DNA of 64,000 bases. Source: Branchiostoma floridae (lineage: Eukaryota > Chordata > Leptocardii > Amphioxiformes > Branchiostomatidae). Under the pieces are notes generated by a model. The model was not told the origin of the DNA. It searched no databases and saw only the letters and a program-made list of their open reading frames with translations. The position numbers were made by a program, and so were the translations under genes. This document shows, one piece after another, positions 1 to 64,000 of the stretch; position 1 is the first letter of the stretch; every line of letters begins with the position of its first letter. Where the stretch lies: assembly GCF_000003815.2 (NCBI RefSeq), contig NC_049986.1, positions 15,083,811 to 15,147,810 of the forward strand. The letters are read 5' to 3'.

Positions 1-740
1 TTAGTGTGATGTGAAATAGCTTACGTAAGTTTGCCTTTATCCGCGAGGTAACCTATATGCGTTGTTTTTAAAAAACATGGTATTTAGGGATTTCAAGTAG
101 ACGGACTTTGCTTTCAAGTTGTAAAATTCTGAAAATCTTAATTTAAAACCACTGTCCGTCGACTTGAGATCATCACAATGCCATGTATTTGTAAAACAAC
201 GTAAATAGGTTACCCCGTGGATAAACGTAAACTGGCGTTGCATCTCTTGTTGAGAAAGTTAGCAGCTCTCCAAAAAAATAACAAAATGTATACCCTTTGC
301 TATAATCAAATATTGCAGTCACTCGTTACAATTACAAATACATGTAGTACAAAGGAACACATAGAAGGACACACAAAGCAATGATTACTAGAATACAACT
401 TCATTTCATTACGTCACGAATCAAAGTTGTTGAAAAGTTATGAAGTATTCAGACGTCAACTGGTGTTGTTAAACCCTATAGCCTACCTAATGGAAGAGTA
501 TTTTTATATTGATACAAGACAGTGGTGATGTACTCTAGCAAAGCTAGTTTCATCATCACCACTGGGACATTTAAAAATAGAATAGACTAAGAATAAAACA
601 ATGTGAGATAAAATGAAATAAAGTACAGCAGTGCGGCGAGGTGATCAAATAAGTATATATATACATACATACATATACAAATACATATACATATATGTAT
701 ACATATATGAACATAAGAGTATGTTTTATGTACATCACAG
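1..740. other. Upstream intron or flank, no gene recognised
   Basis: This AT-rich stretch precedes the first visible exon of the CUB/LDLa gene and is probably intron. It contains a short TATA/CATA-rich run at about 650-710 (repeats of ATACATACAT type). I see no conserved coding exon on either strand; the short open frames here lack splice signals and domain similarity. Confidence 0.5.
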
Positions 741-3700
741 GATCCACGTGCTCTACTGGCGAGTGCATGTGCTCCAATGGCCGGTGCATCAACGCGATGT
801 TGCAGGGGGACGGAGTGAACAACTGCGGCAGCGACCAGGTCAGCGATGCCAGCATTTGTTATGACGCAGGCTACATCTATACCCCGCAGACAACCGTCAT
901 GCCAATGTTTCCTACAGATTACAGCAACTGTAAGTTTATCTTTGAATACTTTTTGTATGATGGTATACTGCTGATACTCACAGTATTTGTAGTCCATTGC
1001 ATCTCTGGTTGCTAAGGTTTGCTATAACATAATGCCCTAGAAATGCTGCGAAGTTCGGTTTTAAATATATCGAGCGAAGTCAAAAGACGTCTGCTAAAAC
1101 AGCATGGTATTGCTCGCTCACACAATGATGGAGTTTGATCGCTGAACAACAAGATATTACCAAGCAAAGGCTTCAAACTGACTAACGATGTCCACCCTGC
1201 AGTTTACATGTCGGAGCACTGCGGGGACTCTGTGTATTTAGGCTACTCTGGCTACATCCAGTGGGATCGCCATGGGTATAACTGGAACAGTCAGAGCTGC
1301 TGGGCCAACTTCCACCCTCCCCCGGGGTTGAAGGTGTTGCTGCAGTTCGTGGACGTTGACATGGAAGGCAACTATCCATCCTGCTCTTTCGACAGCCTTC
1401 GTGTTTTCTCCCGGTAAGTGAACGTACGATTTTATCATAGCCCGGCAATAGCTACCTTTGTCGATGATCAACTGTCTTCAGTCATTTATATGTATTCACC
1501 ATTCAGACAGATACTCATAACGAGTCATAGGAATTCAACCAAAAAGAAACACAGAACACAACATTGAGCAAATGTACTTACCGCTTACCGGTCCCTTGAC
1601 CGGGGGTGGTCGTGGGGGCACTTTGCAGCTGAGCACACCTCCCTCCATCTCTCCCTGTCGTGAGCCAGTGCTTGGGTGCTGGCAAGGGGCATTCCTGTCC
1701 AGACTTCTTCCTCTGTCTGCCTCGTCTTCTTTTCCCTTTAACTGTTCCTTGCAGGATGACCTTAGAGAGGCCTTGAGCAAATATGGCAAGTACTTGTAAT
1801 TAGTAAAGACTAGAAATGACATACTTCTGACATACATTTTACAAAGTAGTACCATGATATTGTTTGATCATTATCTCAGCCCACTCGCCTACGGCATCGC
1901 CACGACGGCTAACGCGGACACTAAGATCTGTGATGACGATGACGTCAGCCCCTATATCGGCACGTCGTTCGGACTGATGCTACAGACTGACAGCACTGTA
2001 TCCGGATCCTACAAGATTCTGTACACAGTGTTCCGAGGTGAGGAGCATGTGTGTGTGATAAGCCTTTTAGGTCGGTAGCATTAATGTCAGCAAAATCGGT
2101 GGAAGGACAATATGTCAGAAAGAAATAGCGAACGTTTATACGTCGATGAAGGAACCTTCCGGAGGGTTGTCTGAAATGTCTTACCGTTTCCAAAATCAGA
2201 CCCACCTGCGTAGCGAAAGTATGTTCAGCTCCAGTGCTTATTAAGACAATTAACCATTTCCAAGCAGAGGTTGGTGGAAAAAATCGTGACCTTTTCCTTT
2301 CAGGTCAGATGAAAGGAAAAGGTCACGATTTTTTTCACCAACCTCTTCTTGGAGAGCAGTGTATAATTACAACTACGGCTGGTGACAAAATATAACAGAA
2401 GAGGAAATGTTAAAACACCTTTGTTGAAAAAAAAACATCAAGAGGTTGATATGGAAAGCCTGTTCTCCTTGATGCTAATGTTCAACGTTTACAATGCATT
2501 AATGAGTTTTCCATGAGGTTAGTTTTTTTTCCGGCAGACCACATCGGGCTTTAAGCGAAAACAAGCAGCCAGTGCCCGGCCGACTCCCTTCCTGTGCCCT
2601 CTTCCTGAAAGATACGTCAAACCAACAGCATCTAGATGTAATGAGGTAAAATATAATGTCTCATTTTGCTCTTCACAGCCAGTTACTACTGCAACAGTGA
2701 TGAGTTCCGTTGTGCCGGACGCCAGGTGTGCATGTCCAGTAGTGTGCGGTGCGACAGTCATGATAACTGTGGGGACAACAGTGACGAGGACCTGTGTCCA
2801 TCATACGGTATTTATATTCTTTTTCAACGACAAAATAGACTTGTGTGACCATTACTTTCATTGTTGCAATTTGATTCAAAATCTAAAAAAGAATGGTATA
2901 AAACAACAAGACACAACACAACAAGAAATCATTGATTGTCAATGAAATTCGTCGAGCATTCGTCAAATCTTTGCTGTCGTTCAGCGGTTGCAGCCTCAAG
3001 CGGAGACGAGTTAAGCTTTGTCAGCAACTCATGTACTTACAATGGTCACTCGTCTCGAAATGTTTCATTATGACAACTTGGTGTCGATAGCGTTAAATCA
3101 GTAGAGTTAGCTTCTTCTAAACTCTACCGTCATCATGTGACATTGAGTATTGGGGTATCAAGTCATGGTTGTACCTCAATTATCATTGTAGAGAGGAGCA
3201 GATTTTGAATGAACTTATATAACCAAGTACAATTGGTAATGCTAAATTGATAGCCCTAATTTTTTATTGTTTATTTTCTGTAGCTCCTCCTCCCGAGGCC
3301 GAGGTGTCGTCATCTTCCTCCGTAAGCACTGGGGTCGTCATAGGCGCCGTTGTGGGGGCGTTAGCGGTGCTGTTCCTCGTGGCAGCGCTAGTGGGCGTCA
3401 TCTGTCACTGCAGCAAACGACAGGTAAGTTTTATAATGATATTACTCCTTCCACCTCGTTCCTTTGATGGTGCAACAAGAAGTGGCCATAGACATGTTCG
3501 TTTAATAAGAATATTTTGAGATGACGTTGATGACGAATTCAAATTATTATTTCAAACAATCGTATTCTCTGTCACATAAGTCGCACATGTAAGCTGGTTG
3601 CATTCAGTAATTAAATGTAGTCGCTTTAGTGTCACAGCATGAAAACCTTGAGGGTTGCTGAGCGCGTACTAATAGGCCGTTGAAAGCCTGTCAAATTTTT

Positions 3701-4273
3701 GAATGGTCAATGGTGTATCAACGTCATTGTTTCTGTAAACTACCCCACTATATAAAGCCTTAGTTTAATCTGTCCTCTTTCATTAGATTCATTATTGAAC
3801 TTGGAAGACAGCTTACATGTGATCTTTTCTCTATCTGTCGTCATTCACGCTTTTTAAAACTATCACATCATACTAACCTGTTCTTGTTTTGTTTTTAGGC
3901 AAGAACTCCAGCAGCAGCCAGATCCCCTAACCCTACCGGTACCCCACTCTACCCTACCGGCCAGCAGGCTCCCTACCCTACCGGTGCCCCTCCATACCCT
4001 AACACTGCCTCTCCTTACCCTGCTGCCGGCGTCCCTCCCTACCCAACCGCTGCCCCCGGCAACAACTACACATACCCTACAGTCTTCATCAACCAGGGCA
4101 CCGCAAACACTGCTGGACCTGCGTTTGTGACCCAAGGAGTTGCTAACTCAGGATTCGAACCCCCTCCCCCTTACTCATACCCCCCTCCCGGGTTCTCGTC
4201 TCCCCCAGCAGCAAACGGTCAGAACAACCAGCAAGAGGCCGTGCAGATGGCAGCATGCAATGGATACTTCTAA
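741..4273 (+). CDS. CUB/LDLa-domain type I membrane protein (3' part of gene)
   Basis: Seven bases of context at each junction and matching phases support exons 741-929, 1203-1413, 1880-2037, 2679-2807, 3284-3423 and 3899-4273; the 5' end lies before the window. In order: a Cys-rich LDLa-like segment (GECMCSNGRC, DGVNNCGSD); a CUB domain split over two exons (SEHCGDSVYLGYSGYIQW; CSFDSLRVFSR joined to PLAYGIATT, then KICDDDDVSPYIGTS); a canonical LDLa repeat (FRCAGRQVCM, then DNCGDNSDEDLC, the calcium-binding acidic cluster); one membrane span (VVIGAVVGALAVLFLVAALV) after a Ser-rich stalk; and a cytoplasmic tail of about 125 residues rich in Pro, Tyr and YPTG-like repeats. The tail holds PPPPYSY, a PPxY-type WW-domain ligand. 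Family knowledge suggests a cell-surface binding protein or receptor. A polyadenylation signal AATAAA lies at 4763-4768. The ligand is unknown. Confidence 0.8.
2260..2352. repeat. Long near-perfect hairpin (MITE-like) in intron
   Basis: Two arms of about 42 bases, one starting CCAAGCAGAGGTTGGTGG and the other ending CCACCAACCTCTTCTTGG in reverse sense, are separated by a loop of about nine bases. It lies in the intron between the second CUB exon (ending 2037) and the LDLa exon (starting 2679). The size and symmetry suit a small foldback MITE or a hairpin RNA; no expression evidence is available. Confidence 0.75.
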
Positions 4274-5423
4274 ATAAGTCCTATTCTCCTGTTGTCCTGT
4301 TGATATTGTAGAATTTCGTAGGTCAAAGTTTGTCCTTGATTAACTGATTAAAACAGTAACGGTTATAGGACAACTATGGCATGGTCCAGACATATTTCCA
4401 TGACACTAAAAGTTATCTACGATAGCATATATGAATGATGGCAGACCAGTCGTGATAAACATCGGCACCAAGGCTAAGTATCAGTTTTAATTGGGGTTCT
4501 AGTCTAGATCTGTAAACCAGGGTATGTTACGCCATGCTGTATACATTCTACAATTAAGACTGTGATTTTGATATGCATAGAATGTTTCATTTTTTCCTTT
4601 ATCGAGATAGAATATTTGTCATCATTCATTGTTCAAAATGAAAATAATGTTGATGAAGAATTGGTTTGCTCAAATGTGTAAATACCATCAAAACTTGCCA
4701 ATCATCGTAATATCGCCACATCAATTCAGCCTTTATGCTGCGACATATGAAGTTGTGTTCTCAATAAAAGCATTACAACTACTGCTATGTCAGACCAGCA
4801 TTCTTGCAGCCTAAACCTAAATGTCAACACTCACCACTAAACATTCCTCGACAGAAGTGTCATCAAACAAATCACATCATAACATATCATCAGAACTACT
4901 CAAATTTAATGATAAATAGACAAAAACACACAAAGAAAACACATCCAAAATTGCAGGTGTACATAACTACGATTTGCAAATATCCTTATAATTTTTTTCA
5001 ATATTATTGAAATTCGATTAATGTATGGTGGAAAAAACACACGGTAAAGTTATGATATCATAGGCATAAGAACAAAAATTATAATGTTTCTTCATTAATT
5101 CTTGTTATGGTTAGTGTATTTTGACTCCAGCTACAATGCATTCACTTGAGAATATTCAACGTGAAAGACATGAAAAACGCAATATACAAAACAATATAAT
5201 GCAATACAACGTAACAAAAGCTGATCTCTCAAATCCAAACCCAAAGATATCCTAAAACGTTCACGAAATCCTTGATATTAAAAAGAAAACATTCAGTATA
5301 TTATAATATACAGAAACATTTGTTACAATGATTTCTAAAACAGAACTGGTAAATATGTTTCGTTTACTTGAAACTGGACAAGATCGTTGACCTGCTATCG
5401 AGTGCGTTAGTCAGGTTCCTAGT
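4274..5423. other. Convergent 3' flanks of CUB gene and nuclease copy A
   Basis: AT-rich intergenic DNA between two genes whose 3' ends face each other. The left part is the 3' untranslated region of the CUB/LDLa gene (AATAAA at 4763). The part from about 4671 to 5423 resembles the 3' flank of nuclease copy C at about 37745-38114 (shared stretches such as ATACCATCAAAA and GTAATATC.CCACATCAATTCA), so the duplicated unit included 3' flanking DNA. Confidence 0.55.
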
Positions 5424-8133
5424 TCAGCCACTGGTACCGCAGCGTTTTATACGCTTCTTGCTCTCACAAGTTTCCTGCATGTGCTCATTCCTACAGTCGT
5501 GAGCTATCTCAGCCACGTAGTCATCCAGACCGTCCCAGTTATCTACCGGTCCGGCACACACTGACCTGGGGAAGAGATGTGCATCCGTTCCATTGTATAG
5601 CCAGGCCTCGAACTTGTCCAGCGGAAGTGACGTTACTTTAGAACAGTCGATGTTCCGCCCGTAGAACCCGACTCCGAAGGCACGAAGCCCGCGTCTCTTG
5701 TCCCCAGGGTAGCACAGCGCCTTCCAGTAGTACCCAGGAATGGCCACTCGTCCTTTCATCCACGTGGTTTGTCGGCCCAGCTTTGTGCCCGTGATGACGT
5801 AGAGGGTTTTGCTGTTGGATTCGGCTCCGACAGCGTTCGTGTAGACTTCTTCTGCTTTCCTGCTAACTGCGCATTCGTACGGCTGCCACACGCACTGGTT
5901 AAAGTCCTTCACCTGAATGGATAGAAAGTATGATAAGCATTGTAGTAACCATGGCAACAAAAGTAGAATTGGGTGGGTGCGTGATGCATCTGTTCATCTG
6001 ATTACTTTTAGAGTATTGTTTTGATTTGATCGAAGTGAGGAAAACAGCTGATTAAAATGACAAGCTTAATTCTAAACGAATCGGTTTTAATTTCGCAGTC
6101 TATCTAGTATCGCCGCTCATATCACCAATCTTCATCCTAATTCCTTCTCTCTGGAAGGATCCGAATCCAATTTCCGTCGATTCGATATGACTCGAGAACT
6201 TTGTAATGCAACAGAACTGTATTCTGGATCAGTTCGAGTCTCGGTATTCGGAAAAGAGCTTCTTACCTGCGGAGCTACGTTGATCATACTGAACGTTCCG
6301 TCCTGCACGGCTGCATTTTTGTCGTTGATGCCGTTAGGGTTGACGTGGCCCCGGTTGTAGAAGTCTCCACAGTTATCGAAGTCGCCATCCATTGCTTGAC
6401 AGTCGGGGCAGAAGCTCTGCTTCAGGTCCTCAAAGCTGGGGTTGCGGAGGCTGCAATGCGGGACGTCTGTCGACCGGGAGATGCCCCAACTCTTGGTCTC
6501 AACTTTGCATTTGTCGGAGATTGCATCATGCATTTCCTTTCCACAAAGTCCTGTAAAATACATGACATTGTGATGAAAAGGAAAGTCTAAGTTATATAGG
6601 AAATTGAAACGGAAGGAAACAAGAGTTCGAAAATCTCATTCTTCCATCTCTAGATTTATTGTTTCATCTTGTTCAATCATTGTGCAGATGAAAGAATCTC
6701 TCCGAGATTGGAGATTAAATGAAGTAAGAAAACAGAAACAGAGTAGAACAGATAAAGAAACGCCAACAGCAGCACAGACAAATTTATTCACAAGGGAAGG
6801 CCATGAATGACGATGTCTACAAGTTATGAAACTTACCCAGCTGGACTCTGTCCCACAGGCCTGATGAAGGTCTGTCCAGTTCCGGTAAGTCCGGGTCACG
6901 TGTGATGGCGGACGCCGTGTACTCGGGGATGCGGTAGTGAGCATTGTAGGCAGTGGCGAAAAGAAGCTTGCTGTCACCAGCGTGGGTATGGCAGATCCGC
7001 AAGGTGGCGTCCTTGTCGTTCTTCATATAACCGCTAGATGGCCAGGCATCGCCCACGAAGAAGTGGTCACAGTCGCTTTGCAGGTTGGAATGTCGTTCGA
7101 TGCATTCCACCACAGGAGCGCTATCGTCTACAGAGACATTTTGTGTGTTTGAGTTAGTATCATTGTAAAGAAGGTTTAAATCTAAAGAAACGTAAAACAA
7201 CACCGGCAAAACTTTGACCGTGGCTATCAACAGTGCATCACAAATCACAATACATGTTGAAACTGTTGTTGACTTTCACGTCTCATGAGAAGGAGCGAGA
7301 CTAGACGAGACTAAATTTCTTGCAATTGGTTCACAAAGTAAGATCACAAAATGTATGTCGCAAGTGAAGCGTATCAAGTGAACTTATCAAACTTTACTTA
7401 CTGTGACTCTGACTGCAATAATCCGGCATGGCATCTTCGTCATGTCAAAAAAGAAAAGGGAAAATCGGTAAAATGACTGAAACTGAGAGCTTTCAAGCAA
7501 AAAAACTTAGTGCTTAAACAAGACAGCTCCAACAATCTAGATCTAATGGCTGCTGGATTTTTGTTATTTGATGAACATCGTTGAATTACACATTTTGATG
7601 TATACGGCATAAGGAGGGCATTTCCTTTCACATCGATAGTTTACGAATAAAACTATTAATGAACCAAATGATTGTGTACAGATCTGACATGAAAAAGGCA
7701 TCTGGCCTCTTTCCAATCGAGAACACAGCCCGACAGGAACATGCAAGAGTTGTACGAGAATGTCTTATAACAGAAAGGTTACCAGGTATAAGGTAAAGCC
7801 ATGTTTATGCAATTAGAGTGACATCAGTCTTTGGTAGTGTGTTTCGCTCCTCAAAGTCTACGACAAAGTTTTGTAGGTTTCCTGACAAATGACGTCGCCA
7901 TCCATTTTTCGGAAGTTTCTTCCCAAAATTAACTAAGGTAAATTAGAAAAGGAAGAATTTTCCAAATGTCAGACGTTATCCGGGACATCCGGCCTCCCAC
8001 ACACACACATTTTACCTTCCGTATACGTAACATACGACATCAAGTTGCTAGGTAAGTTGACGTTTCCAAGCAACAAGGCAGCAACTGCAAAACCCACAGC
8101 GAAGGCCCCGAGCAAGCCTCCTGCACCCGCCAT
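5424..8133 (-). CDS. ENDOD1-like DNA/RNA non-specific endonuclease, copy A
   Basis: Five exons with consistent phases: 8016-8133, 7402-7434, 6837-7127, 6267-6550, 5424-5912 (404 residues). Predicted to hydrolyse DNA and RNA with a divalent metal. Residues 1-39 are a hydrophobic signal peptide or anchor (AFAVGFAVAALLLGNV). A Cys-rich N-terminal part contains FATAYNAHYRIPEYTASA, typical of ENDOD1-type proteins. The NUC domain core is YNRGHVNPN, with the candidate catalytic His at about 216; the Asp of the classical DRGH box is Asn here. MINVAPQ and FNQCVWQPYE supply the Asn and Glu residues expected at the metal site. The start was chosen because the ATG begins a hydrophobic leader and the phase-1 donor fits exon 2. 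Exon 2 is only 33 bases. It belongs to a four-member local family and pairs with copy C in exon architecture. It appears intact. Confidence 0.87.
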
Positions 8134-8286
8134 CTTGTTGGCGTCACTGGATCGTCAGTTCTACAAGGCAAGCATATTATTATATTTCAGCCATACCATA
8201 GGTATGGTGAAATATATTGTGTTCGTAATGTTTCTTCTTCTTTCTCCTGTCAAATCTTCAAATCGAATCATCTCCGTCGTTCCTGG
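8134..8286. promoter_or_regulatory. Upstream flank of nuclease copy A
   Basis: About 150 bases between the copy A start codon and the first tandem repeat unit. It presumably holds the core promoter and 5' untranslated region of copy A, read on the minus strand. I see no unambiguous TATA box. The short phrase ACCATAGGTATGGTG resembles ACCACAGGTAGGTA upstream of copy D at about 51505. Confidence 0.3.
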
Positions 8287-8900
8287 ACCGAATGACTTGA
8301 AATTTGGTATAAGGGTAGAGTGGGCCAATACCCCTAGGCGTTTTTTTCTTCATTTTTTTCATATCTGCCTTTAAAATGATTTTTTCATGTTTTTTTGCAA
8401 TTTTTATGTACATTTTGGCCCCTTGTACCCTGGTATTACAGCCGAATGACCTGAAATTTGGTACAGAGGTGCCTTGATCATATGCCCACAAAGATTCAGT
8501 TTTGGCATACGGTACAACAAAATGCTTAATTTTGCCATTTTTTGCCAAAAAAGGACACTTTTGGCTCTTGTACCCTCATTTTACAACCAAATGACCTGAA
8601 ATTTGGTATATGAGTGCCATCTAGAAATGCGCACATGGATTCAATAACACTTTTGGCACACAGTACAACAAAATGCATAATTATGTGATTTTTTGCCCAT
8701 TGTTTGACCAAAAACGTACGCTTTTGGCTCCTGTTCCCTGGTCTTACAACCAAATGACCTAAATTTTGGTAAATAGGTGCAGTAGATATCTATTCAAATG
8801 ACCCATGTATAATTTCTAGCATAAACCACTTTAAAATGATATATTTGGGGATTTTTTTTGGTAATTTTCCACTGGCCAGAGGGGTCAATGACCTCAAGGT
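8287..8900. repeat. Tandem repeat, about 150-base units
   Basis: Four units each begin with a version of CCRAATGACYTGAAATTTGG, at about 8288, 8442, 8587 and 8750, so the period is about 145-163 bases. Each unit then holds GGTATA..GTGC, a T-rich stretch, and CTTGTACCCT. A single related unit lies at about 51520-51650, upstream of nuclease copy D. No coding potential is seen. Confidence 0.8.
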
Positions 8901-9034
8901 CGTTGACCTCCCACCTGAAGACAGCATGTGCACATGTCTATATACTAGTAACTGGATTAAAGAGGCAACCAATCACGTAGCCTGAATCAACATCCCGAAG
9001 GGGATTTGGCAGCCAATCAGTGAGCCTGGTTTAT

Positions 9035-9790
9035 CTGGAAGAGTCCATTCTGGCACGGAGGGGTGCAATTTTTTAAATTAATCTTTGGACTGTTGATTGT
9101 ATAAAGTCTTTCAGTGGGAGCATTTTTGAACTGGTCTATTTTGCAATTTTAAATGGGGTGTATTGGAAGAGTCCATTCTTGCACGGAGGGGGGCATTTTT
9201 AAAAATTCGTTTTTGGACTTTGGTGATTATGTCAAAGTGTTTCAGTGTGGTTATTTTTTGACTTGTCTATTTTGCAATTTTACATAGGGTGTGCTGGAAG
9301 AGTCCATTCTTACATGGAGGGGGATTTTGGGGGGGAGGACTTTGGTGATTACGTCTAAGTCCAATTTTAGCGGATGTATTTTTGGACTGCACCACTTTAC
9401 ATAGGGTCATCGCAAGAACAGTCCATTCTTGCACGGAGGGGGGATGTTTTCAAATTTAGTTTTAGACGGGTGATGATTCGATATTCCATTTTTAGCGGAA
9501 GTGTTTTTGGGCTGGTCTATTTTACCTTTTCATGCCTTTTTGCTTAGTTCAACTTTGGACTGGGTTGCTTAATCAAAAGGCCATGTTTTCAGTGGGAGTA
9601 TTTCTGGACTGGTCATTTGTGCAAATTCACATGGGGTGCAGTGGAAGAGTCCATTATTGCACTGGGAATTTTGTAAGATTCATTTTTGGGCTAAAGTGTC
9701 ATTAGTAGAAGTGACTTTTAAGCAAAAGTGTTCCATTTTTGCACATGGGTGATTTTGGAATAGTCTATTATTGCATGGGGAGGGAGATGG
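9035..9790. repeat. Tandem repeat, units headed GAGTCCATTCTTGCACGGAG
   Basis: Diverged units of about 120-130 bases begin near 9041, 9170, 9301, 9420 and 9648. Each has a GTCCATTCTTGCACGGAGG-like head followed by a T-rich run and a TTTGGACT phrase. A related block lies at about 51765-51935. It abuts the 150-base tandem repeat here, and the two kinds also occur together upstream of copy D. Confidence 0.75.
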
Positions 9791-11560
9791 CTGAAATATG
9801 CTGTATTTGCTCTCAAGCAAATGTCGGCCTTTCTAGTCAAATTTACGTTCATATCTGTATCTGCGGTTCTACTATCAAATATCTTATCTGAACACTTATT
9901 CTAGGAATTAACTATTCTTGAATTTCTGGGCAACCATGGTGGTTCCGGTGACAGAGGACGATTGGCGCCAGACATAAGTCAAGTCAACAATAGTCAACCA
10001 AAACATTCTTGGTAAAGCGTGTATTGGTGGCCTCGGCATTCTACGGTTATCCTTGTTGTGTAGCACTGAATCACCCCCACCCCCCCCATGCAGGGTTGAT
10101 GTTTGTGGCAATGCCTTACGATATCGCAAGGCGTTGGCCGTTGCCGCGAGCATTGATCAACCCAGCGTGGGAGTGTGGACTGAATAGGTGAAAGACTTGA
10201 CTATTGGTGTGTCTGAAGTGTAGTGGTCTAAAGTACTGCTAAGTTAATACAACACCCGTCCCGCTTCTCACATTTAGTAGTGTATCCCTACTCTTGAAGG
10301 GGAAATTGGATAGAAGGTAGGGTAGGGCGATGTTGAATCGATTTTATGGATGACATCCGCGCGCGCAACAAAAATGATTTTGGACCTTACTGTAAACCGT
10401 GCAAATCAGTTGCAAAACAGGGATTCAGAGACTTCATATCTCCATGAACTATTTGATTCTTAGAAGAATTATGGCGCTTTTTCATTACTTATGCAAATTA
10501 GGAATTTATTTACATAAGTGGTATCTGATAACCTTCACCTGCCGCAAACAAGTTACATGTATTCAAGTCCTATAATGAAAAACACTATAGATTAGATATA
10601 GATTTTTCTCACGAAATGTGAAAATAGATCCTAATTTGCATGATTCACACTTGATTATGTACATCTCTTAGTAAGATGACTGCATACTAAATATCATGGA
10701 AATCAGTCGTTCGTTCATTTGTTCCATTGTTTTCCTTGGAACACGCACACAAAACAATATATTTTATTGAGATAATGAGCAAGTATGTGTCGTACATTGC
10801 ACAAAAAAATCGAATACTATTGTTATGAAATGTCAAAAGATTGATATATGGAAGAACAAAAGAGGGAAGAATCTACCGATAGATATGCCATACTCATGCT
10901 ACCATGTTGAGTCATCTGTTCAACCTTCCTGACCACTTAGATTTCATAATAAAGACCACTTGTTTGTTATTTTGCCAGGATTTTTGCTCGCACGCTCGCA
11001 TCAGTTTTGGGGTTCCGATCCCAGAGAATGCCATCCATATAACTAAGGTAGTGAAAGCTGTTTCTGTTGTAAAGCATGGGATCTAATCATTTCAATGACT
11101 GCCAGGCCACACTGAACAAAAGCGAGGCAAGTACAAACACCAACGCGTAGTCCGACATTGAAAACGGTGTTACGTTTATCCAGATGAGGATTCAATCACT
11201 ACTAGACAACATCATGCTTCCAAGCAAGTGAGGGAGACACCCCAAGAAAAAAGTTGGTTCTATCGTTAAAAGTTAAAACTCACTGTTATACTGGATGGCA
11301 GGTTCGTGCGAGGTGCCTGCGAGGTAGGGTACCCTCTTCCGATGCCAAGAGCGGGAATGAGAGAGAGCGAGGCAAACAAGTCCGGTGAAAGCTGTACGTG
11401 ATTGACATCTACCAGCCGCTAAGCCGTCATTGGATGCACATCACATGACTACACGCCCCTCAAACCACACGCTCACATGAACACGCCCCCTTTCTATGGA
11501 GACGAAGGTTGTTTCCGTAACTGTACGGACTTTGCTTTTTCGGACTGACATACTAGTATG
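9791..11560. other. Intergenic, dispersed repeat remnants only
   Basis: No gene is supported. About 10430-10730 resembles 21360-21620 (shared ATGCAAATTAGG, CACCTGCC.CAAAC, TACATGTATT.AGTC.TATAATG), so it is a copy of a dispersed element. A short phrase near 9785-9850 (GAAATAT.CTGTATTTGCTC) recurs near 29695-29740. The remainder shows nothing recognisable. Confidence 0.45.
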
Positions 11561-12965
11561 TGTTTTATTCCTCCATTCAACCGTACTTAAGAGTAGATGC
11601 GTCAGATGGGCTTGCTAAAATTTGATTTCCTGAAAAGGATTCATGCAATGCCCAAGAATGTTATTATTGTATTTTACATAACGTTTGCTTCTGGCAGAAG
11701 ATGTATATCTACATTTTGTTATGGGAGAACTATAAGTTATCAATCAACGTTGTCGTAGCGTCTTGTTAAGGCTCATTTCCGTTAGCTTGACGTTAGCGTG
11801 GGCGTTTTCTACCATTACCTGCAAACCATGTGTGAATGTCTTTACTTTCCGAAACAATCGCTATTTGTTCTTGTTTGACAAGCATTCAATCATACGTGTT
11901 AAGCCTGGATTCATGCAAATGTCATCTGCAAATGTTCTGGACTTCAAAGGTTTCCGTTGTTTTGTGTTTTTCCACTGTACATGGCCGTAGACATGACCTG
12001 AAGCCCCGTGGGTGCTGTTGCTTTGACCGTTTGGCTTGGCCCGTTACTTCAAGCTAAACTGATCTCATAGGCTTGCATTGTTTGCATTGTCTCATAGGCT
12101 TGCATTGTTGTGAATCGCTCAAGAATTGTGGAGTGGTGGGGCGTTTTTTTTTTACCTTTCTCATTACAAAATGTCATTAGGTCTGGCTTGAAGGTATCTT
12201 TTGTCAATACCCATTATCCATGTACACTTTGTAAGCTTAATGTGTTCAGACGTAGCAAAGCAAGTTGTCATTAAATTCTTGACTTTGCCTAATTGGTTTG
12301 AGGAACATAGGGTAAGGCGTGTCAAATTTTAAACTTGAGAGAATATGCTATCCTACCCTTAACAGCCAAGGAGGCCTACGTATCGAACTTTCAGGCATTT
12401 TGCACCTGACGCTCCCACCCCCGCATGACAACAGGAGCTAATTGACATTTTCAGCAACCTTGTCTTGACTTTGTATAACTTTTGTTTCCCATTTGACTCT
12501 CTAAAATTTGTCTTCACCTTCCGTACATATATAAATTTATAGTTAGCGTATAAAATCTGCTCTTCAACAAGACACTGACGATACCGGATGCTATCTGAAA
12601 CACCTGACCGTTTCCAAAATCATATCCAGTTGCTTTAGTAACTGCTATTTGGTGTATCTTATTACCGGGATGTCTAACCTTCTTCCATGTATTTCTATGA
12701 CACGTCGGAAGCATCATATTGTGTTTGTTTTCTTAAGCGTATATTCCTTTATTCCAACGACAGCGTGTGGAAAGAAAAGATTTTGCAACCTAGGGTCGTT
12801 TTAGGTATACATTTCTTGACTTTGACTCAACAACAATTAAAACACCCGCCTGCCCCATGTATTGTCCATGGTGTTATTGCAGGTGACAGACTTAACACAC
12901 AAGAAATACAATGAACAAAGGACTTCACTCCAATTCAATTTATTAGAAATGCATGCAGCCAGCGT
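11560..12965. repeat. Segmental duplication, left copy
   Basis: This non-coding block matches 23960-25030 in the same orientation. Shared landmarks in order include GTTTATTCCTCCATT, CATTACCTGCAAACCATGTGTG, ACATGACCTGA, GGTGGGGCGTTTTTTTT, CAACCTAGGGTCGTTTTAGG, CACCCGCCTGC, and AATGCATGCAG.CAGCGTATGATC. The left copy holds an extra segment at about 12530-12700 with a dispersed-repeat phrase (TTTCCAAAATCATATCCAG). No conserved open frame is seen, so it is not an obvious pair of coding pseudogenes. Confidence 0.75.
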
Positions 12966-14153
12966 ATGATCATCAGATGATAGTTGTTCACAGTGTACAC
13001 TAACGCATGGGGGTTAAGTGTAACGTGTGACATCTATTGTAAAACATTTCTCTTGACGCCATAGAAGAATTCCCAATATGGAATTTCGAATCCTTGAGAT
13101 GTTGGAATCCTTGCCTTGAATTAAGCGAAAATGTTTCTCGTTTTTGCAGCTTACAGACAAATTTGGTTGAAGAACAGCTTTAGAATATTCACCGATTAAC
13201 AGCGAATTCTATATGATGCATGAATTTCAAGCATAATGTCATATTGGCGTAAATGTTGAGTTCATCTTTAATTAATTAAACTCCGTCACACTTAACCTGA
13301 CCTCTGTCTAGAATATTCTTGACTCAATTTCTTGAGAATAAAAAAAACATTCAAGTAAAACTATGATGAAACTGTGCCAAACATCACACACTGGTTTAAT
13401 AGTCTAAAGAAACCTTCGCCCTAACTTATCTTAACTCTTATCCCGGTAATTTCTAATTGGTATAAAACTCATTAACCCTATCCAGACTGGGGAGGGGGGG
13501 TTAAAAGTGCCTGCGCAATTTTTGACACCGGTTGTTGCCTAAAGAAGTGTCCATTGAGTACTGAATTGCTGACAAAACTAAAAGCGTTTTACTATCTGAC
13601 ACAACACAACAATGCACACGCTAATACAGAATAAAGCAAACTTCAAAATCAAGTGTGATTACTTGTCAATATATATGTATTCCGGGAAAGATTTTGAAGA
13701 ATATAGTCACAAAAGAAAGTCAAACCTCATGCTCCATAATGCATTTCTCAATTTCAAATAGTCAATAGGCATTCGACGGTCTCTAGGCTATGAATAGTAC
13801 AGAGTCTACACAATGTGTTTATCATTTCTTTTAACGCTCTGAACGTCTGAGGTCTGAGGCTAGTCTCATTTGTCAATAGCCACAAGTTAAGTTAGAAATT
13901 GTAACCTATAATTCACAACCACAGATTACAACAAGCCGTTCAGATATTCCATTAACCGTCTGTAGAACAAGGGCCTTTCGCTATGTTGTGAAATCCTCCA
14001 AATCACATCAACACGGCAATTCAAGTACAAAAATTTAAAGCAATGCTCTTCTGTTTATATGGGTAGTCAATTCAACTTCAAACCAACTCAAATACACAAT
14101 CAGAAAAGAAAACCTTATAAAGCCAACATTGTCATGTGGGATGTCACAACCGG
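12966..14153. other. Intergenic, nothing recognised
   Basis: AT-rich DNA between the left segmental duplication and the 3' end of the DyP-GRE gene paralogue 1. It presumably includes the 3' untranslated region of that gene at its right end. I find no coding exon, RNA gene or clear repeat. Confidence 0.4.
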
Positions 14154-17100
14154 CTATGTGCGACTAGTGGTTGGTTTGCCGTCCATTCTTGGCGGGTGGA
14201 CGTACATGCGTCGCCGCAGTTGTCCCTGGTGCTCAGGAAACAGGGTGATGAAGAACTCTGTCCAGCCGCCCTGGCGCACGCGCACTAGCTCGTAGGCATC
14301 GGTGACTTTGGAGGCCTTCTCCAGGGTTTCCGGATTCGCACAGGTCACTGGAGTAAACAGAAAATAACATTCATTAGATGAAGTTTGTCTACAGCAAAGT
14401 GTACGGAAGATAACAGATCAATCAGACCGTTCATCAGAATTTGCAGATTAGCAGCACGTGACTGCAGCTGGGCGCGTCCGCTATTTTGTCCTTAAAATTT
14501 TGACCAAACAATATTGCTGAGAATGGGATGGTCAAAGGGGTCGATTTTTTTTTTGCCTCAGCTCTAAAACCTCTCCGGAAAAGGCATGGTGTTTTGGAGT
14601 AGACGTCATTGCCTAGACACCTTATCATGATAACGCATCACCTTGCGTCACACAAAACTTACCCGTGATGACGTTGGAGCCAATGGGGCCGTCCAGATCC
14701 GCGTAGCGTCGCAGGAACTCGGTCAGCTTGTCCAGTGGGAAGTCTTCAAGTATCATCAGATCCACCTCAGAACCGCACGACAGGCCCAAGTTGATGCGCT
14801 CAATGTCCCAGCATTTCAGCGCTCTGAGCAGGACAAACAATTGACAGAGGACACGTATTGCGTTTCTGAACAAGATGCATTGAAGAAGTAACGCATCATA
14901 AATGATGGAAGGAACACCATACACTAGCTAGCGTGAAATGCAAGAAATTTTGTTTTCCACTTACTTGTAGATGTCACAGCTGTCCGGGTTTGCAGGCAGG
15001 TCCTGGGGTACTGGTGCCGGGCTCAGGTCCGACGCTATCGGCTGGCCGCTCCGCCGCCCGTCTGCCGACGCAGCGCTGTTGAGTCCGTACCCGACGTACG
15101 CCTCGAACGTGCCTATTCCTGGCAGCACCACGAAGCCGAACCGTCTCTCTGGGTTGTCTGGGTCTCCTGGGATGTAATATTCCTTCTCCAATCGTTCAAA
15201 GGTCTCCTTCACTCCAGGTTTTGCATTGTCGAAGGTCTCCCGAAGTATCGTCAAGACGTTTTCAAACATCCAAGTTCCCAGCTCCTTTAGCTCTGCATTT
15301 TCACCGTGGCCGAACTTAGGAAAGGACGTGGCAACTTCTCGAAGATGCTTGAAAGCGGATGCTTTTGCTTCTTTTCTTGCTGATCCTCCTCGTGCATCGA
15401 AGATGTACTCCTTCATGTCGTGGCCCCAGTCGCACTTCAGACAAGTCAGGAGATCCGGAAGTGTTGTCAGCGCGGTGAGCGGGTCGTACACGAGCTTCTT
15501 GATGGCGTAGAGCGAATCGATGGCATTGGCGGCGCCCACAAACATGAAGCCCAGATCATGATACTTCGTACCGCCGTTTGTATGATCCCGACAGGCCTCA
15601 ACACATCCCTTCATCATGACAGACAGGAGGGGGCTTGGGCACATCTTCCATATGTTACCATAACCGCCGACAAGGAAGGATACCAGTAAAGGAATCTGTA
15701 GTTGAAGGTGCTCCACGAAGATTCCTTGGAATTGCTCGAACGTAATGATCTGTGTTGCATTTTTCGAGGGAAAAGACTTTTTGCTACCTCGCAGGAAATG
15801 TGGACCAGCCTGTGAGTAGAGCGTCCCTTCGTTCAGTGCCATTTCAACGGCGTCCAGGAGCGGGAAAGTGCAGAATGCAAACTCAGAGGCACCAACGAAC
15901 ACGGGCTCGAAACAACCGTCACAGGTGTAGTTCCTGGCATCCTCCAGGCTGACGGGAATCCCCCTCCGTCCGGAGTCCAGTAGGGCTGGAATCAGCCTGT
16001 CGTCATGTAGCAGGACCGGGTGAGCCCCTCCACTCAGCAGGGCCTTGGCTGCTTCCTCCAACACCTCTTCGGGAGTGTCTTTGTTAAGTCGTAACGTCAG
16101 GCACGGAGCGTTCAGAGGCAGACGCCGGGCAGCTCGGAGGCACATCAGGGTGACAGGGTTACAGGCAGACGTTGGGACTGTGTCCTCGTTCGGCAGATAG
16201 CCACCGATGGTGAGCTGTTGTCCCCACTGGTTCATACAGCCGCCCTGAGGAAAGTTGCCGCTGCTTGTGTAGGGAACGGCACCCATTCCGGGGAAGATCT
16301 TGTCCTGTGCTGCGTGACGGTTCAAAAGGGTTCTCTCACCGACCTTGATCCAGAAACAGTCGATGATTTCCTGTGCTTCCTCCATGGTAAGGCTATCCTG
16401 ACGGTAAAACGGTCCCAGCAGCTGGTCGAGTCGCCCGATGGAGATTGGCTCACCGACGATGTGCAGGCAGCAATGCATAGTAAAAACAAGCTGTGTGGCC
16501 TCCAGAAACGTCTTAGGCTTGTGGGTTGCAAGCGTGGACATGCGATGACCGATCTGTCGAAGTTTTGTCGCCTGAGCCTTAGTGAACGTTTCGTTGTCGG
16601 CCAGATTGTCGGCAAGCTGCGCGTAGCTTTTTATGTATTCTTGAACACCCATCAGCGACATCTTGATAGAATGATAGAACATAGCACGTTCCTTCTCTTC
16701 TCTTCGGGATAAAACCAATGTTTCCAATTTTGATAATTTGTCATCAATATCATCAATAAGGGCCTGCAGACCTTTATCCAGAATGACCTGATAATCCGGG
16801 ACGACGTGTCCAATAGCTGCAGCCTCCGTCACGCCCATCTGGTAGGCAGGAATCTGCTCCTCATCTGTCAGGTACGGCATCACTCTCTTTCCAAGGCCCA
16901 TAGAGAAGCTTGGCATCACTCCCACGATCAGTTCATCCGGGTGGATACGGTACAGGTCGAACTGGTCGGAGTAGGGAGGTGCCCTGACGATCTGCTTCAA
17001 GGTGTAATATGTAGCGAGGCCTTTCCTTATCGGAATAGCGTTGTCGTACGTGTCAAGGAGGACTTGATCGTCGTTGGTTAGAAACGTTTTAAGTTCGGGA

Positions 17101-18326
17101 ATGTGAGGCTCGTCTTGTTTCTCGAACCAGCTGCGCTGCCAATCGGAGAAAACTAGACCCAGGAGTTTGAGAACACGACAACTGGGGGTGTCCTGTGGGT
17201 CCTTATAGCCGCCTGTAGTCATCCGGTACAGGTACTCTCGGCTGTTGTAGAACATGTAGCCGTTGTCGCTCTTGACATCCCACTGTGGCATGATGTGTGG
17301 GCGCAGTGGGTGATCCGTGACAGGGATAGGCGTCAGGCCGAGCTCTTCTGCGCTTGGTACGTACCAGAAGCCCCCCTCTTCTGCGTCCTTTACAGCAGTC
17401 AGTAGCTTATCGTCTTTTTCAACCATTTGATTCAGAATGTTCAGAAAAACCTGGCAGGTGTTGGCAAAGGATATGTAGAAGAGACCCTCTTCTCGACCCA
17501 CTCCTGTGCTGCTTGATCCATATGGCATCGCCTGTCGGAGAATTCTCGGATGTCTTCTTGACGGGTCAAAGATTTTTGCACATTTGATGTGCCTCCTAGG
17601 GTCGAAGTCGATCAGGGTGTCATCTCTCACAGTTTTGCCGCAGACGTTTTCCAGGAGGACATAATTCGTGTCCAGGACGGTCCAGTTGAACTTGAACTTC
17701 TGTGTCAGCATGTAGGAACCACCTGGGCTGCCCTTGTATCCCTCCTTTGTGAGGATGAACTCTTCGATAGTCTCAACGTCTGTAGGGTTGGCCAACCCAT
17801 CAGCGAAAAGGCCTCCAAATACACGATTGTTGCCGGTCTCCGAGGGTACAACTGAATAGTAAATGTTATCTATCCCCTGCAAGTGATCTTGGACCATTTC
17901 TGCCATGCTTTGGATGCATTCGCTGGAGTTAGACTTCAGAAAGAAGAAGACTTTCTCGCCGGTGTTAACAAACTTGTTAGAGTGCTCTACAAGGTATTTG
18001 TCTTCTCCTCGTTCTTCAAGAGCTATGGTGCCGTTCTGCCACTTCTCCCATAGCTTTGGTTCAAACGCAACAACGCACCAGCTACCGGTCCGCTTTCCTT
18101 CCTTTAACTCTTTGTTCCCATAATCTGAAAGCTTCTTGATCAGGCTCGTGAATTTTTCCTTCGGAGGTGGGGTTTTGTTTTTGAATTTGACTGTTATAAA
18201 GACCCCGTGCTTTGTTTTCCCAGACAACAGACCAGGCTGCACCTTCCCTATCGGCCGTTCTTTTGCAGGCTTAGCCCCGAGCTCTGGCTTAGTCCCGTCT
18301 GTTCGCCTCTTTTTAGCTGGCGGCAT
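14154..18326 (-). CDS. DyP-type heme peroxidase fused to glycyl radical enzyme, paralogue 1
   Basis: Exons 14965-18326, 14663-14823 and 14154-14347 give 1238 residues. Residues ~25-330 read as a B-type DyP peroxidase: NTGEKVFFFLKS, GLFADGLANP (Asp176 in the distal-Asp position), GGSYMLTQKF, RRHIK (His246 as proximal heme ligand), ILRQAMPYG (distal Arg264) and EEGLFYISFANT. Residues ~345-1238 read as a full glycyl radical enzyme: GHVVPDYQVILDKGL, ATQLVFTMHCCLHIVGEP, GRLDQLLGPFY, DGCFEPVF (thiyl Cys805, Glu807), ADGRRSGQPIASDLSP and RVRQGGWTEFF (radical Gly1202). Such enzymes use a glycyl radical, made by a radical-SAM activase, to form a Cys thiyl that attacks substrate. The C-x-E pattern resembles dehydratase/C-N-lyase members more than pyruvate formate-lyase, which has Cys-Cys. 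No signal peptide; PPAKKRR near the start is nuclear-signal-like. A stop lies upstream in frame, fixing the start. Substrate unknown. Confidence 0.9.
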
Positions 18327-19052
18327 CTTTTGTTCTGGTCGGGTTCGTTGACTGTAGTTTTAGTGACTGGTTGACCACAAATCCTGTTATAGGAAACATG
18401 CTTTTGTTGCATGAACATGTACTAGGTATCATTTAGACGGTAAGAACACGTTTGTTTTGTGATCAGTCAGGGCATATTTGTCCCCCTTTCTATGGTCACA
18501 CTGACTTGATTCTATGGATCAATGGATCAACTTGGATCTATGAATTCTATGGACGTGATAGCACACCCCACAACTCTTACGGGCGTGCAAAAAAAAGGAG
18601 GGCAAAAAAAGAAACGCACAGGAAGGCTATCGTTTTCAAAACCTAAGTGATTTGTTAGTGGGAAGCATAACAAGTTCATGCCGTTACTATTTGAAATAAT
18701 TCGTACTTCAAATCAACGATCACAAGATTTTCCAAAATTTGTACAAATCCTATGGAATACTCGTCACAAGTCACTTTCCGTGGTAACTTATCCGTTTTAA
18801 TAGTGGTGCTGTTGTAGCCATGAACACGAAATGGATATCTTTGCAAACAAAATACAAGACAAAGGAATGCTTTGGAATCTTGATTTTGACTATAGATTAC
18901 TTAATAAAGGTCTCAAAAAGAATTCATCCTCAGCCTTACTATATAAACAGCTATCCCTGATTCGTTTCTAAGATCGCGATGAGAAATATAAAGTAGACCA
19001 GTTAAACGCCCTCAGGAAAATGGAGATGGAAAAGAACTCCGATTTTACTCAC
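18327..19052 (-). other. 5' flank and probable first intron of DyP-GRE paralogue 1
   Basis: A good acceptor (TTTCCTATAACAG, read on the minus strand) ends at 18384, so 18327-18383 is probably 5' untranslated exon sequence. A candidate donor (GTGAGTAAAATC) lies just below 19053, which would make 18384-19052 an intron. The part from about 18650 resembles 21545-21700, the start of a local duplication. Confidence 0.4.
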
Positions 19053-19160
19053 CGACGGCCCGTTGTTATTCTGCATGGATAGCAGGCGTCGGCGGTATAG
19101 TCTGTCGCTCTGTCCTGTGGTTCCCAGCTTGAATGCGAACGGGTGAAGAAAGTGAGTCGA
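19053..19160 (-). promoter_or_regulatory. Candidate 5' untranslated first exon of DyP-GRE paralogue 1
   Basis: Read on the minus strand, this segment ends in GGGCCGTCG followed by a strong GTGAGTAAAA donor. Joined to the acceptor at 18384 it would carry a 15-codon upstream open frame (start ATGCAGAATAAC) that ends before the main start codon. A duplicate of the segment with the same donor lies at about 22722-22820. Assignment to this gene is inferred from position only. Confidence 0.35.
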
Positions 19161-19465
19161 AGTATAGGACGCTATGTACAGTAAATGATTGACACATGGA
19201 CTTATATCAGTGATCAGCTGTGATTGGATGCAGGACGCGTTTGTGCAATGCCCCTTTGCACACAAGCCACAGAGAAGAAAAGCATTGAGGTTCACCTCTC
19301 GAAGATGATAGATTGACACTTTTTTTCATTCCGACGCATGCATAACCCGGGCATAACCCTGGCATAACACCGGGGAGGGGGACTCTTGTACAACAAGCGT
19401 AACTTGAGCAAACATCATTTCCTGTTTTTGTGTCTCGATTGCTTGGGGTGAACAAAGCTACGTGG

Positions 19466-19700
19466 CACATGGCGTTCAGACAAAAGTTGAAGTTTGCCCT
19501 GGGGTCAGAGTTATCAAAGCCCATTTCCATGACCTTGCTGGCGTGGGTTCATATAGCGTTGGCGTCCTAAGTTCAACATTACAAACAAAACATGATTGAA
19601 AGTCTGTTTGTTCCTGTCTGACATGCAATATTTGTGAATTATGCATTCCTGCAAATCATTTGTGAGTTTACACCAACTGCATAATGATAGTAATAATCGT
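19466..19700 (+). promoter_or_regulatory. Octamer-containing promoter-like module (copy 1)
   Basis: The module has CAGACAAAAGTTGAAGTTTG, GGGGTCAGAGTTATCAAAGC, TAGCGTTGGCGTCC, TTCAACATTACAAACAAAACAT and a degenerate TATGCATTCCTGCAAATCATTT. Other copies lie at 23215-23440, 23740-23940 and 35725-36430. Two copies precede an acid-phosphatase-like first exon, here at 19755, which suggests a promoter region. Confidence 0.5.
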
Positions 19701-19751
19701 AAGTAAGGCGTGTAACAACTGCAGATTCAGAGGGAACCCAACAAGCAAAAC

Positions 19752-19850
19752 TATACTGTTTCTTGTGTTTGTTGTTTTATCGTTTGGGAGTTTTAACGGT
19801 GCCAATAAGGACAAGAGAAGGACGAACAGACTTTTATACAAGCTAGCGTG
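19752..19850 (+). pseudogene. Decayed first exon of an acid phosphatase gene
   Basis: The segment CTGTTTCTTGTGTTTGTT through to AGCTAGCGTG followed by GTGAGT aligns with the intact orphan exon at 36508-36621. The start codon region is missing and the frame changes in the middle; the end still reads FIQASV before the donor, like LIQATV there and LVQAHV in the working gene at 42727. It is an isolated exon remnant: no further phosphatase exons are found nearby downstream on this strand. Confidence 0.6.
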
Positions 19851-20683
19851 GTGAGTTGATTTGCCGGCACGGATGTCTACCTGAGTACCAACGTACTCTT
19901 GAGTCTTTTTTTAGAAAACAGGCGACAATGCACCGTCCACGCCTCGGAGTAAATTGTGAAACGTCGTCTTTACGTTTGTTGTGGGCGCATTTCTTTACGG
20001 ACAATAGCTTTGTGGTTAGATATCAATATAGGATAAAGGTTGACGAGAACCAGATATGAACAAGAGGTCGGAGACCTCACACCTCCATGAAATATTCTGA
20101 TTATGCGAATGACTTCCACATCTGCATAATTTATGCCTGGTTATGTACACCTTTAACTAACTTACACAGGTCGCAATGTTGACAATCCAATCATTTACTA
20201 CATGTACTTAGAATAATTATGTCATACCTGTGACGCGAAAACGTTCGATACGGGTGTTCCGGACCGGGTGATAACTTTCCGTACGGCCCGGGGTTATCAC
20301 ACGGGCTCCATTCGAATAAATCGAACTGTTTCGAGTGGGCCGAATGCGGCGCCATCGAAAGTTCGAATACCTGATTCGGACGTTGGAACATTACTGTTGC
20401 AACGCTTTTTTTCGAGGGCAACAAATTTGTTCAACTTCTGGCGCATTTCGCATCAAAACTGTATGACATAAATAAAATACAACACGGTGTATTCCGTATC
20501 ACCCTCTGTCCCGGCCCTCCCGCGGGTCGGATCACCCTCCGGCCGCGATCGGGCCGGTACCTTGGGCGATACGGAATACACCGTGTTGTATTCTATATTT
20601 ATGACACTTTCATGTTAATGGACCGATCCTGATCGAACGCTATATCGATCAAATAGAACCAGGTAGAAGCCCCCCCCCCCATT

Positions 20684-21363
20684 CTATTTCGAACACCTCC
20701 GTCAAAAAAAGCCCCATTGGAGCAGAATAGGCGAAAGAAGTGTGCTATGCTATTCTTTGTTGAAGACTACACCGACCGAGTGTAGTTGTTTTGGGAGGCA
20801 GAGCCACTGCATAGCATTACATTGTTGGTGGACAGGATGCACGTGTAGAGCAGGATATGTAAGACACGGGACTCTGCACTAGCAGACTTTGCCGGGTCCT
20901 ATTAGTTGGCGTGTAGTACAGGCTTTCTCTCCACGAGTGCCTGAGCTGCTTTCGTCTTAATTTTTTGTCATCAGCATGCATGCAGCGGTTATGCATGCAA
21001 CAAACGCAGCAGAAACCCTGTCACAGATATTTGTACCCTGGTTTTCATGTGAATCGACCGCATGTCAGAAACCGGGCTCTCCTGCCCACCATCAAGGTAA
21101 TTCTATGCAGTGCCTCCCGCTACCGCTTTAACTGAAATTATACCGCCCTTACCGCAACTATATCGGCCCCCTCCTCAAACGACTGTGCACATTGGATGTA
21201 GCCTTCAACAAAAAAGGCAGCGTATTTTTTCGGCCCGTTCTAAGAGGATTTCGAGGCCAAAAAAAAGGTTAACCGAAGTTAGTCGTCATTATCAGCAAAA
21301 AAGCGGCGGCGGCCAGTTCTGTCAGACAAGCGCTGCTTTTGACGGAGGTGTTCGAAATAGAAC
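20684..21363. mobile_element. Non-autonomous DNA element with terminal inverted repeats
   Basis: About 680 bases bounded by TTCTATTTCGAACACCTCCG and, at the right, CGGAGGTGTTCGAAATAGAA, a perfect inverted pair of about 26 bases including TCAAAA/TTTTGA. It sits within the foldback element. There is no transposase coding; the family is not recognised. Confidence 0.7.
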
Positions 21364-21804
21364 ATTATGCAAATTAGGGAGTTATTTGCATAGTTGATAT
21401 TTGCTAATCTTCCACCTGCCACAAACTACACATGTTACATGTATTTGAGTCATATAATGGAAAACACTTTAAATATAGATTTTCCTCATTGATTATGCAA
21501 CTTAAGTCCAAATTTGCATAATTTTCAAAGACAGTCCTAATATGTTAACATTAGAAGCGTAACCTGTTTATGCCGTAACTATTTGAAATATTTCGTGCTT
21601 CAAATTGGCGACCATCAATTTCTCTTACAGATTATTGCCTGATTTTGTGTCTTTTCATATTCTGGTAAGTCACTTCTGCGGTAACTCAAAGTGGGCATCC
21701 TTTCAAAGTACAACTTAACTACAAGGCAAGAGGAACGTTTGAATCTTGATTTCGGCTATAGCACACTTAAGCGTCTAACTCGCGGTAGTATTACTCTCTA
21801 TAGA
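21364..21804. repeat. Dispersed repeat copy plus duplicated flank
   Basis: The left half matches 10430-10730 (ATGCAAATTAGG..TTATTTGCATA). The right half, from about 21545, resembles 18650-18800 (CATGCCGT/TATGCCGT, ACTATTTGAAATA, TTCAAAT), part of a local duplication at an offset of about 2.9-3.7 kb. Confidence 0.5.
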
Positions 21805-22191
21805 TATAGAATACACGGTGTATTCCGTATCACCCGAGGTCCCAGCCCGGCCGCGGGGAGGATTGCCCGACGGCCGAAGGCACACGCGGAATACACCGTG
21901 CTGTATTTTATTTATGTCATACCCACCTGAGAAAACACAGATTTCGATGCGAAATGCACCAGAAGTTGAGAAATGTTGTGCCCTCGAACAAAAGATTGTA
22001 ACAACAGCAATTCTAACGTCCGAATTCGGTATTTGAATTTTAAACCGTGCCGTATTCGACCCGTTCGAAATTGAGTTCGATTTACTCGAAGGAAGCCTGT
22101 GTGATACAACTTAGAACCCGTGTGATATGGAAAGTTATCACACGGTCCGGAACACCCGTATCGAACGTTTTCGTATCACAGGTATGACATA

Positions 22192-23205
22192 AGTTGTTAT
22201 ATATACTGACTAAGGCTTAGGTACCAATTGGAAAAAGGGGCCCTGTCGGGCAGTTCACGTGCTGTTGTTTTTGCAGTTTCGGGCGTGACCCCTACGTGGC
22301 CCCGCGGGACACCTGGCGGCTCCTGGTGAATTTTGGGCCCGGTCGGATCCCGGGTTGAATTTGAGTTAGACTTAAAATGAACCCGGGACCCGATGACAAA
22401 TAGACGCCTTGACCTATCTGGCAGTCCACCGGGCAAATTTGTGGCCGGCCGGGGCTACTTCTCAGACGGGCACTGACGCGATGGACCATTGAGATCTAAG
22501 GTTTAAAAGATGGTATCTCACTGCACTTTGGGCACCGGTGCGGCACTACGGGGTTCGAAAGATTACTCAACGAATTTCAGAAAAGAACGAATTTTCTTAC
22601 TTTTTGTGTATTTTGCGGTCTACTTTTACGTATTACGCGATATCTAAATTATAAGAAATCGGCCCAAGTGCAGTGAAATACCACTTAAAGCCTGATGGGA
22701 AAGGACGCCAATTTTACTCACCGATGGTGCGTTGCTATCCTGGGCGGCAGGTGTTGGAGGTGGGGAGCGGTCTCTCCTATGGGTCTTAGCGGGAATGCGA
22801 ACGAGGAAGCAGTGAGTGTGCGTCGAAGTAGAGGACGGTATGAAAAAATGATTGACACATGGGCTTTATGTCAATTCTAAGCTGCTATTGGTTGCACGAC
22901 GCGTTTGCGTAACGCCCATTTTCACGCAAGGCACAGAGACAAAGCGCCCGTGTGTATGTGTAAAGCACGTATCTCACTGAGGCTACGGCATGTATTACCC
23001 TGTGGCCGAGTGATTTGACAGAGTGCTCAATGAATTTCATCCATAAAAAGAAACGAATTTTCTTACGCTTTGAGTGTTTTGTTGTCTTTTTAGTCATACT
23101 TCTACGTTTTGCATGATATTCCAATTGTAAAGTCAATGGTAACACAAATCTAACTTAGGATGAAGCGACGCTGTGTGATTGACCTTAAGCTTGAAAAAGC
23201 AACTC
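22192..23205. repeat. Duplicate of the 5' region of DyP-GRE paralogue 1
   Basis: From about 22690 to 23000 this aligns with 19015-19320: GGACGCCAATTTTACTCACC, GGAATGCGAACG, AATGATTGACACATGG and GGTTGCACGACGCGTTTG all have counterparts. The minus-strand donor GTGAGTAAAA is preserved at 22716-22721, but no DyP-GRE coding exon is near it, so it is an orphan 5' exon and promoter. The stretch 22192-22690 shows nothing recognisable. Confidence 0.55.
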
Positions 23206-23945
23206 AACACCTGGTGTTCAGACAAAGCCGTGGGCTCAGGGTTATCAAAATACGTTTCCATTACAAGTACCTTGTTATCGTGGGTTAGCGTTGGCGTCGT
23301 TCAACTTTACAAACAAATCATGTTTGAAAGTCTTAATTGCTGTTTGCTCCTGTCTGACCTGCAACGAGTCGTCTGTGAAATATGCATTCATGCAAATCGT
23401 TTGTGTGCTGAGTTTTACTCCAACTCTTGACTTTTCGCTGTGTAATATATCGGCATGAAAAGCACCATCACTCAAACTGGAAAGCTGTGTGTGCGTGTAG
23501 GATTGATCTTGTCTTCCCAGCACTTACACAAATTCCAAATGTCACGATGGTCCGATCGGTCACATTCACAGTACGATCTCTTTTTTCTTTGGTCCTAGAA
23601 ACAGTATAATATCGCGTATAGCAGAACCGATCACCGGTTAAGGTGGAATATCACTGCACTTGGAGCACCGGTGAAACACAACAACCGTGATGTTAGACGG
23701 TTTGATCTATTGAACAAATTTCAAACATAATTTCCTGTGGGGTCGGAGTGGGGTCAGACTTATCAAAGCCCACTTTCATTACCTTGACGTTAGCGTGGCT
23801 TGGGTTTGGCGTCCCGCAAGTTAAAACATGTTTGAAAAGTCTTCAATCTTGTTTGTTCCTGTTTGACATGCAACAACTCATTTGTAAAATATGCATTCAT
23901 GCAAATCCTTTGAGGCGTGTATTGAGCGATTTGTCAAACACCCTA
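23206..23945 (+). promoter_or_regulatory. Octamer-containing promoter-like modules (copies 2 and 3)
   Basis: Two diverged copies, about 23206-23440 and 23735-23940, carry TATGCATTCATGCAAATC, a perfect POU/octamer-type ATGCAAAT site, after TCAAAGC/TCAAAA and GTTAGCGTGG phrases. No acid-phosphatase-like exon follows either copy, so they appear to be orphan modules. Confidence 0.5.
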
Positions 23946-23949
23946 AGTT

Positions 23950-25040
23950 TTTAGGCTGATGTGGTTTATTCCTCCATTTTTACTTGTGAGTAGATGAGTC
24001 AGAAGGTATCAATCAACATTGTCGTAGCGTCTTGTTCATAAGGCCCATTTCCGCTGGGCTGATGTTGGCGAGGGTGTTCTCTACCATTACCTGCAAACCA
24101 TGTGTGCATGACTTTACTTTCCGAAACAATCGCCATCAGTTCTCGTTCGACAAGAATTAAATCGTACGTGTACGAATAAAGCCTGGATTCATGTAAATAT
24201 CATTCTCAAATGTTCTGAGCTTCAAAGGTTTCCGTTGTTTTGTGTTTTTGCACTGTTCTCAGCCGAAGACATGACCTGACGCCGCGTGGGTCGTTCTTAA
24301 ACAATCATCGTTTACTGGTGCTTTGGCCGTTTGATTTAGCCCGTTACTTCAAAGATGGACTAATCTCATAGACGTGCATTGATGTGAATCACTCAAGAAT
24401 TATCGGGTGGTGGGGCGTTTTTTTTACTTTTCTCAATAGGAAATGTCATTAGATCTGGGTTGGGGGTAACTTTTGTCAATAACCATTATCCTTGAACACT
24501 TTGTAAGCTTAATGTGTCTAGACGTAGCAAAACAAGTTTTCATTAAGTTCTTTATTTTGCCTTATTGGTTTGAGGAACATACTGTTCGAAGGCGTGTCAA
24601 ATTTCAAACTTGAGAGAATGTTGTATCCTAACCTTAACAGCCAAGGAGGCCTACGTTCAACTTTCAGACATTTGGCACCTGACGCTCCCACCCCGCGAGA
24701 CAACAGGAGCTAATTGACATTTTCATCAACCTGTCTTGACTTCGTCTTACTTTTGTTTGGACTATCTAAAATGTGCCTTTACCCCCTTGTTTTCTTAAGG
24801 GTATATTCTTTTATTCCAACGACAGTATGTGGAAAGAAAAGATTTTCCAACCTAGGGTCGTTTTAGGTATACGTTTTCTTGGCTCGAAAACTGACTTTGA
24901 CTCAACAACAGCTAAAACACCCGCCTGCTCCCATGTGGGTGACTGACTTAACACATAAGAAATACAATGAACAAAAGACTTCACTCCAATCCAGTTTATT
25001 AAAAATGCATGCAGTCAGCGTATGATCATCAGATAAAGTT
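23950..25040. repeat. Segmental duplication, right copy
   Basis: Counterpart of 11560-12965 in the same orientation, about 12.1 kb away, with several hundred bases fewer. It keeps the same order of landmarks and ends in AATGCATGCAGTCAGCGTATGATC. No gene is recognised in it. Confidence 0.75.
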
Positions 25041-25127
25041 TTTAATTAAGTTCAAGGGGTTTCTTTACTTAGCCTATTACTTGAAGTTGCAGAAAATGTA
25101 GTACGAAGGAGTGTTAAATTTTCTTGC

Positions 25128-25170
25128 CAACTTTATTTACACACACTACTTGCACACATACACACACACG

Positions 25171-25202
<32 letters not shown>

Positions 25203-25212
25203 CACACACATG
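25128..25212. repeat. (CA)n microsatellite
   Basis: A run of CA dinucleotides with a few interruptions (CG, TG, TA) lies between the right segmental duplication and the 3' end of nuclease copy B. Confidence 0.95.
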
Positions 25213-25605
25213 CACTCATGATTTGCATCATTCATCTCCATCAATTTTCCCTCTCGAAACAAGCTGCATATGTAATAAGTATAAAATTTCAGTTGTTTAG
25301 CACAAACAAACATAAATGTTCCTTACAGATTGTGCAAATGAATCCTTAATTTATTCATCCTTTCTTGACTTATCCTGTCTCAAAATCTGTCACTTAAACG
25401 CCCCTGCAGTTCTGACGAAAGCAGCCTAAACTTCTATCAATTCACCACGAGCAAAACAGCTAACACCTAAAACTCTTAACCAGAATACGACATTTTAAAA
25501 ATTCTGCAGCACCCAATTAAGCTAGTCATTTCTTTCACACGCAAAGACCTAAGCACACCAGTCACCACAATTGCCTCTACAAATGCTGCCAAAACCATAA
25601 TCTTC

Positions 25606-28353
25606 TTAGCCAAGGTTATAATGAAGCCCAAAAGGATCATAGGAAGATAAAGCAAACCTTAATACGGCATAAAAGTACATACCCTGGTGACGACTGCATT
25701 TTGTCTCCTTCATCATAGCTCGTGGTTGTGGTTTCACGGCTAAGGCGTCTCGCCTCTCGCTCTCATGAGTGTTCTGGATGTGCTCATGCTCATTCACATG
25801 GGCATCCAGACCGTCCCAGTTATCAACCGGCCGCGGTCCGGCACACACTGACCCGGGGAAGAGATGTTCATCCGCTCCATCGTACAGCCAGGCCTCGAAC
25901 TGGTCCAGCGGAAGTGACGTCACTTCAGAATCGTCGATGTTCGGCCCGTAGAACCCGACTCCGAAGGGACGAAGCCCGGCTCTCTCGTCCCCAGGGTAGC
26001 ACAGCGCCTTCCAGAAGTACCCAGGAATGGCCACTCGTCCTTTCATCCACGTGGTTTGTTCGCCCAGCTTTGTGCCCGTGATGACGTAGAGGGTTCTGCT
26101 GTTGGAACCGGCTTTGACCGCGTTCTTGTAGACTTCTTCTGCTTTTCTGCCAACTGCACGTTCGTACGCCTGCCACGCGTGCTGGTTAAAGTCGTCGTCC
26201 TGTAGAGTTGAAAATGAGTGGCTGTTATTCTAACTTTGAAAAAAAAAATCTTAATGAGCGTTAGTGTTTGTGTTGGTCGACCATCTTCCACTGACCTGCG
26301 GAGCTGCGTTGATCATACTGAAGGTTCCGTCCTGCACGTCTGCATCTTTGTTGTTGATGGAGTTCGGGTTGATGTGGCCCCGGTTGAAGGTGGTTCCGCA
26401 GCCGGAGTAGTCGCTGTCCAGCCCCTGGCAGTCGCCACAGTGACTCTCCTTCAGGTCGTCAAAGCTGGGGCTGAGACGACAGCGAGTTCCGGACACCTTC
26501 CAGATGTCTGACATCCGGGTCACACCCCAACTGTCGGTCTCAACTTCATCACAGCGGACATAGATGGTGTCATGGACTTTCTTTCCGCACAGTCCTGTAA
26601 TATGTACGTAGAAATGATTCAGGGAGGAAACAAGAAAGAGAGAGAGAGAAAAGGAAAACATACAGAAACTAGGTGGCTGAAGCATACATCGCTTCTTCCT
26701 TACACTCTATCTGTCGCCAGAAAGTCAAGACCACAGCATGTCCACGCCAAAAGATAAAAAAAATGGAAATTCTGCTACAATACCAAGGTCACATACTGGG
26801 GGCCCAAAATTGACATTGACCTTGATCTTTCCAACACCTACCCACAAACCAAATACAAGCGTTCGTAGAACTCAACCTTCGTGAAATGGGCTAGGGTGTG
26901 GTGGTTGGAGGGTGTTTTTTATAGACATCTCAGGCAGATTGTCGTCTGGCCTTGGATGCTCTGGTGCATGAGGGCCCCGTGTGATGGCGGACGCCGTGTA
27001 CTCGGGGATGCGGTCGTGTGTGTTGAAGGCGGTGGCGAAAACAGGCTCCCTACCCCCTGCCAGAGTCTGGCAGATCCGACAGGTAGAATCGGAAGATTCG
27101 AAGCTGCTTTTTGGCCAAGAGTTACCAACAAAGAAGCTGTCACAGGAGCTGCTCAGGCGAGAACAGCGCGCGGAACATTCATGTTGAGGAGCCACGTCGT
27201 CTGCAATACGGTTTTCATGAGCACATATACGTACAGACAGTAATCATCGAACAATGCCGAGATTGGTAACAAAAAAAGAATTTTGAATGGTACAACGACA
27301 AGTGAGACTAGCATTGAAACAGTCCCGATGTACCAAAGCTGTAAATATACGTACCCTGACTGCGGCTGCATTTTGACTGTTTTTGCTCTGCCGAGAAAGG
27401 GGCGGTGTAGAAAGTCCTAGAGGGGTCAATACGAAAATAGTCAGATTCAGCACAAATTTTATATACACAAGATGAAATGTGGGTCTGTGTGGCGTAACGG
27501 CAGAGAGTTCCGCTCAGAACCAAGTGGTCTCGGGTTCGAGTCCTGTCAGTTCACCGACCTTGTACCCTTGCGAAGGGCACTTTACAAGACTTTACTCACT
27601 TCACTCAGGTGAAAATGAGTACCTAGCTCCGACTAGGGCTGTCCCTGGAGGCCCCATGTTTGGGACCCCAAGCACGTAAAAGAACCCGCCACACTTATCA
27701 AAAAGATTAGGGGTCCTTCCCGGTATGAGTGGGTCAAACATTTCCGGCTAAATGGGGTAGGGAAGTGGTCTATATGTGGTCTTGCACTATGCAAACTCGT
27801 TTGAAAAACAGCGCAGGTACGAAAACGTACTATGTACAAGAATTGATAAATGGGAAAGGGTGTAGCTCTGTAACTTTTTAATCCATCTAAAGTTTGCTTC
27901 TGTAAGGTTGTTGTTAAATTAGACTTACTCATCGTGTGGTGCATCGTTGCATGACGTCGGTGAATCCTTGGTGCATTCTGGTCATATGAAACGAGAACGA
28001 CGATTACTGTGACGTTACACAAAGAAGGACATTAACATGATCATCTAAACACACATATCATATCGAAGCATCGTATATTCAATACATTTATCTTCATTTT
28101 ATCTTTCCTCCTTTGTGGTGCTCGTAAGGGGTTGCACAGTAGTCCGAGCGATGCTATTGGCATTATCGTTCACCGTACACAGCATGTCCATGGATACCTA
28201 ATTTTGAAACGAACCAAGAACAGACAGTGTATCATCCTCCTCTTTCCTACCTTTGTTCGTCTGTTTTGTGGCAGAAAACGGGATGTTGCTGACAAGCAAG
28301 GCAGCTACGAAGCCCAGTGCCACAATGCCAACCTGGTTGTACAGTTTAGCCAT
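25606..28353 (-). CDS. ENDOD1-like DNA/RNA non-specific endonuclease, copy B (divergent C-terminus)
   Basis: Six exons: 28251-28353, 27929-27977, 27355-27416, 26877-27200, 26296-26594, 25606-26199 (476 residues if the last exon runs to its stop). All junctions keep phase. The leader MAKLYNQVGIVALGFVAALL precedes a small Cys exon and the KCSRSQ exon, the same architecture as copy D. The NUC core FNRGHINPNS has the candidate catalytic His at about 253, and MINAAPQ follows. Two features are unusual. Exon 4 lacks the donor used in the other copies and probably extends to a weaker GTTGAG. The last exon has lost Cys residues kept in A, C and D: FNQCVW is FNQHAW, YECAV is YERAV, IDCS is IDDS, and the terminal Cys are replaced by a longer unrelated tail. 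A possible GTATGT donor near 25683 could instead lead to an unseen exon. A SINE occupies intron 2. Confidence 0.8.
27478..27760 (+). mobile_element. tRNA-derived SINE in intron 2 of nuclease copy B
   Basis: The left part has a tRNA-like internal RNA polymerase III promoter: A box TGGCGTAACGG near 27488 and B box GGTTCGAGTCC near 27532. A non-tRNA body follows (GGTGAAAATGAGTACCTAGC, GGGACCCCAAGCACGTAAAAG). The cloverleaf is incomplete and no CCA-end structure fits, so it is a SINE rather than a tRNA gene. Orientation is opposite to the host gene. The right end is not sharply defined. Confidence 0.75.
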
Positions 28354-30602
28354 GTTTCTGCTATATTCCTTCCGGTACGGTGACTAGTGCTATCTAAGAA
28401 GCTCACTCGTTGAACCTGTCGGAATCAGAATAAAATGTAATTCTTTGTCTGCCAAAATGTGTTAAGGCGTTGAGAAGAACATTTATTGTGCACGTTTCCC
28501 GATAAGTCTCTCGATAAGTCCTCATTTGACTTACATCCATCCAAAGATTGCAAACACAGATTTTAAACAAACAAATAGTGGAAGATCCATATACTAAGAT
28601 TCTTTAGGCAAAAGCAGGGAGTACTTACTTCCAACGTTTCGATGTCTATCAGACAACATCATCAGGGTAGAATGACTGGAAACTACTTCTTGCTGCTACT
28701 TATAAATCATGCTACTTCCATGACGACATCGGCCAAATTAAAATCCAAAATGGCCGACCATAATACCAGATTTATGAATAACTAGCTTTTTATCCCCTAG
28801 AGTTCGAACTACCTGGAATTTTTTCATCAAAAATGTTTAAATGAACGTTTTACTCTATTTCCATTGCTGTTTACGGTTATTTGCGGAAAAAATGTATTTT
28901 TGAAAATTCAAGGTTGTGGATATAAGTTTGCAGAGCCCAAAGGGTATCTTAGATATGCATGACGTCATTTTATGTTGATGTTGATGTTGCTATTGGCAAC
29001 ACAAGTCGTAATAAAAATTAATATTCTGTTATTTGCATTTGCTGTTACATTTATGTAGCATACCTTGAAGTTTTCTGGGAATGCCCTTTACAATACAATC
29101 ATATTGATGACGTCATAATTACTTCATATTACATCATTTTTTGTTTATCATATATTATGTTTACATCATTCTCTAAAAATTTGGTGGTCATATGATAAGT
29201 CGTTTAAGAGTTACAGGATTTAGAAGGGCGGCCTCAAAAGCCCACCCCCCGTCCCAAATTGACCAAAAAAGGCCGTCTGAAAAGGGTTAAAAGAATGGTA
29301 TCTCGCATTCCATCGTCACATAACCGATGGACTGACAAGTAGTAACGTATATAGAAAACTGCCCGAGAGTTTACAGCCAGGAACTTTTAGATAGACTGAC
29401 AAAAAGAAAATGGTATCAAAGTAACATTCAGGGCCACATTCAAGTGATAGGAAAACAACGTTATTGAGACACAATCTTAACCTTATGAAAACCTGACGTA
29501 ACCTTGGCCATTGGAGCATGGAAGAAGGTGAACAATATATATCCAATACAGCACTGACTTACGAACCGCTAGGTTTGACTGTGGAACGAGCAAAGTTCAC
29601 ATACATATTGTGAACATGTGAAGCTCGACATTCAACTTTGGGGGCGTATCCCTGTACTGAACGGGGGCAATAGGTAACCGGTTCAACTTCATGGTTGAAA
29701 TATTCTGTATTTGCTCGCAAATGTGGCCTATCTAGTTCATTATATGTTACATATGTTGCGACGAGTATCTTAAGTGAACAACCGTTGATTTTCTATAAAT
29801 TGACAACGCTGCGATTTCCAATAACTTATTCATCTGGGCTTGAAACGCAACAGTACCGCACGTCAGTGTGAGTGCAAGGGAAAATTGGCGAAAATAACAC
29901 AACAGTGCCGCAAAGAACAAACCCCGATGTACCCCCGCAGTACCGCAAGCCAGTGAGATGCCCACTTTACTACGAAACGTTAACACTCGGTCACAAGATA
30001 CGATAGAATTTGGGTTACTCACATACGATTGAAAATACGAATACAACGGAGAAATGATAGAATTGGACCGAGGGCATTGTATATAATATCCTTGATTGGA
30101 CTTACCAAAAGACGCTTGGGGACGAGAGTTACCGTGATGGTAACTTCCTAACGCTAACACTTTTCTTACACGAGCCTCACTCTCTTTCCCGCAGCTCTCT
30201 CGCTCTCTCTGACCGCGAGGGCCGAGATCGGGGTATAAAAAGGCTAACTATTTTGCATAAGCTTTGGCTGCAATGGTATTTTTGGAGATCATTGGTCAGG
30301 GCGTGGCCGGTCCCACGTGGGATATGGGTACCGACGTCAAGTTCCAGATCCATTATTTTGTACACAGAGCGACCGCGTTCCGAGCTAGGTACCGCGTCTT
30401 CATAATACCCCAGTCACATTTGGTGAAAATCGATCGGACGATGAGTCTGCGGCAATCGCACGAGCCCAATAATAACTTTATTGCACAACAATTATACAAG
30501 GTACAAAGTATGAAAAATACGCGCAACCCTCTGTTGATCTTAAATATAGCCGACCTCCCATCGATACGCCCGAAGATCGTGAATAATGTGACAGAGGATA
30601 AA
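28354..30602. other. Intergenic, repeat remnants
   Basis: Upstream flank of nuclease copy B followed by gene-free DNA. About 28600-28800 contains CCAACGTTTCGATGTCTATCA..ACATCATCAGGGTAGAATGAC, a phrase common to 3' parts of non-LTR elements. Around 29640-29760 a phrase recurs from 9780-9850. Nothing else is recognisable. Confidence 0.4.
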
Positions 30603-31121
30603 GGTGGGGTCCCACCTGCGTATATACTGTAAATGCAGAAATGTTCACGGTGGATTAATATTCGCGGTTTTCGCGGTGACCACTTCACCGCGAACTTAAA
30701 ACTACCGCGAACATGTTTCTTTTATGGTATTAGACTGCAATCTATGGTGTTACCGCGAACTTAAATCCACCGCGAAAAGTCCTTTTTCTCGCTAGCGCGA
30801 AATTAAATCCCCGCGAACTTAAAGGCATTTACAGTATTTTAGTCCGTATGAGGCGCGCATGGGAGTATTTGCCTCCACCAGGCTCCACAGGTCGTTGTAA
30901 AAATAATAGAAACTGGACAAACGTAAACAGGTAACATGTCAGACGAGTTAGCTGGGTCGCTAACCATACTTCTCGGTCAGCTAACTCATCTGGCATGTTA
31001 TGTACCTATATTTGTCCAATTTGTACTATTTTCCCCGCGACCTGTGGAGCCTGGTAGAGACTAAGAGCTTCATACGCACCTCAAACGGACTTGAATATAT
31101 ATACGCATGTGTGACCCCACC
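30603..31121. mobile_element. TTAA-type non-autonomous element carrying a nested MITE
   Basis: The left end GGTGGGGTCCCACCTGCGTA and right end ATACGCATGTGTGACCCCACC are imperfect inverted repeats, flanked by TAAA on each side, compatible with a decayed TTAA target duplication. It shares its terminus with the larger element that starts at 31126. No coding region is present. TTAA targets are used by piggyBac and Kolobok transposons; the superfamily is not settled here. Confidence 0.65.
30625..30836. mobile_element. MITE with TACTGTAAATGC ends
   Basis: A 212-base element with perfect 12-base terminal inverted repeats (TACTGTAAATGC / GCATTTACAGTA). Its interior is full of CGCGGT and ACCGCGAA phrases (for example TTCGCGGTTTTCGCGGTGACC and CCGCGAACTTAAA). 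It lies inside the element at 30603-31121, so it is the younger insertion. Confidence 0.8.
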
Positions 31122-32025
31122 TAAAGGTGGGTTTACACCTGCGTATATTTTCAAGTGCGCATGATTTCCGCATGAAATTTTGTCAATACGCGGCCGAACG
31201 CCCAACATTTGGATTTTTTTTAAATAAATTAAATTGTACGTCGAGCCCATCTGGCGTTTGAATTACGACTTCAGCGTTTTCATTTCGCATGAGATGCGTA
31301 TGATTGCAACTGAAATGCGCAACAAAATTTTCCGTACTGCGAATAGATTCGTATGGGGTACGTATGTTGGTCGTTTTCCGGACGCACACAACGTCTACCG
31401 ACCGCATGCCTGACGCACCTGGTGCTAACTGCATTCCAAACGCATTTCAGGTGTGTCAGAGGAACAGTTTGTGTTACATATACTTTTGTTTGCGAGCATT
31501 GCCAATAGAGTATTTTTGTTAGAGGAACCCTTTGTACTACGCATGCTTTTGTTTACAGGCAGTGCAAGTAGAACATTGACAAGTAAACAGTGAAGAGGTT
31601 TTTTTTATTCATTTGCGAAGCAGTGAAGCAGTGACACTGTGCTTTTACAGTAATGTAGGCCATCATTTACCTTAAGAAGTTATGTGCACTGTTAAGATTG
31701 TGTTTGTTTTCACTTTGTCCTTAATGATTTCCCCTATCATCTTAGTATTTCAACTACTATAAAAATCACACCCATACACACCACAAAACGTATTGAAGAT
31801 CTTTATTAAACACGTAAATGTGCACTGTTAAGATTGTGTTTGTTTTCACTTTGTCCTTAATGATTTCCCCTATCATCTTAGTATTTCAACTACTATAAAA
31901 ATCACACCCATACACACCACAAAACGTATTGAAGATCTTTATTAAACACGTAAATTAAACAATTATGAAACCTTACGCCCTCTTTCAAAGTTGTAATATG
32001 GCTCTATATTGCACCTTTATATCAT

Positions 32026-32697
32026 GTGGTTCTACACACACAAAAAAGTGCCATTATCAGCAAATTAAGTCAAATATCTGTTACACAAAATGGCACGTGT
32101 GTCACACAAATTGACCCAGTGCTTGAGCAGGTTCCTCTACATCTTCCCGTCCCTGGAGGCTCTGTTGGGACCAGTGTCCTGCATTCATGGTGTCCTGCAA
32201 GTTGTGGCCATCTCTCCATGCCCCCGGTACAAATTCGTCGGTCCTGGCCTGGATCTGACATCATAAACCGGAAGATTCCAAAAAATCCCTATCGACCAGA
32301 GGATTTGTCCATTCTTTCCAGAGCTAATAGAAGACGAATATCACTTTATGGTTGTATGTCCCAAATATTCCGATATACGCAATTCTCTATACAGAAGCTG
32401 TCATTTTATACACAAGGATTTATCCAAATGGACCTGAAGTGCAAATTCAAATACATAATGACATGTGACAATCCCTGCATGGCAGATATAGAAAAATATA
32501 TCAAAGAAGGTTTAGACATTAGAAATTCCCCAAATGATTGTAAAAGCCTCCAATGATTGTAAGAAACTTATCCCATACTACAACTCCTGTATTAGTTAGA
32601 TAAGCCTTAAGTTAAGTTATAGCACTGTAGTTATGTAGATGCCATACTTTGTACCTCGTACAATTGTTGTGCAATAAAGTTATATACATCTTGAGAT
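32026..32697 (+). mobile_element. LINE 3' fragment in left arm
   Basis: One frame encodes RICPFFPELIEDEYHFMVVC and then PKYSDIRNSLY, the C-terminal Cys/His knuckle that ends many non-LTR retrotransposon polymerases (C-x2-C..EDE.HF..C..Y). Downstream is a short tail with GTGCAATAAAGTTATATACA near 32680. The polymerase core is absent, so this is a 5'-truncated, dead copy. The frame is interrupted relative to neighbouring open segments. Confidence 0.65.
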
Positions 32698-33509
32698 GAT
32701 TTTTTTTGTCTGGAGTCAGATGCACCTTCGTATTTATTCCAAATCTGGAGTGTGCGTCGATCACGCTATCAGTACGCGTAGTATGCGCAAAGCGATCGCA
32801 GAACGCACGGTACTAAATCGTGATCTATGTGTGCATTCGCTATACGGTCGCTCATGGTGCGTTGTGTCTGCGCTGTAAGAACGCTATGTACTCGCATTAC
32901 CGCGATTTCCGCGTATTACTGCGTGTAAAGCGCAAACATGTAGCGTCTTCATAGTAAACCACCTTTAAAGGTGGGTTTACACCTGCGTATATTTTCATGC
33001 CGCATGAGTTCCGTTTTGACATTTTTCGACATTTTGACTGATTTCTTCAATACGCGGCCGCACGCACAAGTCGCACCCCTATCGCATCTGAATCGTCTTT
33101 AGAAAGTTTCACGTACGCAGGCAAACGAAAATATACGCCCAGTTCGCCTGATAGTTTTGGACATGCACAAAAATATCATTCGTACGCAGTTTGGTGCCCA
33201 AAACGTTATGGATGCGCAATACAGTGGTCCCACGTCGGTCGATTGCGCTATGAAGACGCTACATGTTTGCGCTTTACACGCAGTAATACGCGGAAATCGC
33301 GGTAATGCGAGTACATAGCGTTCTTACAGCGCAGACACAACGCACCATGAGCGACCGTATAGCAAATGCACACATAGATCACGATTTAGTACCGTGCGTT
33401 CTGCGATCGCTATGCGCATACTACGCGTACTGATAGCGTGATCGACGCACACTCCAGATTTGGAATAAATACGAAGGTGCATCTGACTCCAGACAAAAAA
33501 AATCATCTC

Positions 33510-34222
33510 AAGATGTATATAACTTTATTGCACAACAATTGTACGAGGTAATAAAAAGTATGGCATCTACATAACTACAGTGCTTATAGCACTGTAGTTA
33601 TGTAGATGCCATACTTTGTACCTCTTAACTTTAGTTAAGGCTTATCTAACTAATACAGGAGTTGTATTATGGGATAAGTTTCTTACAATCATTGGAGGCT
33701 TTTACAATCATTTGGGGAATTTCTAATGTCTAAACCTTCTTTGATATATTTTCCTATATCTGCCATGCAGGGATTGTCACATGTCATTATGTATTTGAAT
33801 TTGCACTTCAGGTCCATTTGGATAAATCCTTGTGTACAAAATGACAGCCTTCTGTATAGAGAATTGCGTATATCGGAATATTTGGGACATACAACCATAA
33901 AGTGATATTCGTCTTCTATTAGCTCTGGACAGAATGGACAAACCCTCTGGTCGATAGGGATTTTTTGGAATCTTCCGGTTTATGATGTCAGATCCAGGCC
34001 AGGACCGACGAATTTGTACCGGGGGCATGGAGAGATGGTCAAAACTTGCAGGACACCATGAATGCAGGACACCGGTCCCAACAGAGCCTCCAGGGACGGG
34101 AAGATGTAGAGGAACCTGCTCAAGCACTGGGTCAATTTGTGTGACACACGTGCCATTTTGTGTAACAGATATTTGACTTAATTTGCTGATAATGGCACTT
34201 TTTTTTGTGTGTAGAACCACAT
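33510..34222 (-). mobile_element. LINE 3' fragment in right arm (inverted copy)
   Basis: The same LINE tail as in the left arm, on the opposite strand, with only scattered differences. Its presence in both arms shows that the LINE inserted before the inverted duplication arose. Frame MVVCPKYSDIRNSLY is visible on the minus strand near 33860-33900. Confidence 0.65.
33556..33616. repeat. Short perfect palindrome private to the right arm
   Basis: Arms of about 29 bases (AAGTATGGCATCTACATAAC / GTTATGTAGATGCCATACTT, inner ends CAGTGCT / AGCACTG) with a three-base loop. The left arm of the large inverted repeat has only one such arm, at about 32620-32655, so this hairpin formed after the large duplication. 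Confidence 0.75.
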
Positions 34223-34962
34223 GATATAAAGGTGCAATATAGAGCCATATTACAACTTTGAAAGAGGGTGTAAGGTTTCATAATTGTTTAATTTACGTGT
34301 TTGATAAAGATCTTGAATACGTTTTGTGGTGTGTATGAGTGTGATTTTTATAGTAGTTGAAATACCAAGATGATAGGGGAAATCATTAAGGACAAAGTGA
34401 AAACAAACACAATCTTAACAGTGCACATAATTTCTTAAGGTAAATGATGGCCCACATTTCTGTAAAAGCACAGTGTCACTGCTTTACTGCTTCGCAAATG
34501 AATAAAAAAAACCTCTTCACTGTTTACTTGTCAAAGGCATACGTAGTACAAAGGGTTCATCTAACAAAAATACTCTATTGGCAATGCTCGCAAACAAAAG
34601 TATATGTAACACAAACTGTTCCTCTGACACACCTGAAATGCGTTTGGAATGCAGTTAGCACCAGGTGCGTCAGGCATGCGGTCGGTAGACGTTGTGTGCG
34701 TCCGGAAAACGACCAACATACGTACCCCATACGAATCTATTCGCAGTACGGAAAATTTTGCTGCGCCTTTCAGTTGCAATCATACGCATCTCATGCGAAT
34801 TGAAAACGCTGAAGTCGTAATTCAAACGCCAGATGGGCTCGACGTACAATTTAATTTATTCCAAAAAAATTCCAAATGTTGGGCGTTCGGCCGCGTATTG
34901 ACAAAATTTCATGCGGAACTCACGCGCACTTGAAAAGATACGCAGGTGTAAACCCACCTTAA

Positions 34963-35724
34963 CGGAGTGAACATTACCAGTATTCTACTCTTGTGCATTC
35001 AACCATTCAAATAGACATCAAGACATGTATCAAAGGAAATAAGATTTGGCGGAACCAGAATATGAATATCAAGAGGGTTACTGAATCCTACGTGACTACG
35101 ACGCCTGTACAAAATGAACATCAAGTGACATGGTTTCAACGCGTTCCAATTGCGTTCGGAACGCGCAAGGCGCCTCGTCGTGACTTTTTTCAAGTAAAGT
35201 GACAGAATTATCAGGTGGTTGATAGCGGCACTTACAAAGGAAGAGGAAGAGGAGTCGACAATAAGTGAAAGATAATGTTTTTGGAAATTAACACACAGAC
35301 TTTGAAGAAGATTTATGAATGTTATATATTTGCTATAAGAAGGGAAACTTGCCGTAGAATGTGCAATGTTCAGTGGACAACATCTTAAAGTGATATTCAA
35401 CTAACATAATAAATTTGACCATGGTTAGACGAGCTAAATCTTGCCCATTAAGCATGTCAAATTTCATTGACCGGCAGTTCAACCAATTTATGCTATGAGT
35501 ATTACAGTAAAGGGCAATTTCACGGGAGAGGTGTGTGACGTCGTTGGCGATGTTTTACAAAATAAGAATTTTCTAGAACACTGGCCCTTTGTCTGCCTGT
35601 TTGTACATTTTCAATGTACAGGTGCCAGGAACGTGAATTGAACGCCATGATGGTTAATTCCAGAACAACATGCGTTATGCTTTAAAACTGTTGTTGGCTC
35701 TCGCTTCCTTCGACTGAACAACTA
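34963..35724. other. Intergenic, nothing recognised
   Basis: Gene-free DNA to the right of the long inverted repeat. Open frames here are short, lack splice signals and show no domain. No repeat is evident apart from ordinary low-complexity stretches. Confidence 0.4.
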
Positions 35725-36430
35725 ACACCTGGCCTTCAGACAAAAGGTGAAGTTTGCAGTGGGGTCAGAGCTATCAAAGCCCGTCTCCAGTACCATGTGA
35801 GGTTGGGTTAGCGTTGGCGTCCTCAGTTCAACATTACAGACAAAACATGTGTCTGACAGTCTTTTGTGTGCTGAGTTTTACTCTAAATAGTTTTGGAGAT
35901 GATCGTATGTCAATGTCATTGATTAGCGTTGGCGTCCCCAGTTCAACATCACAAGCAAAACACGTCTGACAGTTTTTTTGTTTGAGTGCTGAGTTTTACT
36001 CTAACTAGTTTTGGAGAGGATCGTATGTTAATGTCATTGATTAGCGTCGGCGTCCTCAGTTCAACATCACAAACAAACACGTCTGACAGTCTTTTTTTGC
36101 TGTTTGCTCTTGCGTGACATGCAGTAAGTCAGTTATAAAGTATGCATTCATGCAAATCGTTTGCGTGCTGAGTTTTACTCTAATTAGTTTTGGTTAATGT
36201 GATTGATTAGCGTCAGGTTAAAGGTTGGTTCAGAGTTTTCAAATCCCGTTTCCGGTCCATTACCTTGACGTTTGCGTGGGTTGGCGTCGGCGTCACACAA
36301 CTTAACATACAAAACATGTTGAAAAGCGTTGTTTGTTTCTGTTTGACATGCAACAACTCATCCACCGTGACTCATCTATGCATTCATCCAAAAATCATTT
36401 ATGAGCTTAACTCCAACTCTTTACCTCTCA
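35725..36430 (+). promoter_or_regulatory. Tandem array of octamer-containing promoter-like modules
   Basis: The module at 35725-35830 (GGGGTCAGAGCTATCAAAGC, TTAGCGTTGGCGTCC) is followed by tandem partial units of about 112-118 bases starting near 35810, 35922 and 36040, each with GATTAGCGT.GGCGTCC, TTCAACAT.ACA and CTGACAGT. TATGCATTCATGCAAATCG (octamer ATGCAAAT) lies at about 36141, and a degenerate version at 36375. An intact acid-phosphatase-like first exon follows at 36508, so this is a plausible promoter. Confidence 0.55.
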
Positions 36431-36507
36431 CGCCCTGAATAGCAGGGCTGCATTACTCACAGGCTACTATACTCTACGAACAGAGGGAGCCAAAAGACAA
36501 GAAGATA

Positions 36508-36621
36508 ATGATGGCAGGTCGGCTGTTTCTTGTGTTTGTTAACGTTGTTCTATCGTTTGGTGGCTGTAATGGTGCCAGAGGACAAAAGAAAGACGGACGA
36601 GAGTTAATACAAGCAACTGTG
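36508..36621 (+). CDS. Orphan or alternative first exon of an acid phosphatase
   Basis: An open 38-codon exon starts at ATGATGGCAGG, encodes a signal peptide (LFLVFVNVVLSFGGC), ends in LIQATV, and is followed by a GTGAGT donor in phase 0. The working gene's first exon (42727-42834) has the same length class, phase, and ending (LVQAHV). The next phosphatase exon on this strand, at 43986, would join in frame. It is therefore either a functional alternative first exon, with nuclease copy C lying antisense in the resulting intron, or the remnant of a lost phosphatase gene. No intervening phosphatase exons are seen. Confidence 0.55.
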
Positions 36622-36947
36622 GTGAGTTGCGATGTCTATTTTCCCTGAGTGACAACTTTCAATAGATGGCGGTTGAACCTCCGAAAGAGGCGAGCTCTAT
36701 TCAAACTGTGCAACACAATCTCTTGCTGACTGGGGCATATTGGGTCTGCTCCTATGAAATGGCTGCTGGAAGTATGGTTTACTAGTAGTCAGGCTAATTG
36801 CTATATTTTGATTTTACATTTGTTGTAGCAAAACTATATTCAGTCCGCCAATTGCACCCGCTTTGTCGCCAGCAATGTTTTCAATGCATATTTGTCTACT
36901 AAAGACGCTTTTTGAGCGTTCTTTGACCAAATGGGACACCCGGCTAT

Positions 36948-37231
36948 TAAGCTAATGGCACAACCCGCCGTACGTGCAAATAAGTGCTGTCTACGTGCCA
37001 AAACGTGGGCAATCTTTTGGGATCCGTAAGTGGTAAGTACCGCCTCCTTACGAGCTCGTAACTTTACGTTTACTTTACGTTTAAGGCACAACTTTGTGCT
37101 GCCGTGTTGACGTGCTCCCTCCCTGCTCTTGCCAGTCGTTCCCCACGTTTTCAGAAATACGTGGCGGGCGTGGCCTCCTCAAAAAAACGTACGGACAAAT
37201 TTCACGTACGGCGGGTTGTGCCCTTAGCTTT
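36948..37231. mobile_element. MITE with GGCACAACCCGCCGTACGTG ends
   Basis: Terminal inverted repeats of about 28 bases: TAAGCTAATGGCACAACCCG at left and CGGGTTGTGCCCTTAGCTTA at right. The interior holds shorter related phrases (TTAAGGCACAAC, ACGTGGCGGGCGTGG). It lies in gene-free DNA and has no coding region. Confidence 0.75.
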
Positions 37232-38114
37232 ACTTGTACTCAGTCCATGAACGCACGTTGCCACACGACCCATTGTAGTTCGAAACCAAAATGGTAGATG
37301 AAGCTTCGCTGCTGACAAAACTTAAACAACAATGGAGTAACCTTAAAATGGGCTGCTGGACTGAATGGGCCACGAGATGGCAGCTAGCAATTTTAATTCT
37401 GATGGGTCAATCAGTTGGAAAAGATTCAGTATATGATTAGGCACACTCACTAAGGTTCAGTATATGATAAGGCGGAGGGGCAAAAAATCACATATCAATA
37501 CATTTCAATGAAAATTAATATATAAGCGAATCACAAAAATATCAATTGATTTTCGGTATCATGATTCAATACAAAATTATGGCCACCTAGAATCGGATTT
37601 TAGTCTTTGACAAATTTCAATGTATAGAAATCCGTTAGAATGTAATAAACGATCTACAAAATACACCCACGCAAGAATTATTTAAAACTAAAAGTGTTGA
37701 GATGCATATTCACAAAAAGGACAAGTTCATCAGTTTTGTGGACTGGTGATACAATAAGCAGAATCTGGTGTAAAATGTAGCTAACTTTAATTGCTAGCAG
37801 ATTCTTGTTGATGGTATTTACACATCAAAATCTGTCAATACCATCAAAAAGTGCCAATTTTCGTAATATCACCACATCAATTCAACCTTTAATAAAATGT
37901 AACATAATAGAATGCAAATACAGCTTATCATCCAATGCTGATTCCACAGGTATCCTAAAACTTTTGCCTCTCCCAACATCCCTAAAAAGAAGACATTCTC
38001 TAAGAACATATGCTGCAATATTATTTTAAAAGTGAACTCGGGTTAAGTATGTTTCGTTTACATGAAACTAGACAAGATTGACCTAACATCAAACGGGTCA
38101 GTCAAGTTCCTGGT
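37232..38114. other. Intergenic, 3' flank of nuclease copy C
   Basis: AT-rich. A phrase at 37350-37430 (GGACTGAATGGGCCACGA, GGCAGCTAGC) recurs at 42200-42290. From about 37745 the sequence matches the 3' flank of nuclease copy A (4671-5423). No gene is seen. Confidence 0.5.
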
Positions 38115-40627
38115 TTAGCCACTGGTGCCGCAGCGTTCTTCGCGCCACTCGCTCTCACAAGTTTCCTGGATGTGTTCATTCCTACAGTCGTGAGCTATCT
38201 CAGCCACGTAGTCATCCAGACCGTCCCAGTTATCTACCAGTCCGGCACACACTGACCCGGGGAAGAGATGTTCATCCGTTCCATCGTACAGCCAGGCCTC
38301 GAACTCGTCCAGCGGAAGTGACGTCATTTTAGAACAATCGATGTTCGGGCCGTAGAACCCAACTCCGTAGGGACGAAGCCCGGCGTTCTCGTCCCCAGGG
38401 TAGCACAGCGCCTTCCAGAAGTACCCAGGAATGGCCACTCGTCCTTTCATCCACGTGGTTTGTTCGCCCAGCTTTGTGCCCGTGATGACGTAGAGGGTTT
38501 TGCTGTTGGAACCGGCTCTGACCGCGTTCTTGTAGATTTCGTCTGCTTTCCTGCCAACTGCGCATTCGTACGGCTGCCACACGCACTGGTTAAAGTCGTC
38601 GTCCTGTAGTGACGAAAATGAGTGGTTATTATTCTAACTGACAAAAATGTTCAATGAGTGTTGGTGTACGAAAGCGTGAATTTGCAAGAGTTGACTATCT
38701 GCCACTGACCTGCGGAGCTGCGTTGATCATACTGAAGGTTCCGTCCTGCACGTCTGCATCTTTGTTGTTGATGGAGTTCGGGTTGATGTGGCCCCGGTTG
38801 TAGATCTCGCCACAGTTATCGAAGTCACCATCCATTGCCTGACAGTCGGGGCAGAAGCTCTGCTTCAGTTCTTCAAAGCTGGGGTCGCGGAGGCTGCAAT
38901 CCGGGATATCCGACGCTCGGGAGACGCCCCAACTCTTGGTCTCAATTTTGCATTTGTCAAAGATTGTATCATGCATTTCCTTTCCACACAGCCCTGTAAA
39001 ATACATTCCATTATGGTGACAAGGGTAATCTGACTTATATAGCAATCCTAAAATCTCATACCTCCATGAACTGTATTCAGGACCAGTTTGGGTCTCCAAT
39101 TACCGTGAGGAAATGGTAGTCAGAAAAGTGCTTCCTTCTAGATTCATTGTTTCTTGTCTCTTTGATTATACAGGCAAAAAGATATCTCCGAAATTGGAGA
39201 TGAAAATTAAGAAGAAAGGAAAGGAAAAGGATTAAAAAAGGAGGAAGAAAGTAGAATAGATAAAGAATCACCAACACAGACAAATCTATTTAGATGGAAA
39301 GACAATGAATGGCGATGACTTTAGAGTCACATTACAAGTTGTGAAACTTACCCAGCTGGACCCTGTCCCACAGGCTTGATGACGGCCTGTCCTGTTCCGG
39401 TAAGTCCGGGTCCCGTGTGATGGCGGACGCCGTGTACTCAGGGATGCGGTAGTGAGCATTGTAGGCAGTGGCGAAAAGAAGCTTGCTGTCACCAGCGTGG
39501 GTATGGCAGATCCGCAAGGTGGCGTCCTTGTCGTTCTTCATATAACCGCTAGATGGCCAGGCATCGCCCACGAAGAAGTGGTCACAGTCGCTTTGCAGGT
39601 TGGAATGTCGTTCGATGCATTCCGCCACAGGAGCGCTATCGTCTGCAGATACATTTTGAGGTGTTTGAGTTTGAGTACCATTGTTAAGAAGATTTAAAAC
39701 AAAAGAAACGTGGCTATCACAACATTTGTTTACTTTCACCTCTCACGAGAAGGCGCGAGACTATACGAGGCAAAATCATGTGCACAATTGGTACACAAAA
39801 ATGTATATATATCATGTGTCTTGATGGAGCTCACAAAACGTGTGACACAAGGAAATCGACTCAGAAAACTGTCAAAGTTCACTTACTGTGGCTCTGACTG
39901 CAAAAATCCGCTACGTCATCTTGGTCATGTAAAAAAAAAAGAACAAAGAACATCGGTGGTGTTCAAACAAGAAAGCGGAGGGCAAAGTATTTACTTTCAC
40001 ATCAACAGTACTATACAGTTTACGTATAATGCACCTAATCAATGTGGACAGACCTGATCTGAAAACAGGCGTCTGGTCTTTTCCCATTCTCACGCGAGGG
40101 AACAGCCCGACGGGACCATGCGAGAGTTGTAACTCTAAGACCCCGTTTATAATGCAAAAATAAATGCGGATGCATCCGCATGGATTTTTGCATAATGAAT
40201 GGGGCCAACTGTACTCATAACTGATATGTTACCAGGTGTTGTGGCAAAGCTACGGTCAACATTATCATTATCATATGGTAATTTGATCGATGTGTACTAC
40301 CCAACTGCCACCGGTAGATCCGCTTGGGGATTAGGCTATTATGTCGAGTAGCAGCAGAACGTTTACGACAAAAGGTTTAGTTTCCTGACAGTATACAGAG
40401 GCATAAAAGCTTATGTTTGAAATTTCCTTCAAGAACTTATAACATTAACAAAGGTTAACTACAAATGAAGAAGTGTCAGACATTGTGAGACCTTTGAAAC
40501 TCATCTTACCTTTCATAACAAACGACATCAATGGCAAGTTCTCAGGTAAGTTGACGTTTCCAAGCAACCAGGCAGCAACTGCAAAGCCCACAGCGAAGGC
40601 CACGATAAAGACTCTTGCACCTGGCAT
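38115..40627 (-). CDS. ENDOD1-like DNA/RNA non-specific endonuclease, copy C
   Basis: Exons 40510-40627, 39887-39919, 39352-39642, 38710-38993 and 38115-38603 have the same lengths (118, 33, 291, 284, 489) as copy A and give 404 residues. The leader is VAFAVGFAVAAWLLGNV. The 33-base exon reads CSQSH, as in copy A, when taken in phase 1. The N-terminal module contains YNAHYRIPEYTASA. The NUC core YNRGHINPNS has the candidate catalytic His at about 216; MINAAPQ and FNQCVWQPYE complete the site. All Cys of the C-terminal exon are kept (CVW, ECAV, DCSK, HDCRN, ETCES, RCGTSG). The last exon is closest to that of copy D. It appears intact and is expected to enter the secretory pathway. Confidence 0.88.
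40138..40206. repeat. Short hairpin remnant upstream of copy C
   Basis: Outer arms ACCCCGTTTATAATGCAAAAAT and the inverse ATTTTTGCATAATGAATGGGG surround an inner perfect palindrome ATGCGGATGCATCCGCAT. It lies within intron 1 of nuclease copy C (39920-40509). Small MITE-like remnant. Confidence 0.6.
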
Positions 40628-42726
40628 CTTGATGTCACTGGATCGTCACTGAGTCTCACCAAGTAGGTTCAAAATGCGGAGGTCAGCTCAATGGTCCTGC
40701 GAAAAATACAGTATAAAGAATAAATGCATTATTGATCAGAGCATAGAAGCCTCGAACTTGTTCTGCGGAAATGATATTGGAACCGTGAGTGTGACTATGT
40801 GTAACGTTAACCTCAGGGGCTAGCCTAATATTAATTCACCTTGAGTATTCACCTTGAGCGACAGCCAGTAGGTATGTCCATTTGTTAAGAATTCTAGAAA
40901 TCCCTCCGGTATTTCTGTTGTGTCAGCATATGTCTGTGGGCACCATAACTAAAGAAGCTGTGGTATCCTCAGATATTTAGTAAATGGGTAATGGTCGAAA
41001 AAACAAAGGCCAGGTTCGATAATGGGCCTCCTACCGGCTTTACGCGACAAAACTGCACGCTTCACGGCACAATGTACATAATAAGATTTAGTTTGTAAAC
41101 CTTCTGCAGAAGAATTCTTGAATGTTTGGCAGAATCAATATCGTGACAACAAGATCAAGCCAGATAGTATCAGCCCTACCCATTGTTAGCCTCCACCAGG
41201 CCTTCTTACGGGGGTAAATGGATAGTAGAGTCTCCACATTACTAGTTTCGACCACCCCTTAGGAGAGTCAGTTCACCCTAAGGTTAACACACGCATACAC
41301 ACCCCTCCGCTGCGCGGTAATTCAAACTCTTTGGTGGTAAAACTCCCCTGGTAGCCGGTGTAGTCAGCGGTTATAACTGGGACATGACAAAACGTTCGTT
41401 ATTACCCTTCCCAAGATGGTTTCTAAGGACAATACCAAAGACAAAACAGATGGTTTCTAAGAACAGTAGAGAGAGTACATGTGGTCTCTTTGATTACCTT
41501 ATAAGTCTCCTGTTGGAAAGACCTGTTCTAAATGCGATTGGCTGGAGGGACGCTATTTCTGAACGTTTCGACATTGGAAAAATTACTTTCTCGGGTGACT
41601 AGATGTTATGTCCTAAGAGGAAAAAGAAGTGGTTTCTTGATCGTTTCACTCACCTTTAGAAAAGACGTGGTGTCATGTGCATGTAAATGTCGTTAACCGA
41701 CGCGAAGCCAGATAAATATGTCTACCCCTACCCGTCGAACAGGGTGAGAACACCTGTGGATGTCAAAGTCTGTCTACGGGATCATCATAAAAGTATTCAC
41801 ACGTGACCCACTTTGATCTTTGTCCTTTTGTGTTCTTCGTGAGTAATGTGTTGTTGCACATTGCAGACATTCTTCGACAATGGGATGGGCTGAGATTTGG
41901 CAGGTCCATTTACCATGCGACTTTTTACCTCCATACGAAATGGAGGTATAGTTTGTGTTCTGACATGGATTACCTGTACTGAGTTTTTATTTTCCAAGCA
42001 GAGGTTTCGGCGTGTGTGTGTGTATGGGGGGGGGGGGTAATAGTAGCTGTGATGTCTTACAGGCATGTCAAAACTGCCTTGAGAATACTGAGTTTGCATA
42101 AACACGCTTTGTCGGACGGCGATTTGCAGTTCGAGAGCGAATTGGCAGATGGCGCATCGGATGTTGACAACACTCGTAGAACAAGAGAATAACATTGAAA
42201 CAGGCTGTTGGACTGAATGAACCACGATAAGGCAGCTAGCGTGCAATATGAATCCTGGTGTATATGGGTGAATCAGTCGAAGAAGGTTCGTAGATGTAAA
42301 GGTCGTGCCCCATAATCTCCAACCAGATAGTATCAAACTTAACGTAGGTGCCGTTTGACTCCCTTAGCCGGCTATACTCCCTAGCCAGCTTTGATACTGT
42401 CTTATGGCACCGTAGGATCTGCTTGGAGATTACGTGCCCCATACGTTGACCCTCACCCCATACCTGTGACACTGTGCAACCTTTTAATAGCCCAGCCATG
42501 TACAAATAGACGCACTGTAGGTCTCACTGTATTCAGGGCGACACCATTCAATGGAGTACCTCCGCGTTAGGTTTATTTGTGACTGAAGGAAGACAACGCT
42601 TTAATTCAAACTAACCAATGGCGAGACAGACTGTGCTGTGCCCTGAACCGTGCAGAGTGTCGATAGCCTTGGGCGTCAGGTGAACAATGTTGTTCTGATT
42701 GTGAGTAAAACCGCCGGACGAACAAG
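40628..42726. other. Intergenic between copy C and the acid phosphatase (divergent promoters)
   Basis: Copy C and the phosphatase are transcribed away from each other. About 41550-41870 is an inverted copy of 55730-56200 (shared GTCGGTTAACGACATTT/ AAATGT..TTAACCGACGC, ACCCTGTTCGACGGGTAGGG, ATCTTTGTCCTTTTGTGTT). A G-run and GT repeat lie at 42008-42040. No coding exon is supported; short open frames at 41384 and 41797 have no domain. Confidence 0.5.
41550..41870 (-). repeat. Inverted copy of the repeat at 55.7-56.2 kb
   Basis: Read on the minus strand it gives GATCAAAGTGGGTCACGTG, ACCCTGTTCGACGGGTAGGG, CTGGCTTCGCGTCGGTTAAC and a GGTGAGTGAAACGATCA donor-like end, all matched at 55780-55950. 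Two plus-strand copies lie upstream of DyP-GRE paralogue 2. Confidence 0.7.
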
Positions 42727-45700
42727 ATGGTGGGCAGGTTGTGTCCTCTCGTAGCTATATTTGTGTTGGAAAGCTTCGTGGTAACAACAGGACAGAGTGT
42801 AAAGGACGAACGGAGTCTGGTCCAAGCTCATGTGGTAAGGAAAGAGTTGCGTGAACTTGAAACTTTGAATGAAGTGTCAACCGGATATGTGGTAGGAAAA
42901 TATATCCGCCAGACTGTGATTGTGAACGTGCAAATAAGGTTATATTGTTAGGGTGTTGTGTTGTCTGTTTTGGCGCGGCTTTAGATTGATATAGCGCCAA
43001 CTTTATTAATCCCCTTAAGTCTGTCAATGATGTTTGGAACACATGGATATCTAATCTCTCTCTCTCTATATATATATATATATGTATGGAACTATACATA
43101 CCTCAGGAATTACTGATACTCCATTCATAGATCTCTTTATATTCACTGTGTTTTCGTTTGCTTCCTTAATTTGACAGTCTCGGGTCTTGTCAGAAAGTTC
43201 ACCATTGCTACAGCATTCGGAGCTGAAAGATAAGCTGTAGCTACAAATGCTCAATGCCTGTATCAGTAGAAACATCATACTAGTGTATAGAGTCTGAGAT
43301 CTAGAGAAACATTGTATGATCTCCCTATGTGAATTGGGGGGCGTGTCTCCGGTTGTCGCCAGCCATACATGACAAGCCTTTGTTCTCCTGTCGATGGCCT
43401 TGATTTGTGTAAGACATTTTCAACATCACACTTTGATGTTACATTTCGAAACACGCCTCAAGTTGAATTATCTGATAATTATCTAATAATTTCAAATGAT
43501 ACAACGTTTTGCTCCATAGAAATAATATCAAGAAAGTATCTTCACCATTGTATCGTTGTGTCTTAAGAAAGATAAAGGTAGTCCCATGACCTTTTTGGGG
43601 CTGTATGTGCAGTGGGTTGTTATGCACTGTGTCTAGGGCACGGTGTTGGAGGGCGGGGCCCATCCCTCTACTTTCATTGCTATCATCTACCTGCATAACC
43701 GAAGTCTGGCCTACATCTATACGCATGGGTAACACATGGGGAAAGTTGTGCAAAGTGCATTCCCCAAGGGCTAAACATCGATGGCATGTCAGTGGATTCG
43801 AAACCCGGACCCCTGGGTTCCGTGCCAAACATTACGCCAAAACAACACCACGTCGTTTCGTACCATTTACTACTGTCGTAACATCTAGCTACTAGTATTG
43901 GAATATTTGACTTCAAAAAACTTTCAAGCTCCCAGCATACTTGTTTATGATGTTTAATTAACTGACCAGTATTTCTCTCCTATAGCTTTTCCGTCACGGC
44001 GACCGCTCTCCGACCGAGACTTTCCCCAACGATGTGCACCAGGAGAGCGCCTGGGAGCAGGGCTTCGGCTTCCTCTCTTCTGTAAGTCTGGATTCACATT
44101 TGATAGGTATACGAGAACAGTCATTTTGTACATAGAGACAGAAAGGGCACATCATAAGATAGACACTATATTCCTAACTCTGTAATCCTGAGGCGTTGCC
44201 TATGATACTTGAAAGACTACGTCATGTTTATTTTACTACTGTATACGCAGATTGGCATCGAGCAACACCATAACCTCGGCGAGTTCTTCCGGAAGCGTTA
44301 CGGGAAGGAGGGTTTCGGAGTGCTGAGTGAAGAGTTCAGGAGAGACGAGGTACGTGCCTGGGAAGAAATACTGTTAAGTAATGATAATGGGTATTTAAAT
44401 TAATAATCATATATGTTATCTACATACAAACTAGCTAGCTGTACAACATGTATTCTTGTCTAGTACACTTTAACAAACTATTGCAAACTACATGTTTTGA
44501 GTGTGATGATAGCAGGCCCGGGTGCCAGCTGCGGTTCTCGTCTCACATAGCCAAAGAGACATGCTCCATCACTAAGGACATGGAATTGCACCGGACGTAA
44601 ATGTCAGGGGGGGGGGGTACCGGTTGTGTGAGCATCAGCAAGGGAGTAGCAAGTACCATTATAGTCGGTTGAGCTGCTTGTCCTTGAAAATCCATGATCT
44701 TGGTTGGTTTATCATGAGCTTGCTTGCCTTAGGTAGTGCATGTAGTACATTTCATACTTGGTATTTAATTAGGTATTTAATAATGTAGGTAATTAACCTT
44801 TTGTTATTGGGGTCGGGGATAAGACATGCGCACTTATCAACTTTTGTTATACAAATAATTTAATTTCCATTTGTTATCAGTTTATATCCTCATTCATTTT
44901 CTATTTCACTTAGTTGAGTTATATGTCCTTGTACATATATGTATAGTGGTGGCGTGAATATAAGTCAATAACTTGAGTGCGCCACCACTACGTATGTCTT
45001 ATATGTCAAAGTAATAGGTATTAACTTTTGTCATGTCTGCCCAGCTGTTTGTCCGGAGTACCGACACAGACCGGACCCTAATGAGTGCAGAGGCGAACCT
45101 GGACCGCCTGTACCCCGACCAGCCTGTCCCGATCCACACCGTCCGGACTGGCCTCGACAAGGTAGGTACATGTCCATGCCCAAATAAGATGCGATGACCA
45201 CTAAGACGGTTACTTCGCTGCAGTGTCATAGGTAAAACTACCCTGGGTGCCAGAACAATGACACGGGCCGCAAGCAGGTCTCTTCGACTTTCTAGTGCAG
45301 TCTGCCCGACGATCTAATAGCGCTCTGGGGAGTTTTTGCCTGGCGCTATCGTATGAACCAGAGCCAGGCAAAAATAAATAAGATAGGCGGGCATACTGTA
45401 GTACATACAGTAGTACATTGGGTCACTAAAGATATCACCTGCCCTGATATCAGTCTGGTAACCAGGGTAAGGTGATATAGGACATGTATATTTGATAAGA
45501 AACATCATAGATCAAGTCGAGGAAGGTATACGTAATGGAAAACTATAAAGCACAGTACTTCAACGTCTTGTAGCTTTCTTAATGTACACTTACATATACC
45601 GTCGCTTTCATAATTTCATGTCCACGGCATGGAACGTCATATATCATTTTTGTACATATACTGATTTCGTGTGCGTCGTCTCTTCCACAGCTGTTGCGGG

Positions 45701-48700
45701 CTTTCTTCTTGAACTGTCCTCGGTCAGATGAACTGTTGGAAGAGGCAATGAATTCCGCAGAGTTCAAGCAGAAGGAGAAAGAGAACGAGGTACTGCATAC
45801 TATGTCTGTTAGATAACGTTAAAAACAGCAGTGGAACATGCATGATAAATGAATGAATGAAGACCTTTATTGTACATTCATACCCACTGGGTTTAGTACA
45901 GGTCACAACAAATAATACAACATGATATAATGATACAATAAATCTACACTACTCAAGGATCGTATTCTACTGCGTACATTCGGCTTCTTCTCGTTTCTTT
46001 GTAATATTGAAAATGTAAGAACAGATATGCTTTATAAGTAAAGGTTTGTCTAGATTCATAAGGAATATAAATTTGTCTATATTACTTAGTTGTATGAAGT
46101 GGGGGAACATGGATTCTATTAGTCTGTAGAGTTCAGCTCTCTCTTTCTTGTACAAACTACATTCTACTACAAAATGATGTTCGTCTTCTAACTTATCTAG
46201 ATTGCAGTATCTACATATTCGTTGTTCTAGAGGAGTGCGGTTATGTCTTCCGGTTTCGATGTGTAATTTGTGGCAACTGACTCGTAGTTTTGTGACGGCC
46301 GTCCTGTGCCGAATATTGTCAATATCCAGGTATTGTTCCGCATTATAAGTGGACTTGAACAGTCTGTAAGACCTCAATTTGTTTTTAGCGGATCCACCTT
46401 TGTTGTCATTGTGTATCTTTCTTAGAAAAGTTTGAAAAGAAATGTCTTTCAGACGCTGATTGATAGAATTGATAATTTGAGACGAATTTGATAAAGCACT
46501 GGATCCAAAATGTTTTATAGCCAACATGTATACTGAATGCTTAACAGTTTTAGACAGAACATTTAAACTTCTAGCTGTTTTTTTCTTCCTAACACCAGGA
46601 GTTCATGGCGTTTGTTGTGGAGAAGGCCGGTTGGAGCGAGCCACACTCAATCCTGGACGCTTGGCGCACACAGGACCCGCTTCTCTGTGAGGTTAGTATA
46701 GTCGTTACCTTTCTCGTTACAGAGCTGGTTTTAAAACTACATGTAGTCCAGGTGTACTTTGAGAAGATGATAAACGATTTTCATCCAAAACTCCGTACAG
46801 TTTGCTAGACACAACCAAAAGCCCCCAAAGTACTGTAGTGGATGTAATCAGCAATGATTGAGGCAGATCGGTAGATTGGAGACTCTTGTACTTTTCTAAC
46901 ATGCCAAACAACGCGCCTTCTTCAGAAAGCACACAACATGAAGTGGCCAGCCTGGGTCACCCCGGACGTGTACAAGAGGCTCACGGAACTGACGTCTTAC
47001 GCAAGCGACATCCAGTTCAGGGGAGACGAGAAAGGGAGACTCATGGCAGGTAAGACTGTCAGAGAATCTTACATATTTTATCATGGCTGTGTTACTGTTA
47101 GCAGCTACTCAAGGAACTGTATATGATTTTGGAATCAGTCAGACATTTCAGATAGCTTCCAATATATTTCGTCAATGCCAGTTTCCAAAATCATATCCAG
47201 TTGCTTGATCAAGTAATTGCTTTTTGGCGTATATTATTACCTGGAATCGACTAGCAACCTTCATCGACGTATGGCTGTTTTTTTTTCAGTTTAGTACCTA
47301 TTTCCAACACAAAACATAACCCCATGAGTGTCCGTTTGCAGGGCTCCTGGTGAACCATATCGTGTCCAACATGACGACAGCTCAACAGGAGGTGCAGGAG
47401 AACAAGAAGCCCCTCCGACTGATCATGTACTCAGCTGTAAGATTTGTCTTTGATTTTTATACACTTAGGTTTATGTATTTGGCCTTCACTATGAATAACT
47501 TATTGACTAAGATAAACCATTTCGTCAGTACTATTTTTTTCCTGACGAAGGTGACTGAGAGACATCGAAACGTAAGCAATGTAAGTAACTGCTGGTTGTG
47601 TAAAAAGAATTCTGTTATATCCTATGTATTCTACCAACCTGATGAAACTATTTTCGAAAGTATTTTTTTCCTTTTATCACTTTTTATAGTCATGGGTAGA
47701 CTTTGGCAGTGATTTTGTATTGATTTTTGAAAGGGCTCTGATGGATAGAAATTAAAATTTTTTCTAGATTAATCTATTAATTTATCGATTGGTTGATTGA
47801 TTCATTGATTGATTAATTAGATCACTGATTGGTTGATTTATCATTTGTAACATTACCAGCACGACATCGATATATCAGCTCTCATGTCCGCCCTCAATAT
47901 CTACAACGGCCTGAGTCCGCCCTACGCTTCCTGCGTCATGGCCGAGTTGTACCGTGATAACCAGGGGTAAGTGAAACATTTTACATTAGAATAGAATCTA
48001 ACATATGATAGCGGGAATTTTGATCAAGGTAACCTTTGACCCATTACTGATGTCACGTTTGCTGTCAGGTCACATGTAAGAAGTGATTTGGGTTACACAC
48101 CCTGAATGTGCTGCACTAAAACATAATAAACAGTGCGTTTTAGATGTTATTTGCATCGTATTCTTCCAACACAACAAAATGTTGACTTTACGGCGTCATT
48201 CAAGACAAATGACTCGCTGGTTTGGACACATCACATTGTTTGACTCAAGTAATAAAAAGAGCCTATAAGCATGTGAGTGGTGGTCGGTGGTAGTATATAT
48301 ACACACCATTACATGTGACTGTAAATCATATGTCATTGTCTGCCTTATTTCATCCAAAACCCATAGAAAGAGTACGATACTCCGTCGTCCCCTATCTCCA
48401 AAAAGAGGTTCAATACTAAAAGTTCAAGTAGTAGATTGTATCCCGTAGTATAGCTCTTATTAGAATAGTTCATTGTTCCCTTTGTACCATTGTAATCTTG
48501 TATAGTGCTGTCTAAATACTACTATAGCTCTTCTGTATACTTGTTATTATCAGCTTTGAGGCAGGAACCTGCAAGTAGACTTATTTTATCACCCTCCAGT
48601 CGCCCACACACTCGTAATAGCAATTGTCCTTCCTCCTTTCAGGCGATTTTACGTGCAGTTTCTGTACGTAAACGACAGCAACCACGAACCCTACGTGCTG

Positions 48701-49861
48701 ACAATCGCCGGATGTGAGGAGTTCTGCCCATTCGACGACTTCTATGACCTGAACGATGAGGTCATCCTTAACCCTGGCAGGTGGAGACGCGCGTGCGAAC
48801 TTCCACCTATCACATGGCTTAGCGGTAAGAATTTGTTTACTATCTTTAGGAAACCCTTATTGACACAACAAAAGTACAGCGACTTTCGTAAGGTCTATAA
48901 CAGCTACTTACATTACATATAAACAGACATATATGAATATCTATAGATATGAATAAGTCAACATGTTTAGTCTGGCGTGTCATTTACACTATTGGTTATA
49001 AGGTATAAACAGTCTTTGATATATTTGCCTATTTGTTTTACTTCAGAGTCTTCCGAAATATATACGATTGTACACCAACAGGTTTCCGTGCTTTGTTTGT
49101 TTTCTGTGGTTTGTTTTCAAGCTTTTAAATCTAGAATTTGTTTTTATAATAACGGATGCAATAAAAGTCAGCAACAGACATCAACTGTAATATCCATTGG
49201 CCAAAAAGGACAGATTCAGTGTCCATTAATATCAGATCCTTCGATTCAGATATGATTGAACCCATGGATGGAGCGGGATCTCCAAACAGATGTTGGGGTA
49301 CAAGATCGTAACATTTTTTGACATTTTTTACTGTCTGGCTTAAATGACAGCTACCCACCCCAACATAGCCGTCATGGAATCCAGATAGCGAGTCAGTCAG
49401 AAAAAAATAAGATTGCACCCTCAACATCTGCTTAGAGATTAGATGGAGTGGACCCCGCAACAAAGACTCAAAATCATGTTTTAAGAAACCCCATTTTCAA
49501 TTGGGATATAACAAAATGAAAAAAGAAGGAAAACAAGACAAAAGAGACAAGAGGTTTTTTCACTGTTTTATTTTTTGTCAACATTTCAAAGTACATACAA
49601 GAGAAGAAGGAATGAAAAGGGGATGTGTCAAGCTACCCACGACAGGTTACTTGTCCGACTATGGTAGATGCTACCAAGGAGGTTAAAAAAAGTAATTTTT
49701 AACCTCCTTGATGCTACATAGCTTGGGTTCATTGTAATTCTGATTTTTCTCCAGGGTTTCTCTACGGCGTGTTCTTCGTGAGCATCGTGCTGCTCGTGGC
49801 GCTGAGCCTGATGCCCCATCTTCGGCCACACGCCTCATCGGGAGGCAGGAAGACTCAGTAG
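42727..49861 (+). CDS. Histidine acid phosphatase, lysosomal/prostatic type
   Basis: Eleven coding exons with perfect phase continuity: 42727-42834, 43986-44081, 44251-44349, 45045-45161, 45691-45789, 46599-46691, 46926-47049, 47342-47436, 47860-47966, 48643-48824, 49755-49861, giving 408 residues. The enzyme hydrolyses phosphomonoesters at acid pH through a phosphohistidine. The nucleophile motif is LFRHGDRSP (His40), the second catalytic motif MYSAHD (His278-Asp279), and [20 protein letters not shown] is a family hallmark. A signal peptide starts the protein ([15 protein letters not shown]), and a membrane span near residues 376-393 ([15 protein letters not shown]) with a short basic tail ends it, the layout of lysosomal acid phosphatase. 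Length is close to the family's usual 420. AATAAA lies at 49975. A LINE tail sits in intron 5. Related orphan first exons lie at 19752 and 36508. Confidence 0.93.
43045..43088. repeat. (CT)n-(AT)n microsatellite in intron 1
   Basis: CTCTCTCTCT runs straight into ATATATATATATATATGTATGG within the first intron of the acid phosphatase gene. Confidence 0.9.
44944..44993. repeat. Small hairpin in intron 3 of the phosphatase gene
   Basis: Inverted arms TAGTGGTGGCG and CGCCACCACTA around a loop of about 26 bases, 50 bases before exon 4. Short; possibly the ends of a tiny MITE remnant. Confidence 0.5.
45967..46527 (-). mobile_element. LINE 3' fragment in intron 5 of the phosphatase gene
   Basis: An open frame of 186 codons, antisense to the host gene, ends in a Cys/His knuckle: [20 protein letters not shown] then [12 protein letters not shown], the C-terminal signature of non-LTR retrotransposon polymerases. 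[17 protein letters not shown] lies just upstream. The polymerase and endonuclease domains are missing, so it is a 5'-truncated copy. Its frame is unusually well kept, suggesting a fairly recent insertion. Confidence 0.75.
47095..47225. repeat. Dispersed repeat with inverted ends in intron 7
   Basis: CTGTATATGATTTTGGAA at left and TTCCAAAATCATATCCAG at right are inverted. The same phrases occur at 12590-12645 and 57220-57270 (GATATGATTTTGGAAACGGTCAGACGTTTCAGATAGCATCC), so this is a family of small dispersed elements in the locus. Confidence 0.6.
49672..49722. repeat. Hairpin near the last phosphatase exon
   Basis: ACCAAGGAGGTTAAAAA and TTTTTAACCTCCTTG are inverted arms around a short AT loop, 32 bases before exon 11, in intron 10. 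It may be a small MITE remnant; its closeness to the acceptor could affect splicing. Confidence 0.55.
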
Positions 49862-50284
49862 TAACGCCTCTTCATGACGTTAGCTGATAAAAGGGCGACC
49901 AAATCCCGCAGTTGTAATTCTCGATTGTACATCACACTTGCTGTACGTTACCGTCTGTAACTGCTTGATCCGATAATAAAGAAACAGAGCAATGCCTCTA
50001 GCCTTTTCACTACATGTATGAATGGGTAGATGCATGGATACATGGATGGATGATGTTGACGTTACACGGAAAAGGTATCAAAAGTTATAATCTTTATCTT
50101 TATTGACGAGACAAAAGTACAGCGATAATGGTACAATAAGAATACGGACTTGCAGACAGAGAGTACTTTGTCGTTTAAGTAGAGAATTTTCTTATCAACT
50201 TAGTTATTCAGTTTGAGAACTCACAGACCCACAATAGATATGAACATGGTTAATGATGCAGCAAATCACATACCAATTTGTACA

Positions 50285-51240
50285 TATTGCAACTCGTTCT
50301 TTGGGAGCCAATACTGTTGATTTTTGTTGTTAGATCTGTTCTCAAAGGTTTATAAGAATGCATTTTCATCCGTTTTTGTTATTTTTTATAAAGCTCTGAT
50401 TTTGAGGACGCAGGGACACATGGGGTGGATTGTTTTTCTGCCCAAACAAGTAAATTTCCGTCCCGGGACGGACGGGTCATGGAGACAGCTCACCTGAGGC
50501 TAGCTGCAGTATTATGCTTCTAGCTATAGATAGCCCGATAGCAAAGCATTGTTCAGATGACAGCGATTAGACCAGACTGACTGACCACGCGTCGGTTGGA
50601 TGCATACCCAGAGGCGATCTCGGCTAGTGAGGTGAATAGAGGTTTTCATAGTTCTAAAAACTAAGCATTCAGAGCATCCTCAATGATATGGCTGGGCGGG
50701 GCATAGATTTTGTCGGTTGTTTTGTCGACTCGGTTCCATAACAGCGATGTCACGAGGACCAGGGCGGCGGCACTAACCAGACTGGAGAACCACACCTGTC
50801 CGTAGATAATCTCGTTGTGGATCCGCCTCGATGACGCTCATAATCATAGGTAGTTGGTCGGGTTTCACGTGACATCTGAACAGTGTTAATAGTGTTAACG
50901 TTACATTGTTAAACTGTACGCCCCCTGAACAAAGGTTCGCGGTTCGTATACGTAAGTCGTGTTGCATTGGATGCTGTTCGCTCTTTTATGCCCCCAAAAT
51001 GGAATCCTAAGGTTGGTCAATTTCTTATAGATTGTGGTTGGTTGGTTAGCAGAGGGTCCCAGCCCCGTTCTTCCGTCCCAGGACGAAAACCTACTTGATT
51101 GGACAGAAAATTATTCCACCCCGTGCGTCTTCATCACAAACAGAAGTGATGAAAATGTGTTCTTATAAGCTTTTGTGAGAACATATTTAACACCAAAAAA
51201 TTAACAGTATTGGCTCCCAAAGAATGAGTGAGACAGAATG
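50285..51240. mobile_element. Non-autonomous element with ~190-base terminal inverted repeats
   Basis: The left arm, about 50285-50480, contains TTCTTTGGGAGCCAATACTG, TTTATAAGAATGCATTTTCATC, GGGTGGATT and TCCGTCCCGGGACGG. The right arm, about 51050-51235, contains the inverse of each, ending CAGTATTGGCTCCCAAAGAA. The centre, about 570 bases, has no transposase. It lies between the phosphatase gene and nuclease copy D. Confidence 0.75.
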
Positions 51241-51479
51241 AAATTTAAAGCTGGTGACAGTCCTGGTTTAACTATGTACAGTTTTAACAGGACTGTGTTA
51301 TTGTGGCTTATATAACTGGATAAGGTTGAATGGCAGGAATGACTAGTTGGCCGGGTTTCCTATGACTCCTGGGCGGTACTGGTGAAAGGTTACTCCCCAC
51401 GAATAGAATTCCATGTTCACGTTGTGCATGTGAGCTGATTTCACTCTACTGTTGAACGTAGCTCTAGGCTCATAACTGC

Positions 51480-51935
51480 ATGACATTGTTATATTCAACC
51501 CATACCACAGGTAGGTACTCTGGTGTTACAACTAAATGATCTGAAATTCGGTGTATGGGTCCATATATACAATAGATATTTTCAAAGGACCCCTGTATAA
51601 TATTTGGCATAAGCCACTCCAAAATGATTTGGGGGGGGGGGGGTAATTTGGATTGCAATACGGGGGTCGGCGCTTGGGGTCGACTACAGGCCGGCGCTGC
51701 CAGCTTTCATCACCTGGTTACAGGTATTGTTTTGTCTCCCAGGTGAGCTCATTTTGCTCGAAGCGTCCATTGTTGCGCAGGGGGCGTTTTTTTTAATTCA
51801 CCTTTAGACTTCGGTGATTATGCCAAAGTCCGTTTTAGCGGAAGTGTTTTGCACTTGACATAGGCTATTGCTGGGGCAGTCCATTCTTAATTTTGAATTC
51901 TTGCACGGAGGAGGATTTTTTAAATGCAGTTTTGA
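51480..51935. repeat. Single units of the two 8.3-9.8 kb tandem repeats
   Basis: About 51520-51650 resembles the ~150-base unit (TTACAACTAAATGATCTGAAATTCGG), and 51765-51935 resembles the GTCCATTCTTGCACGGAGG unit. Both lie upstream of nuclease copy D, as their tandem versions lie upstream of copy A. A G-run occurs at 51628-51645. Confidence 0.7.
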
Positions 51936-52268
51936 CAAACAGATAAATTCAACTACATTCTGAGAGGCGATAACCCTCACTGTGTACAAGTAGGAAAATA
52001 TATCCACGAATGCTGATACCGTAGAACTAATAGTGTAAATGACATGCTAGATCCAATAAGTTGACTTATTCATACCTATAGATATCCAAATAACGTTATG
52101 TCTGTTTAGTTGTACTGTAAGTAACTAGTTGTTACACATGTAGACCTTACGAAAGTCGCCGTACTTTTGTCGCGTCAATAAAGATTTCCACTATATTTCA
52201 ATCGGTTCCTTACAGGTACAACGAGTGAGCTTCATAGATAGTACTGGTCACCGTGCATGGGAAGAAAC
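51936..52268 (+). promoter_or_regulatory. Upstream flank of nuclease copy D
   Basis: About 330 bases directly before the copy D start codon. Presumed promoter and 5' untranslated region. It holds TACAACGAGTGAGCTTC.TAGATAGTACT.GTCACCG just before the ATG, matching the reverse complement of 28375-28410 upstream of copy B, which supports the B-D pairing. Confidence 0.4.
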
Positions 52269-54550
52269 ATGGCTGAACTGTACAATCAGGTTGGCTTCGT
52301 GGCATTGGGCTTCATAGCTGCCTTGTTGGTTAGCAACATCCCGCTTCCTGCCACCAGAGAGACAAACGAAGGTAGTGTAGAGAGGAATAATACACTGTCC
52401 TTGGTTCATTTCGACACAGGGTCTTAGGGCATCCACTGATATGTTGTGTAAGGTAACCGATATGACGTCTAAATTAGTAACGTTATAGCATCGCCAGCGA
52501 TATGATCTTAGACGACAGAATGTAAAATCTAAACTACGACCAGTATTCAAAATTCATGACGATTATAACTCATCTTACCTAGTTTACAATATACGCCAAA
52601 AATGTACAATGTGTGTGTGTGTTAATGTGTGTATGTCTCTCTGTATTAAATTACACGTTAATCTTTGTTCTCCTTTCATATGATCAGAATGCTCCAAGGA
52701 TTCACCAATGTCTGGCATGGATGCACAAAAAGAGTAAGTCTAATTTGAAAATAACATTACAGAAAAAGTACAGGTCATGATAACATCTACATCCTTTCAC
52801 GTTTATCGCTTCTTGATGCTAGGAGACAAACAATACGTTTTCGTACCTGTGCTGCTCATCTTGTAATGTGAACTGAATCTGAATCTTTTGTATTGACCCT
52901 GTAGGACTTTGCTCTACTCTGCCCCTTTCTCGGCGGAGGAAAAACAGTCAAAATGCAGCCGCAGTCAAGGTACGCATATTTGCAGATTTTGTACATGGAA
53001 CTGTTACAACGCTAGTCTCGCTTGTCGTTGCACCGTGCGACTAGCCTTTTTGTCCAATCAATGAATCATGCTTTTGGTGTTAGATTTTCAAACGACATTG
53101 TTCGATAATCACTGTGTGAACGTATATGCTTATGATAATTTTCGTGTTGCAGATGACGTGGCTCCTCAACATGAATGTTCCGCACGCTGTTCTCGCCTGA
53201 GCAGCTCCTGTGACAGCTTCTTTGTTGGCAACTCTTGGCCAAAGAGCAGCTACCAATCTTCCGATTCTACCTGTCGGATCTGCCAGACTCTGGCGGGGGG
53301 TAGGAAGTCTGTTTTCGCCACCGCCTTCAACACGCACTACCGCATCCCCGAGTACACGGCGTCCGCCATCACACGGGACCCGGACTTACCGGAACAGGAC
53401 AGGCCGTCATCAAGCCTGTGGGACAGAGTTCAGCTGGGTAATTTTCACAACTAAGTTATCATTATGTGATTTCCTATGTAGACATAGCTGTGTTTGTTTG
53501 TTTGTTTGTTTATTTGTTGTGTTTCATTTTCCTCTTTTTCCTTTGATTTCCTTCAAATTTTCACTTTGAAATCGATTTCCACATCCTTACATTCTTCTCT
53601 TCCTTAATTTGCTTTATTCCTTCTTTCTGTTTTCCTCACGTCTTCTTCACCATGTATTCTACAGGACTGTGCGGAAAGAAAGTCCATGACACCCTCTATG
53701 ACCGCTGTGATAATGTTGAGACCGACAAGTGGGGTGTGACCCGGATGTCGGACATTTGGAAGGCGTCCGGAACTCGCTGTCGTCTCAGCAACCCCAGCTT
53801 TGACGACCTGCAGGAGAGCCACTGTGGCGACTGTCAGGGGCTGGACAGCGACTACTCCGGCTGCGGAACCACCTTCAACCGCGGCCACATCAACCCCAAC
53901 TCCATCAACAACAAAGATGCAGACGTGCAGGACGGAACCTTCAGTATGATCAACGTAGCTCCGCAGGTCAGTGGCAGATAGTCGACTCTCTGATATACAC
54001 TTTCCTACACCAGCGCTCATTAAAGATTTATAATGATAACAACTCATTTTCACCCCTACAGGACGACGACTTTAACCAGTGCGTGTGGCAGCCGTACGAA
54101 TGCGCAGTTGGCAGGAAAGCAGACGAAGTCTACAAGAACGCGGTCAGAGCCGGTTCCAACAGCAAAGCCCTTTACGTCATCACGGGCACAAAGCTGGGCC
54201 AACAAACCACGTGGATGAAAGGACGAGTGGCCATTCCTGGGTACTTCTGGAAGGCGCTGTGCTACCCTGGGGACGAGAGCGCCGGGCTTCGTCCCTTCGG
54301 AGTCGGGTTCTACGGCCCGAACATCGACTGTTCTAAAATGACGTCACTTCCGCTAGAAAAGTTCGAGGCCTGGCTGTACGATGGAGCGGATGAACATCTC
54401 TTCCCCGGGTCAGTGTGTGCCGGACCGGTAGATAACTGGGAGGGTCTGGATGACTACGTGGCTGAGATAGCTCACGACTGTAGGAATGAGCACATCCAGG
54501 ACACTTGTGAGAGCGAGTGGCGTGACAAACGCTGCGGTACCAGTGGTTGA
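52269..54550 (+). CDS. ENDOD1-like DNA/RNA non-specific endonuclease, copy D
   Basis: Six exons: 52269-52371, 52688-52733, 52905-52969, 53153-53437, 53665-53966 and 54062-54550 (429 residues). Leader MAELYNQVGFVALGFIAALL matches copy B, as do the ECSKDSP exon and the KCSRSQ exon. The N-terminal Cys module (CSARCSRLSSSC) is B-like, but its second half (HYRIPEYTASAITRDPDLPE, SSSLWDRVQL) is almost identical to copy C, continuing into the intron. The NUC core FNRGHINPNS has the candidate catalytic His at about 241; MINVAPQ and FNQCVWQPYE follow. All C-terminal Cys are kept. Predicted secreted or endomembrane nuclease needing a divalent metal. It is the only plus-strand member and lies just upstream of DyP-GRE paralogue 2. 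The exon-4 donor is GTAATT, weaker than GTAAGT in A and C. Confidence 0.88.
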
Positions 54551-55729
54551 AGTAAACCTCTATTCAGGATAGTTTGTATGCTCAGACCAACAGACGTGTA
54601 TCTGTCTAGAATAAGTCTACTTGAAGCTTTTCTCTTTCTTCGATCCTATTGGCTTTCATTATTACTTTGGCTAATAAGGATTTGTTTGATGTAGACCACC
54701 ATAATGGTATATAGAATATGTACGTTAAGGTTTGATTTGCGTTATCAATGCGGAAAATTTACACGTGCATATAGTGGGTGACAGGAACTAAATGACAGGA
54801 ACTTATCACACATGCAACTTTTTGAGAGAGAGGACGTCTATGGATATAGTGCAAATCATGACCAAAATTTGCAGAACCAATTAGTATTAATGTTAATTGT
54901 ACAAGATGGAATATTAGTTCTGGTATTTGCAACATAAATGGAGCTTGGAAAGCGGAGATGATCTATATGAATTGTGCTAACAAGAAACTTATTTGCATAT
55001 CTAATGAGCTAAGACTGCTCAAACTCATTGGTAAATTATGGTGACGTCTCATAAATTTGTGGTATGTGTAAGTTGCGTAGAAGTGAGCATGTGAAGCCCT
55101 ATATAGTGCAAATTCGATGATTTTAAACGTTAAAGATACCATTGCTTGGTGAAGGTATGGGGTCGTCGAACTCGTTCACACTGTGTTCTGATCTAACATT
55201 TATTATTTGTTTGTTTCGAGCGGTAAAAATAAAGGAAAGGAAAAGGAAACAATTCATGTCATTCTTTTATGTCACTCCTATCACCCAGTAACCATTTTAT
55301 GATTACTAATTGTTACAATTTACTCTCCTGAGTTATTCTAAATTTTGTATTCCCAGGGAAAGGTAGACAGGTGTGTGTTCTAATCATAGCTTAGATTTTT
55401 CCTAGATACCGTTTGTTTTGCCAGTAGGATTTAGAAGACATGCAATGTTAAGAATGAAGCATATCGCCCTACATCGTTTCCGAACGTTCACGATCCGGTT
55501 GTTGTACGGCCGGTTTACATGCAGAAAATTGAGGGAATTGTTTAGACAGTTATGGATGTGTCGTACAATATTCAGCTGTCATGTGACGGAAAATGTTGCT
55601 ATAGATCCTTTTTAAAGCTAAAATTTGTCATAGTCTCGCCGAAAATTCCAACACAAAGAGTCTCACTGTCCATTTAACCACGCCTTCGGCTCTTGTCATA
55701 TCACAGTTTGTCCCAGGGTCGAGATTAGT

Positions 55730-56220
55730 CAACATTGTGCAACAACACATTAATCACGAAAAACACAAAAGGACAAAGATCAGAGTGGGTCATGTGCGAG
55801 TAATTTTATGATGATCCAGTAGGCAGACGTTGACATCCACAGGCGTTCTCACCCTGTTCGACGGGTAGGGGTAGACATATTCAACTGGCTTCGCGTCGGT
55901 TAACAACATTTACCTAACACCACGTCCTCTTTTGAAGGTGAGTAAAGCGATTAAAAGGTGAGTAAAACTTATTTTTCTTTCAGAATAGAATTAGAGTAAT
56001 CACCTCGATCAGCCACAGGTTCTTCTTTTAGGCTTCGAACGCTTGAATTAAACGTGTGTGAAAAGGGGGGTGACTTGGGGGCGTTTCCTGCAGGAACGAC
56101 GACCTCGGGGAAGCAAAACATGACTTCGGCTGAAAAAATAACTTTTTCAATGTGGAAGCGTTTAGCCCTGGTGTCCGAACAGATTTCATGGCTCAGGTAA
56201 TCATCAACTGTACTCAACCG
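55730..56220 (+). repeat. Repeat with donor-like GGTGAGTAAA, first copy
   Basis: Contains ACCCTGTTCGACGGGTAGGG, CTGGCTTCGCGTCGGTTAAC, then GGTGAGTAAAGCGATTAAAA and AACTTTTTCAATGTGGAAGC. It is matched by 56440-56850 in direct orientation and by 41550-41870 inverted. Confidence 0.65.
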
Positions 56221-56439
56221 TACACTGTCTACTGTTCTTAGAGACCATCCATTATGTCTTAACTGTCAAGATGTTTCAACTCTAGCTTACGATAACAATG
56301 GATGGCCTTGACGCAAACCATACATGTTGATAGTAGTGTTAGTAGAACCTGTACAGTGGATGTTATGTCTCCAGTCTGAATCATGAGACGTCTGTGTGTG
56401 GTGCTCCCTGCCTTGTGGCGTTCACAGATCTTCCCAAGG

Positions 56440-56850
56440 TCGAGGCATATTAATCCCCGAAAAGCATAAAAGGATAAAGATCGAGGGAGGTCATGAGTGA
56501 GTAATTTTACGGCGATCGAGTAGACAGACGTCTAGACACTGTCATTCATTGATATCTTCACTGCGACTGGTACGGTAGACATGTTCAACTGGCTTCGCGT
56601 CAGTTGACAACATTTCCAGACATACCAGACTCCACATCTGGTGATTGAGGTGAGTAAAACGATCTACAGTATTTTTCTTTCAAAGTAGAAATCCGGGCAC
56701 TACTGCAGCCACTGGACGGCGTATGTGAGAAAGGGGGCGTGGACGCAGCGTTCCCCCCAGGGAGACTACCTCGGAGAACAAAACTTGTATTCCCTGATAA
56801 AGTCATTTTTCAACATCAAAAACTTCAGGCCCTGCGTCTCAACCAATAGC
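56440..56850 (+). repeat. Repeat with donor-like GGTGAGTAAA, second copy
   Basis: Direct copy of the preceding repeat: GATCGAGGGAGGTCATGAGT, CTGGCTTCGCGTCAGTTGAC, TGAGGTGAGTAAAACGATC and GTCATTTTTCAACATC. If the GTGAGT is used as a donor, this could be an untranslated first exon of DyP-GRE paralogue 2, about 1.3 kb upstream of the acceptor near 57970. Confidence 0.5.
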
Positions 56851-58005
56851 ATTCAGAACAGCTCACTTCGATAGGGCATTCTGGCTGATGTGTCAATAGA
56901 GACCAATTGTACTCTGTCTAGACCAAATGTGTTTTGTCTGTACGCGTACAGATTTTACGGTATACCGGTCAAAAAAGGTGGTCTTGTTGCAAACTTAACA
57001 CGTAAGCAGAAGTGTTCGAACCTCTGCGGTAATTTTAGTGACTCCAGTCTGGGTCAAGAGACTTGTGTGTGTTGTGTTCCCTGTCTTGTGCCATTCACAT
57101 TGTCACACACCCCGTAATGAATTTGGCTGATGCTATCTAGTGTAGTTTTGGTAATCTCGGCATTGTTGTTCTTCATTAAATTTTTTCTGCAGAAGATAAA
57201 CAAAGGTAAGTTACTCAAGCAACTGGATATGATTTTGGAAACGGTCAGACGTTTCAGATAGCATCCACTATCTTTTAAAGGTAAAACAAGGGTAACTCAT
57301 TTTAATATACACCTAGTTAACACGTACTGAGGCATGCAATTTGGTATGGCGGCGCGCAAAGGAGTGGCGACAAGATTGTGGCTGAGAACAATGTCATGTT
57401 ACGGTTACTTACCCCGCATAGCTTCCGGGCTTATAGATATGCCAGAAGAACAACACCATTGTTCATTCAAACAGCAAATATTTGTACAGTCAGTCTTATT
57501 ACCTACATGAAAAATGGAGGTATAGTTTTGTCTCTAAGTGGATTTTTAATGTGTACAAGCGTGTTCGGCGGAATATCTTGAGAACCTCTGGATGGATTGC
57601 AATGATATTTGGTACGTGGGAGGGTGTTGTTAACCTGACGGCCCTCTTCTATTTTAGGCCTCCTCGTGGTCAAACTTTGTATTGCACTGGACCCTCAATT
57701 TTTTCATTATTCTGTCTTGGACATGACGTTGTCTTGATATTTTCTGTGACACATAGCTTTTGATGTAGGGAAGGAGTGGCGAAGGTTTAGGTGCCCTAGG
57801 AGTTCGATCTGAAATGGCAGGGTTTTGTGAAGTGAATTATTTCGTACACACGCAAATAGAAAAGGAACATGTCAAGTCAAATTTAACATAGCATACACAG
57901 TGCATAATTCGACAAAATTGCCGATGTTATCGATGTTCAAGTAAATGACTGAAGCTTCATTCGTCTTCAGGCGATATTCCTGACAGCGGCGACATCTAAC
58001 CAGCC

Positions 58006-61000
58006 ATGGCGAGCCGGCGGAGAGTAGACCAACAGAAGATGCCGCCTGCAAAAAGGATGCGACACGAGAATGGCAACCTCGCCCAAAACCAAGATAACGG
58101 CACCTCACTAGTAAACGAGTGCGATGCAAAACCAATAGGAAAAGTCCAGCCCGGTTTGTTGGCATCCAAACCGAAGCATGGGATTTTCTTCACCATAAAA
58201 GGAGCCGATCCTTACAAGCAAGAAATTATGACGCTGATCAGAGACCTTCGAGACTACGGAATGACCGCAGGAGAGCGAACGTGGGCGGTAGTGGCCTTCA
58301 ACCCGGACCTCTGGGAAAAGTGGCAAAATAGTGAAATAAATCTGGAGAAGCGTCCAGAAGGGAGCTATCTGCTGCCTGATTCCACCAAATTTGTCAACAC
58401 CGGTGGTGATGTTTTCTTCTTCCTTAAGTCCGACTCCTTGGACCATATCCACAGTCTGGAGAACATGGTTACCACGCGGCTGAACAGCTGTCAGCTGGAC
58501 TTTACCAAAGAACACTCGGAGCCAGGGAACAATCGCGTTATCGGCGGCCTTTTCGCGGATGGACTGGCCAATCCCACAGACGTAGAGAACATCGACGACT
58601 TCGTCATCACGACAGATGTAGACAAAGGCGCTACTGGGGGATCGTACATGCTGACACAGAAGTTCGTCTTCAACTGGACCATTCTGGATGACATGACGCA
58701 AGACCAGCTGGAGAACATGATCGGGAGGACCGTGACAGACGACATCCTGGTCGTTGATGACACACGGCGGCACATCAAGTGTGCACACATCCTGGACGAG
58801 AACGGCAAACATCCCCTTGTCTTCCGTCAGTCCATGCCCTACGGTTCTAATAATACCGGCGTCGGCCGTGAAGAAGGGACCTTTTACATTTCCTGCGCAA
58901 ACACCTGCCAGCGTTTCCTTGACATACTTACGAAACTCATCGACGAAGAAGACAAGCTGATCAGCACTGTACACTCTGAAGAAGGTAGCTTCTGGTACGT
59001 ACCGAGCGCAGAAGAGCTCGGTCTGACGCCCATCCCTGTCCGGGAACAACTCCAACTGATGCCACAGTGGGACGTCAAGAGCGACAACGGTTACATGTTC
59101 TACAACAGCCGAGAGTACCTGTACCGGATGACTACAGGCGGCTATAAAGACCCGAAGGACACGCCCAGTTGTCGTGTTCTCAAACTCCTGGGTCTGGTCT
59201 TGACCGATTGGCAGCGCAGCTGGTTCGAGAAACAAGACGAGCCTGACATTCCCGAACTTAAAACGTTTTTGACCAATGACGATCAAGTCCTCCTAGACAA
59301 GTACGACAACGCTGTCCCGATAAGGAAAGGCCTCGCCACATATTACACCCTGCAGCACATCGTCAGCACCCCCCCCTACTCCCAGCAGTTTGACGTCTAC
59401 CGTATCTACCCGGATGAACTGATCGTGGGAGTGATGCCAAGCTTCTCTTTTGGCCTTGGAAGGAGAGTGATGCCGTACCTGACACGTGAGGAGCAGATTC
59501 CTGCCTACCAGATGGGCGTGACGGAGGCTGCAGCTATTGGACACGTCGTCCCGGATTTTCAGATCATTTTGGACAACGGTCTGCAAGCCCTTATAGAGGA
59601 GATGGCTAGTAAGGCTGAGTCCACCCAACAAGAGGACAATAACAAGCATAAGTTTTTTCTTACGGCTAAGATGTCGCTGATGGGTGTTCAAGCTTACATG
59701 GAAAGCTACGCGGATCTTGCCAAGAAGCTGACCAACAAAACAACGTTCACTGCCGAACAGAAGTCAAATCTTCAACAGATCCATATTCGTATGAAGAAGC
59801 TCGCAAAGAGCAAGCCTGACACGTTTCTGGAGGCCGCACAGCTTGTCTTTACTATGCATTGCTGCCTGCACATCGTCGGTGAGCCAATCTCCATCGGGCG
59901 ACTCGACCAGCTGCTGGGACCATTTTACTCTCAAGAAGGCCTGGCCATGGAAGATGCACAGGAAATCATCGACTGTTTCTGGATCAAGGTCGGCGAGAGA
60001 ACCCTTTTGAATCGCCACGCAGCACAGGATAAGGTTTTTCCCGGAATGGGTGCTGTTCCCTATAGAAGCGACGGCAACTTTCCTCAGGGCGGCTGTATGA
60101 ACCAGTGGGGACAACAGCTCACCATCGGTGGCTATCTACCGAACGACGACCAAGTCCCAAAGTCTGCCTGTAACGACGTCACCCTGATGTGTCTCCGAGC
60201 CTCCCGGCGTCTGCCTCTGAACGCCCCGTGCCTGACGTTACGGCTTCACGAAGGTATCTCCCAAGAGGTGTTGGAGGAGACAGCCAAGGCACTGCTGAGT
60301 GGAGGAGCTCACCCGGTCCTACTGCATGACGACAGGCTGATTCCAGCCCTGCTGGACTCCGGACGGAGGGGGATTCCCGTCCGCCTGGAAGATGCCAGGA
60401 ACTACGCCTGTGATGGTTGTTTCGAGCCCGTGTTCGTTGGTGCCTCTGAGTTTGCGTTCTGCACTTTCTTCCTCCTCGAAGCCGTTGAAATGACACTGAA
60501 CGAAGGGACGCTCTATTCACAGGCTGGTCCACATTTCCTGCGAGGTACCAAAAAGTCCTTTCCCTCGCCAAATGCTAGTAGGATCAAAGATTTTAAAGAA
60601 TTCCAAGAGATCTTCCTCAAGCACCTTCGTCTTCAAATTCCTTTGCTGGTATCCTTCCTCGTCAGCGGCTATGGTAACATATGGAAGATGTGTCCCAGCC
60701 CTCTCCTATCTGTCATGATGAAGGATTGTATTGAGGCCGGTAGGGATCATTCAAACGGCGGTACGAAGTACCACGATCTGGGCTTCATGTTTGTGGGCGC
60801 CGCCGACGCCATCGATTCGCTCTACGCCATCAAGAAGCTCGTGTACGACCCGCTCACCGCGCTGACAACACTTCCGGATCTCCTCACGTGTCTGAAGTGC
60901 GACTGGGGCCACGACATGAAGGAGTATCTCATCGACGTTCGAGCGGGACCAGGAAGGGCCGAGGCACAAGCAACTTTCTTCAGGCATCTTCGAGACGTCG

Positions 61001-62145
61001 CCGTGTCCTTCCCAAAGTTCGGCCACGGTGAAAATGAAGAATTAAAGGAGCTGGCAACTTGGATGTTTGAAAACGTCTTGACGATACTTCGGGAGACCTT
61101 CGACGACGCTCCAACTGGAGTGAAAGAGATCTTTGAACGACTGGAGAAGGATTATTCTCTACCAGGCAGACCTTTCGGCTTCGTGGCGCTGCCAGGAATA
61201 GGCACGTTTGAGGCGTATGTCGGATACGGACTCAACAGCGCTGCGTCAGCAGACGGGCGGCGGAGCGGCCAGCCGATAGCGTCGGACCTGAGCCCGGCAC
61301 CTGTACCCCAGGACCTGCCTGCAAACCCGGACAGCTGTGACATCTACAAGTAAGTGGAGAACGAAAGCATGCTTAAATTCATCTTCATAGATAGTAGTTA
61401 ACACCCTCTGATACAGCTACAGAATGCTCTTCCTGTATGTATTTCTGTGCGTTCGTTCATGAAGGCATCTTGCTCAGACACTTATGTCCCCTATATCAAT
61501 TGTTTGTCCTGTTCAGAGCGCTGAAATGCTGGGACCTTGAGGTCATCAACTCCGGCCTGTCATGCGGCTCTGAGGTGGATCTGATGATACGTGAAGACTT
61601 CCCATTGGACAAGCTGACAGAGTTCCTTCGGCGCTACGCGGACCTGGATGGCCCCATTGGCTCGAACGTCATCACGGGTAAGCTTCGTCACCTTCATGTT
61701 CAGGTATCTTTGCAATGAATGACGTCTAATCCAAAGCATGAGAAATTTGTTTCCTGGAGAGGTTATAGAGCTGATTGAGCCAAAAGATATTGAACCCCGG
61801 AGCCCCAACCATTCTCGGCAATATTGTTTGGTCAAAACTTGAAGGACGTAATGGAGGATGCGCCCAGGTGCAGTCACGTGCTGCTTATCTGCCAATGCTG
61901 GTGAACGGTCTGATTGGTCTGTCACGTTGGCTACACTTTGCTGTAGATAAGCTTCATCTCATGTATGTTATTTCCTGTTTACTCCAGTGACCTGTGCGAA
62001 TCCGGAAACCCTGGAGAAGGCCTCCAAGGTCACCGATGCCTACGAGCTAGTGCGCGTGCGCCAGGGCGGCTGGACAGAGTTCTTCATCACCCTGTTTCCT
62101 GTGCACCAGGGACAACTGCGGCGACGCATGTACGTCCACCCGTAA
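58006..62145 (+). CDS. DyP-type heme peroxidase fused to glycyl radical enzyme, paralogue 2
   Basis: Exons 58006-61349, 61517-61677 and 61988-62145 give 1220 residues, with intron positions and phases identical to paralogue 1. The DyP part (residues ~40-340) shows TGGDVFFFLKSDSLDHI, GLFADGLANP (Asp185), GGSYMLTQKF, MIGRTVTDD, TRRHIK (proximal His256), FRQSMPYG (distal Arg274) and EEGTFYISCANT. The GRE part shows GHVVPDFQIILDNGL, GRLDQLLGPFY, GGCMNQWGQQLTIGGY, DGCFEPVF (Cys805, Glu807), ADGRRSGQPIASDLSP and RVRQGGWTEFF (radical Gly1196). An ATG at 58039 aligns with the start of paralogue 1 (MPPAK), so the first 11 codons may be untranslated or an extension. PPAKRMR near the start is nuclear-signal-like, and no signal peptide is visible. 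The protein stops after MYVHP, shorter than paralogue 1. Substrate and partners are unknown; a radical-SAM activase would be needed and is not in the window. Confidence 0.9.
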
Positions 62146-63697
62146 AGACGTCAAACCGTGACGCATGGACGTCAGGTCGTGACCCATGAACTTTTCCCAA
62201 TTGTAAGTGACGCAGGGACGTCCACGTGCATCCTCGATGCATCAGTGTCGCGACGCATGGATCATGGACGTTCACCCATGACTCATGAATGTAAAACCGT
62301 CACGTTAATTTGCCCCTGTTTGATTTTGATTGAGCTTCCTTTACTTTATACACCTAGCTAACTAGCACAATCATCAATACCATTATTTTGCCCTGAGTGG
62401 ACCATTTAGGGACATGAGCTGAAGTATACGAAATGGGAAACTGATAGATTAAGGTACCAGGTGATAGTTATTGTGGCCATAGTGTGGACAGCAACTTCGA
62501 CTACCGGCAGGACTGCAGCTTGCAATGTGGACTAAATACATTGATATTCATTTACTTCATTTAATTCCATACACAAGACACGCAGTAATGCATGGAGGAT
62601 CAAGATTACAATAGTAGTTGATGTATAAGATAAGATACCAGGATATAATACTAGGGTGAGACTTGAATTTTTCATGGTGTCAAAGGTTAATCAGAATTTC
62701 AAGATGTCGGTGAATTTATTATTTTTATTTCTATTTTCAGAATCCATTATACATTCACATTATCTAGGTGTCAAGTGAATGGTCATCAGAATAGCTCAGA
62801 AAGAGTAGTTTAAGTCCAGACTTGAACTAAGGGGACATAGGCAAGGTTTAAACTGCAATGAAAGAAGTTGTGGGGATATATATTCGTGTGGTGTATTAAA
62901 ACAACAAAAACGTCAGTTCTGCATTTGTGTCAATGTTCGTGCCCGATGTTATGTCGTTCATGGCAGAGAAAACAATACAAATTCTTGAAAATGCATGTAC
63001 ATACAAAAAGGACCACTAGAGACCTTATGTGAATGTTATCGTCTGATGATTCACATGAAAGTGCCATCTAATTCACTATTAATTAACTGCAACGTTTTTA
63101 TCAGTTTAAGGTCATCCTCTTAAAATGTATACAACACAAGAAGTGAAATCTATGACTGAAGCCGCCACTACCAGTAGATCAATTATGATACGTGAAACCA
63201 AGGACTTGGTGAAACACGGTGTAACAGCGAGTGCTCATATGTGTACATAGAAATATCAAACAACTGATTGAGCTAACGTAACACATATAGCTTGTCACGA
63301 TAGTTAAATTGTGAAACTCTTCAACCATTGCAATGAAAAAAACTCACTAATGATCAAACCTATTAATTAAAGAGAGTTTGCTTTTACATTCCATATTCTG
63401 GTCACGCTAATCCATTCATTTACTTTATTGATATCAGTGAAATAGGTGTTTCATTCGCGAAATAGAGCCTAAAATATTCACAATTTTAGCAATGCCAATT
63501 GTAGGGTTATAAACGTAGGAGATTTAACCTAATAAATGCTACCTGACCCTGTAACCTAGTTGGTGCCAAAATGCTGCTTCAGTAGGGAGGAAGGTTAAGG
63601 TATACGGGAAAACAAAACATTAAAAAAGCTGCTCAAACTCGTATCATTAGATTATCCTCCCTGCAAGCTTTATCCTTACTGCCCTCACACACGCGGA
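62146..63697. other. Convergent 3' flanks, no gene recognised
   Basis: 3' flank of DyP-GRE paralogue 2 and of the minus-strand gene at 63698. Directly after the stop, 62150-62300 repeats short phrases (GTGACGCATGGACGT, GACGCAGGGACGT, CGACGCATGGATCATGGACG) irregularly. The remainder is AT-rich with nothing recognisable. Confidence 0.45.
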
Positions 63698-63960
63698 CTA
63701 CTGTCTAGCTGCCTCAGCCAGTTCAAGTCTCTTCATTCTCTCCTCGGCTGTTTCTTCCTTCTTCGTCACAGCATGGATGATGAAGGCGAGCACGAAAATG
63801 GCCACCACTCCTCCGGCGGCGCCGAATATTACCCAGAAGGGCCAGACGTTACCCTGTTCCATGATGACGTCCAGGAGAGACTTGTGGGGGGTGACTGCAG
63901 GGGTACCGGTACCGGGGTATGCAAAGGTAGTGGGGTTCGTCGCTGTGGTGGGGTTCGTCG
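63698..63960 (-). CDS. Last exon of a type I membrane protein (partial)
   Basis: A minus-strand exon bounded by a good acceptor (GAATTCCCTACAG) at 63961 in phase 1 and a TAG stop at 63698. It encodes a Thr/Pro-rich extracellular stalk (TNPTTATNPTT, PGTGTPAVTPH), a membrane span (WVIFGAAGGVVAIFVLAFII) and a short charged cytoplasmic tail (TKKEETAEERMKRLELAEAA) likely to be helical. The rest of the gene lies beyond the right edge. The repeated ATNPTT may bear O-glycans. The family is not recognised. Confidence 0.65.
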
Positions 63961-64000
63961 CTGTAGGGAATTCAAATATCAACTTCTATTATCAAAACAT

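Follow-up and report, generated by a model that had tools for sequence, protein, structure and literature searches.

The window analysed here is a 64,000-nucleotide stretch of the Branchiostoma floridae genome, and positions are counted from its first letter. A three-exon gene (copy A) with a 1238-residue product occupies 18326-14154 on the minus strand. The encoded protein begins with a DyP peroxidase domain and continues into a PFL-like glycyl radical enzyme (GRE) part that carries Cys805, Glu807, and Gly1202. According to the open-frame list, the passage from DyP to GRE lies in one stop-free frame of 1121 codons (18326-14961, minus strand); two GT-AG introns then give the 1238-aa product, whose stop codon ends at 14154. 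The features of copy A are as follows:

14965..18326, minus strand: exon 1 (residues 1-1120 plus 2 bases), with the N-terminal tail, the DyP domain, and most of the GRE barrel (open frame, splicing model, Pfam/NCBIfam)
14663..14823, minus strand: exon 2, 161 bases (GT-AG borders; equal exon length in copies B and C)
14154..14347, minus strand: exon 3, with the radical-type Gly loop and the stop codon (splicing model)
17340..18239, minus strand: DyP domain, residues 30-329 (TIGR01413 range, below cut-off; PF20628 at 174-327; fold match to DyPs)
17799..17801, minus strand: Asp176 codon (FADG), distal heme acid, aligning with DypB Asp153 (alignment)
17589..17591, minus strand: His246 codon (RRHIK), proximal heme ligand by alignment
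17535..17537, minus strand: Arg264 codon (LRQAMPYG), distal Arg, aligning with DypB Arg244 (alignment)
14154..17294, minus strand: GRE (PFL-like) part, residues 345-1238, split by two introns (PF02901 at 495-1029; aligned relatives)
15912..15914, minus strand: Cys805 codon (DGCFEP), thiyl-type Cys (alignment of 29 family members)
14265..14267, minus strand: Gly1202 codon (RQGGW), radical-type Gly (alignment of 29 family members)

A preliminary description of this DNA had claimed a DyP-GRE fusion in one continuous exon; the open frame and the profile matches bear this out, and the landmarks FADG, RRHIK, LRQAMPYG, DGCFEP, and RQGGW all lie where it had placed them. It had also called for a domain search and a structure prediction. 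In a Pfam search of the 1238-residue product, PF20628 (1.7e-16, residues 174-327) and PF02901 (6e-101) both scored above their cut-offs. The NCBIfam profile TIGR01413 spans residues 30-329 (2.5e-24), yet its 86.2 bits fall below the cut-off of 100.5; on copy B, described below, it stops just short at 100.2 bits. A predicted model of residues 20-345 has a mean pLDDT of 75.7, with values below 50 in the heme-pocket loops, and a fold search with it returned DyPs in all 50 PDB rows listed (2iiz, titled TyrA, is identical in sequence to the DyP-titled 2hag). The DyP and GRE folds also appear together in one predicted model (pTM 0.85). Hence, in the product of copy A a B-type DyP domain is fused to a GRE homologue of PFL fold.

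A second intact copy (B), overlooked in the preliminary description, lies within the window at 58006-62145:

58006..61349, plus strand: copy B exon 1 (Pfam matches, splicing model)
61517..61677, plus strand: copy B exon 2 (splicing model)
61988..62145, plus strand: copy B exon 3 with the stop codon; product of 1220 aa (splicing model)

A third intact copy (C) is found elsewhere in the same genome. All three share the three-exon form, and dN/dS is 0.15-0.33; the fusion frame is therefore not a product of chance, and a chance open frame was ruled out on these grounds. Contamination or an assembly artefact might be suspected because the relatives that we found are bacterial, though the search covered prokaryote collections only. 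We regard this explanation as scarcely credible, given three copies on two contigs with two GT-AG introns each, dN/dS below 0.34, and a 513-Mb assembly with 37 Wnt-domain matches.

The preliminary description knew of no described protein with this pairing, and there it was wrong. Zamocky et al. 2016 (PMC5041501) report DyP-PFL fusions, in the fungus Chaetomium, with other prokaryotes and eukaryotes mentioned, and this rules out a pairing unknown to science. The Chaetomium fusion consists of an N-terminal B-type DyP and a C-terminal PFL-like domain, and the animal protein has the same layout. In that paper, peroxide raises the level of its transcript 3-fold and peroxyacetic acid 18.5-fold, Chaetomium is said to have a putative PFL activase, and the significance of the fusion is called elusive. 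Compared by description, that system is fungal and has a putative activase, whereas the present one is animal, has three copies, and belongs to a clade for which genome comparison points away from an activase. Animal DyPs as such are on record: the legend of Figure 5 in PMC5041501 (a DyP tree) lists Deuterostomia and Mollusca, and text of PMC4420034 reports DyP-B genes in Schistosoma, in each case as DyPs. Within the open-licence PMC literature, our search turned up no publication about a DyP fused in an animal or about the missing activase. With animal DyPs already in that tree, what is new here is comparative, namely the clade-wide linkage to DyP and the absence of an above-cut-off activase.

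The preliminary description had called for a search for other proteins with this domain pair, and they proved to be numerous. Among 25 prokaryote loci of the same GRE clade, 18 encode a fusion, always with a B-type DyP, six have a separate DyP, and one is cut by a contig end. The separate DyPs lie directly behind the GRE (six of the seven non-fused loci) and belong to a different subclass from the fused ones; that of L024, the only one of the six searched against the PDB, is EfeB-like. An independent set of eight more genomes, collected with the Pfam profile alone, contained five intact genes, and all five encode fusions. By comparison, 0/16 canonical GRE loci matched either of two DyP models built from clade DyPs, although several of these loci are short and the two models are no general test for DyPs, since neither matches the other subclass. 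This GRE type thus forms a distinct clade, with a DyP linked to it at 24/25 prokaryote loci examined, the 25th being the one cut by a contig end.

We then compared the heme-site residues. Copy A possesses the full DyP set (His246, Asp176, and Arg264, by alignment). With the B-type DyP peroxidases YfeX, DypB, and DtpB, the clade shares the fold and the proximal His, and the animal copies share the distal Asp and Arg as well; the difference is the fusion to a GRE. Copies A and B carry Ala or Ser where DypB has Asn246. The proximal His is kept in 21/21 fused proteins aligned and the distal Arg in 16/21, while the distal acid position is Asp in three, Glu in 13, and His in five. The 18 bacterial fusions have Glu or His where B-type DyPs have Asp. 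Distal Arg and acid are both missing in 5/21 fused DyPs (L010-L013 and L030), two of which come from metagenome-assembled genomes (MAGs) named Scalindua and Desulfobacca; with such members, the clade carrying the fusion is not purely aerobic. All six separate DyPs aligned keep the acid, the His, and the Arg.

By profile and by fold, the GRE half is a PFL-like barrel, and its nearest solved structures are diol and glycerol dehydratases and choline lyase. It shares with glycerol/1,2-propanediol dehydratase and choline lyase (1r8w, 5i2g, and 5fau) the barrel, a Cys followed by Glu two residues on, and a C-terminal Gly loop, at ~20 percent identity. It differs from them in the GGW form of the loop, the DGC[FY]E motif, invariant tryptophans, and His/Glu changes in the pocket, as well as in its fusion to a DyP and the lack of a partner activase in clade genomes. 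Across 29 aligned clade members, Cys, Glu, and Gly are kept without exception, with DGC[FY]E in 29/29. Five Trp residues are invariant in the same 29 and occur in 0/13 canonical rows aligned, where Trp396 and Trp400 fall against gaps; the position of Trp1203 is also Trp in the GRE 2f3o, and 4/25 loci were detectable only via a search pattern that includes Trp701. The five intact fusions of the independent set keep Cys, Glu, Gly, and all five Trp, the latter being present in 0/6 canonical rows from the same order.

Gly1202 sits in R-Q-G-G-W, and the loop is R-[MQ]-G-G-W in 29/29 members (R-T-G-G-W also occurs in the set of eight additional genomes), so that Gly and the aromatic residue are retained and Val is not; the strict C-terminal GRE fingerprint RVxG[FWY] of PMC11528403 is not matched. 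This departure, the clade Trps, and the changes of pocket-helix positions to His618, His622, and Glu626 might mean that the GRE half has given up the glycyl radical: the heme would then act as the direct oxidant of Cys805 (or of a Trp), and Gly1202 would be structural only. We consider this improbable, as Gly1202 is invariant in 29/29 members within an otherwise conserved Gly loop.

According to PMC11528403, the glycyl radical of GREs is stable when oxygen is strictly excluded, and a dedicated radical-SAM activase installs it. Activase profiles scored above cut-off in 25/26 genomes with canonical GREs and in 0/29 prokaryote genomes holding only the present GRE type; the radical-SAM partner of a canonical GRE is typically encoded nearby. 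Four of these 29 contain broken clade genes (G025, G081, G106, and G107); leaving them out gives 0/25. In the first set, TIGR02494 was above cut-off in 11/11 canonical genomes vs 4/25 clade genomes, and those four are exactly the ones that also hold a canonical GRE, with the activase at most 4 kb from it (among clade genomes, TIGR02493 passed its cut-off only in two of these four). In Chromobacterium, a canonical GRE and an activase lie ~6-9 kb from the fusion. Within one myxobacterial order, an activase profile was above cut-off in 0/12 clade-only and 10/11 canonical genomes (three genomes overlap). The genomes are related, and the counts are thus not independent. Clade genomes, then, lack an above-cut-off radical-SAM GRE activase unless a canonical GRE is also present. 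At least seven of the 21 first-set clade-only genomes are MAGs of unstated completeness, so the absence may partly reflect missing data. An exon-by-exon profile search of the animal genome gave no GRE-activase match, but this search is weak, with PF04055 (Radical_SAM) itself matching in only three exons.

Might the GRE half owe its activation to a radical-SAM protein acting in trans, either unrecognised or distant, with the DyP only removing peroxide and so shielding the radical? DyPs are peroxidases, a putative fungal PFL activase is named in PMC5041501, and weak radical-SAM matches are common in clade genomes: sub-cut-off TIGR02494 matches in 15/21 first-set genomes (at most 42.9 bits vs 174.35) and in G083 and G106 too, and sub-cut-off TIGR02493 matches in 7/29 (61-80 bits vs 231.75). 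We nonetheless think it unlikely. All 29 clade-only genomes are without an activase profile above cut-off, the four clade genomes with an activase have a canonical GRE near it, and a protector would not need the fusion or adjacency seen at 24/25 loci.

A GRE half that occurs without an activase in many lineages, which we take, as is usual, to be aerobic, might instead be catalytically retired, leaving a peroxidase with a binding or scaffold domain as its substrate-binding partner. A retired site should drift, and Cys, Glu, and Gly are invariant in 29/29 members across several phyla, which makes this very unlikely.

We propose, at close to even chances, that the DyP domain acts as the radical generator for the GRE half. 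Peroxide would convert the DyP heme to a ferryl state, and the oxidising equivalent would travel via the invariant tryptophans into the GRE half. A radical would arise there at Gly1202 and/or Cys805, and a bound small molecule would then be its target, in the manner of other GREs. In favour of this we also count the invariant Cys, Glu, and Gly, the five Trp, the proximal His in every fused DyP aligned, the intact heme-site residues of the separate DyPs, and the joint model of the two folds. The preliminary description had offered two roles for the heme domain. Replacing the activase gains support from the activase split (0/29 vs 25/26) and from the two DyP subclasses that accompany one GRE clade, with the radical itself being predicted. 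Protecting the radical keeps some plausibility and explains less, because the source of the radical is then left unaccounted for.

In class I ribonucleotide reductase, a radical made by an oxidant is relayed from afar to the catalytic Cys of a barrel. The fusion would share this long-range logic by analogy only, as the radical maker there has another cofactor and fold than DyP. In these terms, the clade would stand to the other, normally anaerobic GREs as class I ribonucleotide reductase stands to class III, with an oxidant setting off its chemistry. More broadly, and tentatively, some GRE homologues may form a class that depends on a heme peroxidase and peroxide for its start, in place of a radical-SAM activase; this class would be at work in many bacteria that live with oxygen, and an animal would have retained it in three copies. 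With a clade accompanied by a heme peroxidase but not by that activase, a second, oxidant-driven way of charging GREs becomes directly testable. If true, this would explain how GRE-type enzymes can operate in aerobes and animals, and it would point the way to radical biocatalysts that tolerate oxygen.

The points counted against a heme-started radical include the 5/21 fused DyPs without distal Arg and acid, the putative fungal activase in PMC5041501, the sub-cut-off activase matches and the MAGs among the clade genomes, the canonical GRE and activase close to the Chromobacterium fusion, and the weakness of the activase search in the animal.

Clustering of neighbouring genes gave a HAD/VOC cluster in 11 loci, partly spurious through single linkage, and a PLD-like cluster in eight (fused L011, L012, and L030; unfused L006, L024, L026, L027, and L028). 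An anti-phage role was considered, and seven proteins were scanned against PADLOC. No match came from the fusion exon, a bacterial fusion, an unfused GRE with its DyP, or a HAD-like neighbour, and two PLD-like neighbours gave weak DrmC/ZacB/PbeA/DpdK-type matches.

Branchiostoma floridae carries real fusions of a DyP heme peroxidase with a PFL-like glycyl radical enzyme (GRE), and two of them lie in the window:
18326-14154, minus strand: copy A, three exons, product 1238 residues
58006-61349, 61517-61677 and 61988-62145, plus strand: copy B, product 1220 aa
Copy A runs without a stop for 1121 codons of one minus-strand frame (18326-14961), which bears out the uninterrupted long frame of the preliminary description, and ends at 14154 once two GT-AG introns are spliced; that description overlooked copy B. 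Copy C (locus L004, 1214 aa) is on a different large contig. Profile searches of the 513-Mb genome matched PF02901 (PFL-like) and PF20628 (DyP) each at copies A, B, and C and nowhere else, both counts being lower bounds. The host genome is an animal's, since it has 37 matches to the animal-specific Wnt domain versus none in 14 prokaryote controls. Pairwise dN/dS is 0.33 (A-B), 0.22 (A-C), and 0.15 (B-C).

In 60-codon blocks, the likeness of copies A and B at third codon positions is 57-93 percent across the GRE part (14154-17300 and 59030-62145) and only 34-55 percent across the DyP part. The step near residue 340 is sharp, and the pattern resembles gene conversion, limited to the GRE half, of one inverted paralogue by the other. 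Directly past the stop codons lie period-21 tandem repeats, in eight copies for copy C (L004 2266-2434) and two for copy B (window 62147-62188), whose unit, judged by eye, is similar to the gene's last codons. The window also holds three alike, non-specific endonuclease-like open frames:
54083-54550, plus strand: no PF01223 match
38115-38582, minus strand: PF01223 below cut-off
5424-5960, minus strand: PF01223 barely over cut-off

The domain pair, of which the preliminary description knew no example, is already published: PMC5041501 describes it in Chaetomium as DyP-PFL, reports 3-fold induction by peroxide and 18.5-fold by peroxyacetic acid, places it in other prokaryotes and eukaryotes, and calls its significance elusive. 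Animal DyPs were likewise known, since the DyP tree of that paper takes in Deuterostomia and Mollusca, and PMC4420034 describes Schistosoma DyP-B genes.

A plasmid search returned one fused Asticcacaulis protein and one Hymenobacter operon, and one scan of genome contigs with two peptide patterns returned 41 loci, 25 (L010-L034) at 35-45 percent identity and 16 at 29 percent or less. The GREs of L010-L034 and of the animal copies belong to a distinct clade linked to DyPs of two kinds. A single branch (support 100/100) splits 29 clade members from 8 canonical rows; within the clade, fused (97/99) and unfused (86/97) members stand apart, and the animal copies group with the fused. At 18 of the 25 clade loci DyP lies in frame upstream of the GRE, and at six of the seven unfused loci a separate DyP gene lies immediately behind it, the seventh (L031) stopping at a contig end. 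Fused DyPs are closest to B-type DyPs. All six separate DyPs match both PF20628 and PF04261; that of L024, the one compared with the PDB, is nearest EfeB-type structures.

The canonical activase, the radical-SAM protein that installs the glycyl radical, is not among the genomic company of this clade. For 36 of the 41 loci entered in the first test, the activase profile TIGR02494 exceeded its cut-off in 4/25 clade genomes versus 11/11 canonical ones. Among the 25, full-span canonical GREs (PF02901 above 500 bits) occur in exactly those four (G002, with two, G003, G011, and G012), the activase lying no more than 4 kb away on the contig that carries the GRE; hence 0/21 clade-only genomes of this set exceed the cut-off. 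Weak matches occur in 15 of the 21 (at most 42.9 bits versus a cut-off of 174.35). In one myxobacterial order, 23 of 145 genomes have a PFL-like match, sorted by profile range into 11 clade (three shared with the first set), one fragment (G104), and 11 canonical; TIGR02494 exceeded its cut-off in 0/12 (clade plus G104) versus 10/11 canonical genomes, the lone miss (G123) having its GRE at a contig end. A second activase profile, TIGR02493, exceeded its cut-off only in G011 and G012 among 33 genomes, with weak matches in seven clade-only genomes (61-80 bits versus 231.75). Without double counting, the totals are 0/29 clade-only versus 25/26 canonical genomes (Fisher 8e-15, too small a value because the genomes are related), and 0/25 once broken-gene clade-only genomes (G025, G081, G106, and G107) are left out; some absence may be missing data, since at least seven of the first 21 are MAGs. 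For Chaetomium, PMC5041501 reports a putative PFL activase. In the animal genome neither profile matched at E 1, a weak result because Radical_SAM (PF04055) itself matched only three exons. Searches of the open-licence PMC library brought up no paper that deals with the missing activase. At L021 (Chromobacterium, G012:C157) the fusion gene has a canonical GRE and its activase ~6-9 kb away, an arrangement seen in none of the other three mixed genomes; two of these have the genes on separate contigs.

The motifs DGC[FY]E and R-[MQ]-G-G-W are present in 29/29 clade members. Trp396, 400, 701, 967, and 1203 (copy A numbering) are Trp in 29/29 clade members and 0/13 canonical rows, which are gapped at 396 and 400; Trp701 was partly selected for, because L022, L024, L026, and L032 (4/25 loci) match only the scan pattern that includes it, and Trp1203 is not clade-unique, GRE 2f3o having Trp there. 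In a check set of eight extra genomes found by Pfam profile alone, the five intact fusions all retain the five Trp as well as Cys, Glu, and Gly, with R-T-G-G-W as the Gly loop in two, and genes are broken in three (G081, G106, and G107); the five Trp are absent from 6/6 canonical proteins of the same order. His618 (29/29), His622 (28/29), and Glu626 (29/29) replace canonical pocket-helix residues, so the clade probably acts on a different substrate than the known dehydratases do. All 21 aligned fused DyPs (from 17 loci, Asticcacaulis, and the three animal copies) keep the proximal His, and 16 keep the distal Arg; the distal acid position is Glu in 13, His in five, and Asp in three.

With the domain pair known, what is testable and surprising is a proposal for how the fusion works. 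We give slightly less than an even chance to the DyP being the maker of the GRE half's radical: the activase is gone and some radical maker is needed, Cys, Glu, and Gly are invariant in the clade, and the additional invariant Trps could conduct a hole. Weighing against a radical-making DyP are the fused DyPs that lack the distal Arg and acid, the presence of the clade in MAGs from probable anaerobes (Scalindua, Desulfobacca), and the putative fungal activase.

Fusion genes are split over frames or missing a part at L051, L054, and L055 (G081, G106, and G107) and at L034, whose GRE part is split across two frames; broken in several genomes, the fusion is therefore lost now and then. On the Hymenobacter plasmid (L006 10028-14212) the GRE and DyP genes are each split across two frames, through decay or sequencing error. 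Actinophytocola fusions L016 and L020 bear a ~270-residue N-terminal extension, that of L016 with no Pfam match. PLD-like and HAD/VOC-like genes recur near both fused and unfused members (L011 12820-15607, L030 12606-16221, and L024 12479-16331), which suggests a conserved pathway or system.
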